Shown here: positions 1-64,000 of the stretch, in pieces | How positions within the stretch are numbered: position 1 is the stretch's first letter | How the letters are laid out: the number at the start of each line of letters is the position of its first letter | Made by a program: the position numbers and the translations under genes | Notes under the pieces: model-generated | What the model was told of the DNA's origin: nothing | What the model saw: the letters and a program-made list of their open reading frames with translations, nothing else | Database searches by the model: none | Assembly: GCA_021733795.1 (NCBI GenBank) | Contig: JAIPKB010000001.1 | Coordinates: 1-64,000, forward strand | Source of the DNA: Akkermansiaceae bacterium | GTDB lineage: Bacteria; Verrucomicrobiota; Verrucomicrobiia; Verrucomicrobiales; Akkermansiaceae | Direction of reading: 5' to 3' | Length of the DNA: 64,000 nucleotides

Positions 1-528
1 GGGGGGGGGGGGGGGAAGATTGAAATTGGAAAGCTGAAAGGTGGGGTTCGCTGGCGGTTCGTTGGCGACGTGGACAATAAGGTCCGCGCTCCTTATGAGA
101 AGTTGTCATGAGAAAGTGTCGGGGTGCCTATAAATTCCCTCTTGCCTGTGCTCGTGACCGTGGCGAACGGACGCGATGTCGAGGGCGATCCATTGGCTGG
201 CGCGTTGTGACCAACGCGGCCACTGTGCTCCCGGTGGCGGACGGCGGACAACAGGCTGGAATCTGATCCTCCGTCCTCCTTCGCATGGCTACGGCGGACA
301 GGTTGCCCTGGCCCCCAGGATTTTTCGGGCATGGACGGAGGCTCGGCCTTGGAGCATGAAGGCTGGAAATCCGCAGGGGGAGCGACGCTTGCGGCCACTC
401 CCCCTGCTTTGTTGTGCGACAACTCCAAGTGGTGCGCCTCCGTTCCGGCTATCTTGAGCAGCCTGGCGATGGGCGTATCCTGTCAGATAGAAGGCCCAGC
501 GAAGGGAAAATGCTCAGGGTTACTGAGT
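1..528. other. contig-edge stretch with no supported gene
   Basis: The first 15 bases are all G, which looks like a sequencing or assembly edge artefact. At 72-85 lies the palindrome GGACAATAAGGTCC, which recurs at 18581-18594 and, as the reverse-complement core, at 18531-18546. Short open frames on both strands here have no recognisable product and no convincing start, so I call no gene. The stretch ends at the stop codon of prmA on the minus strand. Confidence 0.5.
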
Positions 529-1410
529 TCAGGGCTTGGTTCCGGCCGGGTCCCCGGCGGCGATCAAGTCGTCGAGGTGGCCGCCGCGGGCGGTGACCCA
601 TTTGCCTTTGCGCACCACCTGGCTGAACCCCAGCCCGCTCCCCGCCGCCGCCGTAAAAACCTCCCATGCCTGCGAGGCCAGGATCCCGGACACGATCAAA
701 TCGCCGCCCGCTGCCAGCGCGCGGGCGATCACCGGCCAGGCCTCGATCAGCACGGTCGAGAACAAATTGGCCACCACCACCGTGTAGCCGCTGCCGCGCG
801 GTTTCCATTTCAGCACATCCTGCCGCTTGACCGAAACGCCATCCACCCCGTTGCGGCGCAGGTTGTTGCCCGCCACCTCCACCGCAAACGGATCGAAATC
901 ACACGCAAATGCCGGCCCCGAGCCGAGCTTCCTCGCGGCGAGCGCCAGCAATCCCGTGCCGGTTCCCAAATCCGCCACCGACCAGACCGATCCCCGCCGT
1001 TCCCGGGCGACATCGGCCAGCAGGCGCAGGCAGGTGGCGGTGGTCGCATGATCGCCGGTGCCAAATGCCATCTCGGGTGGGATGCTGATGAGCTGGCGGC
1101 GCGGATTGGCCGCCTGCAGGGTGGCCAGCTCCTTGGCGGCGGTGACGGCGGTCACCAGCAGGGAATCGCGCACCTTGAGCGGGCGGGGGGGCGGCACCGG
1201 CTTGCTCCACTCGCTCCTGGTCACCTCGCGCACCGTGCCGCCGAAGCGCGCGACCACCGCTTCCGCCTCCCGGCGTTTGTCGCAATAGAGTTGCACGCGG
1301 AGCGATTTGCCGCCCTTGAGCAATTCGATGACCAGATTGGGGTTTCCGGAAAAGCGCTCCTCCCACGCATCCATCCACTGGGAGCCGGAGAGTTTGGACC
1401 AAACGAACAT
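529..1410 (-). CDS. prmA: ribosomal protein L11 methyltransferase (PrmA)
   Basis: Predicted cytoplasmic SAM-dependent enzyme that methylates ribosomal protein L11. The 293-residue product has the family hallmark PPEMAFGTGDHATT at about residues 111-124, followed by the SAM-binding loop VADLGTGTGLLAL at about 145-156, the acidic DPFAVE strand and the NLFSTVLIE segment that fills the substrate-side motif. Length fits the family (about 290). I start at the ATG at 1410: it gives the usual short N-terminal domain, whereas the open frame upstream to 1824 has no PrmA-like sequence. It is divergent from the HD nuclease at 1570, so the 159 bases between them probably hold both promoters. The gene looks intact. 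Confidence 0.93.
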   Translation of the reverse strand: MFVWSKLSGSQWMDAWEERFSGNPNLVIELLKGGKSLRVQLYCDKRREAEAVVARFGGTVREVTRSEWSKPVPPPRPLKVRDSLLVTAVTAAKELATLQAANPRRQLISIPPEMAFGTGDHATTATCLRLLADVARERRGSVWSVADLGTGTGLLALAARKLGSGPAFACDFDPFAVEVAGNNLRRNGVDGVSVKRQDVLKWKPRGSGYTVVVANLFSTVLIEAWPVIARALAAGGDLIVSGILASQAWEVFTAAAGSGLGFSQVVRKGKWVTARGGHLDDLIAAGDPAGTKP

Positions 1411-1569
1411 AGGGATAAGTAAATCAGCAGGGGTTGAACTAAAAGCGGGCCGACCCGGACCAATACCCGGGCCGGGGGCGGCTGACAAGGGATTATCGCC
1501 CGTTGCCTGGAATCCGCTGTTGCCTGGAATCCGCTTGCCACCGCCGGCCAGCCTGACATCCTCAGCCGC

Positions 1570-2682
1570 GTGAGCCCGATCTCGATTGCCGCACTCAAGG
1601 AACAGGCCGGTGAGAAACCCATCGCCGCCGCCGTGCTGGCGCAACTGCAGCACCGCCAGCTCCGCACCACTAAAACCAATAAACCCTACCTCGAACTCGG
1701 CCTCGCCGACGCCACCGGGAGTTTTTCGATCAAAATCTGGTCGGATTCCCCGGCGTATGCGGCAGCCGAGAGCCTGCCCGACGGCGGGGTCACCCGGTTG
1801 CAGGGGCGGTGGACCGCAGGCCAATACGGGCTTGAAGCCAAGGAACTGGAATTATCCCTGCCCGACGATGCCGCCCGCGACGCCTTCTTCGCCGGCGACC
1901 CCGGCATCCGGGAAAAACAGGGCCGTGACTACGCGCTCATCGAGCAACTCTGCGATTCGATCGGGGACCCCCGGCTGCACGCACTCTGCGCGCATTTCCT
2001 CACCTCCCACGGCGAACGGTTCCGGCGCACCGCCGCCGCCAAGCGCAACCACCATGCCCGGCGCGGCGGCCTGGTGGAACACGTGGCGCAGATGATGCGC
2101 GCCGCCGCCGCCCTCTGCCCGGTCTATCCGGAACTCAACCGCGACCTCCTGCTCACCGCCGTGCTCTTCCATGATTGCGGCAAACTGTGGGAAAATAGCT
2201 ATCCCGAACGCGGATTCAACCAGCTTCACAGCCTTCACGGCGAAATGCTCGGGCATATCCCCTTGGGCATCGAGCTGGTCAACAAGCTCTGGCGCGAGGT
2301 GCAGGAGTCCGCCGCGGCCGGAGCTTGGGAAACCCTCATGCCGCCCACCGAGGAAGCCCGCCTGCATCTGCTCCATCTCATCGGCAGCCACCATGGCGAG
2401 TATCAATTCGGCTCACCCGTACTCCCCCGGACCCCGGAGGCCTTCGCGCTTCATCACCTCGACAACCTCGATGCCAAACTCGAAATGGTCCGCGATGCCT
2501 ACGCCCTGGGCAGGGAACTCGCACCGGGCATCTACGACCGGATGTTCCCCCTCCAGAACAACCTGGTGAGGCCGCTGGCGGGTTATTCTCCCCCGGAAAA
2601 AACGGAAAATCAAACGGCCGACGGTCCAGACCCGGCTGCCGCAGGCAAGGCGGAGGCCGCCGAAAGCCGGCCCCCGGATTGA
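1570..2682 (+). CDS. YhaM-like 3'-5' exoribonuclease: OB fold plus HD domain
   Basis: A 370-residue protein with an N-terminal OB-fold-like region (about residues 12-100, with the TTKTNKPYLELGLADATG pattern seen in YhaM-type nucleases) and a C-terminal HD metal-dependent phosphohydrolase domain (about 160-320). Visible ligands are the H161-H162 pair, H171 in GGLVEHV, the HD pair in LLTAVLFHDCGK (201-205) and the later IGSHHGE. YhaM-family enzymes trim RNA and single-stranded DNA 3' ends; that role is inherited from the family, not shown here. The start is a GTG at 1570, since no in-frame ATG gives the OB fold. The last 40 residues are Pro/Glu/Ala-rich. It is divergent from prmA and stands alone. 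Confidence 0.82.
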   Translation: MSPISIAALKEQAGEKPIAAAVLAQLQHRQLRTTKTNKPYLELGLADATGSFSIKIWSDSPAYAAAESLPDGGVTRLQGRWTAGQYGLEAKELELSLPDDAARDAFFAGDPGIREKQGRDYALIEQLCDSIGDPRLHALCAHFLTSHGERFRRTAAAKRNHHARRGGLVEHVAQMMRAAAALCPVYPELNRDLLLTAVLFHDCGKLWENSYPERGFNQLHSLHGEMLGHIPLGIELVNKLWREVQESAAAGAWETLMPPTEEARLHLLHLIGSHHGEYQFGSPVLPRTPEAFALHHLDNLDAKLEMVRDAYALGRELAPGIYDRMFPLQNNLVRPLAGYSPPEKTENQTADGPDPAAAGKAEAAESRPPD

Positions 2683-3004
2683 GTCCGCGCCGCTCCCGAG
2701 AGCCCCCATTCCGGTCATCCAGAGCCCGCCGATCCAAACGGTCGCCGCCGTCGGCGGGAATGGTAGGCATATCCTGCCACAGCAAATCCCAGTAATTGAA
2801 TAGCTTGAGCTAAAAGCTTCGCAAATATGCTGAACAGTTAATCAAATTCTTCTAAAATATTTTGATTTTCTTCTTGACGCGGAGGGGTGTTTTGACAATC
2901 CTGAGGATTGTAATACACCCGCGCTGGATTTTCCATCGCTGCTGTTCGTTCAGCGACCCTCGTTTTTCGCTTCTGCAAACCCCAACCAAGAAAGACTCCC
3001 AACC
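2683..3004 (+). promoter_or_regulatory. AT-richer upstream region of the Cys-repeat gene with a 17-bp palindrome
   Basis: This 322-base spacer is visibly richer in A and T than its surroundings around 2800-2880, as promoters often are in high-GC genomes. At 2895-2911 lies a perfect inverted repeat with arms ACAATCC and GGATTGT around TGA. It overlaps a TTGACA box (2892-2897) and abuts TAATAC (2911-2916). The spacing between those two boxes is only 13 bases, so they may not form one promoter, but the palindrome is well placed as an operator for the 4.5-kb gene starting at 3005. No strong Shine-Dalgarno is visible before that ATG. Confidence 0.45.
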
Positions 3005-6000
3005 ATGTCATTTCAACAAACCCTAAGGTGCCTCAGGCCCTTGCTTGCCCGCGTCCTGCTGATTGCGGGATTGTGTGTCGGCGGCTTGTTCTGGATCCAG
3101 TCAAATGCGGAACCAGAATTCAGTGCCGCTCTCGATGACGCCTCCCCGCCGACCGTCCAGCTCAGTTTTGAGGCGGGAGAAGACGGAAATTATTATCCAG
3201 AATACTTTGAACCCCCCATCAATGGGGGCCCCGGGCGATGGGTTCCCATCCCCAACGCCGAGCAATTTTTCCACGCAGGCAAACACGTGGTCTTTGTCGA
3301 GGTTCCGGGCGAACCCACCCCGAAGAGCCGCATCCTGCGCATGGTCGCGGCCGACCAGATCATCAGGCCCACTATCTTTCCGGCCTCGGTCACCGTATGT
3401 CGGGTGGAACCGACCAAGTGTCCGCGCAAGGCCACCATTTGTGTCGCTGACGTTGCCACCGTATGTCCCACCGTGGCATTAGCCACCAGTTGTCCGGTCC
3501 AACTCACCCGATGCACCCAGGTCCGCACCCAATGCCCCAGCCGTGCGACCTCCTGCCCGGTCCAGGCGACGACCTGTACGGCCAAACCCCTGCCGACGTT
3601 CTGCGGCGGCGTGGCGACCCAGTGCCCGAAACAAGCCACCCAGTGCGCGTCGGTGATCACGGTTTGCCCAAACCAGCCGACGGCCTGCCCGAAAAGCCGC
3701 ACCCAGTGCCCGACCGTGGCGACCCAATGCCCGGCCAACGTGGCGACCATCTGCCCGCAGCCGCCGCAACTCACCACCTGTCCTGCCAGCTCGACCGCCT
3801 GCCCGCAGATTCAAACCAGGTGCCCGATGCAGGTAACCGCCTGTGTCACCGAACTGACCACCTGTCCGCAAGGCGTCACCTATTGTCCGGAGCAGCCCAC
3901 CCGCTGCCCCACCAAGCTCACCGCCTGCCCGCAGCAGGCCACCCGCTGCCCGGCCGAGGTAACGACCTGCTCGACGAAGGCGACCGTCTGCACGGCGGCT
4001 CCGACCAGTTGCCCGACCGTGATCGACCCCACCCAATGCCCCAGGCTGCAAACCCAGTGCCCGCGTGCCCTGACCGTCTGCCCCAGTGACATCGGAGCGG
4101 CCACGATCTGTGCGGCCGATGTCGAGCCCACCAAGTGCTCGTCGCTTTACACGGCTTGTCCCACCACCGCGACCCTCTGCCCCAGGCAGCGGACCGAGTG
4201 CCCGGCACAGCCGACGCTCTGCCCGATGAACCAAACCAAGTGCCCGATCACGGCGACGGTTTGCCCGCAGGCGACAGCGGCCACAGAGTGCCCCAGAATC
4301 GACACGGTTTGTCCGCAAACCATGGCCACCGAATGCCCGATCATCCAGACCCGCTGCCCGCAAGCACCCACCCGCTGCCCGCTGGGACCTGACTGCCTGC
4401 AACCGACGACGACCCCCGGGATCCCCACGGAATGCTCGGGCCAAGCGACCGAATGCGTGCAGATTTCGACCATTTGCCCGAGACTGCCGTCCGAATGCGG
4501 CGGCGAAGTCACCGTGTGTCCCGCGTCAAGCACCACTTGTCCCAAGCAGGCCACCCGATGCCCGGTGGAACGCACCAATTGCCCGGCGGCCGCCACCAAT
4601 TGCCCGGCTCAGGCGACCGCCTGCCCGCAGGTGCGGACCCAATGCCCGCAGTTTGACACGATCTGTCCCACGGCCGACACGGTCACCATCTGCCCGCCTT
4701 CACTGACCGAGTGCCCCAGGCAGTCCACTCAGTGTCCGCTGGAGCCGACCATTTGTACCACGACGCTGACCACCTGCGCCGGCCAGCAGACGCTTTGTCC
4801 GGATCCCACCGGTGCCACCACCTGCCCGCAGGTGCGGACCGAGTGCCCCTCAAGACCCACCTTCTGCCCGCAGGCCGCCACCCGCTGCCCGGCTTACGAG
4901 ACCATCTGCCCGCAGAACGGCACCATCACCCAGTGCCCGGACAAGGCCACCGCCTGCCCGGCGGTCCCCACCCACTGTCCGCAAGCGGATACCCAGTGCC
5001 CTGAAAAACCGACGTTCTGCCCGGTCCGCTTGACCCAGTGCACCAACGAGCCGACCAACTGCCCGATCGACACCACCAAGTGTCCGCAAGGAGTTACCTA
5101 TTGCCCGGTTGCGGCCACCGCGTGTCCGAGGGTAGCCACCGAGTGTCCGCAGGATCAGTTGACCGCCTGCCCGGTGAAGGAAACCCAGTGCCCGAGCGAG
5201 CAAACCCGCTGCCCGGCCACTGCGACCCGCTGCCCGGCTGAGCCGACGATTTGTGCGCCGGATGCCGTGATGACCCAGTGCCCGGCGACCGACACCGAAT
5301 GCCCGCGGATCACCACCGTCTGCCCGCGGATCGCCACCGCCTGCCCGGTCGAGCAGACCTTCTGCCCGCAGGGTGAGACTTACTGTCCGACCAAACCGAC
5401 GGCCTGTCCGCGCGTTCCCACCGAGTGCCCGGCGGGTGCCACCCAGTGCCCGCGGCAGGCCACGGTCTGCCCCACTCAGCGGACGGCCTGTCCGTCCCTC
5501 CGCACCGAGTGCCCGGCTAGCCAGACCACCTGCCCGGTGATTCCCACCCAGTGCCCCAGCGGCGAGCCGACCATCTGCCCCATTGAGGACACCCAATGCC
5601 CGGTCCAGCAAACGCTTTGTCCGGTGACCACCGGGGCGGCCACCACTTGTCCCTACCTGCCCACCGTGTGTCCGTCCGCCGACGGCACCACCACCCAGTG
5701 TCCGCAGGAAACCACCGTCTGCCCGCAAGCCCAGACCCGGTGCCCGGTCAAACAGACCGAGTGCCCGCAACACGCGACCGGCTGCCCGGTGATTGCCACC
5801 ATCTGCCCATCGGACCCGGTGGATACCCAGTGCCCGATGAAGGAAACCGAATGCCCTGGTAACGGTGCCACCTTCTGTCCCTCAGTGCCCACCGAGTGCC
5901 CCGCCAGCCCCACCAAGTGCCCGGCGGAACCCACCCGCTGTCCGCTGGATCCCGCGCCCACCACCTGCCCGGTTGAACGGACCGTGTGCCCGGTCGGCAC

Positions 6001-7516
6001 CGCCACCGCCTGCCCGACCACGTTCACCGAGTGCCCAGTGACCAGCATGGTGACCCAGTGCCCGGTGGCGACGACCTCCTGCCCGGTGAGGCAAACCGCG
6101 TGCCCGAGAAGTGTCACGGAGTGCCCCGCCGCGGAAACCCAGTGCCCGGAAAGGGAAACGGTGTGCCCGGCGACCGTGACCACTTGCGTGAATGAACCCA
6201 CTCTGTGCCCCACCACCGCCGCTACCATGTGTCCGGTGACCGCCACCGCCTGCCCGCGGGAAATGACCGCCTGCCCGCGGATCACCACCGAGTGCCCGCA
6301 ATCGCCCACCATTTGCCCGCAGTTGACCACCCGCTGCCCGCAACAGGCGACCCAGTGCCCCCAGGCGCAGACCAACTGCCCCACCAAGCAGACCGCCTGC
6401 CCACAGCTGGAAACCGAATGCCCGGTCGCCCAAACCTCCTGCCCGAAGGTTGAGACCGAGTGCCCCCGCAGCCCAACGCAGTGCCCCCTCCTGATCACCG
6501 AGTGCGTTCAGTCAGCCACCCAGTGCGCTACGCAACCCACCCAGTGTGCCACCGGTGCGGTGACCTACTGCCCTGAGGAACCCACCCGGTGCCCGGCGTC
6601 GGCCACCAAGTGTCCGGCCACGGCCACCCAATGTCCCATCGAGCAAACCACCTGTCCGGCGGTCCAGACGGTCTGCCCGGCCAAGGCCACCGAGTGCCCG
6701 GCCGAACCCACCCGTTGCCCGGCCAAGCAAACCGAGTGTCCGGCGGTCCAAACCGAATGCCCGGTTGTCCAAACCGAGTGCCCGGCCCGGGTGACCACCT
6801 GCGTCGGCAGTCCCACCGAGTGTCCGCAGGCGGATACCCAATGCCCGGCTGTGGCCACCGTCTGCCCGACTGTGGCTACCGAATGCCCGGTGGGGACCAC
6901 CGAGTGCCCGGACCCCACCGGCACTTGCGGTCCGACGTTCTTCCCGCGACACGCCACCGAGTGCCCGCCTGACGTGCCCACCCAGTGCCCGGTCAACATC
7001 ACCACCTGCCCGGTCAAGGACACGGAATGTCCGGTGGATGTGGTGAATGTCACTAGTTGCCCGCGCATTGCCACCCAATGCACCGGCACCGCAGCCACCG
7101 AGTGCTCCACCAATTCCACCCAATGCCCAAGTGCCGATCATCCGACGGAATGCCCGAGCGGAGCGGGAGACACCACCACCTGTCCGATCGCGCCGACCCA
7201 GTGCCCGCGGCAGACCACCCACTGCCCGGCGGTGGCGACCGAGTGCCCGCAGATCGTGACCGAGTGCCCGTTTGACCCGACCGTTTGTGGCGAGCCGACG
7301 ATTCTGCCGCAAATTCCAACTGAGTGTCCGCGGATCACCACGGAATGCCCGGTGGGGACCACCGAGTGTCCGGATCCTACCGGTACTTGCGGACCGACCA
7401 TTTTCCCGGACAAGCCCACCGAGTGTCCGCAGCAGGTGACCGTTTGCCCGCGCGTTCAGACCGAATGCCCGACATTCTCGACCGAGTGTCCGGACGCCAC
7501 CGGTGCCTGCCTGTAA
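3005..7516 (+). CDS. giant exported Cys-rich protein of Thr-x-Cys-Pro heptad repeats
   Basis: A 1503-residue protein I cannot assign to a named family. Residues 1-36 look like a signal peptide (basic start, hydrophobic LLARVLLIAGLCVGGLFW, then SNA before EPEF). Residues about 37-130 form a Cys-free, aromatic- and Pro-containing head. From about residue 132 to the C terminus the chain is one array of a seven-residue unit, Cys-Pro-x-x-x-Thr-x, so that T-x-C-P recurs every 21 bases; by length there are about 190 units. Insertions of one to several residues keep the T-x-C phase. A longer spacer of the form CPDPTGTCGPT occurs twice near the end and its start (CPDATGAC) closes the protein. Codons for the same unit differ from copy to copy, so selection appears to act on the protein. 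Pro every seven residues argues against a coiled coil. Likely an extracellular or envelope protein, disulfide-linked or metal-binding (inference). Confidence 0.85.
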   Translation: MSFQQTLRCLRPLLARVLLIAGLCVGGLFWIQSNAEPEFSAALDDASPPTVQLSFEAGEDGNYYPEYFEPPINGGPGRWVPIPNAEQFFHAGKHVVFVEVPGEPTPKSRILRMVAADQIIRPTIFPASVTVCRVEPTKCPRKATICVADVATVCPTVALATSCPVQLTRCTQVRTQCPSRATSCPVQATTCTAKPLPTFCGGVATQCPKQATQCASVITVCPNQPTACPKSRTQCPTVATQCPANVATICPQPPQLTTCPASSTACPQIQTRCPMQVTACVTELTTCPQGVTYCPEQPTRCPTKLTACPQQATRCPAEVTTCSTKATVCTAAPTSCPTVIDPTQCPRLQTQCPRALTVCPSDIGAATICAADVEPTKCSSLYTACPTTATLCPRQRTECPAQPTLCPMNQTKCPITATVCPQATAATECPRIDTVCPQTMATECPIIQTRCPQAPTRCPLGPDCLQPTTTPGIPTECSGQATECVQISTICPRLPSECGGEVTVCPASSTTCPKQATRCPVERTNCPAAATNCPAQATACPQVRTQCPQFDTICPTADTVTICPPSLTECPRQSTQCPLEPTICTTTLTTCAGQQTLCPDPTGATTCPQVRTECPSRPTFCPQAATRCPAYETICPQNGTITQCPDKATACPAVPTHCPQADTQCPEKPTFCPVRLTQCTNEPTNCPIDTTKCPQGVTYCPVAATACPRVATECPQDQLTACPVKETQCPSEQTRCPATATRCPAEPTICAPDAVMTQCPATDTECPRITTVCPRIATACPVEQTFCPQGETYCPTKPTACPRVPTECPAGATQCPRQATVCPTQRTACPSLRTECPASQTTCPVIPTQCPSGEPTICPIEDTQCPVQQTLCPVTTGAATTCPYLPTVCPSADGTTTQCPQETTVCPQAQTRCPVKQTECPQHATGCPVIATICPSDPVDTQCPMKETECPGNGATFCPSVPTECPASPTKCPAEPTRCPLDPAPTTCPVERTVCPVGTATACPTTFTECPVTSMVTQCPVATTSCPVRQTACPRSVTECPAAETQCPERETVCPATVTTCVNEPTLCPTTAATMCPVTATACPREMTACPRITTECPQSPTICPQLTTRCPQQATQCPQAQTNCPTKQTACPQLETECPVAQTSCPKVETECPRSPTQCPLLITECVQSATQCATQPTQCATGAVTYCPEEPTRCPASATKCPATATQCPIEQTTCPAVQTVCPAKATECPAEPTRCPAKQTECPAVQTECPVVQTECPARVTTCVGSPTECPQADTQCPAVATVCPTVATECPVGTTECPDPTGTCGPTFFPRHATECPPDVPTQCPVNITTCPVKDTECPVDVVNVTSCPRIATQCTGTAATECSTNSTQCPSADHPTECPSGAGDTTTCPIAPTQCPRQTTHCPAVATECPQIVTECPFDPTVCGEPTILPQIPTECPRITTECPVGTTECPDPTGTCGPTIFPDKPTECPQQVTVCPRVQTECPTFSTECPDATGACL

Positions 7517-7537
7517 ATCCCCACTGACCCCAACCCC

Positions 7538-7590
7538 GTGCGGTCAAGACGGACGTGACTTCGGTCACCACGTCTTGGCCGCACGTTTTT
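7538..7590 (+). terminator. rho-independent terminator after the Cys-repeat gene
   Basis: The arms GTGCGGTCAAGACG (7538-7551) and CGTCTTGGCCGCAC (7571-7584) pair with one G-U wobble. Inside them the smaller hairpin GTGAC-TTCG-GTCAC extends the stem, and TTTTT follows at 7586-7590. It begins 21 bases after the stop codon, so the repeat gene is very probably monocistronic. Confidence 0.85.
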
Positions 7591-7693
7591 GTGGTTGAAA
7601 GAAACGCCGCTACCAGGGCGTTTCCAGACCCGGCAGCAGCCTGCGCTCCGCCCGCCCGCGGGTGGCTGGTCGATCAGGAGCCCTCTCCATCCG

Positions 7694-9154
7694 ATGAACG
7701 ACTTACCCCAACCCCCGATGATTTCCCGGCGACGCCTGTTGAAGCTGTGCGGGATGGCCGCATTGGCAACCCAAGGATCCACCCGAGCCGGCGGCAGCGC
7801 CAACAATACCGTCAGGGTCGGCGTCATCGGCTGCGGTGGCCGGGCGCAGGGGTTAGCCGCCCAATTCGCAAGAATCAAGGACGTGTCCATCGTCGCCCTC
7901 TGCGATGCCGACTCCGCCCGCATCGATTCCACCGCGAAGCGGCTTGCAACCCGGATCGCCGACCCGGGCGGGCTGGCAAAATTCCAGGACTACCGCCATT
8001 TGTTGGACCGCAAGGACATCGATGCCGTGGTGATCGCCAGCCCCAACCACTGGCACACCCTGCATGCGATCCACGCGATGCAGGCCGGTAAGGATGTCTA
8101 TCTGGAAAAACCGGTGAGTCACGAGTTGTTTGAGGGCCGCCAGTTGGTCGCTGCCGAGCAGAAATACGGACGGATGATCGCCGCCGGCTTCCAAAGCCGT
8201 TCCTGCCCCGGGCCGCGCGACGGGTTTCAGTTCGTGCGCGAGGGAAAGCTGGGGAAAATCCTCAGGGTTCACATCTGCTGCTTCAAAGACCGCACCGGAA
8301 TCGGCAAGCGGCCGGATCCCCTCACCCCGCCGGCCAGCGTCGATTACAACCTGTGGCTCGGACCCGCCGCCGACCTCCCGCTCTACCGCAACCAGTTCCA
8401 CTACGACTGGCATTGGGCCTGGAACACCGGCAACGGCGAAATCGGCAACCAGGCACCCCATGAGATCGATCTCGCCAACTGGTTGTTAGGTGACGCTGGC
8501 CTGCCAACGGAAATCCGCAGCATCGGCGGACGCTTCGGCTGGAACGACGCCGGCGAAACGCCCAATATGCAACTCGCCTGGTATCAGCTCGCCGGGGTGC
8601 CCGTCACCATCGAGGTGGATGATCTCCAATTGACCCCGACCCGCAAGGTGACCGGAGTCCGCGACGGAATCCGCGTCGGACTGGTGGTGCATTGCGAGGG
8701 TGGACAACTCCGCGGCGGCCTCGGCGGGATGTATGCCGTGGGCGTGGATGGCAAAATGCCGATCCAGAAATTTCCGGGCGATGGTGGAGCCCGGCATCAG
8801 GCGAATTTCATCGACGCCGTGCGCTCACGCCGCAGTGATGATATCGCATCGCGGATCGTGCTCGCCGAGCGCGCCGCCGCGATCGCCCATCTCGCCAATC
8901 TTTCCTATCGGGCCGGAAGCCCGGCCGGGGCCGCTGCGCTCGAGTCATGCATCGGCGGCAACCCCGCTGTGGCAAGCCTGCTGGCCGACCACACCAAACA
9001 CCTGGCCGATTGGGGCATCACCCAGCCCGCCTATACCGTGGGCAAGCCCATCAGCATGGATCCGGCCACCACCAGAGTGCTCACTCCGGGGCTCGACGAA
9101 GCGCTCGTCCACCGCCCCTGCCGTCCCGAGTTCACGGTGCCCGACCTGGGTTGA
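7694..9154 (+). CDS. Gfo/Idh/MocA-family oxidoreductase with a Tat signal
   Basis: A 486-residue exported NAD(P)-dependent sugar oxidoreductase. The N terminus carries a twin-arginine signal (SRRRLLK, residues 11-17) followed by a hydrophobic Ala-rich stretch, so the folded, cofactor-loaded protein should cross the membrane. The Rossmann fold begins with RVGVIGCGGRAQG (about 41-53); the catalytic EKP motif is at 138-140, and GNQAPHEIDLANWL later supplies the conserved His region. Substrate is unknown. I choose the ATG at 7694 because an AGGAG lies at 7676-7680; an ATG at 7718 would also keep the Tat motif. Just downstream lies a block of hairpin repeats. Confidence 0.9.
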   Translation: MNDLPQPPMISRRRLLKLCGMAALATQGSTRAGGSANNTVRVGVIGCGGRAQGLAAQFARIKDVSIVALCDADSARIDSTAKRLATRIADPGGLAKFQDYRHLLDRKDIDAVVIASPNHWHTLHAIHAMQAGKDVYLEKPVSHELFEGRQLVAAEQKYGRMIAAGFQSRSCPGPRDGFQFVREGKLGKILRVHICCFKDRTGIGKRPDPLTPPASVDYNLWLGPAADLPLYRNQFHYDWHWAWNTGNGEIGNQAPHEIDLANWLLGDAGLPTEIRSIGGRFGWNDAGETPNMQLAWYQLAGVPVTIEVDDLQLTPTRKVTGVRDGIRVGLVVHCEGGQLRGGLGGMYAVGVDGKMPIQKFPGDGGARHQANFIDAVRSRRSDDIASRIVLAERAAAIAHLANLSYRAGSPAGAAALESCIGGNPAVASLLADHTKHLADWGITQPAYTVGKPISMDPATTRVLTPGLDEALVHRPCRPEFTVPDLG

Positions 9155-9164
9155 CCGCTCCGGG

Positions 9165-9460
9165 GCGCGTTCATTCTGAACGCTGAGTCAGGCGGACATG
9201 CTGTCCGCTGCGGTGGCGGTGAGTCCGCCGCGCGTCCGCCGCGCCCGACAGCATGTCGGTCCCACATAGCCGACAGGATGTCGGCGCCCCGCGCGTTCAT
9301 TCTGAACGCTGAGTCAGGCGGACATGCTGTCCGCTGCGGTGGCGGTGAGTCCACCGCGCGTCCGCCGCGCCCGACAGCATGTCGGTCCCACATAGCCGAC
9401 AGGATGTCGGCGCCCCGCGCGTTCATTCTGAACGCTGAGTCAGGCGGACATGCTGTCCGC
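9165..9460. repeat. 126-bp tandem repeat (2.35 copies) of short palindromes
   Basis: Units begin at 9165, 9291 and 9417 (the last is partial, 44 bases), exactly 126 bases apart. Each full unit holds four palindromes with three-base loops: GCGTTCA-TTC-TGAACGC, GGACA-TGC-TGTCC, CCGACA-GCA-TGTCGG and GCCGACA-GGA-TGTCGGC. Only rare single-base differences separate the two full copies. The block fills most of the 350 bases between the oxidoreductase and the helicase, both of which end here (convergent). The first palindrome recurs alone at about 26987-27005. REP/BIME-like dispersed elements are the closest known type. Confidence 0.85.
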
Positions 9461-9504
9461 CGGGCATTCCCGATAGAGGGTGCTCGATCTCCACCCCCCC
9501 ATCT

Positions 9505-12078
9505 TCAACCTTCCCCTTCACCCAGCGCTTCCAACCTAAGCACCGGGGTGCGGGTGCGGTTGGATTTCGCCAAATCCAGGGTGAGCCACAGCGCCCAATC
9601 GTTCGCTTCGTCCGGATCCACCAGCGTCTGGGTGATCGGTAGCACGCCGCGAAGATCATTGGGCCCGGGCAACTCGGGAATGTGGGTGTGGCGCTGGTTG
9701 CGCGCCTCGGGATCCAGGCGGATCCGGTCGTAGGCCGCATGATAGGCGTCCAACCGGGATTGCAGGCGCTCCACCGACCACGGCCGCCCGGCCGAGTCCT
9801 CCGGCTCCAACAAACCAAGGGCGGTTTCCGGCTGGTTGCGGGAAAGCGCGGTGACCAGCGTGAGCAGGTGGTTTCGAACATGCCTGACCAACCCGGGCCG
9901 GTGCTGGCAGAACGGCACCAGCGGCGCAGGCGGAGGGGAGGCGGATGGCGTCGCCGCCGGCGGGGCCGGCCGGCCGAGCCGCTGCCATTCCTGCAACAGA
10001 CTCGAGTCGGTGTGCCGCACGATGTTTTCCAGAAACGCCTCGGCGTCCTCCACTGTCTCGGTTTTCGCCGCTTCCGGGATGGTTTGGGAAAGCACCTTGT
10101 ACACCTCGTTGAGGTGCCGCAGCAGGACCGCCTCGGCGCGCTCCAGCTTGTAGGTCTTGATGTAGTCCTCAAAGGACTGGTAATTCTCCAACATCTCGCG
10201 GGCGATCGACTTGGGCCGGACGTTCTCCTGCTTCAGATAGGGATGGCGGAGCAGAAACGCATTGAACGCGGTGTAGATGAAATCCCGGCCCGGCATCGGC
10301 CACTCCACCTCATCCAGCCGCGCGATCCGTTCCTCGTATTCCACCCCTTCGTCCTTCAGCCGGGCCATCAACTCGGATTTCAGCAGATCCACCTGCTTGC
10401 GCAGGATGATGTCCGGATTCTCCAGCACCGCCTCGATCAGCGACACCAGGTTGAGCGCGTAGTCGGGTGCCTCGGGGTCGAGCTGTGGCAGGGTGTCGAT
10501 CAACCACAGGCTGAGCGCGTGGTTGATCGAGAAATCCTCCGGCAGCGAAACATCCACCACCACCTTGTTAGGACCGGTCCGTTCGGCGGGCAGCACGATG
10601 TGGAGGATGCGCGCGCCGAGCAGGCCGCGGAACAGCTCGAACGCCCGCCGGCCCAGCGCCTTGCGCCGGCGGGGTGCCTCATGGCAGGTGCGGAGCAGGT
10701 CGCGCATCGCCGCGCAACCGTCCTCGCCGGTCCGTGAGAGGATGTTGAGCAGCGTGTGGTGGGCCACGGAGAAGCTGGAAACCAGCGGCTCCGGTGGTGC
10801 GGCGCGGAGCCGCTCGAAGGTGGCCTCGTCCCAATGGACATATCCGCGCTCGGGTGGCTTGCGTTTGACGAAGGTCCGCTTTTTGTTCGGGTTGGCGGCC
10901 GCCTTGCCGGCCAGCCTGAGGTTTTCGACGACGTGCTCGGGGGCCTGGGCCACCACGTAGCCGATCGTATCGAACCCGCGCCGGCCCGCCCGCCCGCAGA
11001 CCTGGCGGAACTCGCGGGCGCTGAGGATTCGGCTACTACGTCCATCGTATTTGCACAGCCCGGTGAGCATCACGGTGCGGATCGGCACATTGACACCGAC
11101 GCCGAGGGTGTCTGTGCCACAGACCACCTTGAGCAGTCCCCGGCCGGTGAGTTTCTCCACCAGCAAGCGGTATTTGGGCAACAGTCCGGCGTGGTGGATG
11201 CCGATTCCGTGGCGCAGGGTCTTGGCCAGTTCGCGACCGTAGGGACTGCGGAAATCCGCGTCCTCCAGCGCGCGGGCGATGGCGGCCTTTTCCTCCTTGC
11301 TGCAGACATTGGTGGAGAGCAGGTTGCCGGCGGTATCCGCACAGGCCTTCTGGGTGAAATGTACCAGATAGATCGGCGCACGCCCGTCCTCCACCAGTCG
11401 CGCCACCCGCTCTTGCAGCAAAATCGTCGAGTAGGAAAACTCCAGCGGCACCGGCCGGTGGTCCGACTTCACCAGCACCGTGGAGGCCCCGGTTAGCTGG
11501 GTCAGCGCCTTGGAAAACACGGTGGAATCCCCGAGGGTGGCGGACATCAACAAAAACCGCGCCCGGGACAAGATCAGCAACGGGATCTGCCACGCCGCAC
11601 CACGTTCAGGATCGGCGTAGTAGTGGAACTCATCCATGATCACATCGTCCACCGGAGTTGCGGCCCCCTCGCGCAGGGCCTGGTTGGCCAGGATTTCCGC
11701 CGTGCAGCATATCACCGGAGCCTCTGGATTGACCGTGGCATCGCCGGTGATCATGCCCACGTGCGCCGGCCCGAAAATCCGGCACAAGGCGAGGAATTTT
11801 TCATTGGCCAGCGCCTTGATCGGCACCGTGTAATACGAACGCCGCCCCTGGCAGAGCGATTTGAACTGCAGCGCCAGCGCCACCAGGGTCTTGCCGGAGC
11901 CGGTGGGTGTGTCCAAGATCACGTTGTTGCCCTGAAACAACTCCAGCACCGCCTCTTCCTGATGGGGATAGGGCTCAATCTCAGCGGCAACAAGGTATTC
12001 GAGAAACGCATTGAGGATGTCATCCGCAGAGGCGGATGGCGGCAGCCTGCCTGGATCGAGCGGGGCGGTTCCGGTCAT
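9505..12078 (-). CDS. Ski2-like DExH-box helicase with DUF3516-type C terminus
   Basis: An 857-residue superfamily II helicase, presumably acting on RNA in the cytoplasm. Visible motifs: Walker A TPTGSGKT (57-64), DEFH (149-152), LMSATLG (177-183) and motif [14 protein letters not shown]. The long helical C-terminal part resembles the DUF3516 region found after this helicase type in actinobacteria and verrucomicrobia. The ATG at 12078 lies five bases after the stop of the DeoR regulator and follows an AAGGGGTG ribosome-binding stretch. The two genes are therefore probably cotranscribed, which is unusual for a housekeeping helicase. Confidence 0.87.
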
Positions 12079-12083
12079 CGGGT

Positions 12084-12842
12084 TCACCCCTTCAGGACCT
12101 CCACGCCCATGCCTTCCAACTCCATGACAAATTCCGGATCCGCCGCCGCGTCGGTGATCAGGCAACTCAGGGAGGTGGTTTTCCCAAAGAAAAACGCCGA
12201 TTTCTGACCAAGTTTGGTGTGGTCCGCCAACAGCACCACATCCTGCGCGCAGGCAATCACCCGCTCCTTGAATGCCGCCTGCCGCGAGTTGCGCTCGCTC
12301 ACCCCGCGCTCCAGGTGCAATCCGTTGCCAGAGAAAAACAGCCGGTTGATATTGTAGCGGTGCAGCGACTTATCGGCGATCACACCGATGAACGACCGCG
12401 ACCTCGCCTCATAAACCCCACCCGTGCAGATCAGGTCGATCTGCGACCGATCCGCCAGTGCGGCCACCACATTCATCGCGTTGGTCAGCACCGTCAGCGG
12501 CACCTCCGGCAGATAGCGGGTCAGCGTCAGCGCGGTGGAACTGGCATCCAGAAAAATCGTCTCATTCGGCTGGATCCGTTTGGCCGCCAGCTTGGCAATC
12601 GCCTGCTTTTCGCTGCGTCGCACCGCCTGCCGCTCGGTGAACGGCTGGTCTTCACGGATTCGCTCCGGCTTGCTCGCCCCGCCGTGGATCCGCAGCAACA
12701 TCCCGCGTCTCTCCAACACCTCGAAGTCCTTGCGCACCGTCTCATCGGTCACATCCAACAACCCGGCCGTCTCGGCGGTTCGCAGGGAACCCGAGGTTCG
12801 AAGTAGTTCAAGAATCAGCTTCTGTCGGTCGATCGCCAGCAT
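12084..12842 (-). CDS. DeoR/GlpR-family transcriptional regulator
   Basis: A 252-residue regulator with an N-terminal winged helix (about residues 5-58, ending in the family signature LLRIHGGAS) and a C-terminal DeoR sensor domain of the ribose-5-phosphate-isomerase-like fold ([15 protein letters not shown], later [17 protein letters not shown] and DHTKLGQKS). Such regulators usually sense a phosphorylated sugar. Its operon target is not evident: the gene directly downstream is a helicase and no sugar operon is adjacent. I start at the ATG at 12842, because the open frame upstream adds nothing family-like. Confidence 0.87.
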
Positions 12843-13048
12843 GGTGTTGGGGTTGGTGCTTCCCGCAGCATCCCGGCCAATGCCCGGTCCGGTCAAGGAA
12901 AATCTGCTGGGGCGCTTCCCCTGAGCGTCAGGTTGAGGGAACGAGAAAGAATCCGCCAAGCGGGCACTTCAACAATCATCAGTTATCAATCGAATGCTGA
13001 GTCGCAAGAAGTTCATGCAAGGGGTGGAAGTAGGATTGGCGGGTGGGA

Positions 13049-13747
13049 TCAGGGAGCGGTGTAGATCATCCAGATACCACCCAACACGACGAGCGCGCCA
13101 CACCCGCCCTTGAGTCGGGTAACGGCCTTGGAATTTTCGTTCCAATTGAGGAATTTCTGCACCCCCTCGGTGGAGGTGCCGGCCAGCACGATCACCGAGC
13201 AGTGGCCGATGCCGTAAGCCAGCAGCAATGACGCACCATACCACGGGGCGGTTTGTGCCAGCTTGAAGGTTACCCCCAGCATCGGAGCCATGTAGGCAAA
13301 GGTGCAAGGCCCAAGCGCCACCCCGAACACCAACCCGAGAATGAATGCCGCCAGCGCCCCCTTGCGCTGCATACCGATCCGACCCGGTCCGGAGAAGGGC
13401 AGCGGAATCGCTCCTAGCAAATGCAAGCCGACCACGAAGAAGATCAGTGCGACAAAGTAATTTCCGTAGCGGCCGACGTCGCCCAGCATCCGGCCGGCAC
13501 CCGCGGTGATTCCGCCAATCGCGGCGATGGTGACCAGAATGCCGATCGCAAACAAGGTCGAGGTCCAGAACGCCCGCCGGGTGCTCACTGGCCCCTGCTC
13601 GCTGATAAACCCGACAATGAGGGGAATGCTCGCCAGGTGGCACGGGCTGAGCACGATACTGAGGATACCCCACGCCACGGCGGCACCCAGCGCAATCAGT
13701 GGTGCGCCTTCGACGGCATGGCTGAGATTGGTGAAAAGCTCTTGCAT
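13049..13747 (-). CDS. ccdA: CcdA-like thiol-disulfide transmembrane protein
   Basis: A 232-residue inner-membrane protein with about six hydrophobic segments. The two redox Cys expected of CcdA are present: C36 in LSPCHLASIP and C148 in LGPCTFAYMAP. CcdA carries electrons from cytoplasmic thioredoxin to periplasmic thiol proteins. It is the last gene of a seven-gene minus-strand run containing two thioredoxin-fold proteins, which could be its partners. A gap of 45 bases separates it from the FmdE-like gene upstream. Confidence 0.87.
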   Translation of the reverse strand: MQELFTNLSHAVEGAPLIALGAAVAWGILSIVLSPCHLASIPLIVGFISEQGPVSTRRAFWTSTLFAIGILVTIAAIGGITAGAGRMLGDVGRYGNYFVALIFFVVGLHLLGAIPLPFSGPGRIGMQRKGALAAFILGLVFGVALGPCTFAYMAPMLGVTFKLAQTAPWYGASLLLAYGIGHCSVIVLAGTSTEGVQKFLNWNENSKAVTRLKGGCGALVVLGGIWMIYTAP

Positions 13748-13792
13748 TGGTGGGTTTGGGGGAATTCGGTCGTGCTTTGTGGCAGCAGTTGG

Positions 13793-14629
13793 CTACCTGA
13801 GGTCGCGGTTGATGATGTCTCCGCGTCCGCCGTAAAGATCATTGAATTGAAACCGGTAGCCAGGTCGCGGCGCAAGCACGAGCAAGACATCGGGCGGGGT
13901 GTTGAGAAGATGGCGGATCAAATCATTTGCCATCGCCTCGAAGCGGTCCACATCAGCAGGATCCACCGGCTGGCCATTGGCCCGCAGGTCACGAATCCGC
14001 TTCTCCAGTGCCGCCAATGCCTCCGGAAACACACCCGGTTTGAGCCGCACCTCCCAGGCTTCGTTGGTGGAGATCTTCTGGACGATAAAGCCATCGCCCA
14101 CCGCGGAATCCACGCGCAGCGTCTGGAAGTTGATCCGGGCACCGGTCAGCCAGGCGGCGGCATCCATCCAACAAGGGCCATTCTTCGAGACGATCCGCAG
14201 GTCTGTCCGATCCACCACTCCGTCGGGAAAGAGTCGCAGCAACGCGGCTTTGAGTTCCACGAAGCTGATGACCAGGCCGTCGCAAAGGTGGCCGTGCATC
14301 CGGGCAAGATCCTTGAGGCTGATTTCCTTCGGGCTGGCGGAGAGCCGGCCCAAGGCGCTTTGGGTATCGCGCACAAGGACCGGTTGGTTGAATTCGGCGC
14401 TGTTCGCCCACTCCGGAAAGAAATCATCCGCGGGCCTCACGAGGTTCTCATCACCGCCGCCATCCTTTGGCGGCTCCGTTCCGGGCGGCAGAGTGGCGGC
14501 ACTGGCAAACGGGGCACAGCAGGGCGCTCCACCCGCAGATATCTTTTGCGGCCCCAGCCGGTCATGGAGAATGGCCAGGGCGGCAAACACCACCACTCCA
14601 ATCAGGATGTTGCCACGGTTTGGTTTCAT
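13793..14629 (-). CDS. FmdE-like (formylmethanofuran dehydrogenase subunit E family) protein, membrane-anchored
   Basis: A 278-residue protein with an N-terminal membrane anchor or signal (residues 8-22), a C37-C38 pair, and the FmdE hallmark HGHLCDG at 112-118, which in this family coordinates metal. No methanofuran genes are present, so the name gives the fold only. Its start ATG overlaps the stop of the thioredoxin upstream (ATGA at 14626-14629), so the two are translationally coupled. Sitting among a permease, thioredoxins and CcdA, it may bind or reduce a metal or metalloid species outside the cytoplasm (inference). Confidence 0.72.
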   Translation of the reverse strand: MKPNRGNILIGVVVFAALAILHDRLGPQKISAGGAPCCAPFASAATLPPGTEPPKDGGGDENLVRPADDFFPEWANSAEFNQPVLVRDTQSALGRLSASPKEISLKDLARMHGHLCDGLVISFVELKAALLRLFPDGVVDRTDLRIVSKNGPCWMDAAAWLTGARINFQTLRVDSAVGDGFIVQKISTNEAWEVRLKPGVFPEALAALEKRIRDLRANGQPVDPADVDRFEAMANDLIRHLLNTPPDVLLVLAPRPGYRFQFNDLYGGRGDIINRDLR

Positions 14630-15225
14630 GTTGAAGTAGCTGTGGGGCAGGCAAAGGCATGCTGCTCGGCGTGGTCTTTCCCCAACGGCATCTTGGGATC
14701 AATGGTTCGGTCGCCCATGAAACAGACGCTGTCAGGCGGGCGGGTATCAGCGGCCACCGGGGTCTCGCGCACGATGCCTGCGGAGGGCTTGCCGCCGCTG
14801 AGGTCCACGCCCAGTTCCTTCCACTTGGCGAGGATGTCCTCCTTGCCGAAAAAACCGGTGTGCCGGAATAACTCCTTGCCCTCGGCATCAAAGAAGATCT
14901 GGGTGGGAATCATCTCCACTCCATATTCCTTGCCGGCGTCTTCATTCTGCCAGACGTCAATGAACTCAACCGTCATTTTGCCGGCATATTCCTTCTTCAG
15001 CTCCTCCAGGATCGGAACCATCATTTTGCAGGGAATGCACTTGCCCGCCCCGAGATCCAAGAGCTTTGGCAGCTTGGCGTCGGCGGCGGGTGGCGTTGAA
15101 TCCGTGGCGACCACCGGAGTGGTGGGATTCGAGCTGTTGTGCGATTTGCTGTTTTTAAGGACCACGGCAGCCGCAGCAGCGGCCACGACGGCTAGTACGA
15201 CAGCGATTTTGGCAGGTGCTTTCAT
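14626..15225 (-). CDS. membrane-anchored thioredoxin-fold protein
   Basis: A 199-residue protein: an N-terminal hydrophobic anchor (residues 7-23), a linker rich in Ser/Thr/Pro, then a thioredoxin fold with active site C63-I-P-C66 and the cis-Pro region MIPTQIF (P107). Residues beyond about 150 form an extra tail containing two more Cys (SVCFMGD and FACPT) that ordinary thioredoxins lack. It is probably periplasm-facing and re-reduced through CcdA. Its stop overlaps the next start. Confidence 0.83.
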   Translation of the reverse strand: MKAPAKIAVVLAVVAAAAAAVVLKNSKSHNSSNPTTPVVATDSTPPAADAKLPKLLDLGAGKCIPCKMMVPILEELKKEYAGKMTVEFIDVWQNEDAGKEYGVEMIPTQIFFDAEGKELFRHTGFFGKEDILAKWKELGVDLSGGKPSAGIVRETPVAADTRPPDSVCFMGDRTIDPKMPLGKDHAEQHAFACPTATST

Positions 15226-15248
15226 AGGAAGTCAGGAAAAGGATTGGT

Positions 15249-16025
15249 TCACGGTTTGATTTTTTGATAGATCGCGGGCAGGGTGGTGCGATACGCCTCG
15301 GCCACCTGCGGTTCCATCGCGGCGAGCGGCTTGACGGGAATAAGGTCCATCACTTCGGCGGGACTCAGGCCGGACTCCAACAGGGTTTGTGTCGCCCCGC
15401 TGACCATGCTTGCGAGTGCGGAGGTGGTTTCCAAGTCGTCGAGCCCGAACCCGGCGGCCAGTTCCCGCAGGAGTTGCAATTGAAACCAAAAGTAGGTGGG
15501 GCCCATGGCGGTGACCACCGCGTAGGCTTCGAGTTTCTCCTCCGCCACTTCCGGGAACTTCCCGAGCGAAGCGAACAGGTTGGTGAGTTGGGCCTTCTCC
15601 GGGCCTCCAAGCGCACTACCGAAGGCCACCGGATTGAAGCCCGCGCCGAGAATCGATGGGGCATTGGGAATGAACCGGGCCAACCGCGCAAAGCCACCGA
15701 GCAACTCGGTGAGCCTGGCGATCGTGAACTTGGGTGCCAGCGACACCATGATCGTTTCCGGCATCAGGTGGTTGCGAAGGCCTGCCGTCACCTCCGCGAT
15801 CAGTGGTGGATGCACTGCCAGAAACACGAGATCCTGCCGTGCGGCGACGGCATTGTCCGGCGTGGTGAGAACCTCCGGGAAGTGCGACTTCAGGACGTCG
15901 AGAACATTCGCGTCGGGATCGCTGACGATGACGTCGGGCGGCATCTGCCCCGCCCGCGACCAGCCTTCCAGAAAAATGCGGGTGATGCGTCCGCCGCCGA
16001 TGAATCCGATGGTTGGTGAGATCAT
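15249..16025 (-). CDS. ProC-like pyrroline-5-carboxylate reductase-family oxidoreductase
   Basis: A 258-residue protein with an N-terminal Rossmann motif (TIGFIGGGRITR, residues 5-14) and the helical C-terminal half of P5C reductases (AVVTAMGPTYFWFQLQLL, then SGATQTLLESG). In ProC this enzyme makes proline with NAD(P)H. Lying inside a thiol-redox and permease operon, without proline genes, it may have another imine or F420-like substrate (inference). It starts 21 bases after the small thioredoxin. Without alignment I cannot say whether every ProC substrate residue is kept. Confidence 0.75.
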   Translation of the reverse strand: MISPTIGFIGGGRITRIFLEGWSRAGQMPPDVIVSDPDANVLDVLKSHFPEVLTTPDNAVAARQDLVFLAVHPPLIAEVTAGLRNHLMPETIMVSLAPKFTIARLTELLGGFARLARFIPNAPSILGAGFNPVAFGSALGGPEKAQLTNLFASLGKFPEVAEEKLEAYAVVTAMGPTYFWFQLQLLRELAAGFGLDDLETTSALASMVSGATQTLLESGLSPAEVMDLIPVKPLAAMEPQVAEAYRTTLPAIYQKIKP

Positions 16026-16046
16026 GGGATGGGATTGGGTTCGTGG

Positions 16047-16277
16047 CTATTGCAGCAGGGCCTTCACTTCGGCCAGGGTCGGCAGCTTGCCAGATAATTT
16101 GATGGTGCCGTCCACGGCGAGTGCGGGCGTCATCATTACGCCCAGGGCCATGATTTGTTTGAGGTCGCTGACCTTGGTGATTTCGGCGGTGATGCCGAGT
16201 TCTGCAACCGCCTGGGCGGTGAGTTGCGCGAGGGTGTTGCATTTGTGGCAGCCTGGGCCAATGACTTGGATCTTCAT
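16047..16277 (-). CDS. small thioredoxin-like redox protein (MTH895/TM0996 type)
   Basis: A 76-residue protein with the motif GPGCHKC (C10-x-x-C13) and the TPALAVDG segment typical of tiny thioredoxin folds annotated as redox-active disulfide protein 2. These are very often encoded beside ArsP/DUF318 permeases and ArsR regulators, exactly as here: the permease ends 26 bases upstream. It is presumably cytoplasmic, handing reducing equivalents to the permease or its cargo (inference). Confidence 0.85.
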   Translation of the reverse strand: MKIQVIGPGCHKCNTLAQLTAQAVAELGITAEITKVSDLKQIMALGVMMTPALAVDGTIKLSGKLPTLAEVKALLQ

Positions 16278-16303
16278 GTGCTTATTGTTTTGTGGGTTGG
16301 TAT

Positions 16304-17641
16304 TTAGTTTGGAAACAGCGCTCCGTAGAGCATTCCGGTGAAAGTTGCCATGACGACGACCAGCGCCACATAGACGGCGGTCTTTTTGGTTCCCATGATG
16401 CTGCGGAGCACCAGCATGCTCGGCAGCGACAGCGCGGGACCAGCGAGCAGCAGGGACAGCGCCGGGCCTTTCCCCATCCCGGAACCGAGCAGCCCTTGCA
16501 GGATCGGCACCTCGGTCAGGGTGGCGAAATACATGAATGCGCCCACCACCGAGGCAAACAAGTTTGACGAAAACGAATTGCCGCCCACCGCCTGGCTGAC
16601 CCACTCGGAGGGAATCACCCCCTCCTGTCCCGGACGGCCCAACAGGATGCCGGAGACAAACACCCCGGCAATCAACAACGGAAAAATCTGTTTCGTCAGC
16701 GTCCAGGTCGCGTCGAGCCACTCGTGGCCCTCACCGGGGGTCCGCACACAGATGATTGTCAGACCCGTGCAACCAACGACGAAGGCCGCCAACGGCGCGG
16801 CCGGCCACAGGATGGCGGCGGCGGTAACCGCAACGGTCGTCCAGGCCAGGCCGCCCCAGCGGAACCCAAACCAGAGGCCGAGGGACGCCCCCAAGCCAAG
16901 CGCAAACCCGCTGCTGATCGGCCATTTCCAAACAAAAATCGTGGCCCAGAGACCGGTGGCTTCCACCGGTTTGCTCCAATTGGCGAACACCAGCACGCCA
17001 ACCATGCTGGCGAAGAACGCGACGGTCTGCCACAGCGGTCGCCCGCGCTCTGCCTCCGGCATCTCGATGGCGGCGTCGGCGCGCTCTTGTTCCTCGCGGC
17101 GGAACACCCAATGCATCGCCAGCCCAATCACGCTGCTGAACACCACCGCCCCAAGAGCACGGCCGAATCCCAATTCGAAGCCGAGAATACGGGCGGTCAT
17201 CACGATCGCCAGCACATTGATGGCCGGGCCGGAATACAGGAACGCCGTCGCCGGACCGAGCCCCGCGCCGCGCTTCCAAATGCCGCCGAACAGCGGCAGC
17301 ACCGTGCAGGAACAGACCGCCAGAATGGTGCCGGAGACCGAGGCCACCCCATAGGCCATTGGCTTCGACGCCTTGGGACCTAAATAGCGCATCACCGCCG
17401 CCTGGTTGACAAACACACTGATGCCGCCCGCGATGAACAGCGCTGGAATGAGGCACAGCAAAACATGTTCCTGAGCATACCATTTGGCCAATTCCAGCCC
17501 CTCCTTGAGCGCGTTGTCAAAGCGCGGCACTCCCACCGGTAGGTAGAAAAGCCCCAAAAACAGCGCCACAAACCCCGCCAGGATCGCAAGTTCCCTGCGC
17601 CAGGTTCCCGTCCCGTCATTCGTTTCACAGGTGCCGTTCAT
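16304..17641 (-). CDS. ArsP/DUF318-type permease
   Basis: A 445-residue membrane protein with eight or more hydrophobic segments. It carries the Cys pair of the family in AVCSCTVLPLFGG (C110, C112) and the second-half repeat SLLLAGPALSLPSMLVL. Some members export trivalent organoarsenicals; others are uncharacterised, so substrate is open. The ATG at 17641 lies 83 bases after the arsR stop, a gap holding a GCGAATTCGC palindrome, so the permease may have its own ArsR-controlled promoter. Confidence 0.85.
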   Translation of the reverse strand: MNGTCETNDGTGTWRRELAILAGFVALFLGLFYLPVGVPRFDNALKEGLELAKWYAQEHVLLCLIPALFIAGGISVFVNQAAVMRYLGPKASKPMAYGVASVSGTILAVCSCTVLPLFGGIWKRGAGLGPATAFLYSGPAINVLAIVMTARILGFELGFGRALGAVVFSSVIGLAMHWVFRREEQERADAAIEMPEAERGRPLWQTVAFFASMVGVLVFANWSKPVEATGLWATIFVWKWPISSGFALGLGASLGLWFGFRWGGLAWTTVAVTAAAILWPAAPLAAFVVGCTGLTIICVRTPGEGHEWLDATWTLTKQIFPLLIAGVFVSGILLGRPGQEGVIPSEWVSQAVGGNSFSSNLFASVVGAFMYFATLTEVPILQGLLGSGMGKGPALSLLLAGPALSLPSMLVLRSIMGTKKTAVYVALVVVMATFTGMLYGALFPN

Positions 17642-17666
17642 AGTTGGCCGATCTTGATTTGTTGGT

Positions 17667-17683
17667 TTCGCGAATTCGCTGAA
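17667..17683 (-). promoter_or_regulatory. candidate second ArsR operator before the permease
   Basis: The sequence TTCGCGAATTCGCTGAA contains the perfect 10-base palindrome GCGAATTCGC (17670-17679) and shares the half-site TTCGCGA with the palindrome in front of arsR at 18104-18119. It sits 26 bases before the permease start. Confidence 0.5.
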
Positions 17684-17724
17684 GATTTGGATGACGCTTG
17701 GTTGGAGGTGATTACAGAGGGGGT

Positions 17725-18093
17725 TCAGGCACAACAGGCGATCCGGAGTGTTTGCACCGCTTCCCCGGCATCCACCCGGTTGATGCATTCGGCAAACGAG
17801 AGCACGCAGGGGAAGGTGAGGTGATAGAAGATCTGCTGGCCGCGCCGCTCGTCGCGAATCAGGCCGGCATGCCGGAGCACCGTCAGGTGGCGCGAGGCGG
17901 TCGAAGCCGCGCACCCGGCCACCGTGGCCAATTCGCAGGCGCACACCTCGCCATGACCCAAGGCATGGACAATCGCCATCCGTCCCGGATGCCCGAGCGC
18001 CTTGAAAATCTCGGCCTGGCGCTTGAGGACCACCTTGGCCGTCTTCGTCGATTTCCCCGCCAAACCTGGAATCTTCTTCGCGCCGCGCTGCAT
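17725..18093 (-). CDS. arsR: ArsR-family metalloregulator
   Basis: A 122-residue winged-helix repressor. The DNA-binding helix region (STASRHLTVLRHAGLI, about 64-79) follows a C51-A-C53-E-L motif in the position of the ELCVCDL metal-binding helix of As/Cd-sensing ArsR proteins; C61 and a C-terminal ACC may add ligands. The rather long C-terminal tail keeps Cys near FPCVLSFAECIN. I start at the ATG at 18093, 10 bases after a perfect inverted repeat, which fits autorepression. First gene of the seven-gene run. Confidence 0.87.
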   Translation of the reverse strand: MQRGAKKIPGLAGKSTKTAKVVLKRQAEIFKALGHPGRMAIVHALGHGEVCACELATVAGCAASTASRHLTVLRHAGLIRDERRGQQIFYHLTFPCVLSFAECINRVDAGEAVQTLRIACCA

Positions 18094-18103
18094 GGCACAA
18101 GTA

Positions 18104-18119
18104 TTCGCGATTTCGCGAA
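18104..18119 (-). promoter_or_regulatory. candidate ArsR operator (perfect inverted repeat)
   Basis: Arms TTCGCGA and TCGCGAA flank TT, a 16-base perfect palindrome ending 10 bases before the arsR start codon. A related site lies before the permease. Position, symmetry and the repeated half-site make it the best operator candidate in the window. Confidence 0.65.
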
Positions 18120-18224
18120 ATACGCAAGGATTATGTTTGGAAATTTCCAGAGAGTCCCCGGAGGCGGCGTGGAAGGCGCTGTGACCGAGTGGGTGACGGG
18201 TTGCCAAACGAGGGTTTGGCGGTG

Positions 18225-18452
18225 TTATTCGTAATGATAGAACCAAAGCAGCACGCACAGGCCGATGCCGACCAGCCAGTTGACCCAGGCATTGGGGACG
18301 ATATACGAATAGGCCATCATCGCCACGCCGATGGCGGAGGGTTGCCACAAGCCGAGTTTGCGGCCGTAGGCGAGGGCTCCGAAGCCCAGCGTGGAGAAGA
18401 TGATGGTGGCAAGCAACGAGTAGGGTTCGAAATAGCTGGAAAATTCGGGCAT
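18225..18452 (-). CDS. small multi-pass membrane protein of unknown function
   Basis: A 75-residue, strongly hydrophobic protein with three likely membrane segments (about 12-29, 36-52, 55-72) and an aromatic C terminus (WFYHYE). I do not recognise a named family. It lies 131 bases upstream of arsR in the same orientation, so it could be read with the metalloregulator operon or independently. The composition is far too hydrophobic to be a chance shadow frame. Confidence 0.6.
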   Translation of the reverse strand: MPEFSSYFEPYSLLATIIFSTLGFGALAYGRKLGLWQPSAIGVAMMAYSYIVPNAWVNWLVGIGLCVLLWFYHYE

Positions 18453-18883
18453 GATGGTAGTCGGGGCTGAAACGGACGATAGGTTGGTTTTTCAGAAAGA
18501 CCAGCGGCGTGTCGGAGAAATCCGCGAGCCGCGACCTTATTGTCGCGTCTTTGTGCATGATAAAGTCAAGAGGAAGAGGGGGACAATAAGGTCCCCTCTC
18601 CTTAACTTGACGCGCATGCCCGTAGGGGGACCGCCGGCGGGCGGGATCAAACGCTGAGTACCGCTGAAATAGCTGTAAATCTCGAGAAATTCAGTGTCAT
18701 CGGTTCTCAGCGGTCCAGCGGCCATCCTACTGCAAGTTGCCAGGCAAGCTGACCATGGCTGCAATTGACAAAATCCCGCGAGCCGCCGGGTGGCGGGTGC
18801 TGGGGAGGCGGCGGCGGGCGATCCGGAAAAATCCGCATCCCGGGCTTGGCAGAGCCGCCTGGCCGGGTGATGGTCCGCGCGGG
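18453..18883. other. intergenic region with paired hairpins; no gene called
   Basis: Two hairpins face each other: CGCGAC-CTTATT-GTCGCG (about 18530-18547) and GAGGGG-GACAATAAGGT-CCCCTC (about 18576-18598). Their loop cores are reverse complements, because they are inverted copies of the element GGACAATAAGGTCC also seen at 72-85. The rest lies upstream of the copper ATPase and presumably holds its promoter. In-frame codons upstream of 18884 encode a basic, unconserved-looking stretch. Confidence 0.55.
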
Positions 18884-21268
18884 ATGGCCAAATGCGAACA
18901 TTGCGGAACGGAATACGCGCCGAAGGGGGCGGACGACCGCTATTGTTGCCAAGGCTGCGAGTTTGTGGCGGCGCTGATCGAGGAAAACGGGTTTGAGCGG
19001 TTCTACGATCTCAAGCAGGATCTGATCGTGGCCCCGGCGCGGAGCCGGCCGTTTGAGGAGCACGATTTTTCCTGGCTGGGACCCAAGCAGGTGGCGGCGG
19101 AACAACGGGCGCTCGAGCGCCACGAGGCGGCCCGGTTGGAGTTGGCGCTGGAGGGGGTTTCCTGCGTGGGTTGCGTGTGGCTGGTGGAGCGGTTGTTTGC
19201 CCGGCACGCGGGATCGGTCCGGGCGATCTCGAACCCGAACAACGGACGCTTGTATCTGGAGTGGATGCCGGGAAAATGCGCGCTGGAGCCGTTCTTGCGG
19301 GAGTTGTGCCGGTTTGGTTATGTGGCCGCGCCGGCGGGGTCGGTGAGCGGGGATCACGAACGGAGGCGGCTGGCCGCGCGGCTCGGGTTGTGCGGGGCAT
19401 TTGCGCTCAACACGATGGGTTTCATGCTGCCGTTCTATCTGAACATGCCGGAGGACTTCGAGTTTGCCGGGTTGTTCCGGTTGATTGCGTTCGTTTCCGC
19501 CACGCTCTCGATGTTGGTGGGTGGCGGGTATTTCATCGATCGCGCGTGGCGGGCGCTGCGGGTGGGCAGCCTGCACCTTGATTTGCCGATCGCGCTGGGT
19601 TTGTTGGCGGCGTATGGCGGGTCGGTCACCGGCTGGGTGATGCGGCGGGATGAGCTGATGTATTTTGATTTTGTTTCGACGTTCGTGTTCCTGATGTTGT
19701 GCGGGCGGTATTTGCAAACGGCGGCGGTGGACCGCAACCGGCGGCGGTTGGTGCGCCAGCAACCGGTGCCGGAGGTGGTGCCGCGCGCGGCGGAGAACGG
19801 GGAGCCGGTGCCACGGGAGGAAATCGCGCCGGGTTTGAGGTTCTTACTGGATCCCGGGCAGGCGACGCCGGTGAGCGGGGTGCTGGTGGCGGGCGAGGCC
19901 GAGTTTTCGTTGGAGTGGATCCATGGCGAGGCGGAGGCGGTCCGGTTTGTGGCCGGGGCGTGGCTGCCGGCCGGGGCGGTGCTGCTGAGCCGCGCGCGGG
20001 TGACGTTGGAAGCAGGCGAGCGGTGGGAGGACTCGCTGCTGGCGAAGCTGACAGCCACCGGTCAGTTGGAGCGGGGGTCTCCCGGATTGGACCGGTTGTT
20101 GCGGTATTATCTGGCCTCGGTGTTGGGGCTGGGCGGGTTGGCGTTGGGCGGGTGGTGGTGGCTGGGCGATCCGTGGACGGGGTTGCAGGCGATGATCTCG
20201 GTGCTCATCGTGTCTTGTCCCTGTGCGCTGGGGGTGGCCATCCCGCTGGCGGATGATCTGGCGGCGGCGGCGATGGAGCGGCTGGGATTGTATGTGCGCA
20301 CGGGCTCCGTGTGGGCCCGGCTGCGGCGGGTGCGCAAGGTGGTGTTTGATAAAACCGGCACGCTGACCTTGGAGCGGCCGGTGTTGGAGCAACCGGAGGA
20401 GGTCGCCCGCCTCGGCGACGAAGCCGCCCTGGCGCTGGCCCAGTTGACCCGCAGTTCGCTCCACCCGGTTTCCCGGGCCTTACTGGAAACCTTGGGAACC
20501 CGCGGCCAGAAACTGTTGGCCGGGGCCGCACCCGTCATTCCCACCGAATATCCCGGCCGGGGGGTTGTCATGGCCACCCCGGGCGGGCGTTGGTCGTTGG
20601 GCAAGGCCGGCTGGAGCGGGGAAGGCGGGGGGAAGGCCGCCACCGCCGCCGCCGGGGCTGGGAGCGAGCTGCGCCACGACGGCCGCACGGTGGCGGCCTT
20701 CCAGTTTCACGAAGCGCTCCGGCCCGGGGCCATCGCCACCTTGCGCCATCTGGAGCGGGTCGGGTTTTCCCTTCACATCCTGTCCGGCGATCACCCGGAC
20801 AAGGTGGCCCGCATGGCCGTCGCGCTCGGGCTGCCGCTGGAACAGGCCCATGGCGGGCTCTCGCCGGAGGAAAAATTCCACCGCGTGCAGGGGCTCAACG
20901 ACCGTGACCTGCTCTACCTCGGCGACGGGGCCAACGACTCGCTGGCGTTTGATGCCGCCTGGGTGACCGGCACTCCGGTGGTGGACCGCAGCCTGCTGGA
21001 AACCAAGGCGGATTTTTTCACCCTCGGGGCGGGACTTGGTTTTCTGCCCCAGTTGCTCGGAGCGGCCTTCGGCAGGGCGGTGGCGGTGCGCTCCGCTTTT
21101 GCCTTCGCGCTCGTTTACAACGCCACCGCCGTGGGGGTTTCCATCGCCGGCAAAATGAGCCCGGTGGTGGCCTCGATCATCATGCCCTTGAGCTCGATCG
21201 TCTCAATTTCCATCGTCGCAACCATCTTTGGCGCAATTAATGCGAAGAAAATCATAAATTCTGGTTGA
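18884..21268 (+). CDS. CcoI/FixI-type copper-transporting P1B ATPase
   Basis: A 794-residue heavy-metal P-type ATPase. The N terminus is a Cys-rich zinc-ribbon-like domain (C4, C7, C21, C22, C25), the domain that marks CcoI/FixI ATPases supplying copper to cbb3 oxidases. A heavy-metal-associated domain follows with GVSCVGC (C94, C97). Core motifs are CPC in the membrane (445-447), the phosphorylated Asp in DKTGTLT (D489), HPVSRAL and GDGANDS (680-686). I start at the ATG at 18884, which places the Cys-rich domain at the N terminus as in relatives. No ccoNOPQ or ccoGHS genes are in this window, so its partner oxidase must be elsewhere. Confidence 0.88.
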   Translation: MAKCEHCGTEYAPKGADDRYCCQGCEFVAALIEENGFERFYDLKQDLIVAPARSRPFEEHDFSWLGPKQVAAEQRALERHEAARLELALEGVSCVGCVWLVERLFARHAGSVRAISNPNNGRLYLEWMPGKCALEPFLRELCRFGYVAAPAGSVSGDHERRRLAARLGLCGAFALNTMGFMLPFYLNMPEDFEFAGLFRLIAFVSATLSMLVGGGYFIDRAWRALRVGSLHLDLPIALGLLAAYGGSVTGWVMRRDELMYFDFVSTFVFLMLCGRYLQTAAVDRNRRRLVRQQPVPEVVPRAAENGEPVPREEIAPGLRFLLDPGQATPVSGVLVAGEAEFSLEWIHGEAEAVRFVAGAWLPAGAVLLSRARVTLEAGERWEDSLLAKLTATGQLERGSPGLDRLLRYYLASVLGLGGLALGGWWWLGDPWTGLQAMISVLIVSCPCALGVAIPLADDLAAAAMERLGLYVRTGSVWARLRRVRKVVFDKTGTLTLERPVLEQPEEVARLGDEAALALAQLTRSSLHPVSRALLETLGTRGQKLLAGAAPVIPTEYPGRGVVMATPGGRWSLGKAGWSGEGGGKAATAAAGAGSELRHDGRTVAAFQFHEALRPGAIATLRHLERVGFSLHILSGDHPDKVARMAVALGLPLEQAHGGLSPEEKFHRVQGLNDRDLLYLGDGANDSLAFDAAWVTGTPVVDRSLLETKADFFTLGAGLGFLPQLLGAAFGRAVAVRSAFAFALVYNATAVGVSIAGKMSPVVASIIMPLSSIVSISIVATIFGAINAKKIINSG

Positions 21269-21319
21269 AATCCATGCGTATTCTGCCATAGTTCTCCCCG
21301 GAGCCCCCAAGAACAGTCC

Positions 21320-22246
21320 ATGACCAACAATCAAACATACGCCAACAAAGCCTTCGAAAACACGCTGCTCGAGCGCTTGATCCAATCCGATCGGTTTAGA
21401 ATCTATCAAGATGCTTTCCGCATCACCACCGGCCTGCCCTTGCGGATGGTATCGGCTGATCCGGACCATTGGAGCCTTGACGACCAAGCGATCAACCGCA
21501 GTCCATTTTGCGAGGCGATCAATCTTTGTGACGACGCCTGCAGCGCCTGCCAGGATACCAACCGCCGGCTGATGCGGGAAGCCGAAGTCAAAGGTCCCTC
21601 GAGTTGCAGTTGTTTTGCCGGCCTGCGGGCGACTGCGGTGCCCGTTAAAATGGGGGCCTCGGTGATCGGGTTTCTCAAGACCGGCCAGGTATTCACCAAG
21701 CCCCCCGATGAAGCCCAGTTCGAGCAGATTATGGGAACGCTCGGGCGCAGGACCTTGTCCGAAACCTTCGTTGCCCAGCTCAAGGAAGCCTACCTCGCGA
21801 CCCGTGCGGTGGATCCGCAGCGCTATGAGAGCATGATGGTGCTCCTGGGTACCTTCTCTGAGCAGCTTGGCCAGTATGTGGAATCGCTCGCCATCATCGA
21901 GGAGGGCACCGAGCCGTCAGCGATTGCCCGCGCCCGGCGGTTCATTCACTCCAATGTGGACCAGGCGCTGCCGCTCGGCCAAGTGTCCCGCGAGGCCGGG
22001 CTCAGCGAATCGCATTTCTGCCGGTTGTTCAAGGAATCCACCGGCCTGACCCTTACGGATTACGTGAACCGTTGCCGGATCGACTGGGCCAAGCGCGAGT
22101 TGTTGCGGCCTGAGGTGCGGATTTCCGAGATTGCCTTCCATGTGGGCTATCAGTCGCTCTCGCAGTTCAACCGGAGCTTTGCCCGGATTGCCGGGGTGTC
22201 TCCGTCGAAATTCCGCCGCAGCCGGATCAAGCAAGCGGCCTCCTAG
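21320..22246 (+). CDS. AraC-family regulator with PocR sensor domain
   Basis: A 308-residue regulator: an N-terminal PocR ligand-binding domain (about 17-185, with the Cys cluster CEAINLCDDACSACQ and SSCSCFAGL) and a C-terminal AraC double helix-turn-helix (about 204-305; LGQVSREAGLSESHFCRLFK and ISEIAFHVGYQSLSQFNRSF). PocR domains bind small hydrocarbon derivatives or redox-active ligands. It starts 51 bases after the copper ATPase, and a kinase gene starts 75 bases downstream; no obvious target operon adjoins it. A verrucomicrobial habit is to use such regulators for sugar metabolism (inference). Confidence 0.87.
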   Translation: MTNNQTYANKAFENTLLERLIQSDRFRIYQDAFRITTGLPLRMVSADPDHWSLDDQAINRSPFCEAINLCDDACSACQDTNRRLMREAEVKGPSSCSCFAGLRATAVPVKMGASVIGFLKTGQVFTKPPDEAQFEQIMGTLGRRTLSETFVAQLKEAYLATRAVDPQRYESMMVLLGTFSEQLGQYVESLAIIEEGTEPSAIARARRFIHSNVDQALPLGQVSREAGLSESHFCRLFKESTGLTLTDYVNRCRIDWAKRELLRPEVRISEIAFHVGYQSLSQFNRSFARIAGVSPSKFRRSRIKQAAS

Positions 22247-22321
22247 GTTGGATATTTCTGGCGTTGGATGCATTTCGCGGTTGCCAGAGTCCCCGGCACC
22301 CGCTAGACCCGGTGCTTGCCA

Positions 22322-25000
22322 ATGGAAGATCGCTACGAAATCCGCGAGAAAATCGGTCAGGGTGGCATGGGCTCGGTTTACCGGGCGTTTGACGCCCGCA
22401 TGAACCGAGAGGTGGCGATTAAGCGCATCCGGCCGGAAGGTGGTGATGCCGGCCTTGGGGAGTCCGCCGCCCAGATTGTGCAGGAGGCGGGCGCGCTGGC
22501 CTCGTTGCAGCACCCTAACATTGTCACGGTTTACGACGTGGGAACCGATGAGGAAGGGCCCTACGTGGTCATGGAATTCATCAACGGCCACACCGTGGAC
22601 GAACTCATCGAGCGGGCTCCGCTCACGTGGCCGGATTTCCGGCAACTGGCGATCCAGACCCAGGAAGCGCTGATTGCCGCCCAGGAGCGCAACCTCATCC
22701 ACCGCGATTTGAAGCCGAGCAATCTCATGCTCACCTGGCTGCCCTCCGGCAAGTTTCAGATCAAAGTGGTGGATTTCGGCCTCGCCAAACTGGTGGAGAG
22801 CACCACCTTGGGTAACCTGGAGCAGGCGGATTCGGTCTTCGGTTCGATCTTTTTCATGAGTCCGGAGCAGTTTGAACGGGCCACCCTGGATGCCCGTGCG
22901 GACATGTATTCGATCGGTTGCGTATACTACCACGCCCTTACCCAGACCTATCCATTCAATGGCGGGACCGGAATGGAGGTGATGACCGCCCATCTCCAGC
23001 ATCAGGTCACTCATTTGCAGGAATCGCGGCCGGATCTCCCGGGCTGGGTTTGCGACTGGGTCATGTGGCACATCAACCGCCAGCCGGCGGACCGCCCCGC
23101 AGGTGCCCGCGAGGCCCTGAGAATCTTCTTCAGCAACGATAGCCAACCTCAGCAACCCCAATCCAATTCGCCACCTGCGACCCAAGCCATGAGCACCGGA
23201 CCCGCCACTCCCGCCACTGACCCACCCAAACGTCCGCGCCTGATCATTCCCGGCGCCGCGCCTCCGCCGGCCGCTCCAGCGCCGGAACCCGTTCCGGCTC
23301 CGCCTCCGGCCGCTCCGCCCACCGGGATTCCGGAGCCTCCCCGCACCCAAACCGCGCCCCAGCCTCTCTTGCCGCCCGAAGGCTCGCTGCCCAGTGTGCA
23401 TGCATCACCGGAGCCAACGCCCGCTCCCGCCCCACCTCCACCAGCTCCCCCCGTGGCCGCTCCCGTGGTGCCCGCGCCCCCGCCTCCGCCCGCGCCGCCC
23501 GCGCCGCCCGCGCCGCCCGCGCCGGCAGCCGCCTTGTTGCAACCGAGACCCACGCAAGCGCCCGCCTCCCCGCTGGCGCTTGGGCCCAGACCGGTTGGCA
23601 CGCCAGCAGCCGCTCCCATTGGCGGAGCTCCGCATTCGGCACTCAGGCAAACTCCGGGCGCCCAACCGGGCGGCTACCAGGCCCAGGGGGGCATGCCGAT
23701 CACCATGCCCAAACCCGGTCTCAGCAACGGGGCCAAGGTGGCCATGGCGGTGGTGCTCGGTCTGCTGGTGGTGCTCGCCCTCATCTTCGTACTCGGCAAG
23801 AGTGGCTCCAACAAGCAAAACGAGATGTATAACAAACTCGTCGCCCTCGCCGCCAAGGACGATGCCAAGGAGGTCCCCGTCAGCAAGGCCGAGCTGGAGG
23901 TGCTGCTCAATGCCGCCGTGGATGTGGGCTCCAACAAACAACGCGGGACCGTTTACAAGGCGCTGTGGCTCGCCAAGTCCAGCGACGGCACCAATGTCGA
24001 TGCCACCATCGCCGAATTCGCCACCAAGCGGCCGATGGCCGACGACATCCGCGAGGTGCTCATCCGCGACGTGCTCCGCAAGCGCAAGAATCCCAGTGTG
24101 GTGCCTGTGCTGATGGAGTTCTGCAAGTCCACCGGCGACACCCGCGCTGCGATCGCCGCGATCCAGGCCTGCCGGTTCATGGCCACCGACAAGGAATTCC
24201 CCCAATACGTCGATATCATCCAATACAACTCCAACGCCAGCATCCGCCAGGCCGCCGAGGAAAATATCGGGGAAATCCTCAAGAAAGCGCCCAACCACGA
24301 GGAACTCGGCGGGAAAATCATCTCCGCCCAGACCAACGCCGTCAGCGATGAGGTGAGGTACTCCCTGACCCGCCTGTTAGGTCCCACCGGCGGAGCCAAG
24401 GCGGCTGAGGTGGTCAAGAAATCCCTCGCCTCCGAGGACAAGAAGGAACAACTCGCCGCGGCCGTGGGCCTCAGCCTCTGGGCCGACGACTCGATGTTCG
24501 AAACCCTCATGGATCATCTGAAAAGCTTGGAGGATGAACAACTCCGCGCCCGCACCTTCGACGCCGCCTATCGTTTCCTCACCCTGCCAGACCGCAAACG
24601 CGATGCCGATACCAGCGAGGATTTCTGGAAAATGCTCGCCCGCAGTGCCAGGAACAAGGAAGAGCAAATGAAGATCATCCGCGGCCTCGCCATCAACGAA
24701 ACCGATGATTGGGCGGTCGTCGTCGTCGAGTATTTCGTGGATGAGGGGAAAAACGACGACGTGATCGACCTTGCCGAAAAAGCGCTCGACCGGATGCGTT
24801 CCCGCGCCGAGGAAATGAACGGCGACGACGAAAAAGACGCGGATACGGATGAAGAAAAAGACGCGGACGCGGGTAAGGATACCGACGCCGACGCCGATGC
24901 CGATGCCGCTGCCGATGCCGACAAGGACACCGACGCGGATGCCGACGCGGATGCCGACGCCGAAGCGGACGCCGAAGCGGACGCCACCGAGGAGGAGTAG
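22322..25000 (+). CDS. membrane Ser/Thr protein kinase with Pro-rich linker, HEAT-like region and Asp/Glu tail
   Basis: An 892-residue protein. Residues 1-270 are a Hanks-type kinase: GQGGMGSVY (12-20), VAIK (K34), HRDLKPSN (127-134), DFG (151-153) and SPEQF in the activation segment. Residues about 280-465 are Pro/Ala-rich with runs such as PAPPAPPAPP. One membrane span follows (about 474-495, MAVVLGLLVVLALIFVL). The exported part has alpha-helical, HEAT-like repeats (about 510-820), and the last 55 residues are almost all Asp, Ala, Glu and Lys, giving a highly acidic tail. Start taken at the ATG at 22322; a TTG two codons earlier is also open. The kinase is intact, so signalling from outside to inside is plausible. 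Confidence 0.87.
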   Translation: MEDRYEIREKIGQGGMGSVYRAFDARMNREVAIKRIRPEGGDAGLGESAAQIVQEAGALASLQHPNIVTVYDVGTDEEGPYVVMEFINGHTVDELIERAPLTWPDFRQLAIQTQEALIAAQERNLIHRDLKPSNLMLTWLPSGKFQIKVVDFGLAKLVESTTLGNLEQADSVFGSIFFMSPEQFERATLDARADMYSIGCVYYHALTQTYPFNGGTGMEVMTAHLQHQVTHLQESRPDLPGWVCDWVMWHINRQPADRPAGAREALRIFFSNDSQPQQPQSNSPPATQAMSTGPATPATDPPKRPRLIIPGAAPPPAAPAPEPVPAPPPAAPPTGIPEPPRTQTAPQPLLPPEGSLPSVHASPEPTPAPAPPPPAPPVAAPVVPAPPPPPAPPAPPAPPAPAAALLQPRPTQAPASPLALGPRPVGTPAAAPIGGAPHSALRQTPGAQPGGYQAQGGMPITMPKPGLSNGAKVAMAVVLGLLVVLALIFVLGKSGSNKQNEMYNKLVALAAKDDAKEVPVSKAELEVLLNAAVDVGSNKQRGTVYKALWLAKSSDGTNVDATIAEFATKRPMADDIREVLIRDVLRKRKNPSVVPVLMEFCKSTGDTRAAIAAIQACRFMATDKEFPQYVDIIQYNSNASIRQAAEENIGEILKKAPNHEELGGKIISAQTNAVSDEVRYSLTRLLGPTGGAKAAEVVKKSLASEDKKEQLAAAVGLSLWADDSMFETLMDHLKSLEDEQLRARTFDAAYRFLTLPDRKRDADTSEDFWKMLARSARNKEEQMKIIRGLAINETDDWAVVVVEYFVDEGKNDDVIDLAEKALDRMRSRAEEMNGDDEKDADTDEEKDADAGKDTDADADADAAADADKDTDADADADADAEADAEADATEEE

Positions 25001-25594
25001 GCTGGGCGACGTGGCGACAGGTCCGGCGGACAACGGGCGCGGATTTCCAACTGTGGCTGGCGCGGCTCGCGCCATGCCGTCTTGGGGGTGTCTCGCCCCC
25101 AAAAGCTTGGTGAAACTGCCTATGCATGTTCGATCATTCGATCCAGTGGCACGCTGGAGTCCTTGAAACCGGAAGGTCTTTGCGAATGAGTCAAGTTTTG
25201 AGCGCCCAATTGATTGCCGATTGACGATTGATGATTTTTGATTTGGAGCTTGCCTGGCGCGAACGCTCGTTTCCAAGCTCACTTCAAAAATCAACAATCA
25301 ACAATCAAAAATCAACAATCGTTAATCATCAATCCTCTTCGTATTCTGCTTGGTCTGAGGCCTGCCTCGCTAGACATCAATGCCCCCTCTTTCACCAAAC
25401 AGGCTGGAACCCCGTTTTCCAAGACAGGCTGCAAGCCTATCCTGCTCCGCGATTCCCTCTGCGATCTCCGCATCTTTGCGTTTCGCTACGATCCAAACCT
25501 GCTGAAACACCGGTTGCCCTACCGTTCCGGGAATCGCTTTTCCCGTGGTTTGCGCTTGCCGGGGTGGGCTGGTGGCGGCAGGGTGGCGGGCGTC
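25001..25594. other. intergenic stretch with AATCAACAATC-type simple repeats; no gene called
   Basis: Around 25285-25335 the plus strand repeats short ATCAACAATC-like words. Partly complementary GATTGACGATTGATG words occur around 25215-25245, so the stretch could fold back on itself. Base composition is clearly more A+T-rich than the flanks. Open frames here read as unconserved, Asn/Gln/Ser-rich strings and I reject them. Confidence 0.45.
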
Positions 25595-25702
25595 ATGACC
25601 CGCCAAAGCATCGAACTGGCCATCTACGTTTTCCTCGTTTCCCTGGTTTGCACCTTCACCTGGGCATTCTACCAGCTCATGGTGCTGGTGGGATGGTGGT
25701 GA
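25595..25702 (+). CDS. possible 35-residue single-span membrane peptide
   Basis: Encodes Met-Thr-Arg-Gln followed by a hydrophobic helix ending in LMVLVGWW. The single-span character and the abrupt change from simple repeats just upstream suggest a real micro-gene, but there is no clear Shine-Dalgarno and no homologue I can name. It ends 12 bases from the stop of the convergent exonuclease gene. Confidence 0.35.
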   Translation: MTRQSIELAIYVFLVSLVCTFTWAFYQLMVLVGWW

Positions 25703-25714
25703 TGCGCGCCGGGC

Positions 25715-26281
25715 TCAGGTCCAGTCCACATCCACCTGGACAACGCGCTGGTTGCGGTCCATGTATTTCAAGTGCCCGTGTTGCAGGGCGTATTCGTGCA
25801 CGCATTTGGTGACCTTCACATCGTAGGAACAGTATTCGGCGATCCGCCGGAGGGGGGCGAACTCCCCGGTTTTCCTGTGCTCCTGCCACCACCGCAGCGC
25901 ATCCAGACCGTCGGCGGTCTTGCCGGTGCCGAGGGTGGCGGAGGCCACCGAGTCGAGCTTGAGCCGGAAGCCGATCCGTTGTTCGAGGTCCGCCATCATG
26001 TCGAGATTGCGGGTTTGTTCCTCGAGGGTGGCGATCAGGTAGGACTGGAGGACCGGGTAGTCGAATTGGAGGTGATTCCAGCCGATCACCAGATCCGCCC
26101 GCATCAGTTCCTCGCCGAGCAGGTGCATCTCGGACTCCGGATAAATTTCGTAGCTGCCGCGGGCGGTGCTGTAGGTCACGGCCACCGAGACCCCCATCTT
26201 GTGTTTATTGGCGGCACCCCCCACTGCGCTGAAACTGCGTTGGGTTTCGAGATCGAAATAGACGATGTTTTTGTCGGCCAC
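25715..26281 (-). CDS. RNase H-like DEDD-family 3'-5' exonuclease domain protein
   Basis: A 188-residue protein. The acidic pair DLET (about residues 10-13) opens the fold, LVIGWNHLQFDYPVL (about 64-78) supplies the second Asp region, and the C-terminal YCSYDVKVT (about 149-157) fits the third. The layout resembles stand-alone PolB-type or YprB-like exonuclease domains in bacteria. DNA or RNA processing is inferred from the fold only. Convergent with the small membrane peptide. Confidence 0.75.
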   Translation of the reverse strand: MADKNIVYFDLETQRSFSAVGGAANKHKMGVSVAVTYSTARGSYEIYPESEMHLLGEELMRADLVIGWNHLQFDYPVLQSYLIATLEEQTRNLDMMADLEQRIGFRLKLDSVASATLGTGKTADGLDALRWWQEHRKTGEFAPLRRIAEYCSYDVKVTKCVHEYALQHGHLKYMDRNQRVVQVDVDWT

Positions 26282-26514
26282 GGACCGAGCCTAGGGGGTC
26301 CGGGTTCCGGCGTCAACCGCAGGGAACTTCACCGCAGGGAGTTTCAGCAATCCGGATGGGGTCGGTCGGGTGTCGCCGGGGCTTGAGCGCCCAATCCCGT
26401 CGGTTCAACCCGAATAACAATCACTTAGGGTTGATCGGGTATCAGCAACCACGGTTGCCCTGACAACCCGATTTTCTGTGAAGTTCAGAGCATTGGGCTT
26501 GAACGCCCTCCCTG

Positions 26515-26862
26515 CTAGCGGGTGGCGCGGATAATCCGGTTCTGCTCGTCCAACAGGATTTTTCTGGCAAGCACCGGGGTTTGGGACAGGGCGAAGGCCA
26601 TGATTGCCACGCGTTCACCCTTTTTGATCCGGTGGGCGGCACCGCCGTTGATGACGATTTGGCCGCCGCCGGATGCGCCGGGTTGGACGTAGGTTTCCAG
26701 CCGGTTGCCGGAGGTGATGGAGGCCACCAGCACCTTCTCGCCCTCCCACAATCCGGCCGCCTCCATCAGATCGACGGGGATTTCAATGCTGCCTTCATAT
26801 TCCACATCGGCGTTGGTGATCATCGCCCGGTGGATTTTTGATTTGAGAACTTGGTGGAACAT
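26515..26862 (-). CDS. panD: aspartate 1-decarboxylase (PanD)
   Basis: A 115-residue pro-enzyme that makes beta-alanine for pantothenate. The N terminus MFHQVLKSKIHRAMITNADV is close to the family consensus, and the self-cleavage site that generates the pyruvoyl group is G24-S25 in YEGSIEI. The INGGAAHRIKKGERV stretch near residue 75 is also typical. Length matches the family. It is a single gene; no panB or panC adjoins it. Confidence 0.95.
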   Translation of the reverse strand: MFHQVLKSKIHRAMITNADVEYEGSIEIPVDLMEAAGLWEGEKVLVASITSGNRLETYVQPGASGGGQIVINGGAAHRIKKGERVAIMAFALSQTPVLARKILLDEQNRIIRATR

Positions 26863-26986
26863 GCCGGGGCAAGGAAATCCGGGAAGCGAGTTCCGTCAAG
26901 CCCCGAAATCATGAGAAAGTGCTTCCGGTGGCAAACCCGCCAGCATCAATCACCACTCGAAGCAGGATGTTGGATTGCGGAACGAG

Positions 26987-27005
26987 CGCGTTCATTCTGA
27001 ACGCT
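26987..27005. repeat. solitary copy of the 9.2-kb palindrome
   Basis: CGCGTTCATTCTGAACGCT here matches the first 20-odd bases of each 126-bp repeat unit at 9165 onward, including the hairpin GCGTTCA-TTC-TGAACGC. It lies 14 bases beyond the relic stop codon of the HZS-alpha-like pseudogene, so as at 9165 it sits just after a gene end. Confidence 0.7.
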
Positions 27006-27018
27006 GGTGTCGCCGGTG

Positions 27019-28229
27019 TCACTGCAACCCGGGTCTGGCGACCTCGCCGCGCAACTGGGCCTCGCCGCGGTCCTTCTCGTAAACGCCGTAGAAGTTCGAC
27101 GCGGAGTCGAGCCAGACCGTGATGCGGTGCAACTCCTCCGGGCTCAGTTTCACATCATAATGGCCATTTTCAAGGATTTGATAGAGTGTGGCCGCCCTGG
27201 CTCTCGGGGAATCCGACTTCCGGCGTAACCCGCTTCACCGGGGCCATGGCATCATCGTCAGGGATCCGGGGATCAAACATGATGATTGAGCCATACGCCT
27301 GGCCATGATGAGGCGCCGCCGTTTCGATGATCTTCTGGGATCCCGGGACCGCACGCAGATCCATCTCCATGTCGGCGCGTTTCCCTTTCACTGAAAAATT
27401 GCCATGCATCGCACGGGAATCCCGCCCGTTGGGCAATGGGCAGGGATCGAAGTCGTTGAAGGTCCCGTCGGTCAGTTGGCGCAGATGCACACCCTTGGTC
27501 GTGGCCGGGTCGAGCGCAACCTAGAAGTTGTGGTAACAACGCCCCCGCTCCCAGTGCCCGTTGTGGGCATGATCGAGGTGGTCGATATGCCCGCCGTTGC
27601 CGGTGCACTCGACCCACGCGAAGAAAACCGATTTTCCGTCCCACGATAACTCCGGCGACAGGAAGCTACCGCCCATCAGTGGCTTGCACGCGAGTCTCCC
27701 GCTCTCGACCACCGCATGCTCCAGCAGGTCGGAAAGCTGCGGACTCTCGCCAAACGGGTCGCTCAGCACGAACAACCCGCCACCCGGAACCGCGTTGGTT
27801 CCGTAGAATTGGTCACACATGTGGTTGAACGTCGAGCGGTGACGCTTGATGAACAGGATCTTGTCGTAATCCAGCAGCGGGTTGGAAAACGCAATCCGCC
27901 GGCGCAACTCGCAGACTTGGGAAAACAATCCGCACCGCGCCTCCTGGTCAGCGACCTCCGTCGCCGAGGCGCGGTTTTCGAACTCCACCAACTGCTTGGC
28001 CAAATCCCCCATCGCCGGCGCACCCGGCAGGGTCTCGATGTCCTTGAGCAGTGCGCCGGTTCGGCGCAGGACGATGTCGAGCGGATCGCGGTCCGACTTC
28101 GCGATCAACGATGCCGGATGGAAAGTCTCGTCCGGAAACTGGTTGACCTTGGCGGCGCTCTTGAGGTCTTCCGCAAGGGTGTTGTTAGTGCGATGCCGCC
28201 CGGTACGATTGTGTCCCGGTTCGAAGTCG
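27019..28229 (-). pseudogene. decayed HZS-alpha/PD40-type secreted protein
   Basis: Fragments in order read like the hydrazine-synthase-alpha-like proteins of planctomycetes and verrucomicrobia: DYDKILFIKRHRSTFNHM, GGLFVLSDPFG, LSPELSWDGKSVFFAWVEC, then RGRCYHNF followed by an in-frame TAG where relatives have Lys, then LRQLTDGTFNDFDPCPLPNGR. An internal deletion joins that to AMHGNFSVKGKRADMEMD and AAPHHGQAYGSI. A frameshift near 27185 leads to the C-terminal LSPEELHRITVWLDSASNF ending at TGA 27019-27021. The N terminus is missing: the open frame merges upstream with the GH106 remnant. No function expected. Confidence 0.7.
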
Positions 28230-28967
28230 CGCCATTGCCGCGGGTCACCCGATAGGTGCCGGATTTCCACACTAACACCTCACGCCTGGTCTTGACCTCA
28301 CAGTCGGGCAATTGCTGAGGCCAGGGTTCCACCAACACCAGTGCGTCACCCTCCCATGCCTCGAGGCGTTTCGCCCCGCCGTCCGGCAACCGCATCTCCA
28401 CCAGCAGCTTCTTCCGCGTTTTCGGCGCCGGATCGGTTTCCGCCGATTCGTTGTTCCCCCGGATCACGGCCAGGCCGCGCGACAGTTCGCCGCGGACCAA
28501 CGCGGTGACATCCATTCGCCGGGCCGCATCGCCGGGATCACCGTAGGCGGCGGAGACCACCTGCGGAATCGGTCTCACCGTCGCCACAGTCCGCGCATCC
28601 GCCACCGGGATGCCTTTGAGCAGACCGCCGTCAACCGGGTCGCCAGCCGACGCCAGCCGGCCAATATATCCGGCGAAATGGGTGTCGGCCCCGGTCGGCG
28701 AAAGCTTGTCGCACTCCCACCCGGTTCCCTCAGGTGCGGCCGGACCATTGCGTCGGCCGGTATTCACATGGCCCCACCGTCCAGTTGCCCGCCGATGAAA
28801 TGAAACCAGGTCTCGGGATGAACCTCCCGGGCCGGATCGGAAAATGCCGCAGCGTCCGCCGCGCCGAACGCCGGAGGAGCCGCGCCAGCCGCAGGTAGCG
28901 CGAAGACGAGAGCGAATGACAGCCGTGCGAAGGAGTTGCGGCGTGAGCGGGTGATCCGTGGGATCAT
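28230..28967 (-). pseudogene. decayed GH106-like (alpha-L-rhamnosidase) gene
   Basis: An intact start and signal peptide (LSFALVFALPAAGAAPP) lead into PETWFHFIGGQLDGG, then a frameshift near 28775 and an apparent deletion join to GHVNTGRRNGPAAPEG and GWECDKLSPTGADTHF. Those are recognisable GH106 N-terminal blocks, but hundreds of residues between and after them are absent. A later piece (VLVWKSGTYRVTRGNG) resembles the end of the same family. The start ATG overlaps the fructokinase stop (ATGA at 28964-28967), a relic of the operon. Confidence 0.65.
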
Positions 28968-29914
28968 GGATCCGATACGGAACCGATTGGCGGGTTCTCT
29001 CGGCCAGAAGCCATTATGTTAGAAGAGGATTGCGGGACCGCGCCCGGTTGGGAGCACACGAATGCCGCGGTTTGGCAGGCGTGCCGCGCGATGTCTGCCA
29101 GCGGTTTCCCGGCCAGCAAACCGGTGACGAGTGCGGCGGTGAAGGAGTCACCGGCTCCGACCGTATCGCACACCTTGGTTGGGATGCCGGGTTGGTCGAT
29201 CATTTCATGGCGAGACAACAGCAGTGTGCCATTCGCGCCACGGGTCAGGGCGATCACGGCGAGGTCGTAGCGCTCCAGAAGGGCACGCAGCGAAGCCTCC
29301 ACGCCAGCCATGGTTTGGATTTCACAAGCGGCGGTGACGGTGGGTAGCTCGTCGTCGCTGAGTTTGAGGATGCTGCACAGGTTAACCGACTCGCGGATCA
29401 TCGTGTGATCGAAAAACGGTGGGCGCAGATTAACATCGAGCACCCGCGGCACGCCGGCCTCGACCGCCACGGCCAGGGCTCGGCGGATGGTGCCGCGGGT
29501 CACGGCCTCGCGCTGGGCAAGGGTTCCGAAGTACAGCATGTTCGCCGTGGGAATGCTCGCGGCGAGTGAGTCCGACCATGCGATGTTGTCCCAGGCGGCA
29601 CCCTTTGTGATGGCGAAGACCGGCTTGCCGGCGGAATCAAGGCTCACCGCCACCGCCCCGGTCGGCAGGTTGGCAACATCCTGAAGCAAGGCGGTATCCA
29701 CACCCAGTGAGGTTAGGATTTCCCGCGCTTGGCGGCCATAAGCATCCTGCCCGACCGCGCTGACGATGGAGACCCGCGCCCCCAGGGAGACCGCGTGGCA
29801 GGCGAAATTCGCCGGGGCACCGCCGAAACTCGGTCCAGCTGGGAATAGGTCCCACAGCACCTCGCCCAAACTGATCACCAGAGGTTGCGGATTGCTTGAG
29901 GGTTTCATGTTCAT
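28964..29914 (-). CDS. fructokinase, PfkB family
   Basis: A 316-residue sugar kinase, expected to phosphorylate fructose released by the neighbouring GH32 enzymes. It has the N-terminal GGAPANFACHAVSLG sugar-binding motif (about 26-40) and the PfkB signature DTVGAGDSFTAAL with catalytic Asp256. Length fits. I use the ATG at 29914, which overlaps the stop of the GH172 remnant; an ATG two codons later (29908) also works. Order in the operon is GH32, GH172 remnant, fructokinase, GH106 remnant, all minus strand with overlapping starts and stops. Confidence 0.88.
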   Translation of the reverse strand: MNMKPSSNPQPLVISLGEVLWDLFPAGPSFGGAPANFACHAVSLGARVSIVSAVGQDAYGRQAREILTSLGVDTALLQDVANLPTGAVAVSLDSAGKPVFAITKGAAWDNIAWSDSLAASIPTANMLYFGTLAQREAVTRGTIRRALAVAVEAGVPRVLDVNLRPPFFDHTMIRESVNLCSILKLSDDELPTVTAACEIQTMAGVEASLRALLERYDLAVIALTRGANGTLLLSRHEMIDQPGIPTKVCDTVGAGDSFTAALVTGLLAGKPLADIARHACQTAAFVCSQPGAVPQSSSNIMASGRENPPIGSVSDP

Positions 29915-30390
29915 GGTTTCTCTAACATCACACAGTCGGGGCCTGAGAAATACCTCGCGCCGGTTGAGGCGGCATTGGCGCCGGCGACCTCGGCGCACAG
30001 CTTGAACCTGCCGTCGAGTGGCGCGAACACCCCCAGCACGAATGGCTTGGCCGGCTGCACGGCGTCCGCGTGGCAGTCCAGCATGGCCATGAGCGGCCGG
30101 TCGTTGACCCGAAAACGCAGGATGCCGTCGAGGTTGCGCGTGCGGATGAACTGGTTCTGGTCGCTGTTGGCGAACCAACCCGGTTGGTCCGGTGCAACCG
30201 TGCCGCGGTCGTAGCTGCTGGCCTGCCTGCAGGTGAATTCCGGCTGCGGCCAGCGCGCGACTGCGCCAAAATCCATCATCTCGACAAGCAGTGAATTCAG
30301 GGTGACGTCAGCGTGCAAATGCACGGTTGCGACGACTGCCGCTGAAAATGCGGCGGTCCCGACTCCTGGCATCGAAAACACGCCTGTCAT
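29911..30390 (-). pseudogene. GH172 (DUF2961) gene with a large in-frame internal deletion
   Basis: The 159-residue frame begins with a signal-like stretch and the DUF2961 N-terminal blocks MDFGAVARWP and SSYDRGTVAPDQPGWFANSD, then passes straight to what look like C-terminal blocks (LRFRVNDRPL, FVLGVFAPLDGRFKLCAEVAGANAAS). A full DUF2961 enzyme is several hundred residues, so about two thirds of the gene is missing, yet the frame and the ATGA overlap with fructokinase are kept. GH172 members act on fructans and related glycans, which fits the locus. Probably inactive. Confidence 0.6.
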
Positions 30391-30415
30391 CTTTGAAGGA
30401 ATTGGGAGATTCCGG

Positions 30416-32560
30416 TCAGCGGGGCTTCCACGCCGAGCGCAGTTCGTGAACTTCCAGCGAGTTCATTTTCACCGTGCCGCCCTTGGCTTGGAGTCCGAGG
30501 GTTAGATCCGCCGCCGGTGGATGGAACGACACCGGCACATAAGTCAGGCCGTCGCTGGCGAAGACCTCCAGTCCGGTGCGGTCACAGAAGATGGTGAGGC
30601 GTTGTCTGCCGTCGCGGAGGGGAGCGGGTGCCCGCAGGCCGTTCACGTTCAACTCCTGTTTCCTGGCGTCATAGGAAACCGTCGCGCCGCGGACGGTGAA
30701 TACCACTTCTTCGGCATCCCCCGGATCGAACTCGGCACGCAGTTCGATCAATTCGGCATTCACCTTGGAGAGTGGATTGGTGCCACCGGCCTCCAAGGTG
30801 AACGGGCCGGATTTGTGCGACTTCGCGCGCAGCACCGCCAGTTCCTTCACCGGCGTCCACGTCTGGCGCGGGCCATCAGGAGTGGAAATCAGTTTCAGTT
30901 CCTGCGGGATGGACATGGACTGGTTGAACGGCATGCCAGGTGTTTCCGTCCTCAGCCAGCCTATCTGGATGCGACGGCCGTCGGTTTTGGGGAGGTCGCT
31001 GAATGTTTGTGCCGCATAGCAGCAGTTGCCGGAAGGCCCGGGAAGCTTCGCCGTCTCCGGGGTGAAGCTGGTGCCGTCAAACGACCCGACCATGTATTCG
31101 CCACTGGCGGCGGTGAGCACCCATTTCCGGTTCGCGGCATCGCCGTCGACCGGGAGTTCGTAGAATTCCGGGCATTCAAACAAGCCATCCGTCTTGCTCA
31201 TGTAGGTCCATGCTTTCAAGTCCGGCGAACTGAGAAAATGGATGGTGTGGACGCCGTTCAATTCCACGTAGAGGCACATCACCCATTTCTTCGTCGGTTC
31301 ATGCCAGATCACTTTCGGGTCGCGGTTGCCGCCGGTGATTTGTTTCACGATCGGATTGCCCGCGAACTTGGTGTAGTTGCGGCCATCGGTGCTGTAGGCG
31401 AGGCACTGCACCGTGGGATTTCCCGCCGCCGTATAGAACAACACCTGGGCCGGATGCCCCGGCTTGCCGAAGCCACTGGTGTTGGCCCAATCCACCACGG
31501 CACCTCCGCTGAACATCGGCCCGAAGGCGTCGGGTGCGAGTGCGTCGGGCAGTTCCTGCCAGTGGACCAGGTCACGGCTGACCGCGTGCCCCCAGTGCAT
31601 GTTGCCCCAGTCCCAGCCATATGGATTGTGTTGGAAAAACAGATGATACTCGCCATTGAAAAAGACCAACCCGTTCGGGTCGTTGTTCCAACCGCGGCGG
31701 GGCGAGAAATGGAACTGCCCGCGGAGGGGTTCACGGTAAAGCTTCTCTGCCCCCTTGAGCGTGTCGCTTTGCTCAATCATCGCCAGCACCGGGGAGTTCT
31801 CCAACAGCTTGTCCACCCGCAACGTCAGGGTCTTCCCCCGCCAGGCGCTGACGTCCATAAACGCCCACCAGTCCGGCTCCGCACCCGCCAGTTCGATGAC
31901 GTTTTTGACCTCGACGCGACCATCCACCAGCACGGTGACCTCATGTTTGCCCGCGCCCTTTTTGATCGGGATGTTGAGATACCGTTGGGTGATCTTGAAT
32001 TGGCGTTCCGCGTTCGCGACCAGGCCGGGCTGTTTGCGATCAGTCTGCACGATTTGGTCCACATTGAGATGGCCCCAGCCACCGGTGGCCTCATCAACGA
32101 TCTGGAGAACCGCCATTTTGCCGCTGAATTCGCCCACCTCCCATTGGCCCGGCTGCAGGCTCTCGCTGCCGCCGGGTTGGGTGTTGGGACCGGTGGCGGT
32201 GCGGACGGGGCTGCCGTCCACCAGCAGGTTGATGCAGGTTTTTCCGGGCCAGCCGCCGCCGCCGATCAGGAAACCGAGGAATTTCCGGGTGATCTTGAAC
32301 TCGGGCGAGGTGAGCGTGCCAGTGGAGCCATCCCCCTGATGAAAGGAGTTGACCAGGCCCTTGCCCTGGAATTCCGCCACTGACATCTGACCTGGCAACG
32401 TGCCCTGGGCCGGACCGGAGCCGAAGGCCTCACCGGTGGTTTTCCATGCTCCGTAGTCCGCCCCTTCGAAATCGGCGATGAGGATGTCATCCGCGGCCCG
32501 CAGGCCGGGTGTGGTCAGTGCCGCAAGGCACAGCAAGGTGGTCGATAGTGTGTTTTTCAT
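30416..32560 (-). CDS. secreted GH32 fructan hydrolase (levanase/fructanase type) with two N-terminal modules
   Basis: A 714-residue enzyme with a signal peptide (to about residue 22). Residues 25-175 and about 180-265 are beta-rich modules found before verrucomicrobial GH32 domains. The catalytic domain starts near 275. Its three acidic residues are visible: nucleophile Asp294 in WNNDPNG, the transition-state stabiliser in RDP (413-415), and acid/base Glu462 in FECPEF. A C-terminal beta-sandwich closes the protein. It hydrolyses beta-fructofuranoside bonds; linkage preference cannot be read here. First gene of the minus-strand fructan operon. Confidence 0.9.
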   Translation of the reverse strand: MKNTLSTTLLCLAALTTPGLRAADDILIADFEGADYGAWKTTGEAFGSGPAQGTLPGQMSVAEFQGKGLVNSFHQGDGSTGTLTSPEFKITRKFLGFLIGGGGWPGKTCINLLVDGSPVRTATGPNTQPGGSESLQPGQWEVGEFSGKMAVLQIVDEATGGWGHLNVDQIVQTDRKQPGLVANAERQFKITQRYLNIPIKKGAGKHEVTVLVDGRVEVKNVIELAGAEPDWWAFMDVSAWRGKTLTLRVDKLLENSPVLAMIEQSDTLKGAEKLYREPLRGQFHFSPRRGWNNDPNGLVFFNGEYHLFFQHNPYGWDWGNMHWGHAVSRDLVHWQELPDALAPDAFGPMFSGGAVVDWANTSGFGKPGHPAQVLFYTAAGNPTVQCLAYSTDGRNYTKFAGNPIVKQITGGNRDPKVIWHEPTKKWVMCLYVELNGVHTIHFLSSPDLKAWTYMSKTDGLFECPEFYELPVDGDAANRKWVLTAASGEYMVGSFDGTSFTPETAKLPGPSGNCCYAAQTFSDLPKTDGRRIQIGWLRTETPGMPFNQSMSIPQELKLISTPDGPRQTWTPVKELAVLRAKSHKSGPFTLEAGGTNPLSKVNAELIELRAEFDPGDAEEVVFTVRGATVSYDARKQELNVNGLRAPAPLRDGRQRLTIFCDRTGLEVFASDGLTYVPVSFHPPAADLTLGLQAKGGTVKMNSLEVHELRSAWKPR

Positions 32561-32708
32561 GAGGAAGTGGAATTGCCGACGGCAGCACCGCCAGGATACA
32601 CGGAGCATTCCGGCGGGCCAGTAAAATGATCCTGAGAGAGGAAGACACCCCGGCGATTCATCCCTCCGCCAACCGGCATCCCGATCGACGGAGGGTGGAG
32701 CGCGCCGC

Positions 32709-35700
32709 TCAGGGCAGGATCGCCCGGAGACGCGCGAACAAGCTGCCGCCGGGGGCGAGGGTGGCGGGGATGTGGACGGTTACCGCGTCGGGGGCGGGAC
32801 CTTCATCCACTAGGACAGAGACTCCATTGGGATCCACCACGCTGGATTGTTCAACTGTGACCTCGCTCCAAGGGTCCTCGAGTGTGTCGCTCCATTCGAC
32901 CGCCAGGGTGGCGATCCCAAGCGAGGTCTCTTCGCGGGTGAAGGTCAGGGTGAGGCCATCCTGAGCGCTTCCCGCAACCCTGACGAGCGGTTCAGCTTCC
33001 GCCGCGAGAGGGTTGCCGCCGAGAATCCATTCCAAACCGTTGTCAATGCCGTCCAGATCCGGGTCCGCGTCAAACGCCGGATCCTTGCCGGAGGAACCGT
33101 CGAGACCTTTTCCGGTGGCCCAGTCGTCATAGGGATCGACAGTGGTGGAGGTCAGCGTGACACAGGAAAAGTCGGCATAACTCAGGGTGAAGGTATTCGC
33201 GCCCACCGTGACCGATGATCCTTCGGGATAGCCGACAAAGGTCCCGGTCAGGATCGCGCCAGAATAATCCAGGATGATCAGCGGAGGGCTGCCTGCCGGA
33301 ATGATGCCGACACCCACTTCAGAGAACGAGACGTGGGCACCGCGGATGTCGACGTTACCGTAGGCGGACAATTCGTCGGCATTATCGAAGGTGCTGTCGA
33401 TCTCCAGGACAAGGGTGGAGCCACTCTCGAAGGTGACCGCCCCGGAATAGAAGACGCCGATCCCGCCGATCCCCGGGGCGATGGCCGCGTCGGCAGCCAC
33501 GGTGATGGTGGAGGTCTCAAGATTGCCGGTGCCGCCGAGTGCCCCTTCGCTGACCGTGGTGGGCCCGCTGTAGCTGTTAAAGCCGGTGAGGACCAAGGTC
33601 CCGGTGCCGGTCTTGTGAAGTCCGCCGGTGCCGCCGAGGCCACCCCCGAGGGAAATCGTGTGATCGGCGGTATCGAAGGTCATCGCCTCACCCGAAGCGG
33701 TTAGATCCATCGCCATCGAGGAGTTCCAATCGGCCGCCGCCGCGATCGTGCCGCCAGCCAGATTGATTTCGTAAAGTCCGCTGTTGGAAGTGATGCCGCC
33801 GGCACCGATGGTCATCACGCCGCCCGTGAGGGTGTAGGTCCCGGTACCAGTCGTTGTATTGGCCCCCAAATCCAACTGGCGGGTGTTGATCGTGCCGCCG
33901 GTCTGGGTAAGATGGGTGGTGATCGGGCCGAGGGCGAGGGCGAGCCGCATGTTGCTCATTTCCAGGGTTCCGCCATTGATGTCGTAAGTGGCGGTGGTCG
34001 CGGACGACCCGGCGCTGGCACCAATGAACGCGACATCCCGGTTTGGCGGGTTGTAGGTCACGGTGCCGCCGTTCTGGATCACCGCGCCGCTGCCGCCATC
34101 CCGCCCGATCACCCAGGCATCGGCCAATGCGCTGATCATGTTCAACGACCCGCCGGGTTCGATCGTCAGGCTTGAATCCGCAAACGGGAAATTGCCAATC
34201 CAGACGAACGCGCCGGATCCGCCGATCGTGGTGGGACCGGTAATGGTGACGTTGCCGTTGGTGGTCACCATGCCGACAAACGAATTATCGCCACCCAAGG
34301 TTGCGGAGCCGGCGTTGACATTGAGCCCACCACCGGCCGCGATGGTGCCGTTCAGAGCCAGCGCTCCATCATCGACCACAACGGCGGAACCGAAGGCCGC
34401 CGTTCCGTTCAGGGTGAGGGATCCGCTGCCGGACTTGAGCAATCCGCCGGAGCGTTCAATGGCGCCGACGCCACCGAGGGTGTAGTTCTTCGTGCTGTTG
34501 GTGGCGGTGAGTGATGCGGTGGCCACGGTGGCGGGGATGTTCAGCGCCGGCGAGTCGGAACCGGTGTCGTCGAAGGTCACTGGATCGCCACCAACGAACG
34601 CGGTGCCCCCTGCCCCGGCATCCCAGTTGGCGGAGGCGAAATCCCAGTTGTTGTCAATCGCATCGCCGAGCCAGACCAATTCCCGCCGACTGGTGCCAAA
34701 CACCACGTCCGACCATGACTGGCCGATGCGGATCTCGTCGTGGGTCACCGTGCGCCCGTTCACCCACGCCGCAAGGGAAAGGCCGTTGAACGACATATCC
34801 GAGGCGGCCAGTTGGGTTAACGTGGCGGTGGCCGGTTCGGTGGCGGAAAGCGGGTTCTGATAGACATATACGTCGTCATTGCCGGGTTTGAAGTCGATAC
34901 GAACGACATAGAGATTCACGCCGGTACTGCCGGGGCCGATGAGGGTTTGGAAGCCTCCGGTACGCAGGTTGACGATGGGGTTCCCGGTGTCGTTGCCGAT
35001 CCCGCCAATCCGGCCGGGGTCACCTAGCTGGCCGCGGTGGAACTCGAACTCGTAAAAGTAGCTCGTTCCGTTGGGTTGCTGGAGAAAGCTGACATACAGC
35101 GTTTTGCCGTCCGCTCCGATGTTGCCGCTCTCATCGACGTATCCCGCCGCCCCGATGCGGCCACCGATGGTGGTATCCAACAAGCGTCCGTCCCGTTGTT
35201 CGGTGGGGGTGAAGGCGGAGTTGCCGAGGGATTCCGCGTCGAAGCCATTGGGAGCGTTCGTTCCCGCCTCGAGGTTTCCTGGCTGCACATTGACCCCGCC
35301 CGCGTTGATGTTCGTCCATGGCGCGCCCCAGCCGAGGCCTCCGGATTTCCCTGGCAGGTTGCCGGCTCCGGCATCATAATCAAACCCCTCGTAGACCAGC
35401 AAACCCGGCGGCGTTGCCAGCACCACCACATGAGCCGCACCGCTCGTCGCCGTGTCTTCCGAATTGGTGGCGGTCAGGTGGTAATCGGCGGCGTCCGACA
35501 GGTTCACGTTGGTCAGGGTGAGTGTGGCATGGGTTTCCCCATCCATGAGGGTGTCCCCCTTGAACCACTGGTAGGTCGGCAGCGGTTGGCCGCTGGCAGC
35601 GGCGGTCAGCACGATGGTGCTGCTCTCGTAGCTGGTTACGGAGGACCGCGGCTGGCTGGTGATGACGGGCGCAGCGATTGGCGGCACGGTGACATCCGCC

Positions 35701-36479
35701 CACGACTCACCGAGGCGGAGTTCGTCATGCGCCACGGTGCGGCCGTTGTTGAAGGCACCGAACGAGATGCCGTTGAACGACATGTCCGCAGCCGCCAGCT
35801 TGGTCAGCGTGGGAACCCCCGGTTCGGTGGTTGAGGTGGGGTTCATATAGACATAAACATCATCATTGCCCGCCTTGAAATCGATTCGCACCACATAAAA
35901 ATTGACCTCCGTGCTGCCGGCACCGATGACCGTATGGGTGCCGTTGGGAGCACGCAGGTTCACATTGTCGCCCCCCTGGTCGTTGCCAATGCCGCCGATG
36001 CGGCCGCCATCACCCAGGTCATCGCGATGGAACTCGAATTCGTAGTAATTACTCGTCCCGTTGGGCTGTTGCATGAAACTGAGATAGAGCGTGGTGCCAT
36101 CGGCGCCAATCCGGCCGGCTCCATCGCGGTAACCGCGTGAACCGAACGGACCGCTGGCGGAGGTGTCCAGTTTCCGTCCGATCCGTCGTTGGTTTGGCAG
36201 GTTGCAACTGTTGCCGAGCGAGCGGAGGTCGTAACCTGCGGGTGCGCTGGTGCCTGCGGCAAGGCTGGTGGTCACCAGCTCGGCACTGCCGTTGTTGACC
36301 GTCTGCCAAACACCGCCCCAACCTGACCCGCCGTTCTGGCCGGATAGAGTTGCGGTGCCGGTGGGGTAATCGAACCCTTCGTAGGCCATCTGCGCGGCCT
36401 GCGAACCGGCGGGGAACAGCAGCAAGCCGACCAGCAGGGCGGCGAATTCTGCATTGATTCTTGGAGTGGTTTGTTTCAT
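32709..36479 (-). CDS. secreted adhesin-like protein with autotransporter-associated beta-strand repeats
   Basis: A 1256-residue exported protein: signal peptide (to about residue 29), a lectin-like module starting YEGFDYPTG, an Ig-like domain (PVITSQPRSSVTSYESS, about 240-320), a second lectin-like module starting YEGFDYDAG, then repeats such as GGLLKSGSGSLTLNGT and LHKTGTGTLVLTGF that are autotransporter-associated beta-strand repeats. It ends in a roughly 130-residue C-terminal module (LDGSSGKDPAFDADPDLD, then GNPLAAEAE, finally LFARLRAILP) shared with two other proteins in this window. No autotransporter barrel is present, so export uses another route. Surface glycan binding is inferred from the lectin-like modules and the GH neighbours. 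Confidence 0.85.
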   Translation of the reverse strand: MKQTTPRINAEFAALLVGLLLFPAGSQAAQMAYEGFDYPTGTATLSGQNGGSGWGGVWQTVNNGSAELVTTSLAAGTSAPAGYDLRSLGNSCNLPNQRRIGRKLDTSASGPFGSRGYRDGAGRIGADGTTLYLSFMQQPNGTSNYYEFEFHRDDLGDGGRIGGIGNDQGGDNVNLRAPNGTHTVIGAGSTEVNFYVVRIDFKAGNDDVYVYMNPTSTTEPGVPTLTKLAAADMSFNGISFGAFNNGRTVAHDELRLGESWADVTVPPIAAPVITSQPRSSVTSYESSTIVLTAAASGQPLPTYQWFKGDTLMDGETHATLTLTNVNLSDAADYHLTATNSEDTATSGAAHVVVLATPPGLLVYEGFDYDAGAGNLPGKSGGLGWGAPWTNINAGGVNVQPGNLEAGTNAPNGFDAESLGNSAFTPTEQRDGRLLDTTIGGRIGAAGYVDESGNIGADGKTLYVSFLQQPNGTSYFYEFEFHRGQLGDPGRIGGIGNDTGNPIVNLRTGGFQTLIGPGSTGVNLYVVRIDFKPGNDDVYVYQNPLSATEPATATLTQLAASDMSFNGLSLAAWVNGRTVTHDEIRIGQSWSDVVFGTSRRELVWLGDAIDNNWDFASANWDAGAGGTAFVGGDPVTFDDTGSDSPALNIPATVATASLTATNSTKNYTLGGVGAIERSGGLLKSGSGSLTLNGTAAFGSAVVVDDGALALNGTIAAGGGLNVNAGSATLGGDNSFVGMVTTNGNVTITGPTTIGGSGAFVWIGNFPFADSSLTIEPGGSLNMISALADAWVIGRDGGSGAVIQNGGTVTYNPPNRDVAFIGASAGSSATTATYDINGGTLEMSNMRLALALGPITTHLTQTGGTINTRQLDLGANTTTGTGTYTLTGGVMTIGAGGITSNSGLYEINLAGGTIAAAADWNSSMAMDLTASGEAMTFDTADHTISLGGGLGGTGGLHKTGTGTLVLTGFNSYSGPTTVSEGALGGTGNLETSTITVAADAAIAPGIGGIGVFYSGAVTFESGSTLVLEIDSTFDNADELSAYGNVDIRGAHVSFSEVGVGIIPAGSPPLIILDYSGAILTGTFVGYPEGSSVTVGANTFTLSYADFSCVTLTSTTVDPYDDWATGKGLDGSSGKDPAFDADPDLDGIDNGLEWILGGNPLAAEAEPLVRVAGSAQDGLTLTFTREETSLGIATLAVEWSDTLEDPWSEVTVEQSSVVDPNGVSVLVDEGPAPDAVTVHIPATLAPGGSLFARLRAILP

Positions 36480-36710
36480 GGTTGGTGGTGGAGGGTCGAG
36501 ATTGGAGTCGCGGCGAGGGAGCGGATACGGAAACCCGGATCGCGCCCCTCGATTGAAGAAGCGGCCCCCAGAAGTCGATAATGCCCCGACCGGAACAACG
36601 AAATAATGGCAGTGCCTGCTGTTTTCTGTCATGTCAGGTTAGTTGGTGGTCATTACAGATTCGCACGGCGACGGGCGCTCTGGCTCGATGCAGCAGGTTC
36701 AAAACCCAGT

Positions 36711-38063
36711 TCACGGCAGGGTTGCCCGGAGGCGTGCGAACAGCCTGCCGGCAGCGCCGTTTGTGGCCGGAATGTGGACGGTGACGGCATCCGGAGTGGC
36801 ACTCTCATCCACCGTGACCACGACTCCATCCGGATGGGTGCCGCCGTTTTGATCGATCGGCACCTCGGTCCAGGTCCTGTCGAGTCCGGTATTCCATTGC
36901 ACGGTCAGGGTGCTATTGGAGACCTCGCTGCGGGTGAAGCGCAGGGTGAGCCCATCGGCCTCAGCGGCAGTGACGAGTGCGGCTCCATCCGGAAACAACG
37001 GATCACCTCCGAGGATCCATTCAATTCCGTTGGGAATCGCATCCTGATCGGGATCGGCATCGAACGCGGGGTCCTTGCCAGGCGATCCGTCCAAACCTTG
37101 GGCGATGGCCCAGACGGCATATGGAGCCACCCCGACAACCTCCGCCCACGAACTGCCGAGGCGAATCTCATCATGCGCCACGGTGCGGCCGTTGAGAAAC
37201 GCGCCGAAGGAGATGCCATTGAACGACATGTCTGCGGCGGCCAACCGGGTCAGCGTGGGCACACTCGGCTCGGTCGCAGAGGTGGCGTCGTGATAAACAT
37301 AAACATCATCGTTGCCCGCCTTGAAATCGATTCGCACAATATAGAAATTCACCGCTGTGCTGCCGGCGCCGATCATCTGCCAAGCCCCGGTTCAGCCAGA
37401 GCCTCCGTTTTGACCCGCAAGGTTTCCGGAGCCGGCGGGATAATCGAATCCTTCATAGGCCAGCGGGCCAGCGGACACCGGCGGAACGTCGGCTTTGAGC
37501 GTCACGTTGTCCGCGAGGTAGTGCTTTTCGTCATCGCCGATGGCTGCGCTGACGGACAAATTGTGCAGGTCGATCACCGCGAACACCTCGGTGCCGACGT
37601 CTTCGAGACCGGGCGTGAAGACGGCGAATGCTCTAACCGGGTTTACGTTCGAAAGCGACGGCAAGTCGGCATCGTCGGCGGTGACCACGCGTGTGCCCGG
37701 CATTCCCAACAGCGTGCCCTTGTCACCCGGGACGCCGCCGCTGGCACCTTTTCTGAACGACAACGTCAACTCGCCGGTATAGGTTTGGTTTCCAGGTCCA
37801 TCAATGATTCGAGCTCCGAGATCAGCCCCCAAAGTATAGGTTTTTCCGAGGTCGGTCATGGCGACCCGGCCGATCGATTGGAATACTCCGGCGTTGTTTT
37901 CGGTGCTGGTGTTACGGGCCTTCAGTGAGGCTGCGCCGAGGCCGGTGCTCATTTCGTACTCGAAGCCTTCGCAGAGCAGCTTGACGCCGGTTTGGCCGGG
38001 CAGGTTCCCTCCGCCGACGCGGAACGTGAGGTAGCGCCTGGTGATCGCGAATTCCCGCGAGAC
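36711..38063 (-). pseudogene. decayed second beta-strand/lectin-type protein fused to a GH32-like N-terminal piece
   Basis: The 3' part encodes a lectin-like end (VNFYIVRIDFKAGNDD) and the same C-terminal module as the intact neighbour, ending LFARLRATLP. Upstream in the same frame is the module start YEGFDYPAG and GQNGGSG, immediately followed by TGA where the neighbour has TGG (Trp). About 120 codons between GGSG and MIGAGST are missing. At the 5' end, REFAITRRYLTFRVGGG resembles the N-terminal module of the GH32 at 30.4-32.6 kb, and an in-frame stop at 38064-38066 leaves no start codon. This is a mosaic of at least two deletions plus a nonsense mutation. Confidence 0.7.
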
Positions 38064-38139
38064 TCATCTCGCAATCAATTGACAGCCCGCGGGTGTCTGT
38101 GCACGATTGCGTCCGTCATCCAGCCATGACAGCTTTCCC

Positions 38140-39261
38140 ATGACCGCGCCAGTACCCACCAAACACGCCGAGCTTGCCGCCGAGTTGCGCAAAGAGATAT
38201 CGGCCGGGCGGTACGGCGAAAATGGCCGCCTGCCCAGCGAAATCAAACTGGTCGAACGCTTCGGAGTGTCGCGTCCGACGGTTGCCCAGGCGCTGCGTAC
38301 GCTGCGCGAGGAGGGGTTGGTCACGCGCCGGGCGGGCTCCGGCACCTACACCTGTTCTCCGCAGTCACCGGACCTCGCGATTGCCACCCGGATGCTGGCC
38401 TTGCTGATCCCGGATTTCGGCCATACCGAAGTCTTCCAACTCATTGCCGGGCATCTGGCCAGCTTGGCCCGGCACCACGAATATGGCCTCGTTTGGGGTG
38501 GTTCGACCCTGCCAAAGCTGGATGCCGACACCCGGCTGGAACATGGCGAGGAATTATGCCAACAGTTTGTCGAAAAGCGGATCGATGGCGTGTTTTTCGC
38601 ACCCTATGAACTGGTGGAAGGCGGCTATGAGGCTAACCGGAGGATGGTCAAGCGATTGCGCGATGCCGGGATTCCGGTGGTGCTCGTGGATCATGACCTC
38701 ACGCCCTTTCCGGAACGCAGCGAGTTTGATCTCGTCGGCGTCGACAACACCGGCGGCGGCTTCTTGCTGGGGCGCCACCTGATCAAGCTCGGCTGCGCGA
38801 AAATCACCTTCGTGGTGCGGCCCTGGTCGGCCTCCACAGTCGATGCCCGGCACTCGGGCGTGGGGCAGGCGATCCACCGCTATGGCGACGCCTCCTGCTC
38901 GCTGGCTTTCGAACGGGGCGACGTCGCCAACCCGGTGTTCGCCAACAAGCTCATGGCCGCACGGCCGGACGCCATCGCGTGCGGCAACGATCATACGGCC
39001 GCAGTGCTCATCCAGAGCCTGGGCAAACTCGGGATCGCGGTGCCGCGAGACGTGCGGGTGGTTGGATTCGATGACGCCGGCTTTGCCAACCTGGTGACGC
39101 CACCGCTGACCACCGTCCGCCAACCCTGCCAGGAGATTGCGATTTCCGCTTTCCGCGCCATGTTGGACCGCTTGGTCGATCCGTCGCTTCCCGCACGGAG
39201 CATCAGTCTGACGCCGAGGTTGGTCGTCCGGGAATCCTGTGGCGCCTATGCGAGGGGGTGA
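38140..39261 (+). CDS. GntR-type HTH plus LacI-type sensor transcriptional regulator
   Basis: A 373-residue regulator joining a GntR winged helix (about residues 6-72; GRLPSEIKLVERFGVSRPTV and the RRAGSGTY wing) to a periplasmic-binding-protein-like LacI sensor domain (about 85-365; GFDDAGFANLVTPPLTTVRQP is the familiar LacI C-terminal block). Verrucomicrobia and Bacteroidetes use this type for sugar operons. Between the two decayed halves of a fructan locus and directly before a sugar transporter, it probably senses a fructan-derived sugar (inference). A TTGACA at 38079-38084 may be its -35 box. Confidence 0.87.
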   Translation: MTAPVPTKHAELAAELRKEISAGRYGENGRLPSEIKLVERFGVSRPTVAQALRTLREEGLVTRRAGSGTYTCSPQSPDLAIATRMLALLIPDFGHTEVFQLIAGHLASLARHHEYGLVWGGSTLPKLDADTRLEHGEELCQQFVEKRIDGVFFAPYELVEGGYEANRRMVKRLRDAGIPVVLVDHDLTPFPERSEFDLVGVDNTGGGFLLGRHLIKLGCAKITFVVRPWSASTVDARHSGVGQAIHRYGDASCSLAFERGDVANPVFANKLMAARPDAIACGNDHTAAVLIQSLGKLGIAVPRDVRVVGFDDAGFANLVTPPLTTVRQPCQEIAISAFRAMLDRLVDPSLPARSISLTPRLVVRESCGAYARG

Positions 39262-39371
39262 ATCCGCACTTCGGTGGCAGGCTCGTGGGAGAGTGCGGGG
39301 TGCTTGGTTGAATCGCCAAAGGGGGTGAAGCTGTCAGGTCTGATTGTGAGGCGGATATAACGGGTTCTTTC

Positions 39372-40390
39372 ATGGCGGTCAAATCGAGCGTTGTCAAAAC
39401 GAAAGGGCCCGCAAAGCTTCCGGCACGCATGAATGTGTCAAACCCAACCGCACCTGTTCACCCGCTGGAAGAATTGCCACCGGCGAAAATCACCGCCGCC
39501 TTGCTAGGGGCGACGCTGGTAGGTGCGTTGGGTGGGCTATTGTTCGGGTTCGACACTGCGGTCATCTCCGGTTGCCAGGACCAGTTGAAGCTCTTGTTCC
39601 AACTCACCGCCAACGAGCAGGGATTCATGACCGCTTCGGCGCTGATCGGAGCCGCCATCGGTTCGCTGGCGGCGGCCAAGCCGGGTGACCTCTATGGCCG
39701 CCGCGATTGCCTGAAAATCGCTGCCGCGTTCTCTTTGCTCTGTGCCATCGGCTGCGCCGCTGCGGCGGGGCTCTGGATGATGATTGCTGCGCGAATTCTC
39801 GGCGGCATCGCGGTGGGTGCCACCTCGGCGCTGGGGCCGATGTATCTTGCGGAAATGGCCCCTGCCGCCTGGCGCGGCCGGTTGGTGGCGTGCTTCCAGG
39901 TCAACATCGTGTTGGGCGTGTTGGTGGCGAATTTTTCCAACGATCTGATCGGCTCGATGGACCTTGGCGCGGCCGAGTGGCGGTGGATGTTGGGGATCCT
40001 AGGCACTGCCTGCGCTGGCGTTTCTGGCGCTCTTGTTCTTCACCCCCCGCAGCCCGCGCTGGCTGGTGATGAAGGGGGAACACCAGCAGGCCGGGGAGGT
40101 GTTGCGCAAGATCGGGCTGAGCCAAGCCGAGGAACACCTCGCGGCCATCCGCAACTCGGTGCACCTGGAAATTGGCCAGACCTCGGCTCCGCTATTTGTC
40201 AGATCCCTCTCCAAACCGATTTCCCTCGCGGTGGCGGTCGCCATGTTCAACCAACTCGGCGGGATCAACGCGCTCTGGTACTATGCGAACACCATTTTCG
40301 CGATGGCGGGGTTCAGCAAGGATTCCAGCGCGTTGCAGTCGGTCATGCTCGGGGTGGCCAACCTCATTGCAACCCTGGTGGGCATGGAAA
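39372..40390 (+). pseudogene. sugar-porter MFS transporter, frameshifted and 3'-truncated
   Basis: The N-terminal half is a clear sugar porter: GALGGLLFGFDTAVISG, a degenerate inter-helix motif (AAKPGDLYGRRDCLK) and LAEMAPAAWRGRLVA. Near 40003 the reading frame shifts by one base; the other frame carries on with LFFTPRSPRWLVMKGE, FNQLGGINALWYY and LQSVMLGVANLIATLVG. After about 40385 the transporter stops in mid-sequence (roughly helix 8 of 12) and unrelated sequence follows. It was probably the fructose or oligosaccharide importer of the locus; now inactive. Confidence 0.75.
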
Positions 40391-40677
40391 GGAACATTTT
40401 CAGCAGCCGGATGTGCTGGAATTGCTGCTGCCGTTCGTGCCGGGCTTGGAATACGGCGCTGAGTTGATTCTTGAAATCCCAGCGGAACAGATGGTGATCG
40501 AATCGGATCTCCAAGGTCGAGATCCAGAACCAACATGACAATGTCAATCCCACGACTCCCGCTGAGGCGGATGACTATATCAGTCTTGCGTTCTGGTATC
40601 AGGAGGGGCCGGTGCAAGTCGTTGCATTGCCAACCTTCAAACAGCGCACGGCACCCGCCTTTTCCACCGACAAATAA
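40391..40677 (+). pseudogene. gene debris: unknown fragment plus a GH172-like C terminus
   Basis: One frame reads HFQQPDVLELLLPFVPGLEY and ends at a TGA near 40538; I do not recognise it. Another, from about 40513, reads NVNPTTPAEADDYISLAFWYQ and then QEGPVQVVALPTF, ending at TAA 40675-40677, like the C terminus of DUF2961 (GH172) proteins. Neither has a start. They bridge the truncated transporter and the second GH32 gene. Confidence 0.5.
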
Positions 40678-40692
40678 GCACCCATCACCACG

Positions 40693-42534
40693 ATGATCAA
40701 AACATCCATCTTTCTGGGATTACTAACGGCCTTGCCAATTTGCCCCGCCGGTGAAACCGCGGTCGGACGCATCGGCGTGGCGGACTATGGCAATTGGAAG
40801 GCCACCGGGACCGCGTTTCAAAAGGGCCCTGCCTCCGGCGATTTGCTCGCCAAACTGGAGATCGAGAACTCCGCCGCCGCCGCCGTCATCAGCAGCGAAA
40901 TCGACGGCGACAGCCCGGTGGGCACCCTGACCTCCCCCTCTTTCAGCCTCTCGCGTCCCTATCTTTCATTCCGCATCGCTGGTGGCGACTACGAACGCCA
41001 CGCCTGCATCAACCTGGTCATCCATGACAGGATTGTGAAAAGCGCCACCGGCCGCAACAGCGACCGCCTGACGCCCGTCTCATGGGACGTGAGAGAGTTC
41101 ATGGGCACGACCGCGACCATTCAGATTATTGATGAAGCCGGCGGACAGTGGGGACACGTCAACGTCGAGGGGATCGTCCAGACAGATGCGCCCGAGGTCA
41201 TGCCGTTGGCGAAAGGGATACTCTATCAGGAGGCACTGCGGCCGCAGTTCCATTTCACCGCCCGCCAGTGGACGATGGACCGGCTGAACCCGGGCATGCG
41301 GCAGGAGGGGTGGCTCAACGACCTCAACGGGCTGATCTATTACGACGGGGAATACCACCTTTTCGCGCAGCGCTGGAACAAGTGCTGGATCCATGCCGTG
41401 AGCCGGGATCTGATCCATTGGCAGGAACTGGAGCCCGCGTTCTGGGAGGAGAAGCTCGACAGTGCCGTGCAATCCGGCACCTGTGTGATCGACTATCATA
41501 ACACCTCCGGCCTCTCGCCGGACAACAAGACCCCGCCGATGGTCGCGTTCTGGTCCCGCAACGAACCCAGCCACTGCCTTTCCTACAGCCTCGACCACGG
41601 GCGCACTTGGCAGCATTACCCCAAGAACCCGGTGTTGATATTCCCGGAACGGGACCCGAAGGTGTTCTGGTATGAGCCGGGAAAACATTGGGTCATGATG
41701 ATGTACGGCAGCGGCAAATACCATCTCTTCACCTCGCCAAACCTGCTGGACTGGACCAACGTGAACCACCCGATCAACGACGCCTTCGAGTGTCCTGACT
41801 TTTTCGAACTGCCCGTGGTCGGGAATCCAGCCGTCCGGAAATGGGTGCTGATTCATGCGGATGGCAAATACTCCCTCGGCACCTTCGACGGCACCGAGTT
41901 CAAGGAGCAAACCCCCCGCTATCCAAGCGACCTCGGCGGCAATAACTTCTACGCGACCCAGGCTTTCAACAACACCGACAAGGCCGATGGCCGTCGGATC
42001 CAACTCGCCTGGATGCGCGGGTCCGATTTCAAAGACATGCCGTTCAGCCAGCAGGTATCGTTTCCGTGCGAACTGACGCTTCACCAAACCCCGGCCGGAC
42101 TCCGGTTGTTCCGCCAGCCGATCCGCGAACTCGAAATGCTCCATCAGACGGAGAAGCAGTTGAACCACCGCGAGCTGGATGACGGTGAGGAATTGTCACT
42201 CGCGCCAGCAGGCGAGTTGTTCCGCATCCAGGCGGAAGTGAGCATCCCGGAAGGAGCACGGCTGAGCTTCAACCTGCGTGGCTATCCGGTGGTCCTCACG
42301 TCCAACACCGCCGAATCGGGCACCGGAGCCCACACCGTTCAGGAGGCGGTCAGAACGGTGGAAATCCTGATCGACCGCGCCTCGGTGGAAGTCTTCGTCA
42401 ACCACGGCGAATTATCGATCACCCGCAATTTCCGGGCGCGTCAGGATGGGTTGTCGGTGACCGCAGAGGGTAGCGGGGTCCTTATCCGGTCCATGGCCAT
42501 TCATCCACTCATGTCGATCTGGCCGACCCATTGA
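40693..42534 (+). CDS. secreted GH32 family enzyme with a variant nucleophile motif
   Basis: A 613-residue protein with signal peptide (to about 20), one N-terminal beta module (25-165, like that of the other GH32) and a GH32 catalytic domain. The normally strict NDPNG is here N209-D210-L211-N212-G213: the nucleophile Asp210 is kept but Pro is replaced by Leu. RDP (320-322) and the acid/base Glu366 in FECPDF are intact, so the enzyme may be active with altered specificity. The product continues to a full C-terminal beta-sandwich. It starts 15 bases after the debris fragment and is divergent from the operon carrying the first GH32. Confidence 0.86.
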   Translation: MIKTSIFLGLLTALPICPAGETAVGRIGVADYGNWKATGTAFQKGPASGDLLAKLEIENSAAAAVISSEIDGDSPVGTLTSPSFSLSRPYLSFRIAGGDYERHACINLVIHDRIVKSATGRNSDRLTPVSWDVREFMGTTATIQIIDEAGGQWGHVNVEGIVQTDAPEVMPLAKGILYQEALRPQFHFTARQWTMDRLNPGMRQEGWLNDLNGLIYYDGEYHLFAQRWNKCWIHAVSRDLIHWQELEPAFWEEKLDSAVQSGTCVIDYHNTSGLSPDNKTPPMVAFWSRNEPSHCLSYSLDHGRTWQHYPKNPVLIFPERDPKVFWYEPGKHWVMMMYGSGKYHLFTSPNLLDWTNVNHPINDAFECPDFFELPVVGNPAVRKWVLIHADGKYSLGTFDGTEFKEQTPRYPSDLGGNNFYATQAFNNTDKADGRRIQLAWMRGSDFKDMPFSQQVSFPCELTLHQTPAGLRLFRQPIRELEMLHQTEKQLNHRELDDGEELSLAPAGELFRIQAEVSIPEGARLSFNLRGYPVVLTSNTAESGTGAHTVQEAVRTVEILIDRASVEVFVNHGELSITRNFRARQDGLSVTAEGSGVLIRSMAIHPLMSIWPTH

Positions 42535-42657
42535 AACCGGGACGACGGAGCTCGCAATTTCCGCGTTGAGGAAATGAATGCTTTCCGGATTCATCCCAAA
42601 ACACCGTAAAATCCGTCGTAATCTTCGCGCCCATCCCCCCGTTCCTATCACCCTGCC

Positions 42658-43371
42658 ATGAAAATCTGCTTCCTGATCCCGCTTCTCGTTCTCGCCAATC
42701 TCACCGCCACTGCCCAAGGAATCGTCAATCTCGAGAAATACCGCGCCGATTCCACCAACCGCTGGGAAAAGGACATCGCGAAGCTCGAAGCCCTCGACCA
42801 GTCCGAATCCCACCCCGGCAACGCCATCCTCTTCGTCGGCAGCTCCAGCATCCGCCGCTGGGACACGATCGTCGACGACATGGCACCCTACCACCCGATC
42901 CAGCGCGGCTTCGGCGGCTGCACATGGTCCGACGTCGCGATCTTCGCCGACCGGCTCATCACCCCCCACCCGTTCCGCGCCATTGTCTTCTTCGTCGCCA
43001 ACGACATCACCGGAGGGAGCGATGACAAGACGCCCGACGAAGTCGCCGCCCTTTTCGCCTACGTCTGGCAGCGCGTCCGCGCCCATAATCCCGACGCCCC
43101 CGTCTTCTTCATCCCCGTCACCCCCACCCCCTCCCGCTGGTCCGTCTGGCCCACCGCCAAGAAGGCCAACTCCGCGATCCGGCAATTCTGTGCCGACAAC
43201 GACAGCACCTGGTTCATCGGCACCGAAAGCATCTACCTCGATCCGCACGGCCAACCACGCCCCGGCCTCTTCGTCGACGACATGCTCCACCTCAACCCCG
43301 ACGGCTACAGCCGCTGGGCCGCCGCCATCAAGTCCCACCTCGACACCATCCTCAACGGCGCAGGGAGGTAA
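42658..43371 (+). CDS. secreted SGNH/GDSL hydrolase
   Basis: A 237-residue esterase-like protein with a signal peptide ending near TATAQG (about 20). SGNH block I is FVGSSSIRRW (59-68), with the catalytic Ser in the GSSS run; block II is GFGG; the block III Asn lies in VANDI; block V is DDMLHLNPDGY with the catalytic Asp and His. Substrate could be an acetylated glycan (inference from neighbours). A 28-base piece of its 3' end (43338-43365) recurs with one mismatch at 61710-61737. Confidence 0.87.
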   Translation: MKICFLIPLLVLANLTATAQGIVNLEKYRADSTNRWEKDIAKLEALDQSESHPGNAILFVGSSSIRRWDTIVDDMAPYHPIQRGFGGCTWSDVAIFADRLITPHPFRAIVFFVANDITGGSDDKTPDEVAALFAYVWQRVRAHNPDAPVFFIPVTPTPSRWSVWPTAKKANSAIRQFCADNDSTWFIGTESIYLDPHGQPRPGLFVDDMLHLNPDGYSRWAAAIKSHLDTILNGAGR

Positions 43372-43517
43372 TCCCACGGTGCGCGGAACGCCAGTCCCGC
43401 GCCGTTGTCAGCGGTCCAGGGTTTGCTCGCCGGAACCGGAGTGGGATCCAAGTTGGCGGCCTCAGGCTTCCGGTGGCCGATCATTGGGTTGATGCGCCCG
43501 GCAGCCCGGGTGGGTTT

Positions 43518-44276
43518 TTACCGGACCTTGCCGGTGGCCGCCCACTCGGTCCCGCGCTGGATGAGTTTCGTGACGTTGGGGGTCCGGATTGCGTTGCCGT
43601 CGTGGCCGAAGGTTTCGTGAAACACCCGGCCTTGCCCGTATTCCAGGGTGAAGGCGAGCGGTTCGGTTGCATTGCTCCAGTCCGAGGCCGCGGTCACCAG
43701 TACGTGGATCGATGCGTCGCCCTGCAACTTGGCATAAAGTTCGTCGTCGGTCTGGAAGTCTTCCAGCCCTTGGGTGATCGGGTGGTTCCGGTCGGCGATT
43801 TGGGCTTTGAAGACGCTGCGCGGGCCGTGGCCGGACTGGCCCATGACCCAGTAGCGGCCGCAAAGTTTCTGGAATTCACCCCACTCCTTGAACGACGCAC
43901 TCGATAGATGGGAGATGCAGAGGCCCTTGCCGCCCTTCACATAGGCCAACAGGTTCTGTTTGGCCGCCTCAGAGAGCGTAGCGAGCTTGGCGTTGTAGAA
44001 GTGAAGGAACACCGCATCGTAGGCCTTGAGCGAACTGGCGGATTCGAAAATGCCCGGATCCTCGCTAACGTTCACCTCAAACCGGTTCGTTGCCAGCAAG
44101 GCCTCGCGGATCGCCTGGGAGACCTCGTGCCACGGGTGGGCGGCGACGTCGTCGCCGGTGACGATCAGCACCTTGAGCTTGGGCGAGGCATCGGCCGCAG
44201 GGCACGGTGCGATGGAAATGAGGGAGCAGCCAATCAGGGCGGCGAATGACGCGCGCAGGGTGTTTCGACGGTTCAT
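43518..44276 (-). CDS. secreted ThuA-like domain protein
   Basis: A 252-residue protein with a signal peptide (NTLRASFAALIGCSLIS, cleavage near PAADA) and a ThuA-like class-I glutamine-amidotransferase-related fold: KVLIVTGDDVAAHPWHEVS, AYDAVFLHFYN, GKGLCISHLSS, then FHETFGHDG. ThuA-like proteins occur in verrucomicrobial sugar loci, often beside Gfo/Idh oxidoreductases; the activity is not established. Start at the ATG 44276, which directly precedes the signal peptide. It converges on the SGNH hydrolase. Confidence 0.85.
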   Translation of the reverse strand: MNRRNTLRASFAALIGCSLISIAPCPAADASPKLKVLIVTGDDVAAHPWHEVSQAIREALLATNRFEVNVSEDPGIFESASSLKAYDAVFLHFYNAKLATLSEAAKQNLLAYVKGGKGLCISHLSSASFKEWGEFQKLCGRYWVMGQSGHGPRSVFKAQIADRNHPITQGLEDFQTDDELYAKLQGDASIHVLVTAASDWSNATEPLAFTLEYGQGRVFHETFGHDGNAIRTPNVTKLIQRGTEWAATGKVR

Positions 44277-44660
44277 GGGATGGGATGGGATGGGATGGTT
44301 GGGGGTTGGGATGGTTGGAGGTGGCTGTGCGGTGGGTTGACTAGGTGCTTGGACGAAACTGCGCCAGCTGCCGGGAAAACCGCACGATGACACAGCCGGC
44401 AAGACTACGTCTCGAACCAGCGTTGATCTTTCATCATTGATGCCAGGGGCATCAACGTGCCGCGCGCAGCCGGGGCGAGATTTCCGCGGCACTCGAGCGG
44501 AATAGCCAGCAGCGGCTTGGGGGTCTTACTCCTGGCTTTATGCTCGCTCGGGAGTTCGGTGCGGGCCATCCGGTGATTTCCGAGATTGGCGGTGATGATC
44601 GGATAGTTGCTACCAAACAACAGGTAACTCGACGGTTCTCGCGCGGGGGCGTCGTCGCCA
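44277..44660. other. upstream of the ThuA gene: GGGAT runs and an unassigned fragment
   Basis: Bases 44277-44335 contain tandem GGGAT/GGTTG words upstream of the ThuA start (plus-strand view). A minus-strand open frame ending in RWFET at 44405 (through AIPLECRGNLAPAARG) runs back to about 44740 without a start that makes sense. It may be the 3' end of a deleted gene, but I recognise no family. Confidence 0.35.
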
Positions 44661-45725
44661 GTGGTGAGGATCATGCTCTGCGCCACTGACCACCCGCCGG
44701 ATGATTCGGTCCCGGATTCCTGGAAGGCCTTCTTCGGCATCTCCGCGCAAACCGGCGACGACGATCTGGATGAGGGAACGGGCGATGGACTCTACAACGC
44801 GGAAGAGTTCGCCTACCAAACGAATCCGACCCTCATCGACACCCTTCGCAACAACGGCAGCTTCGAGCTCCTTGGCGGCGCTGCGTCAGCCGCTGGTGCC
44901 ACTCATTGGGATACTGATCCGGATGGAGACGTTGACAACTGGGCGGTTTGGAATGCCGCCGTTGGTGGTCCTTCGACCGCGGATAACGACAGTGGAACTT
45001 ACGAGGGCGCCTTGGCCACCGCGGGCACTCGACTCGCCTTCCTCCAAGGGAACAACGCCGCCTACAACATGACCACTCACGTGGTGGCCGCAGGGGACGT
45101 CTTCACCTTCACCTGGGACCATTTGAACCGCAACAGCTCCCACACCGTCAGCCTGGTATATGACGACGGTGGCATGATCACCACGATCGCCGCATCGGCA
45201 GTCACCAGCACGGCGGTCGGAAACGGCAAGGGGGCCACCTACACGGTTCTTGCGGGCGACCCGGCGATTGGCAAGACCATCGGACTGGGGATCGCGAACA
45301 ACAACTCGAACTACCCGGAAGTGGACAACTTCGTCCTGAGCGTGGTTCCGGGCACCGGTGGAAATGACACTGACAGCGACAACATGGACGACACCTGGGA
45401 AACCACCTACGGCCTGAACGTGGGAGTCGATGACTCCGCCGGTGACCTCGACGGCGACGGCACCAGCAACCTGACGGAGTTCCGGCTGGGCCTGATCCCG
45501 AACAATGGCAGCTCCAGCTTCGCCGCCACCCGCAGCGCCGCAGGACTCCTGAGCTGGCCGAGTGTGGAAGGCGTGACATTCACGATCGAACGCAGCCCCA
45601 CCCTCGCCACGGGAGATTGGACCGTGCTGGAAGCCGCCTACCCTGGCACGGCTGGCAGCGCCAGCTACACCGATCCCGAGCCCCCCGCCGGCAAGGCATT
45701 CTACCGGATCGGATTGAACCCGTAA
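44661..45725 (+). pseudogene. 5'-truncated secreted protein with Ca-binding Asp-rich segments
   Basis: The 354-residue frame lacks a signal peptide and opens in mid-domain (PDSWKAFFGISAQTGDDDLDEGTGDG), so the 5' end is probably missing. It has two DxDxDG-like, thrombospondin-3-type Asp segments (DTDSDNMDDTWE and DLDGDGTSNLTEF) around a beta-sandwich, and ends in the typical verrucomicrobial closing domain (FTIERSPTLATGDWTVLEA, FYRIGLNP). It may still be a fragment of a gene elsewhere. No function called. Confidence 0.55.
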
Positions 45726-45770
45726 TCGGCGCGGCCCAGTCCCACCTATTGGGAAACGGAGGAAAGACCG

Positions 45771-45962
45771 GAGGCTTGTCTGAAAATCCCTCCGGGCAGG
45801 GACCGTCTTCGCCGCTCGCAGTCTTTGGCAGGGACGCGTTTCCGACGCGTCCGCGCGAATGAACTGAGAATGGAAAAGCCGGATCGGCCGTCCATTCGTC
45901 ACCCATTCTCCCGGACCGTTCGGAAAACGGTCCCTGCCCTTTTCAGACAGGCTTTGAGCCTC
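45771..45962. repeat. 192-bp inverted-repeat element with nested hairpins
   Basis: The ends are complementary: GAGGC (45771-45775) with GCCTC (45958-45962), TGTCTGAAAA (45777-45786) with TTTTCAGACA (45940-45949), and a perfect 13-base pair GGGCAGGGACCGT (45794-45806) with ACGGTCCCTGCCC (45927-45939). Inside are hairpins GGACGCGT-TTCCG-ACGCGTCC (45832-45852) and GACCGTT-CGGAA-AACGGTC (45914-45932). It fills most of the gap between the truncated protein and the sensor kinase and resembles a MITE or long REP-type element. Confidence 0.75.
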
Positions 45963-46035
45963 TGGTTCGATCCGTGAATTTGGCCTCGAAGTCGGTCGGA
46001 TTTCCGCTTTACTCGAGTTCGCCGCCAGCACCACC

Positions 46036-49030
46036 ATGCCAATCTCCATCCGCCATCGCAGCCCGGCGCTCCTCGTGAGTGCGGTGGCGATCCTGTTGTG
46101 GACAGTCATGTCCACACCGCTCCAGGCCGATGAGTCACAGGGGTATCTCAACCGCTTCTGGCAAACCAGCGATGGCATGCCGAGCAACTCGGTCAACGAC
46201 ATCGGCAAGGACCGGGATGGCTTTCTCTGGATTGCCACCGGCGCGGGGGTGGCGCGCTTCGACGGGCTGCGATTCGAGGTCTTCTACACCCGCGACGGCC
46301 TGCCGGACACGCAGCTCCGGTGTCTCCACGTGGACCGCAGAAACCGCGTCTGGGTCGGCACGCGGCGCGGCGTCGCCTACCGCGAAAACGGAGCCTGGGT
46401 GATCCCCTCCGGGTTTCCGAACGAACCGGTGTTTTCCCTCGGGGAAGGGACCGACGGCTCGATCTGGGTGGGCACCTTCATCGGGTGCTGGAAGTGGGAC
46501 GACGGCGGGTTCACCAAGATCAACCTGGGCGACATCACCCCGGACGTGCGCTCGTTTCTCGGCGAGGGTGGGAGTGGCATGTGGATTCTGACGCGGGACA
46601 ACCTCTGCCTTTGGCATCCGGAAACGCCCGGCACGGTGGAGCCGGTCCCCGGGCCTTGGGAAAACAAGGACCTGCGTGACCTCGCACGCGATCATGCCGG
46701 ACGCGTCATCGTGTGCGGGACCGGAGTCCTGCTGCGCCGCGAGGGTGATCATTGGGAAGACCTCAACCCCATGATCCCAAACGGCGACCAAAACGCGAAC
46801 CTCGCCTGCGCAGTCGCTGCCGATGACACGATCTGGCTGGCAACCCGGAACCACGGACTGACTTTCCTCCATGACGCGGCAACCGGCGTCATCGATTCCA
46901 CCGGGGACCTCTCGCTCAATGACGTCCGCAGCGTCATGACCGACGCCAACGGGATGATCATGGCAGGCACCAATGGCGGCGGCATCAACATCCTCCGCCG
47001 CCGCCCGTTCGACACCTACTCAACGAACGAAGGGCTCGGCGGCACCGTGACCTCAGCGCTCGCCATCGACCGCCAGGGCGAAATCCTTGCTGGCACCGAC
47101 GGCGGCGGCATCTTCCGCAAGGAGAATGGCAGGTTCCGGCCCTGCTATCGGAACTCGGGACTCCCCGGAGACGGGCTGATTTGGTCCCTGTGCGTCGGCG
47201 TGGACGACAGCATCTGGGTGGGTACCTATCAGGACGGACTGTTCCGCATCCGGGGCGACCAGGTGGAGAAGATCACCCCAGCCACCGGATTTTCGGGTAA
47301 CCCGATTCCCGCGCTTGGTGGGACGCGTGACGGAGGGGTGCTGGTCGGAACCAGTTCCGAGGGCGTGCGGAAGTGGAAGGGCGGCCAACTTGATCCCGAC
47401 TTGAGTGGGCCTCCCGGGGAAGGGTTCGTGGTTTATGACGTGCTGGAGGATCATCTCGGCCGGATCTGGGTCGCCACCGGCGAGCAGGGCCTCTGGGTGT
47501 TTGAAAATGGCGGGTGGCGGGAAACGACGCGGTCGGTTGGAATGCCCGAACTCCTTCCCGCAGTCATCCACGAAGGCGGCGATGGAGACCTGTGGGTCGG
47601 CTCGCTCGGCCAGGGATTGGCCCGCTACCATGAGAACCAGTGGACCGCATGGGATGTCCGGGACGGCATGGTCAGCGATACCATTTGCCAGATTCTGGAG
47701 GATGATTCCGGCAACCTCTGGCTCGGATCCGACCGGGGGCTGCAGCGGGTTTCCATCGCGGTTCTAGGCGCATATCACCGGGACGAAAGCGGGTTGCCCA
47801 TGGAAAGCATGCTTTTCGGACGGACGGACGGACGGATTGCCCACCCCGCAGTTCAGCGCGGAACACGGCAACCTGGCGGTCCGCGGCGACGATGGTTGCC
47901 TCTGGTTTTCGCTGGCCTCGGGTGCGATCCGGGTGGATCCAACAAGGTTTCCCAAATCCACCCACCTGCCATTCGTCCGAATTGAAAGCGCCACCGCAGA
48001 CGACGGCCCCATCTGGAACTTCGAAGGGCCGGAAACACGCAACGAGATTGTCCTGCCCCCAGGTGGCGGCACGCTGCGAATCCGCTACACGTCGCCCCAA
48101 TTCATCGCGCCCGAGCGGGGCCGGTTCCGCTACCGGATGACCGGAGTCGAAAGGGAATGGCAGGAGGTCGAAGGCGCCCGGGTCGCCAGCTACGCCTCCC
48201 TGCGTCCGGGAACCTATCAGTTCGAGGTCTTCGGAGCCACCTCCGACGGAACCTGGAATCCGACGCCCGCCCGGATCCGCGTGGTGGTGGAGCCATTCAT
48301 CTGGCAGACGTTGACCTTCCAATTGAGTGCCACCCTGATCATGCTGGCGGCCTTGGGCTGGGTGATTCGCACCGGATCCCTCCGCCGGATCCGTCGCCGG
48401 ATGGAACTCGTCATGCAGGAACACCGGATCGAAAAAGAACGCACCCGCATCGCCCGCGATCTCCACGACGACCTCGGCGCAAGTCTCACGGAAATCAATT
48501 TCCTCGGCACCCTCACCGCCGGCGCGGTTTCCGACAACGCGGTCCGCCAGCGGATCGAGGGCATGGTGGACCGCGCCCAGCGCATGACCAAATCGCTCGA
48601 TGAGATCGTCTGGACCGTCAACCCGGCAAATGACTCGCTCTCGTCCACCGCAAATTACCTCAGCTCCAGGACCCAGGAAAGTCTCGTCGCCGCCGGCATC
48701 CGGTGTCGCATGGAGGTGGACGACCCACTCCCGCATACTCCGGTGGATTCGGACCTCCGCCACCATCTGCTGATGGCGGTCAATGAGGCGGTCAACAATG
48801 TGATGAAGCATTCCAAAGCCACCGAATGCACCCTTTCGATCCGATTCAATGACCGGATCCTGCTCGTCTCCATCGCGGACAACGGGACCGGCTTCGCCCC
48901 CGTCACCTCGCCTGACAGCCGCAACGGCCTTGTGAATCTGCAAAGCCGCATGAAAGCTTCGGGCGGCAGCGTCGATATCTCCAGCACCCCACACGGCACC
49001 ACGGTCACCCTGCGCACGCCATTGCCATGA
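46036..49030 (+). CDS. beta-propeller sensor histidine kinase, out of frame at a (CGGA)5 tract
   Basis: Two adjoining frames form one protein. Frame one (from ATG 46036) gives a signal peptide and about twelve propeller-type sensor repeats (DGFLWIATGAGVARFDG, GQGLARYHENQWTAWDV). At 47817-47836 lie five CGGA units; with five, frame one runs on to a stop at 47985. With four, it would read FGRTDGLPTPQFS and continue into frame two: a Y_Y_Y domain (about 48060-48290), one membrane span (48310-48370), an HPK7-type DHp with RIARDLHDDLG (His codon at 48464) and an HATPase domain (NEAVNNVMKHSK, DNGTGFA). The partner response regulator follows 79 bases later. Either a phase-variable switch now off, a fixed lesion, or a sequencing error. 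Confidence 0.82.
47817..47836 (+). repeat. (CGGA)5 tetranucleotide tract at the kinase frameshift
   Basis: Five perfect CGGA units lie exactly where the sensor kinase changes frame. Loss of one unit (or gain of two) restores the frame, and the restored junction reads DGLP, a motif common in this position of propeller kinases. Confidence 0.9.
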
Positions 49031-49109
49031 AACCGCCCGGAACCGCTATTCTACCCAAACGGGGGGCTGGTAAGCACCCTCACCCTCTGCCATTGTCAAA
49101 CCAATCGTC

Positions 49110-49751
49110 ATGCCGTCATCAATAGTCATCGTGGAGGACAACAACGTGGTCCGCGAATGTTTGGAGGAAATCGTAAATGCCATTCCCGGATGCGATTGTC
49201 TGGCGGCATTCGCCTGTGCGGAAGATGCGATCCGGTTGGCACCACGACTCACGCCCGATCTGGTGATGATGGATATCCAGCTCCCCAACCTCTCGGGGAT
49301 CGAATGCGCCGCCAAACTCAAGGAGATGCTCCCGGAGGTGCTGATCCTGATGCTCACTGTTTACGAGGACGAGGAGCGCATCTTTGAGGCGTTTAAAGCT
49401 GGTGCCAGCGGCTACATCCTCAAGCGGGCAAGCCCCCGCGAGGTGATCCAGGCGATCAAGGACATGCTTGAAGGAGGCGTTCCGATGACCCCCACCATTG
49501 CCCGGAAAGTGGTGGCGTCCTTCCGCCAGGCTCCTGCCGCAAGCGAGCAGGGCCCCTCCCTCACCCGCCGGGAAACCGAGGTCCTGCAAAGCCTTTCCAA
49601 GGGCTTGAGCAACAAGGAAATCGCCGACCTGCTGAGCGTCACCCTCGAAACGGTGCGCTGGCACCTCAAACAAATCTACGAAAAACTGCATGTCCACGGG
49701 CGCACCCAGGCCGCCCTCAAGTTCATGAACATGCAGAACTCCAAACGCTGA
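49110..49751 (+). CDS. NarL/LuxR-type response regulator
   Basis: A 213-residue two-component regulator: receiver domain with acidic pocket E9-D10 and phosphoacceptor Asp55 (LVMMDIQLP), conserved Thr in MLTVYEDEE, Lys in YILKRASP, and a C-terminal LuxR-type helix-turn-helix (about 148-205; LTRRETEVLQSLSKGLSNKEIA). It follows the propeller kinase at 79 bases and is presumably its partner. Genes just downstream encode a GH16 glucanase and a coupled protein, plausible targets. It remains intact even though the kinase is out of frame. Confidence 0.92.
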   Translation: MPSSIVIVEDNNVVRECLEEIVNAIPGCDCLAAFACAEDAIRLAPRLTPDLVMMDIQLPNLSGIECAAKLKEMLPEVLILMLTVYEDEERIFEAFKAGASGYILKRASPREVIQAIKDMLEGGVPMTPTIARKVVASFRQAPAASEQGPSLTRRETEVLQSLSKGLSNKEIADLLSVTLETVRWHLKQIYEKLHVHGRTQAALKFMNMQNSKR

Positions 49752-49771
49752 GACAGCCTCCCCCGATCCTG

Positions 49772-50641
49772 ATGAACCCCACCTTTTCCCTAACTTGCTG
49801 GCTGGCTGCCATGACCGCGGCTTCGTGTTTCGCCCAAGCCCCACCCCACGCGGTCCCCGCCAAGGATGATCGACAACCACCACGCGATCCTTCGTGGAAG
49901 CTGGTCTGGGCTGAGGAATTCAGCAAGGACGGGACTCCGGATGGAGCTCGTTGGGATTTCGAACAGGGCTTCCAACGCAACTCCGAACTCCAGTGGTATC
50001 GCCCCGAAAACGCCGTGTGCAGGAACGGGGTGCTGGTGATTGAAGCCCGCAGGGAAAAGCTCCCCAACCCGGGATTCCGGCAGGATTCCAGAGACTGGAA
50101 GCGCTCCCGCAAGTTCGCGGAATACACCTCCGCCTCGCTCATCACCAAACCCGCACTTGCCTGGACCTACGGACGCTTCGAAATCCGGGCCCGCTTTCCA
50201 GCCGAGCCCGGCCTGTGGCCAGCCATCTGGACCACCGGCCACGGGCGCTGGCCCGAGGGTGGGGAGATCGACATCATGGAGTTCTACCGCGGCCAGATTC
50301 TCGCCAATTTTGTCCAGGCTAACAAATCCGGTCGCGACGAGTGGAACTCGTCCCATCACGACATCGAGAAATTCGGCAAGGACGACTGGGCCGGGAAGTT
50401 CCACCTGTGGGTGATGGAATGGGATCAGGATAAGATCACGATCCATCTCGACGGCCAACTGCTCAACACCCATGACCTCACCCGTTCCTTCAATGGCAAC
50501 AACCCGCAGGTGAATCCCTTCCGCGCCCCCCACCGCCTCCGCCTCAACCTGGCGATCGGCGCGAATGGCGGAGATCCCTCGCACACCGTCTTTCCCAAAC
50601 GCTACGAAATCGATTACGTCCGGATCTACCAAAAACCATGA
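49772..50641 (+). CDS. secreted GH16 endo-beta-glucanase
   Basis: A 289-residue protein with a signal peptide (SCFAQ near 22) and a single GH16 jelly-roll domain. The catalytic motif is GEIDIMEF with Glu165 nucleophile, Asp167 and Glu170 acid/base. WKLVWAEEF and YGRFEIRARFP are typical laminarinase-type blocks, so a beta-1,3-glucan is the likeliest substrate. The start lies 20 bases after the response regulator, and the stop overlaps the next start in an ATGA at 50638-50641, so the pair is translationally coupled. Confidence 0.9.
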   Translation: MNPTFSLTCWLAAMTAASCFAQAPPHAVPAKDDRQPPRDPSWKLVWAEEFSKDGTPDGARWDFEQGFQRNSELQWYRPENAVCRNGVLVIEARREKLPNPGFRQDSRDWKRSRKFAEYTSASLITKPALAWTYGRFEIRARFPAEPGLWPAIWTTGHGRWPEGGEIDIMEFYRGQILANFVQANKSGRDEWNSSHHDIEKFGKDDWAGKFHLWVMEWDQDKITIHLDGQLLNTHDLTRSFNGNNPQVNPFRAPHRLRLNLAIGANGGDPSHTVFPKRYEIDYVRIYQKP

Positions 50642-52860
50642 ACACCAACAGATCTCTCCTCATCGCGGCGGCGCTGGGCATCTGCCTGGCGGAGTCGGTC
50701 TTGGCACAGGGTGCCAGGGTCCGCAACAACGCCCCCCCGCCCCCACCCGCCGGTGGCAGCGGCATGTATTTCCAGCTCTGGGCAGACGTGATGACCACCC
50801 TGCATCCGGAGCGCGTGGTGGCGGTCTGGATGCGATCGGGCTCGGCGGAAATGTTCCGCCCGCGGTCCGAGTTCCCGCAGCCGCAAGTCCCTGATGGCGC
50901 CTATCATGTTCCAACGATGGGCAACCCGGGCGCGAAGGAGGGGGGCCCTTACACTGGCACGCTGGCTACGTTTAAGCAGTATCGACTGAAGGGGGCGCCG
51001 GTCGGATTCGCGCCCGACCCGCGGACCGGCCACGAGTGCGGCGACAGCCGCTACCTGGCCATCCCGTATCTGGATGCTTGCATGGCCATGCGTCTGCCTG
51101 ACAAGGGGAGCACGGACCAGACGCTCAAGCCGGTGGACATGAGTCATGCCTGGCTGGCTGCTCTCGTCGAAAAGGATCCTCAGAACGCGGCTGCCGTGCC
51201 AGCGCCTGAGTATCAGGGCAACCCCCTCGAAGCGGTGTGGTTGCCTAATGAAGCGGTCGCCAAGGCGTGGGTCGAGTACGTCAAAACCGGTGCGGTCAGC
51301 GACCCGACCCCACCGCCCGCTCCATTTGACGTGAAAGCGTCGCAGGGCGAAACGGGCGTGGTGATCACGTGGAACGCAGCAGCCGACTTTGAGAGCGGCA
51401 TCCGCAACTTCAAAGTGCTCCGTGACGGCCAGGAGCTGGCCAGTGTGCCGGAGCAGCCCGTCGGCCGCTTCGGACGTCCGCTGTTCCAGTCCATGACCTA
51501 TCACGATACGCCCGGTCAACCCCTGCCAGCGATGCGCTACGTGGATCCCTCGGCCAAGCCGGGCGAAACGCACACGTATGCCGTCGTCAGTGTCAACAGC
51601 GTCGGCCTCAAATCCGCGCCGTCTGCGGAGGCATCGCAACCCAAAGAGCCATCTCCGCCAACGCCGCCTGCGGCGGCAACCTCGCAGGTGCGCGATTATC
51701 GTTTCGACGGAAGCATCTCGCGCCAGGTGCTGGAGAACTACTTGGATCGTTCCATCTCCTACACCGAGTTGCTCCATGACGATCTGAGCCAGCCGCTCAA
51801 CAGGAGGGGAGTCGATCCGCGCGACAACCTGCGTTTTATTCGCAACACCGGCGCCAAGTTCGTCGGCCGGGCCCTGATGTGCTGGGGACGGGAACGCGAA
51901 CTGGACACGTTGCTCCGCAACGCCAAGACCTTCGCGGCCGAGTTGCATAGGGCCGACCCGGACATTGTCCTCCAGGGAGCAGCGTTTGAAATCGTGACCC
52001 GGGGCGTGGAGTCGGTCGCGATTCCGGAGTACGTGTTCAAGGAGTTCGGTCTGCCGGTGGTCCAGCGTAACTTCGTCTTTGCCGACATCGGCTATCCCAC
52101 CGGAACCCACCGCATGGGCAACGGCAACATCCCGGATATGAATCAGTTGGAAGCCCGCATGTGGTTCTTCTACCTGTGCAGCCAGTATCTCGATGCGGGA
52201 ATCGAGGCCATCCACTTTGGCCAGATCGGCCTCATGGACCAGAATGACCGACAACACGTCGGCTGGGTGGATATGCTCGACCGGGTTCGCGCCTACGCCC
52301 ACGCGCATGCCCGCCGGCATTTTGTGATTTGCGACGCCCACACGGCCAACGGCGGTTTCTTAAAAGATGGCAAGCTGCTGTTTGATGTCCACGCCTTCCC
52401 GCTGCGCATTGCCCAAGACGGCGAGCAGCCGCTGAAGGGCAAGCTGCAGGTCGGCTATACGGACGCGCTCTTCCTCAAGAGCAAGGGCGGGATCACTCCC
52501 AGCGGCTGGTCCTGCGAACACCTCCCTTACCTGGTCGAGTTCGACAACTTCGGCGGCCGCAACCAGGGCCAATCGAGCGCGGGTACGATCTTCGTCTGGG
52601 GTTATGACGAGATTACCTGGTTCTCGGTCCTACCCGAGGCAGCACGCAACCAATGGCTGCACTATGCCTGGAAGTGGGTCCAGGAGACCGATCCCAATGG
52701 CCACCTGGAGATGCCAGGCAGCCGCGTGATCACTCCGGCGCGGAATAGCGGCGGGCCGCGCTGGTATTGGGCCAACACCCGCAGCGACGCCTGCCCCAAT
52801 GGGTCCAATACCGAGCAAACCATCAGGGAGATCTGGGCGGCGGACTCGGCAAGGAAGTAG
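50638..52860 (+). CDS. chimeric secreted protein: partial alpha/beta hydrolase, fibronectin-like domain, unknown barrel-like domain
   Basis: A 740-residue protein. Signal peptide (to about 23), a short Pro run, then GGSGMYFQLW and LHPERVVAVWMRSGSAEMF, which resemble the region from the nucleophile elbow onward in PHB-depolymerase-like hydrolases; the first half of that fold is absent. A fibronectin-III-like domain follows (about 225-335: APFDVKASQGETGVVITWN). Residues about 350-740 form an alpha/beta domain with YLDRSISYTELLHDD and IHFGQIGLMDQND that I recognise only as a hypothetical secreted type. It looks like an in-frame fusion by deletion, yet it keeps one unbroken frame and the coupled start. 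Confidence 0.65.
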   Translation: MNTNRSLLIAAALGICLAESVLAQGARVRNNAPPPPPAGGSGMYFQLWADVMTTLHPERVVAVWMRSGSAEMFRPRSEFPQPQVPDGAYHVPTMGNPGAKEGGPYTGTLATFKQYRLKGAPVGFAPDPRTGHECGDSRYLAIPYLDACMAMRLPDKGSTDQTLKPVDMSHAWLAALVEKDPQNAAAVPAPEYQGNPLEAVWLPNEAVAKAWVEYVKTGAVSDPTPPPAPFDVKASQGETGVVITWNAAADFESGIRNFKVLRDGQELASVPEQPVGRFGRPLFQSMTYHDTPGQPLPAMRYVDPSAKPGETHTYAVVSVNSVGLKSAPSAEASQPKEPSPPTPPAAATSQVRDYRFDGSISRQVLENYLDRSISYTELLHDDLSQPLNRRGVDPRDNLRFIRNTGAKFVGRALMCWGRERELDTLLRNAKTFAAELHRADPDIVLQGAAFEIVTRGVESVAIPEYVFKEFGLPVVQRNFVFADIGYPTGTHRMGNGNIPDMNQLEARMWFFYLCSQYLDAGIEAIHFGQIGLMDQNDRQHVGWVDMLDRVRAYAHAHARRHFVICDAHTANGGFLKDGKLLFDVHAFPLRIAQDGEQPLKGKLQVGYTDALFLKSKGGITPSGWSCEHLPYLVEFDNFGGRNQGQSSAGTIFVWGYDEITWFSVLPEAARNQWLHYAWKWVQETDPNGHLEMPGSRVITPARNSGGPRWYWANTRSDACPNGSNTEQTIREIWAADSARK

Positions 52861-52929
52861 CCAGAGACGCGCCGACGATGGCGCGGGCACTAAGGAGGAT
52901 TGCCGCTTCAGAAGTCCCGGAAAGATGTC

Positions 52930-54261
52930 CTAGCAATTGTAGCAACCCAACAGCCATTGCCAGACCGGCACGATTTCGATCCCCTGCGGGGTGCGGCTGC
53001 CGTGCGGCGCTTCGGTCTCGGTCACCAGCAAGGCCGCCGCATCCGGAAATTCCCGGCCCGCTTCGGTTAGGGACCGGACTTCCCGCTCGAAGGTCGCCGG
53101 AGACGAAATGTCCGCGGCGACCTGGATCAATTGGCGGCGACCCTCGAAATCCGTGGCGAGGAAGTCCACCTCAAATCCCGCCGCGGTCTTGGCATAGGCC
53201 AGATCGCGGCTGACTCGTGACAGTTCGCAGGCGACGAGGTTCTCGATGAGGCGGCCCCGGTCAAGGCCGGTGACCGGGCTGAATGCCTGGGCCAGGCCGT
53301 GGTCGGCCAGATAGAGTTTGCGCGGGTTCACTTGCCGCCGCCGCTCCGACCGATCGGCCAAGGGCACCGTGAAAACGAGGAAGGCGTCCTCCAGATGGGC
53401 CAGGAAAGCCAGCAGGGATTCCTTGGAGACCGCGATGCCCCGCGAGCCGAAATCCGCATGGGTTTTACTCACACTCAGCAGGGTTGCCGGATTGCGCAGG
53501 AGCTGGCGGACGAACGCACGCAGGGCTGGCAGGTTCGAAACCTGGTGCCGCTCGGCCACATCGCGAAACAGCACCGTGTCGACGTAGCCTTGCAGCAGCC
53601 CGACCCGGTCGCGTGCGTCCGCATAAGCCCCCGCCTCGGGAAAGCCTCCCACCTCGAGGAAGGCGTCAAAATGAGCCCGCAAGGCCGAGCGCTCCGCACC
53701 CGAAGGCAACTGCTGCGGCACACCCTCGGGCCATTTCCGGCCGCGAAGGAATTCACGGAAACTGAACGGCGTGATGACCGTCTCCATCGCCCTCCCGCGC
53801 ATGCTGGTGGCCACTTCCCGGCTCAACATGCGGGCGGAAGACCCGCTCAGGAAAATCTCGACCTTCTCGCTGTCCAGCACTCTTCGAACAAAGCGTTCCC
53901 AGCCGGGAACGAGCTGGATTTCGTCCAGGCACCAGGTCACCTCGGCTTGGTGACGGAAGTGTGGGAATTGACGGTAATACTCCTCAATCAATGTGCCAAG
54001 TTCTTCAGCCCGTAACCCGCCGAGCCGCTCGTCCTCGAAGTTGAAATAGACCAGCCGTTCACGTTCGATTCCGCGCGCCAACCGGTCGGCGAGGCATTGC
54101 AGGAGGAAATACGTCTTGCCTGCCCGCCTCATTCCGATGACCGCCTGAGCCTTGCCCCGCAGTGGGGTCGGCGCGGCGTCGCGACGCACCATCTCCGGAA
54201 AGGGCGTCTTGATGGCATCGCCCAGTTTTTGCCGGATCGTTTGCAACAATTGGTTGTCCAT
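52930..54261 (-). CDS. AAA-type ATPase with DUF4143 C terminus (first of two)
   Basis: A 443-residue ATPase of the archaeal-type AAA14/DUF4143 group: Walker A GMRRAGKT (43-50), Walker B WCLDEIQLVPGWE (about 109-121), sensor LSGSSARMLSREV, and a C-terminal PD-(D/E)XK-like DUF4143 region (KTAAGFEVDFLAT). Functions of these proteins are not known; some are suspected of defence or toxin-like roles. Start at the ATG 54261. It shares family but not close sequence with the gene at 55344. Confidence 0.85.
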   Translation of the reverse strand: MDNQLLQTIRQKLGDAIKTPFPEMVRRDAAPTPLRGKAQAVIGMRRAGKTYFLLQCLADRLARGIERERLVYFNFEDERLGGLRAEELGTLIEEYYRQFPHFRHQAEVTWCLDEIQLVPGWERFVRRVLDSEKVEIFLSGSSARMLSREVATSMRGRAMETVITPFSFREFLRGRKWPEGVPQQLPSGAERSALRAHFDAFLEVGGFPEAGAYADARDRVGLLQGYVDTVLFRDVAERHQVSNLPALRAFVRQLLRNPATLLSVSKTHADFGSRGIAVSKESLLAFLAHLEDAFLVFTVPLADRSERRRQVNPRKLYLADHGLAQAFSPVTGLDRGRLIENLVACELSRVSRDLAYAKTAAGFEVDFLATDFEGRRQLIQVAADISSPATFEREVRSLTEAGREFPDAAALLVTETEAPHGSRTPQGIEIVPVWQWLLGCYNC

Positions 54262-54387
54262 GCGGACTGCAATCGCACAAAACCGGTCTTCGCGCAAGAC
54301 CGAATTCCTCTGTCGGGGCGAATTCTTATTGTCGAGTCGGGCTGAAACGCTACGTTGGGCTGCAGCCAACTCCACTTTCGCATTCTT

Positions 54388-55245
54388 ATGCCCGCCACGT
54401 CCAAGTGCAATTGTCTAGCAGCCGCCGGTGGCAAGAAAGCCGCCTGGATGCTCCCGCCGATGCTCGTGCTATTGATAGTGGCTGATTTCATCGGTCTTCC
54501 GGCCCGCGATGATCTGGCGGCGGCGCTGGCCTGGCATGAACCGTTTCAGAACCAGGTAACCGCCTATTTTGAAGCCCATCCGGAATTGCCCGAAATTGAG
54601 AAGATTGCTGTGCTCTCGAAGGCGTTCGACTTCATCAGCATTGCCGCGCTGGACCAAGGCGCGGAGGCGGCAATCAGGGCGTGTGAAGGGCTCGGCCGAT
54701 TGAGTTGCGGGTCCCTTCCCGAGAATTTCGACCACGCGCGATTGATGGCCGCGTTGGGGCCGGAAAGGCTCCGGGCTACCGGCGATGCCGCCGGGTTTCT
54801 CAACTCGTGGGCCTGTCACGACCGGGATGCCGCCCTTGCATTCGCCCGGACGATGAAACCGCATGGTCCCGAGGTCGGGGTTGGTCTCGTTTCCGCCGTA
54901 TTCAGTGGGGTGTGCCGGTTGGAAGGAGAAGCCGCCGCCGCCCAATGGCTGTCCGCCACCGTCGCCAGCGAAGCGCCGGAACAACGCGGCGAACTCATCG
55001 CCAGTCTTTATGCGGGCTCTTTCCTTCCTCCCTCCCCCACCACCTTTCGCCAGATCTACGATGCCCTCGGCGACGAGGATGAGCGGATGGCCTTCGGATC
55101 TGGCCTCATCGATCCGCAGCGCGACTGCGATCTGGCACGCACCTATCTGGACCAACTCCCGACCATGGACCAGCGGGTGGCGGTGATCGAGGCGGCGGCC
55201 CGGCGCTGGGTCGAAGACGCTCCGTCGCCGAGCCATGGCGTCTAA
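54388..55245 (+). CDS. membrane-anchored helical protein of unknown function
   Basis: A 285-residue protein with an N-terminal hydrophobic segment (about 20-36, MLPPMLVLLIVADFIG) and an alpha-helical remainder with repeat-like phrases (AGFLNSWACHDRDAALAFAR, ATVASEAPEQRGELIASLY, AARRWVEDAP). The pattern of W-x-x-x-D-x-x-A-A-L resembles verrucomicrobial helical-repeat proteins without a named role. It is divergent from the first DUF4143 ATPase and convergent with the second. Confidence 0.65.
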   Translation: MPATSKCNCLAAAGGKKAAWMLPPMLVLLIVADFIGLPARDDLAAALAWHEPFQNQVTAYFEAHPELPEIEKIAVLSKAFDFISIAALDQGAEAAIRACEGLGRLSCGSLPENFDHARLMAALGPERLRATGDAAGFLNSWACHDRDAALAFARTMKPHGPEVGVGLVSAVFSGVCRLEGEAAAAQWLSATVASEAPEQRGELIASLYAGSFLPPSPTTFRQIYDALGDEDERMAFGSGLIDPQRDCDLARTYLDQLPTMDQRVAVIEAAARRWVEDAPSPSHGV

Positions 55246-55343
55246 AATGCAGCACTCTGCCGTTTGGTGAAGTGAAGACCGATGCACGCGCCATTAGCCA
55301 GAACCCCGTGCGGTTGGGTGGCCAAGAGCAATTCCCTGGCAAT

Positions 55344-56555
55344 TCAGCCTAACTGGCTAAGCAACGGCGTGAAGTCATTCCATGGGAGAACGGTGGCCTT
55401 TGCGCGGTCCTGGCGGGCGATGCCGCCGTGAATGAGCCAGGGGGTAATGGTCTGGCGGGAGAGCTTGGCACGCCAGTAATCGAGACCGGTGAAGAAGTCG
55501 GAGGCGATGGTTTCACCGGACTTGATTTCAACGGCTTGGAAGGTGTCCGGCGCGGTCTCAATCAGGGCGTCGATCTCGTGCCCCTCCTTGTCGCGGAGAA
55601 AATGGAGGGATGGCTTGAGGCCGAGGTTGGTCTGGGCCTTCAGCAGCTCGGTCATGACCCAGTTTTCAAACAAGGCTCCGCGTTGCGGGTGGGCGCTGAG
55701 GTGGGCGGCGGCACGCACGCCGAGGAGCCAGGCGGCGAGGCCGGGGTCGCAGAAGTAGAGCTTGGGGGTCTTGATCAGGCGTTTGTTGAGATTGCTGAAC
55801 CAGGGGCGCACGAGGAACACCAGGTGGCTGGCCTGGAGGACGGACAGCCAGGACTCGGCCGTGACGCGGGTGATGCCGGTGTCCGCTGCGAGTGAGGTGA
55901 TGTTGAGAAGCTGCCCGACGCGACCGGCACAAAGCTGGACGAAACGCTGGAAGGTGGCGAGGTCCTGAATGTTGAGGATCTGCCGCACATCCCGCTCCAG
56001 ATAGGTGCTGATGTAGTCCTGGAGCCAGAGGGTGGGTTCGACCGGGCGGTCGTGGATCGGCGGAAAGAGGCCGGCGTGGAGGAGTGCGTCCACGGTGGCA
56101 GGGGCGCGTCCGACGGCTTGGAGCTCCGCCAGGGAGAATGGCAGCAGGGTGAGCATGGAGGACCGGCCGGCGAGGCTCTGAGTGATCGACTCGATGAGTT
56201 CGAACTGGCTGGAGCCGGTGAGAATGAAGCGCCCCATCCGGCGGTCGGAATCGACAACGCCCTGGAGGTAGGAAAAAAGTTCCGGAGCACGTTGGATCTC
56301 ATCGAGGATGGCCCCATCGGATGCTTGGCGGAGGAAGGCCCGGGGATCCTCGGTGGCGAGAGCGCGGGTGTCGGGATCTTCCAGGGAGAAATACGGAAGG
56401 TCCGGGGCGAGCAGGCGTGAAAGCGTGGTTTTGCCGGATTGGCGGGGTCCGGTGATGGTCAGAATCGGGAATCCGGCAAGCCGCTTGCGGGCCGCAACTG
56501 CGGCATTCCGGGGAATCGGCTGGTTGGGAAACGATCGGCTCGAAGCACTGGACAT
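55344..56555 (-). CDS. AAA-type ATPase with DUF4143 C terminus (second of two)
   Basis: A 403-residue protein: Walker A GPRQSGKT (36-43), LDEIQRAPELFSYLQ as Walker B (about 86-100), sensor FILTGSSQFELIESIT, the LERDVRQILNI segment typical of the family, and a C-terminal nuclease-like region (DKEGHEIDALIE, VEIKSGE) whose Asp, Glu and Lys match a PD-(D/E)XK pattern. Role unknown. Start at ATG 56555; a TTG two codons earlier is possible. Confidence 0.87.
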   Translation of the reverse strand: MSSASSRSFPNQPIPRNAAVAARKRLAGFPILTITGPRQSGKTTLSRLLAPDLPYFSLEDPDTRALATEDPRAFLRQASDGAILDEIQRAPELFSYLQGVVDSDRRMGRFILTGSSQFELIESITQSLAGRSSMLTLLPFSLAELQAVGRAPATVDALLHAGLFPPIHDRPVEPTLWLQDYISTYLERDVRQILNIQDLATFQRFVQLCAGRVGQLLNITSLAADTGITRVTAESWLSVLQASHLVFLVRPWFSNLNKRLIKTPKLYFCDPGLAAWLLGVRAAAHLSAHPQRGALFENWVMTELLKAQTNLGLKPSLHFLRDKEGHEIDALIETAPDTFQAVEIKSGETIASDFFTGLDYWRAKLSRQTITPWLIHGGIARQDRAKATVLPWNDFTPLLSQLG

Positions 56556-56907
56556 GACCAATTGTATAGCCGGGAGATCGTTTGGTCAACTATTTCTGGT
56601 GGCGGAATTCTTCCAGCACCTCTGGGGGCTTTGATAGGGGGCATCAACATTTCCCCGCCACCGTGCCCCTGGTACGACACTATCGATTCCGGGCCGCGTC
56701 TCCGGCCCTTCCTTTCCTCGCAACGCCTTTTCTCCCGGTCTCCGAACCGCACTTTCGCCCCTCATAGTTGGGAAGCGGAATAGTGGAGCGCCCTCCTGAT
56801 GGGTTCGCCGGGCCGGCATTGGGGAGCTACTGCCGCCACCGGCTCCTCCCGCTCGCAAGCGCAAGAAGCCGGACCCTGCCATTCCGGAGATTACAGAGCA
56901 ACCAGGC
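56556..56907. other. intergenic stretch; possible 5' part of the next gene
   Basis: From 56800 the frame of the following gene is open without an ATG and reads LLPPPAPPARKRKKPDPAIPE, a Pro/Lys-rich segment like a linker. The true start may lie in this stretch at a non-ATG codon, or the 5' part may have been lost. Nothing else is recognised. Confidence 0.4.
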
Positions 56908-57357
56908 GTGCACATCCTGTGCACGAAGGACTCCGAGATTTCCGCTCAGACGAAAGCGTTCGGTGAATGGCTGCCGTTCTTCCGGAAGGGTGGTGTGAAT
57001 CTCTACGGCTACATCTTCGACCCCGAAGGACCGGGGGACTTGTCCGATGCCGATCTCAAGCAAATGGGCCACACGCGCGAGGAGATCAAATGCATCCGGC
57101 TGTCTGCCACCGACGACTGGCACGATCCCGCCGCCCTCGCCGCCGACCTGCGCCGCTGCGAGGCGCTGGTTCCGGAAAAACCCCGGAACTCCCGCTCCCG
57201 CAAATGGATCCTCCGCGAATTGGAGGACCTCATAGGACTCTGTGACAACGCCGCGGTTTCCGAACTCAAGGTGCAACTGCTCGCCCCGCCCGCCGATTGC
57301 GAGGACGAAGACAATTGGTTCGACGAGGGAGAGGAAGACGACGACGAGGATGAGTGA
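56908..57357 (+). CDS. acidic hypothetical protein, possibly 5'-incomplete
   Basis: A 149-residue frame from GTG 56908: MHILCTKDSEISAQTKAFGE, a central FDPEGPGDLSDADLKQMG, and a C-terminal tail of mostly Asp and Glu (DNWFDEGEEDDDEDE). No family recognised. The middle has coding-like composition and a sensible hydrophobic pattern. The frame is open upstream to 56800 (Pro/Lys-rich), so the start is uncertain and truncation is possible. Confidence 0.45.
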   Translation: MHILCTKDSEISAQTKAFGEWLPFFRKGGVNLYGYIFDPEGPGDLSDADLKQMGHTREEIKCIRLSATDDWHDPAALAADLRRCEALVPEKPRNSRSRKWILRELEDLIGLCDNAAVSELKVQLLAPPADCEDEDNWFDEGEEDDDEDE

Positions 57358-57611
57358 ACTCAACCATAACCGGATAGAGGAAGCCCCCGGGGAATGAGTG
57401 CGCGTGGCGATGGCGGGCATTGGCGACGGCACCGTGGATGCCTGCGCTTGCCGCCCTCGCTTGCTGGTGGCTGGGCGGCCTCATGATAAGACGACAGACA
57501 AATTATTTCACTCATCAACAAGCTCCTCTCATTCGCACCGCCATCCGGCGGACAACTGGGCGCGCCCGGCGGTCACGCCCTACCTTTGAGGGGATGGGTC
57601 TTGCTCGGCTC

Positions 57612-59111
57612 CTATTGCTTGGGCTGCCCGGCCCGCAGGGCGGCATCCTTCGGGCAGATCAGGAAGCTGAAACCGGTCGCCGCGCCGCCGTTGTTGTCGA
57701 TCCGGACGACGATGCGGTTCCAACCCTGCCGGAAATTGAAGGCCTCGATGTGTTCATCGATGTGATACCAGCTCCAGCCCTCGTCGTGCCAGATCTCCCG
57801 GTCGTTGATCCACAGCTTGCCGCTGTCGTCGGTGCCGATCGCGACGATCATCGTGGCCGGCTCGTCAAAGTATAACTCGGTGTAGGCATAACAAGTGGAG
57901 CTGTCGGTGGTGACCGGCACCGTGTTGTGCATCGACTCGCTCTGCATGAACTTCCAGCTCAGGGTGCCGTCGAGGAGGGCCTTCTTGCCATGGACGCGCA
58001 GGGGACTCGATTCGTTCTCCGCGATGCCGCGGCCGGTCTTGCCGTCGTGATAGACGGCGTCGAGGTCGATCCCCTGCTCCGGCGGGTGGGTGATGGAGAA
58101 ATCGTTGCGACCGTATGATTCCCACGGACCGATCATGTACCAGGTGTTCACGTAGAGCCAGCCGCGGCGCATCGTCTCGCGGGAGAAACGACGGCCGGGC
58201 AGGGCCTGCGCGGCCACCATTTCCTCGCTCTCGAACTTGGCCTCGTGCGGGACATAGGGCTGCCCGGTCAGGCCTGGCGCGCCGTAGCCAGCCTCACCAC
58301 CATTGCCGGGCCGCTGCGGGCCGTCACCGGCCATCCCCGCGCCCGGCGGCGGTTTGCGGCCGGCATTGCCCACCATCCCGAGCAGGCGCGACTCGGCGAG
58401 GCCGGACTGGCGGCCCGCCTGACCTAACAAATCTCGGTAGCGGTTGATATCGTCGATCGAGGCGACCTCCATCGAGTTGCCCTCGATGCCATGCTGGGCA
58501 TTCACCGTTGCGATCAGCTCGCCATACCCGGGCATTTGAGTGGCGGCGAGTTGCATGGCGCGCAGGGTGTCGGGAAACGAGAGGCCCTCCTTGAGCGCCT
58601 TGTTGGCGGCGGCGGTGGCCAGGTGGTCCTGCTGGATGTCCGCCTCGTGCACCGCGATGCGTTCGTACAGATCCTTCACCGAGGGCTCGTCTCCCAACGA
58701 CGGATAGTCGGCGGGGGCCTTGCCGCGGGCCATGGAGGTGTCGTTGATCTCGCTCGACAAGCCCTCGGGCACCGGCCGCTGGTCGACCTGGTCGAGCAGC
58801 ACGTCCTCCTTATCGAACGCCTCCTGGGCCATCGCCTCGAAACGTTTGAGCCGCTCCTTCAATTCCCTTTTCACCAGCACCTCGGACGATTTCATCATCA
58901 GCTTCGCATACTCCGCTGGCAGCGGCCGGGTTTTCTTGCGCTCGTCCTTTTTTTCCCGCTCGCCCGCGGTTTTCTCCGGGGCCTTGAGCTGCCCCTGCAC
59001 CGGATGCGGCAGCTGCCAAAGCGTGAGCGCCCCGCCCGCGAAAAGCAGGCCGGCGGCGAGCCATGAGATCACCCGGGCGCGGCGGTCAGTTTCGATTGTA
59101 GCTCTCGTCAT
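57612..59111 (-). CDS. membrane-anchored periplasmic protein of the ExbB/ExbD operon
   Basis: A 499-residue protein with one N-terminal membrane span (about 15-33), a charged helical region (about 45-130, probable coiled coil with many Lys/Glu), a mid region, a Gly/Pro-rich linker (about 250-290), and a C-terminal beta-sandwich resembling PA14/galactose-binding folds (about 315-490; DDSGKLWINDREIWHDEG and WNRIVVRIDNNGG). Fourth gene of a run in which each start overlaps the previous stop; here the ATG 59111 overlaps the ExbD end by 26 bases (an ATG at 59129 is the alternative). It may use the ExbB/D proton drive as TonB or TolA do, but it has no TonB C-terminal domain (inference). Confidence 0.72.
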   Translation of the reverse strand: MTRATIETDRRARVISWLAAGLLFAGGALTLWQLPHPVQGQLKAPEKTAGEREKKDERKKTRPLPAEYAKLMMKSSEVLVKRELKERLKRFEAMAQEAFDKEDVLLDQVDQRPVPEGLSSEINDTSMARGKAPADYPSLGDEPSVKDLYERIAVHEADIQQDHLATAAANKALKEGLSFPDTLRAMQLAATQMPGYGELIATVNAQHGIEGNSMEVASIDDINRYRDLLGQAGRQSGLAESRLLGMVGNAGRKPPPGAGMAGDGPQRPGNGGEAGYGAPGLTGQPYVPHEAKFESEEMVAAQALPGRRFSRETMRRGWLYVNTWYMIGPWESYGRNDFSITHPPEQGIDLDAVYHDGKTGRGIAENESSPLRVHGKKALLDGTLSWKFMQSESMHNTVPVTTDSSTCYAYTELYFDEPATMIVAIGTDDSGKLWINDREIWHDEGWSWYHIDEHIEAFNFRQGWNRIVVRIDNNGGAATGFSFLICPKDAALRAGQPKQ

Positions 59112-59508
59112 AGGTCCGTATTCCGACATTGCTCAGGTTGTAGAATTGACAGGCATCCATCACCTCGACGAAGCGTCCGAACGGGACGTCCTTGTCCATA
59201 TCGATGCGGATCCGGCGGTCCGGGGCGGTGATACAAAGGTCACGCAACTCCTCGAGGAGGAAGTTGGTCGAGCAGGGCGCGCCCTCCCAATACAACTGTC
59301 CGTCCGGATCAATGCCGACCACCACCTGTTTGTCATCCGGGCGCATCTTCACGGCGGCCTCGGATTGCGGCAGGTCGATCGGAATGTCCTTGTTCCTCAC
59401 CTTGGCCATGCTGGAGACCAGGAAAAAGATCAGCAGCAGGAACACGCAGTCGATGAGCGGAGCCATCGACACCTCCGGCTCCTCGTCACTTTGTAAGCGG
59501 ATCTTCAT
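59086..59508 (-). CDS. ExbD/TolR-family transport protein (second copy)
   Basis: A 140-residue protein with a short cytoplasmic start, one membrane span carrying the conserved Asp (MAPLIDCVFLLLIFFLV, Asp about residue 20) and a periplasmic ExbD domain. It overlaps the first exbD by 23 bases and the following gene by 26. With ExbB it should convert proton-motive force into work on the cell envelope. The second exbD is divergent in its periplasmic part, suggesting a heteromeric complex. Confidence 0.88.
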   Translation of the reverse strand: MKIRLQSDEEPEVSMAPLIDCVFLLLIFFLVSSMAKVRNKDIPIDLPQSEAAVKMRPDDKQVVVGIDPDGQLYWEGAPCSTNFLLEELRDLCITAPDRRIRIDMDKDVPFGRFVEVMDACQFYNLSNVGIRTYDESYNRN

Positions 59509-59950
59509 TTGGCTTTCCTCCCAGTCGGACGCGGGTTTGCATGAACCCGCGGAGTTGGCACAGGTCGAACACCTCGATCACCCGGCTGACCGGCACGGTC
59601 CGGTCCGCGGCGATCTCCAGCGGCAGCTCGACGCCACGGGTCTCGCGCAGGTTCGCCAGGTAATCCGGCAAATCACCGATCGGTTGATAGATCGTCTCGC
59701 CCGAATACGTGTTGCGGCTGACCACCTGATAGACCGATTCATCCGCGCCGAGGGCGATGATGGCAAGGTCCTCGGCGGATTTCTTCGGCGACAGGCTGGA
59801 AGTCATCTCCGGCACGGTGAGCGGAATCTGGGTCTCCCATTTCTTCATCATCGTGGTGACGAGGAAAAAGATCAGCAGGAGGAAGACGCAGTCGATCAAC
59901 GGCGCCATGTCCACCCCGACTTCGCAGTCCTCGTCAACGTCAATCCGCAT
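59486..59950 (-). CDS. ExbD/TolR-family transport protein (first copy)
   Basis: A 154-residue protein; the membrane segment VDMAPLIDCVFLLLIFFLVT with its conserved Asp is nearly the same as in the second copy, while the periplasmic half differs and is longer (YSGETIYQPIGDLPDYLANL). The start overlaps the ExbB stop by 11 bases. Twin ExbD proteins in one operon are common in verrucomicrobia and planctomycetes. Confidence 0.88.
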   Translation of the reverse strand: MRIDVDEDCEVGVDMAPLIDCVFLLLIFFLVTTMMKKWETQIPLTVPEMTSSLSPKKSAEDLAIIALGADESVYQVVSRNTYSGETIYQPIGDLPDYLANLRETRGVELPLEIAADRTVPVSRVIEVFDLCQLRGFMQTRVRLGGKPNEDPLTK

Positions 59951-61460
59951 CGGCCGGTTCCTCCTTGCGTGACGGCGGGTGACTCTCCGCCTCCGGTTGG
60001 GGTTCCTTCAGATAGATCAGGGTCACGAGTTCCTCGACCTCCACCTCGATCACCGCAGCGAAACCCATGATCCGGTTTTTCAGGACGTAAAACACCGCGA
60101 TGCAGGGCACCGCGATGATCAGGCCGGCGGCGGTGGTGATCAGCGCCTTGGAGATCGAATCGGAGAGAATGGCGGCACCGCCCTCGTCACCATAGAGCGC
60201 CACCAACCCGAAGGCCTCGACCATGCCGATGATGGTGCCCAGCAGCCCCAACAATGGCGACAGCGAGGCGATCACCGAGAGCGGATAGATCCGGCTCAGG
60301 TGGCCGCGGATATCCCGTCCTGCGATATCGCCCGCCGACTGGGTGACGATCTGCATGCCCGCGTGGCGGTGTTTCAGGATGAACTTCAGCGCCTCGCCGA
60401 GCGTGGACGGATACTCATCGCACTTGCGGATCGCCTCCTCGAACCCGCCGCGGGCCGAGAGTTCCCGGACCGCCCGGCGCAACGGCACCGGCGCCATGCG
60501 GTCGGCGCGCACCGTCAGCAGGCGTTGGATCGCGATCACCATGGCGGCAAGCCCGGCGAAATACAATGGATACATCATCCATCCGCCGGCTTTGATCTGC
60601 GCGCCCCAGTCGATATCCACCGAGGGTTTCGCGGTCTTGTCGGACACCACCACACCGCCGCCCGCATTGGGCGGGGCAGGATTCGCCACCTCAACGGCAT
60701 CCGTCACCTTTGCCTGCAGAACGGGTGCGGCGGGCTTGAATCCTGCCAGGTCCTTGGCAAAGGCGATCGCATCGATTCCCGCATCGCGGCTGCCCACAGT
60801 CAGCGTGATGCCGGTGATGGTGAAATCCCCGAAATCCTTCCACAGGTCGCTGGTCACCGTTTGCCAACCGCCGCCGAGCGCATCCGAAACCCGCAGCGCG
60901 GGTCCGCCGGCCGGGTCGGGCTCGCCGCCCTCGAAGCGGTAATTGTAGCGTTTGCCCTGTTGATGTTCGCCGTCCTGCGCGGGATCGCGGTCAAGCTGCA
61001 GCGAGATCGGCCCGCTCCCCCACTTGCGCCACGCGAAGGAAATATATCGATATTCATTCTCACCGGGATGCTCGCGAATCGGGATGGACAGCCCGGTGAT
61101 CGCAAGCGGAGTGTCTTTGGACTGCAAATAGAGCCAGGTCGAGCTATGATAACCATCGTCGCTGCGAATCGACCTCTCCGAAGGGGTGGATGGCTGCCAA
61201 TTCAGCCCTTGCGCGAGCTGTTCGTCGTAGACATCGAGCCTGCCGGGTTCATTGTTAGTCGCCTGGGCGCCGGTGGGTGGTGCCAAGCTGATCGCGATCA
61301 AAGCCAGTCCCAGCCCACTCCAAACGCGGCTTGTGACTCGATGGCCCAACAAATGGGACAACGAATGCCCCAGAGGATAATCTTGGCGCGCACGGCGATT
61401 TCGGTTCCCGTCACCTGGGCGCCGGATGATGATGTTTGCAATGGGGTGGATTCTGTTCAT
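59940..61460 (-). CDS. ExbB/TolQ/MotA-type proton channel with an exported N-terminal domain
   Basis: A 506-residue protein, about twice the usual ExbB length. Residues about 1-50 include a signal-like hydrophobic stretch (LGLALIAISLAPPTGAQ); about 60-235 form a beta-sandwich-like extracytoplasmic domain (SSTWLYLQSKDTPLAITGLS, WRKWGSGPISLQLDRDP). After a Pro-rich linker the MotA/TolQ/ExbB core follows (about 285-490) with SLSPLLGLLGTIIGMVEAF and ISKALITTAAGLIIAVP. It heads a four-gene operon with two ExbD proteins and a membrane-anchored protein. Start uncertain: ATG 61460 used, GTG 61472 possible. Confidence 0.83.
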   Translation of the reverse strand: MNRIHPIANIIIRRPGDGNRNRRARQDYPLGHSLSHLLGHRVTSRVWSGLGLALIAISLAPPTGAQATNNEPGRLDVYDEQLAQGLNWQPSTPSERSIRSDDGYHSSTWLYLQSKDTPLAITGLSIPIREHPGENEYRYISFAWRKWGSGPISLQLDRDPAQDGEHQQGKRYNYRFEGGEPDPAGGPALRVSDALGGGWQTVTSDLWKDFGDFTITGITLTVGSRDAGIDAIAFAKDLAGFKPAAPVLQAKVTDAVEVANPAPPNAGGGVVVSDKTAKPSVDIDWGAQIKAGGWMMYPLYFAGLAAMVIAIQRLLTVRADRMAPVPLRRAVRELSARGGFEEAIRKCDEYPSTLGEALKFILKHRHAGMQIVTQSAGDIAGRDIRGHLSRIYPLSVIASLSPLLGLLGTIIGMVEAFGLVALYGDEGGAAILSDSISKALITTAAGLIIAVPCIAVFYVLKNRIMGFAAVIEVEVEELVTLIYLKEPQPEAESHPPSRKEEPADAD

Positions 61461-62102
61461 GGCGTGGATCACTTGGGAGCGTGATAGTGAATATTCCGTC
61501 GGGGTCCGCTGCCCTGCACCTGAGCAAACTCGTTCGAGAGGCCACGACTACACTGAGGATGAATCATTGCAAGAAATAACTTCATGAAATCACAACCTGT
61601 TTATTGTGAACTGATTGCAGCTCCGCCAGGAATTCCATCATCCCCCACGTTTGAGGGGGATGGTGGGGCGGAACAGGGTGGATGCCTTGGGTTCCATAGG
61701 ATTTCCCGGCCTCGACACCCTCCTCAACGGCGCAGGGCTCCATGCGGGATGATGAGGCTGGCAACCGGCATGCGGCTTTGGGCGACCGCCCAGGTATCGT
61801 AGCCGGAATCATCGATGCCGACGATCAAGCCGTCTTGGGTTTCCCAATCGGTGAACCTATCTGCTTCTGTAGTATTTCACAACTTATTGAAATCCAATAA
61901 TTTAAAACGGCCACTTCAGCGGTTCCGAGGCCGTTTTGGCCCCGTGCCCCTTTTCACCATTGATTTCTAGCGTTTTGCGAACGGGAAAGCATCAGGCTCC
62001 GGCTGGCGATTCCGCTCCATGGCTTTCCGGTTTTTGTCCGGGCCCTGCCGCTGCGGGGGTGGGGCTCGGGGTTCCCGGGAGCTTGCGGCAAGCCTCCGTT
62101 GG
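61461..62102. other. intergenic region with gene fragments; no intact gene
   Basis: Bases 61710-61737 repeat, with one mismatch, the 3' coding end of the SGNH hydrolase (43338-43365). Overlapping it on the minus strand, a fragment reads FTDWETQDGLIVGIDDSGYD and then WAVAQSRMPVASLI before a stop near 61733, like the end of a deleted gene I cannot name. The stretch around 61560-61625 and 61860-61920 is A+T-rich. The remainder upstream of the DUF1080 stop shows nothing I can support. Confidence 0.45.
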
Positions 62103-62822
62103 TTAGAGTGGCCTGACCTTGATATTGCGGAACGAGATGGAGCCGTGGTCGCCTTGGAGGGCGATCGCGCCGGAGCCGGATTTGGCGAATTCAGGCATGC
62201 TGGCGAACTTGCTGGCCGCGACCCGTTTCTTGAAGTCTTCGCTGCCGAGGACGTATTCGAAGTAGCGGACGCCGTTGATTTCATGGAAGCACTTGTCCGG
62301 GCCGATGACCAGGCGGACGTGGTTCCATTGGCCGGCGGGTTTGGTGGCATCGAGGATCTTGCCGGTGGCGGGGTCGACCGGCGGTTGATAGAGGCCGTAG
62401 AGCCATCCGCAGCGTTGCGGGTCGGCGGCTTTCGCGTTGTCCTCGAGTTGGAATTCCGGGCCGCTGGCCCAGACGGCGCCGCCCTTTTCGGTGACGTGGA
62501 AGATGATGCCGCTGTTGCCGCCCTCGGTGATGTTGTAGTCGAGTTGGAGTTCGAACCAACCGAATTTGGCGGCGTTGACCAGATCGCCGGCGTTTTTCGG
62601 GTCGACGCAGACGAGCTGGCCGTCCTTGACCTGCCAGCCGGGACGGATGGTGGTGGTTTTGAAATTCGACCAGCCTTTGAGGTCGGTGCCGTTGAACAGG
62701 AGCTGCCAGCCTGCGGATTTTTCAGCAGCGGTCAGGGTGTTGGGGGCCGCGGGTTCCGCCGCACCAGCGGTGGCGAGGACGGCGGCGAAGAGGACGGTGG
62801 CGATGAGGTTGGTTGGTTTCAT
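62103..62822 (-). CDS. secreted DUF1080 (3-keto-glycoside hydrolase-type) protein
   Basis: A 239-residue protein with a signal peptide (LIATVLFAAVLATAGAAEP) and one DUF1080 jelly-roll domain: WQLLFNGTDLKGWSNFK at the start, NSGIIFHVTEKGG in the middle, GQWNHVRLVIGPDKC and ending ISFRNIKVRPL. Members hydrolyse 3-keto-glycosides made by Gfo/Idh-type oxidoreductases; the exported oxidoreductase at 7.7 kb could be a functional partner, but the two are far apart. Start at ATG 62822, directly before the signal peptide. Single gene. Confidence 0.88.
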   Translation of the reverse strand: MKPTNLIATVLFAAVLATAGAAEPAAPNTLTAAEKSAGWQLLFNGTDLKGWSNFKTTTIRPGWQVKDGQLVCVDPKNAGDLVNAAKFGWFELQLDYNITEGGNSGIIFHVTEKGGAVWASGPEFQLEDNAKAADPQRCGWLYGLYQPPVDPATGKILDATKPAGQWNHVRLVIGPDKCFHEINGVRYFEYVLGSEDFKKRVAASKFASMPEFAKSGSGAIALQGDHGSISFRNIKVRPL

Positions 62823-63132
62823 GATGTTGTTTGGATGGTTGTTGGATGGAGATGGTGGTCTGGCTGGAGATCGGAGGGGGTCAATCAACCGGGAAGCAGG
62901 GAGTGGGACATGGCTGGATGAGATTACTGGATGCCGCAACCATTCATTTCAACCTTTGCTCAATCCGGGTGGCTCGATGATCCTGATTGCCGCAACGGGT
63001 TCGTCCGAACTCACCCGAATAGGAGTGGAGCATTTTCCAGTGCGGGTGCTGCGGAAGTCGGCTTCCCGCGTTTCAAACGCCAACTGCCGCCCCGCTCGCA
63101 GGATGCGAACGAGGCGGCTTTCAAATCACAGC
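62823..63132. other. spacer between the DUF1080 gene and the beta-strand protein
   Basis: The part next to the DUF1080 start holds tandem GGATGG/GTTGG words, as upstream of the ThuA gene. The remainder has no convincing open frame or terminator; both flanking genes are on the minus strand, so the DUF1080 promoter should be here. Confidence 0.35.
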
Positions 63133-64000
63133 TTACTTCAGCGCTTCGAGGCGACCGAAGAGCTCGGTGTTGGCACCCTTCGGAATCGTGACGGTGATGT
63201 CGTCCGGGGCGGCATCGTTTTCGACGATGTCCACTTCGGGGCCACTGCCGGCGTTGTCCACTCCGATCACCACGTCCGTCCAACCGGCCAGATCCGTGCC
63301 GTATTGGAAGAGCAGGCTGATTTCGGCTTCCGATTCATCCGCACGGGTGAAGCTGAAGACGAGGTTGGCACCGCTGGCATCCAGGGTCGGCAGGATGCCC
63401 GGGTCCGAGGCCAGCGGATCGCCACCCAGCACGAACTCAAGCGCATTTGCAATGCCATCGTTTTCCGGATCCTGGGTCGGACCGTCGTTGACGCCTGCGG
63501 TGAGAAGCTTGGCGGACGCCCAGAGCTGGTATGGGGTGGCGCTGCCGACGAGGGCGATTTGATTGCCTCCCAGATAATTGTAATCGATCGAGTAGCCGGC
63601 TGGCATCCCCGAGGTCGAGGCGAACTCAGCCGGGGTGGCTCCCGTATAGCTGGCGATGATGACCGTGAGTCCACTGGCGGGGGACAATTCGGTGATGTCC
63701 AGTGAGGCGGCGCTCACGTCGAGCGTTCCGTTGGCCACCAGCATATCAGCGGAGGAACCATCAATCTCGCAGGCATAGGATCCGGAAATCGTGGTGGCTC
63801 CCGCAGTGAAGGTGCCGACTGCGGCTGCTCCAGGAGCGATCGCTGCGGAGGCTTCTACGATCAAGGGGCCTGCGACCGATCCGGTGCCGCCGAGGGCTCC
63901 GGCGGAAACCAGAGTCGTTCCGGTGTAGGTGTTGGTGCCCATCAGGCCGAGGCCGCCGAGGCCGGTCTTGGTGAGACCGCCGCCAAGGGCATCACCGTCG
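63133..64000 (-). CDS. 3' end of a beta-strand-repeat adhesin (cut by the window edge)
   Basis: The visible C-terminal part (frame open to base 64000) has an autotransporter-associated beta-strand repeat (NTYTGTTLVSAGALGGTGS, preceded by GGGLTKTGLGGLGLMG), a beta-helix end, and then the closing module seen in two other proteins here: GVNDGPTQDPENDGIANALEF, FVLGGDPLASDP and the terminal TELFGRLEALK. The N terminus lies beyond the window. Surface attachment or biofilm function is inferred from the repeat type. Confidence 0.85.
   Translation of the reverse strand, partial: DGDALGGGLTKTGLGGLGLMGTNTYTGTTLVSAGALGGTGSVAGPLIVEASAAIAPGAAAVGTFTAGATTISGSYACEIDGSSADMLVANGTLDVSAASLDITELSPASGLTVIIASYTGATPAEFASTSGMPAGYSIDYNYLGGNQIALVGSATPYQLWASAKLLTAGVNDGPTQDPENDGIANALEFVLGGDPLASDPGILPTLDASGANLVFSFTRADESEAEISLLFQYGTDLAGWTDVVIGVDNAGSGPEVDIVENDAAPDDITVTIPKGANTELFGRLEALK

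Follow-up and report, generated by a model that had tools for sequence, protein, structure and literature searches.

A sensor kinase gene of an uncultured Akkermansiaceae bacterium is split into two reading frames by a perfect (CGGA)5 tract, one unit longer than the reading frame requires. The gene lies in the window analysed here, by which we mean the whole stretch of 64,000 nucleotides. This allele is probably (about 60%) a recent one-off loss of function that slippage produced in the sequenced population, within a region undergoing loss of carbohydrate genes.

The split gene and its repeat tract

The open reading frames at 46036-47985 and 47837-49030, both on the forward strand, are two halves, in different frames, of one Reg_prop/Y_Y_Y/HisKA_3 sensor kinase gene. 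The propeller half (46036-47985) begins with a signal-peptide-like N-terminus followed by Reg_prop repeats, runs out of frame past the tract and reaches a stop codon at 47983-47985. The kinase half (47837-49030) is open and full length, and holds Y_Y_Y, one hydrophobic segment, HisKA_3 and HATPase_c. The Reg_prop, Y_Y_Y, kinase and ATPase domains were identified as Pfam matches on the two halves and are found in single frames of ~1000 aa in relatives, while NCBIfam provided no above-cut-off name for either half. The HisKA_3 phosphoacceptor motif RDLHDDLG (in RDLHDDLGASL), the N box and the G boxes are all retained in the kinase half. The gene is followed by that of an intact LuxR/NarL-type response regulator (49110-49751, forward strand; Response_reg/GerE, 213 aa), which also adjoins the kinase in three relatives and thus forms a conserved pair with it.

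The tract occupies positions 47817-47836 of the forward strand and comprises exactly five CGGA units (20 bp). A coding-potential HMM trained on the organism's own genome places the frame switch at 47818/47819, within the tract, which confirms the claim of an earlier note on this DNA that the array sits at the exact frameshift of a sensor kinase. Surveys of coding frame yield many natural gene borders, and the candidates cited here are only those confirmed by relatives.

All genus orthologues, which are 54-77% identical to the gene over its kinase half, have uninterrupted frames of roughly 900-1140 aa, that of G051 ending at the end of its contig. Once one unit is removed, the junction reads ...MESMLFGRTDGLPTPQF... 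and aligns without gaps to ...VESMRFSREDGLPTPQF... of the orthologues, in line with the junction that the note had expected from four units. Its description of both halves as clean also held, as the kinase half holds no further lesion and the four-unit reading can be aligned with relatives over the junction and along both halves; the four-unit (ON) form therefore encodes an intact protein. With four units, the codons at this site would be TTC GGA CGG ACG GAC GGA TTG CCC; examples from relatives are TTC AGC CGT GAG GAC GGG CTG CCC and TTC AGC CGC CCG GAC GGA CTG CCC. The number of codons that relatives have here is exactly four units' worth. With regard to tract length in relatives, which the note had proposed to compare, the codon count does correspond to four units, but the codons themselves are non-repetitive and form no four-unit tract. 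Neither a CGGA repeat nor a break occurs at this site in any genus orthologue, and the break is thus a singleton.

Because the codon count of the family equals four units, the lesion is the gain of one whole 4-bp unit. Had a single base been inserted instead, one codon more than in the relatives would remain; the count thus makes slippage in the cell a likelier source than sequencing error. The gain of one unit (from four to five) is the signature of slipped-strand mispairing, and the event indeed looks like the slippage that the note had invoked, which we infer to be its cause.

The 20-bp tract exceeds what chance composition produces, as tetranucleotide-period runs in 3 Mb of third-order Markov sequence with the composition of the window never exceeded 16 bp. 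In 434 kb of its own genome no other tetranucleotide array reaches 15 bp, and among 73 genomes of the genus it is the only array of at least five CGGA units, three other genomes containing four-unit arrays. Across the phylum, five CGGA units were detected in just two others of 387 spread genomes. No second sensor kinase with a CGGA tract was found by searching for (CGGA)4 in the genus and for (CGGA)5 in the 387 phylum genomes, and (CGGA)3-YTGCC is present only at this kinase, with no recurrence elsewhere among 260 genomes of the family.

A probable recent loss of function

According to the favoured reading, slipped-strand mispairing would have added one CGGA unit, from four to five, disrupting the sensor kinase gene. 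The intact form is predicted to be a secreted Reg_prop propeller followed by Y_Y_Y, a membrane segment and a HisKA_3 kinase. With five units, the product would be exported and consist of the propeller followed by a tail of ~50 unrelated residues; the Y_Y_Y domain, membrane segment and kinase would all be missing from it. The kinase/response-regulator pair would then be off, with the intact regulator left partnerless and signalling presumably lost, although in principle the gene could revert by losing one unit.

Several observations support a one-off loss: the orthologues are single open frames with a codon count of four units and none of them is split, the gain is that of a whole 4-nt unit, and the contig shows independent gene decay at distances of ~7 kb and ~19 kb. 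Nor is the tract an edge artefact, because the nearer end of the 86-kb contig is ~38 kb away. In a survey of frame transitions, frameshifts present in a single genome were regarded as indel mutations or sequencing errors, and phase variation was assigned to conserved homologous clusters (PMC3711429). The kinase break is isolated, and that survey would place it under indel mutation or sequencing error, which favours a one-off loss.

One case of nearby decay is an MFS sugar transporter (39372-40390, forward strand), which carries a frameshift near 40000 and has lost its C-terminal half. Its DNA is 81% identical to an undamaged stretch of the relative G054, in comparison with which two deletions of ~0.78 and ~0.93 kb (about 1.7 kb) have removed the C-terminal half of the transporter and most of the following genes, leaving remnants of a small ORF and of a DUF2961 gene at 40391-40669 (forward strand). 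The whole pseudogene, fused to these remnants (39372-40669, forward strand), is flanked by a GntR/LacI-type regulator and a GH32 enzyme. On the reverse strand, a fragment of a GH106-type gene (28105-28767) lacks ~1.4 kb of internal sequence, joining segments that are ~1.4 kb apart in three relatives, and a second fragment (27524-28270) matches part of proteins of 1092-1133 aa in relatives. These two open reading frames overlap (27524-28767, reverse strand), both being fragments of far longer proteins of relatives. The lesions in the MFS, GH106 and 27524-28270 carbohydrate genes look like real ones, and the loss of a sensor from this contig is therefore unsurprising.

A GH16-family glycoside hydrolase (49772-50641, forward strand) lies downstream of the kinase/regulator pair. 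This position is peculiar to the present genome, as no GH16 match was found beside the orthologous pair in relatives, where the neighbours are beta-helix, MoxR-AAA, DUF58/BatA or GH2 genes. The wider region contains GH32, GDSL and transporter genes. A role of the pair in glycan sensing, as named in the note, is plausible but putative, with no particular glycan linked to it. The kinase shares the propeller, Y_Y_Y and kinase architecture of HTCS-type Reg_prop/Y_Y_Y sensor kinases. It differs from them in having a HisKA_3 kinase and a separate LuxR-type regulator of 213 aa, instead of being a hybrid in which the response-regulator and AraC domains are fused to the kinase.

A paralogous propeller kinase of a relative is also broken (G032:C283:12500-18000, L106, 2061-4516), by an internal deletion and a frameshift, so the loss seen here is not the only one among such sensors. 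It was discarded as a second case of a tract because it is broken without any repeat. Two other candidates, the short-frame paralogues of G062:C391 and G023:C172, were rejected owing to their different architectures.

The kinase half shows a dN/dS of ~0.2 against its nearest relatives, close to the values among the relatives themselves. The protein branch leading to the window's gene is only modestly longer than that of its sister (0.22 versus 0.15, and 0.35 versus 0.32 for the propeller half). This dN/dS value, together with the retention of the catalytic motifs, indicates that the break is young. Nevertheless, a conserved kinase half would be expected if the break were recent, reversible or not real, and recency is therefore our interpretation. 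The gene combines a disabling lesion with intact orthologues, as a pseudogene does, but neither further lesions nor relaxed selection were detected in the kinase half, so that it would at most be a recent one; the response regulator likewise shows no sign of relaxed selection. This last point weighs against a one-off loss, as a reversible switch would leave the same picture. Singleton frameshifted pseudogenes of draft genomes resemble this case in that they are broken in one genome, have intact orthologues and are otherwise conserved, but here the break falls within a tandem repeat, so reversion should be easier than in most of them. Read as a one-off loss, the locus may offer a snapshot of how carbohydrate-response systems vanish, with reversible slippage first and deletion after.

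Competing explanations

An assembly or consensus artefact, in which the true genome would have four units and an intact kinase, is an unlikely explanation. The reality of the fifth unit and its fixation both rest on one assembled sequence, which belongs to a metagenome-like draft of 6.07 Mb in 318 contigs, with a completeness of 86%. Comparison with relatives supported two more frameshifts in the sampled 434 kb, and consensus indel errors may thus occur in this assembly. One of them (C140:14749-14792) lies beside a C6 run in the gene of a GspE/PilB-type ATPase, the downstream half of which is 95% identical to intact relatives, and the other affects a large protein near base 915 of C138. Both are located at most ~1 kb from contig ends, unlike the tract in the interior of its contig. 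Furthermore, a whole 4-bp unit is an unusual sequencer error, and one short read can span a 20-bp tract. The ATPase gene (L128, G000:C140, 14445-15639) is a single open frame in relatives and, being near a contig end, possibly contains an assembly error. The contig of the window starts with G15 (positions 1-15), typical of two-colour short-read artefacts. This start suggests that the data are two-colour short reads, for which an error of a whole unit in a 20-bp tract would be unlikely.

Slipped-strand phase variation, the switch that the earlier note had put forward, would make four units the ON state of the kinase and five the OFF state, so that some of the cells would not sense the signal. 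We consider it quite unlikely, and the proposal is unsupported in view of the singleton break, the repeat-less orthologues, a length at the minimum cut-off and the decayed carbohydrate genes on the contig. A repeat at a frameshift does not alone make a phase switch. The perfect tetranucleotide array is certainly positioned exactly at the break, with both halves intact, and phasome screens use five tetranucleotide units as the minimum, although tracts at such cut-offs may mutate at rates <1e-5 (PMC6321876, PMC5953494). The five units in the reading frame reach this hypermutable cut-off (at least five), whereas the in-frame four-unit ON form would fall under it, so that re-expansion should be slow. 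Neither a tract nor a frameshift recurs at this site in homologues, including the search of 260 family genomes, and the genes nearby are truly decayed. CGGA tracts also occur in intact frames: a five-unit tract of G093 sits in an uninterrupted 841-aa frame, and those of four units in G022 and G034 share one position in a 634-aa frame that is likewise unbroken. Consequently, switching cannot be read from the mere presence of a CGGA tract in a gene.

Two-component genes can be phase variable. In Bordetella, the sensor kinase gene bvgS switches between C6 and C7 (PMC1891110), and flgS and flgR are phase-variable two-component genes in Campylobacter (PMC3930126). The bvgS case is a close parallel, because a one-unit change in a short tract truncates a sensor kinase, C6/C7 corresponding to four/five CGGA. 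However, switching of bvgS was shown in strains and cultures, while the present case consists of one sequence with a tract that is absent in relatives. The tetranucleotide contingency genes of Haemophilus and Neisseria (such as modA) also carry the array within the reading frame, which shifts with a one-unit change. Their tracts are usually longer and recur in related strains, and their switching has been measured; here there are five units in a lone allele. A strain-specific version of the switch would have a new CGGA tract, formed over the conserved R-x-D-G-L-P codons, act as a contingency locus for the propeller sensor kinase of this environmental Akkermansiaceae species. This version is slightly more doubtful again, and no sign of an evolved contingency locus was seen at the tract. 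If the gene were truly switching, it would represent a phase-variable sensor of extracellular signals in free-living Verrucomicrobia. For slippage-type phase variation in Verrucomicrobia we found one claim, a suggestion drawn from homopolymers of Akkermansia, including those in capsule genes (PMC3048395).

Recoding or a split functional gene, with ribosomal frameshifting or re-initiation in the kinase half yielding an active kinase, is very improbable. In its favour, the frame of the kinase half already runs open ahead of the tract and offers in-frame starts at TTG 47837 and GTG 47933. However, no convincing ribosome-binding site was seen by eye, CGG is not rare (29% of Arg codons), and programmed frameshifting was rejected because only a T4 run was seen in place of a slippery heptamer and because the site lacks conservation, the gene of relatives being in frame.

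Other repeats in the genome

Additional arrays were observed in this genome. A pentanucleotide array, (ATGGG)4.8, is located at 44275-44298 of the window. On the minus strand, the probable ATG start (44276-44274) of a gene with a ThuA domain is overlapped by the end of this array, and changes in the number of units could alter translation initiation of this gene. Heptanucleotide arrays consist of GACAGAT (x13.6; L132, 11240-11334), TGAAATT (L111, 3117-3193) and TCAACAA (window positions 25284-25320). A long open reading frame at 3005-7516 of the window contains many degenerate repeats of 21/42 bp (TGCCCGGC...ACC) and encodes a repetitive protein.
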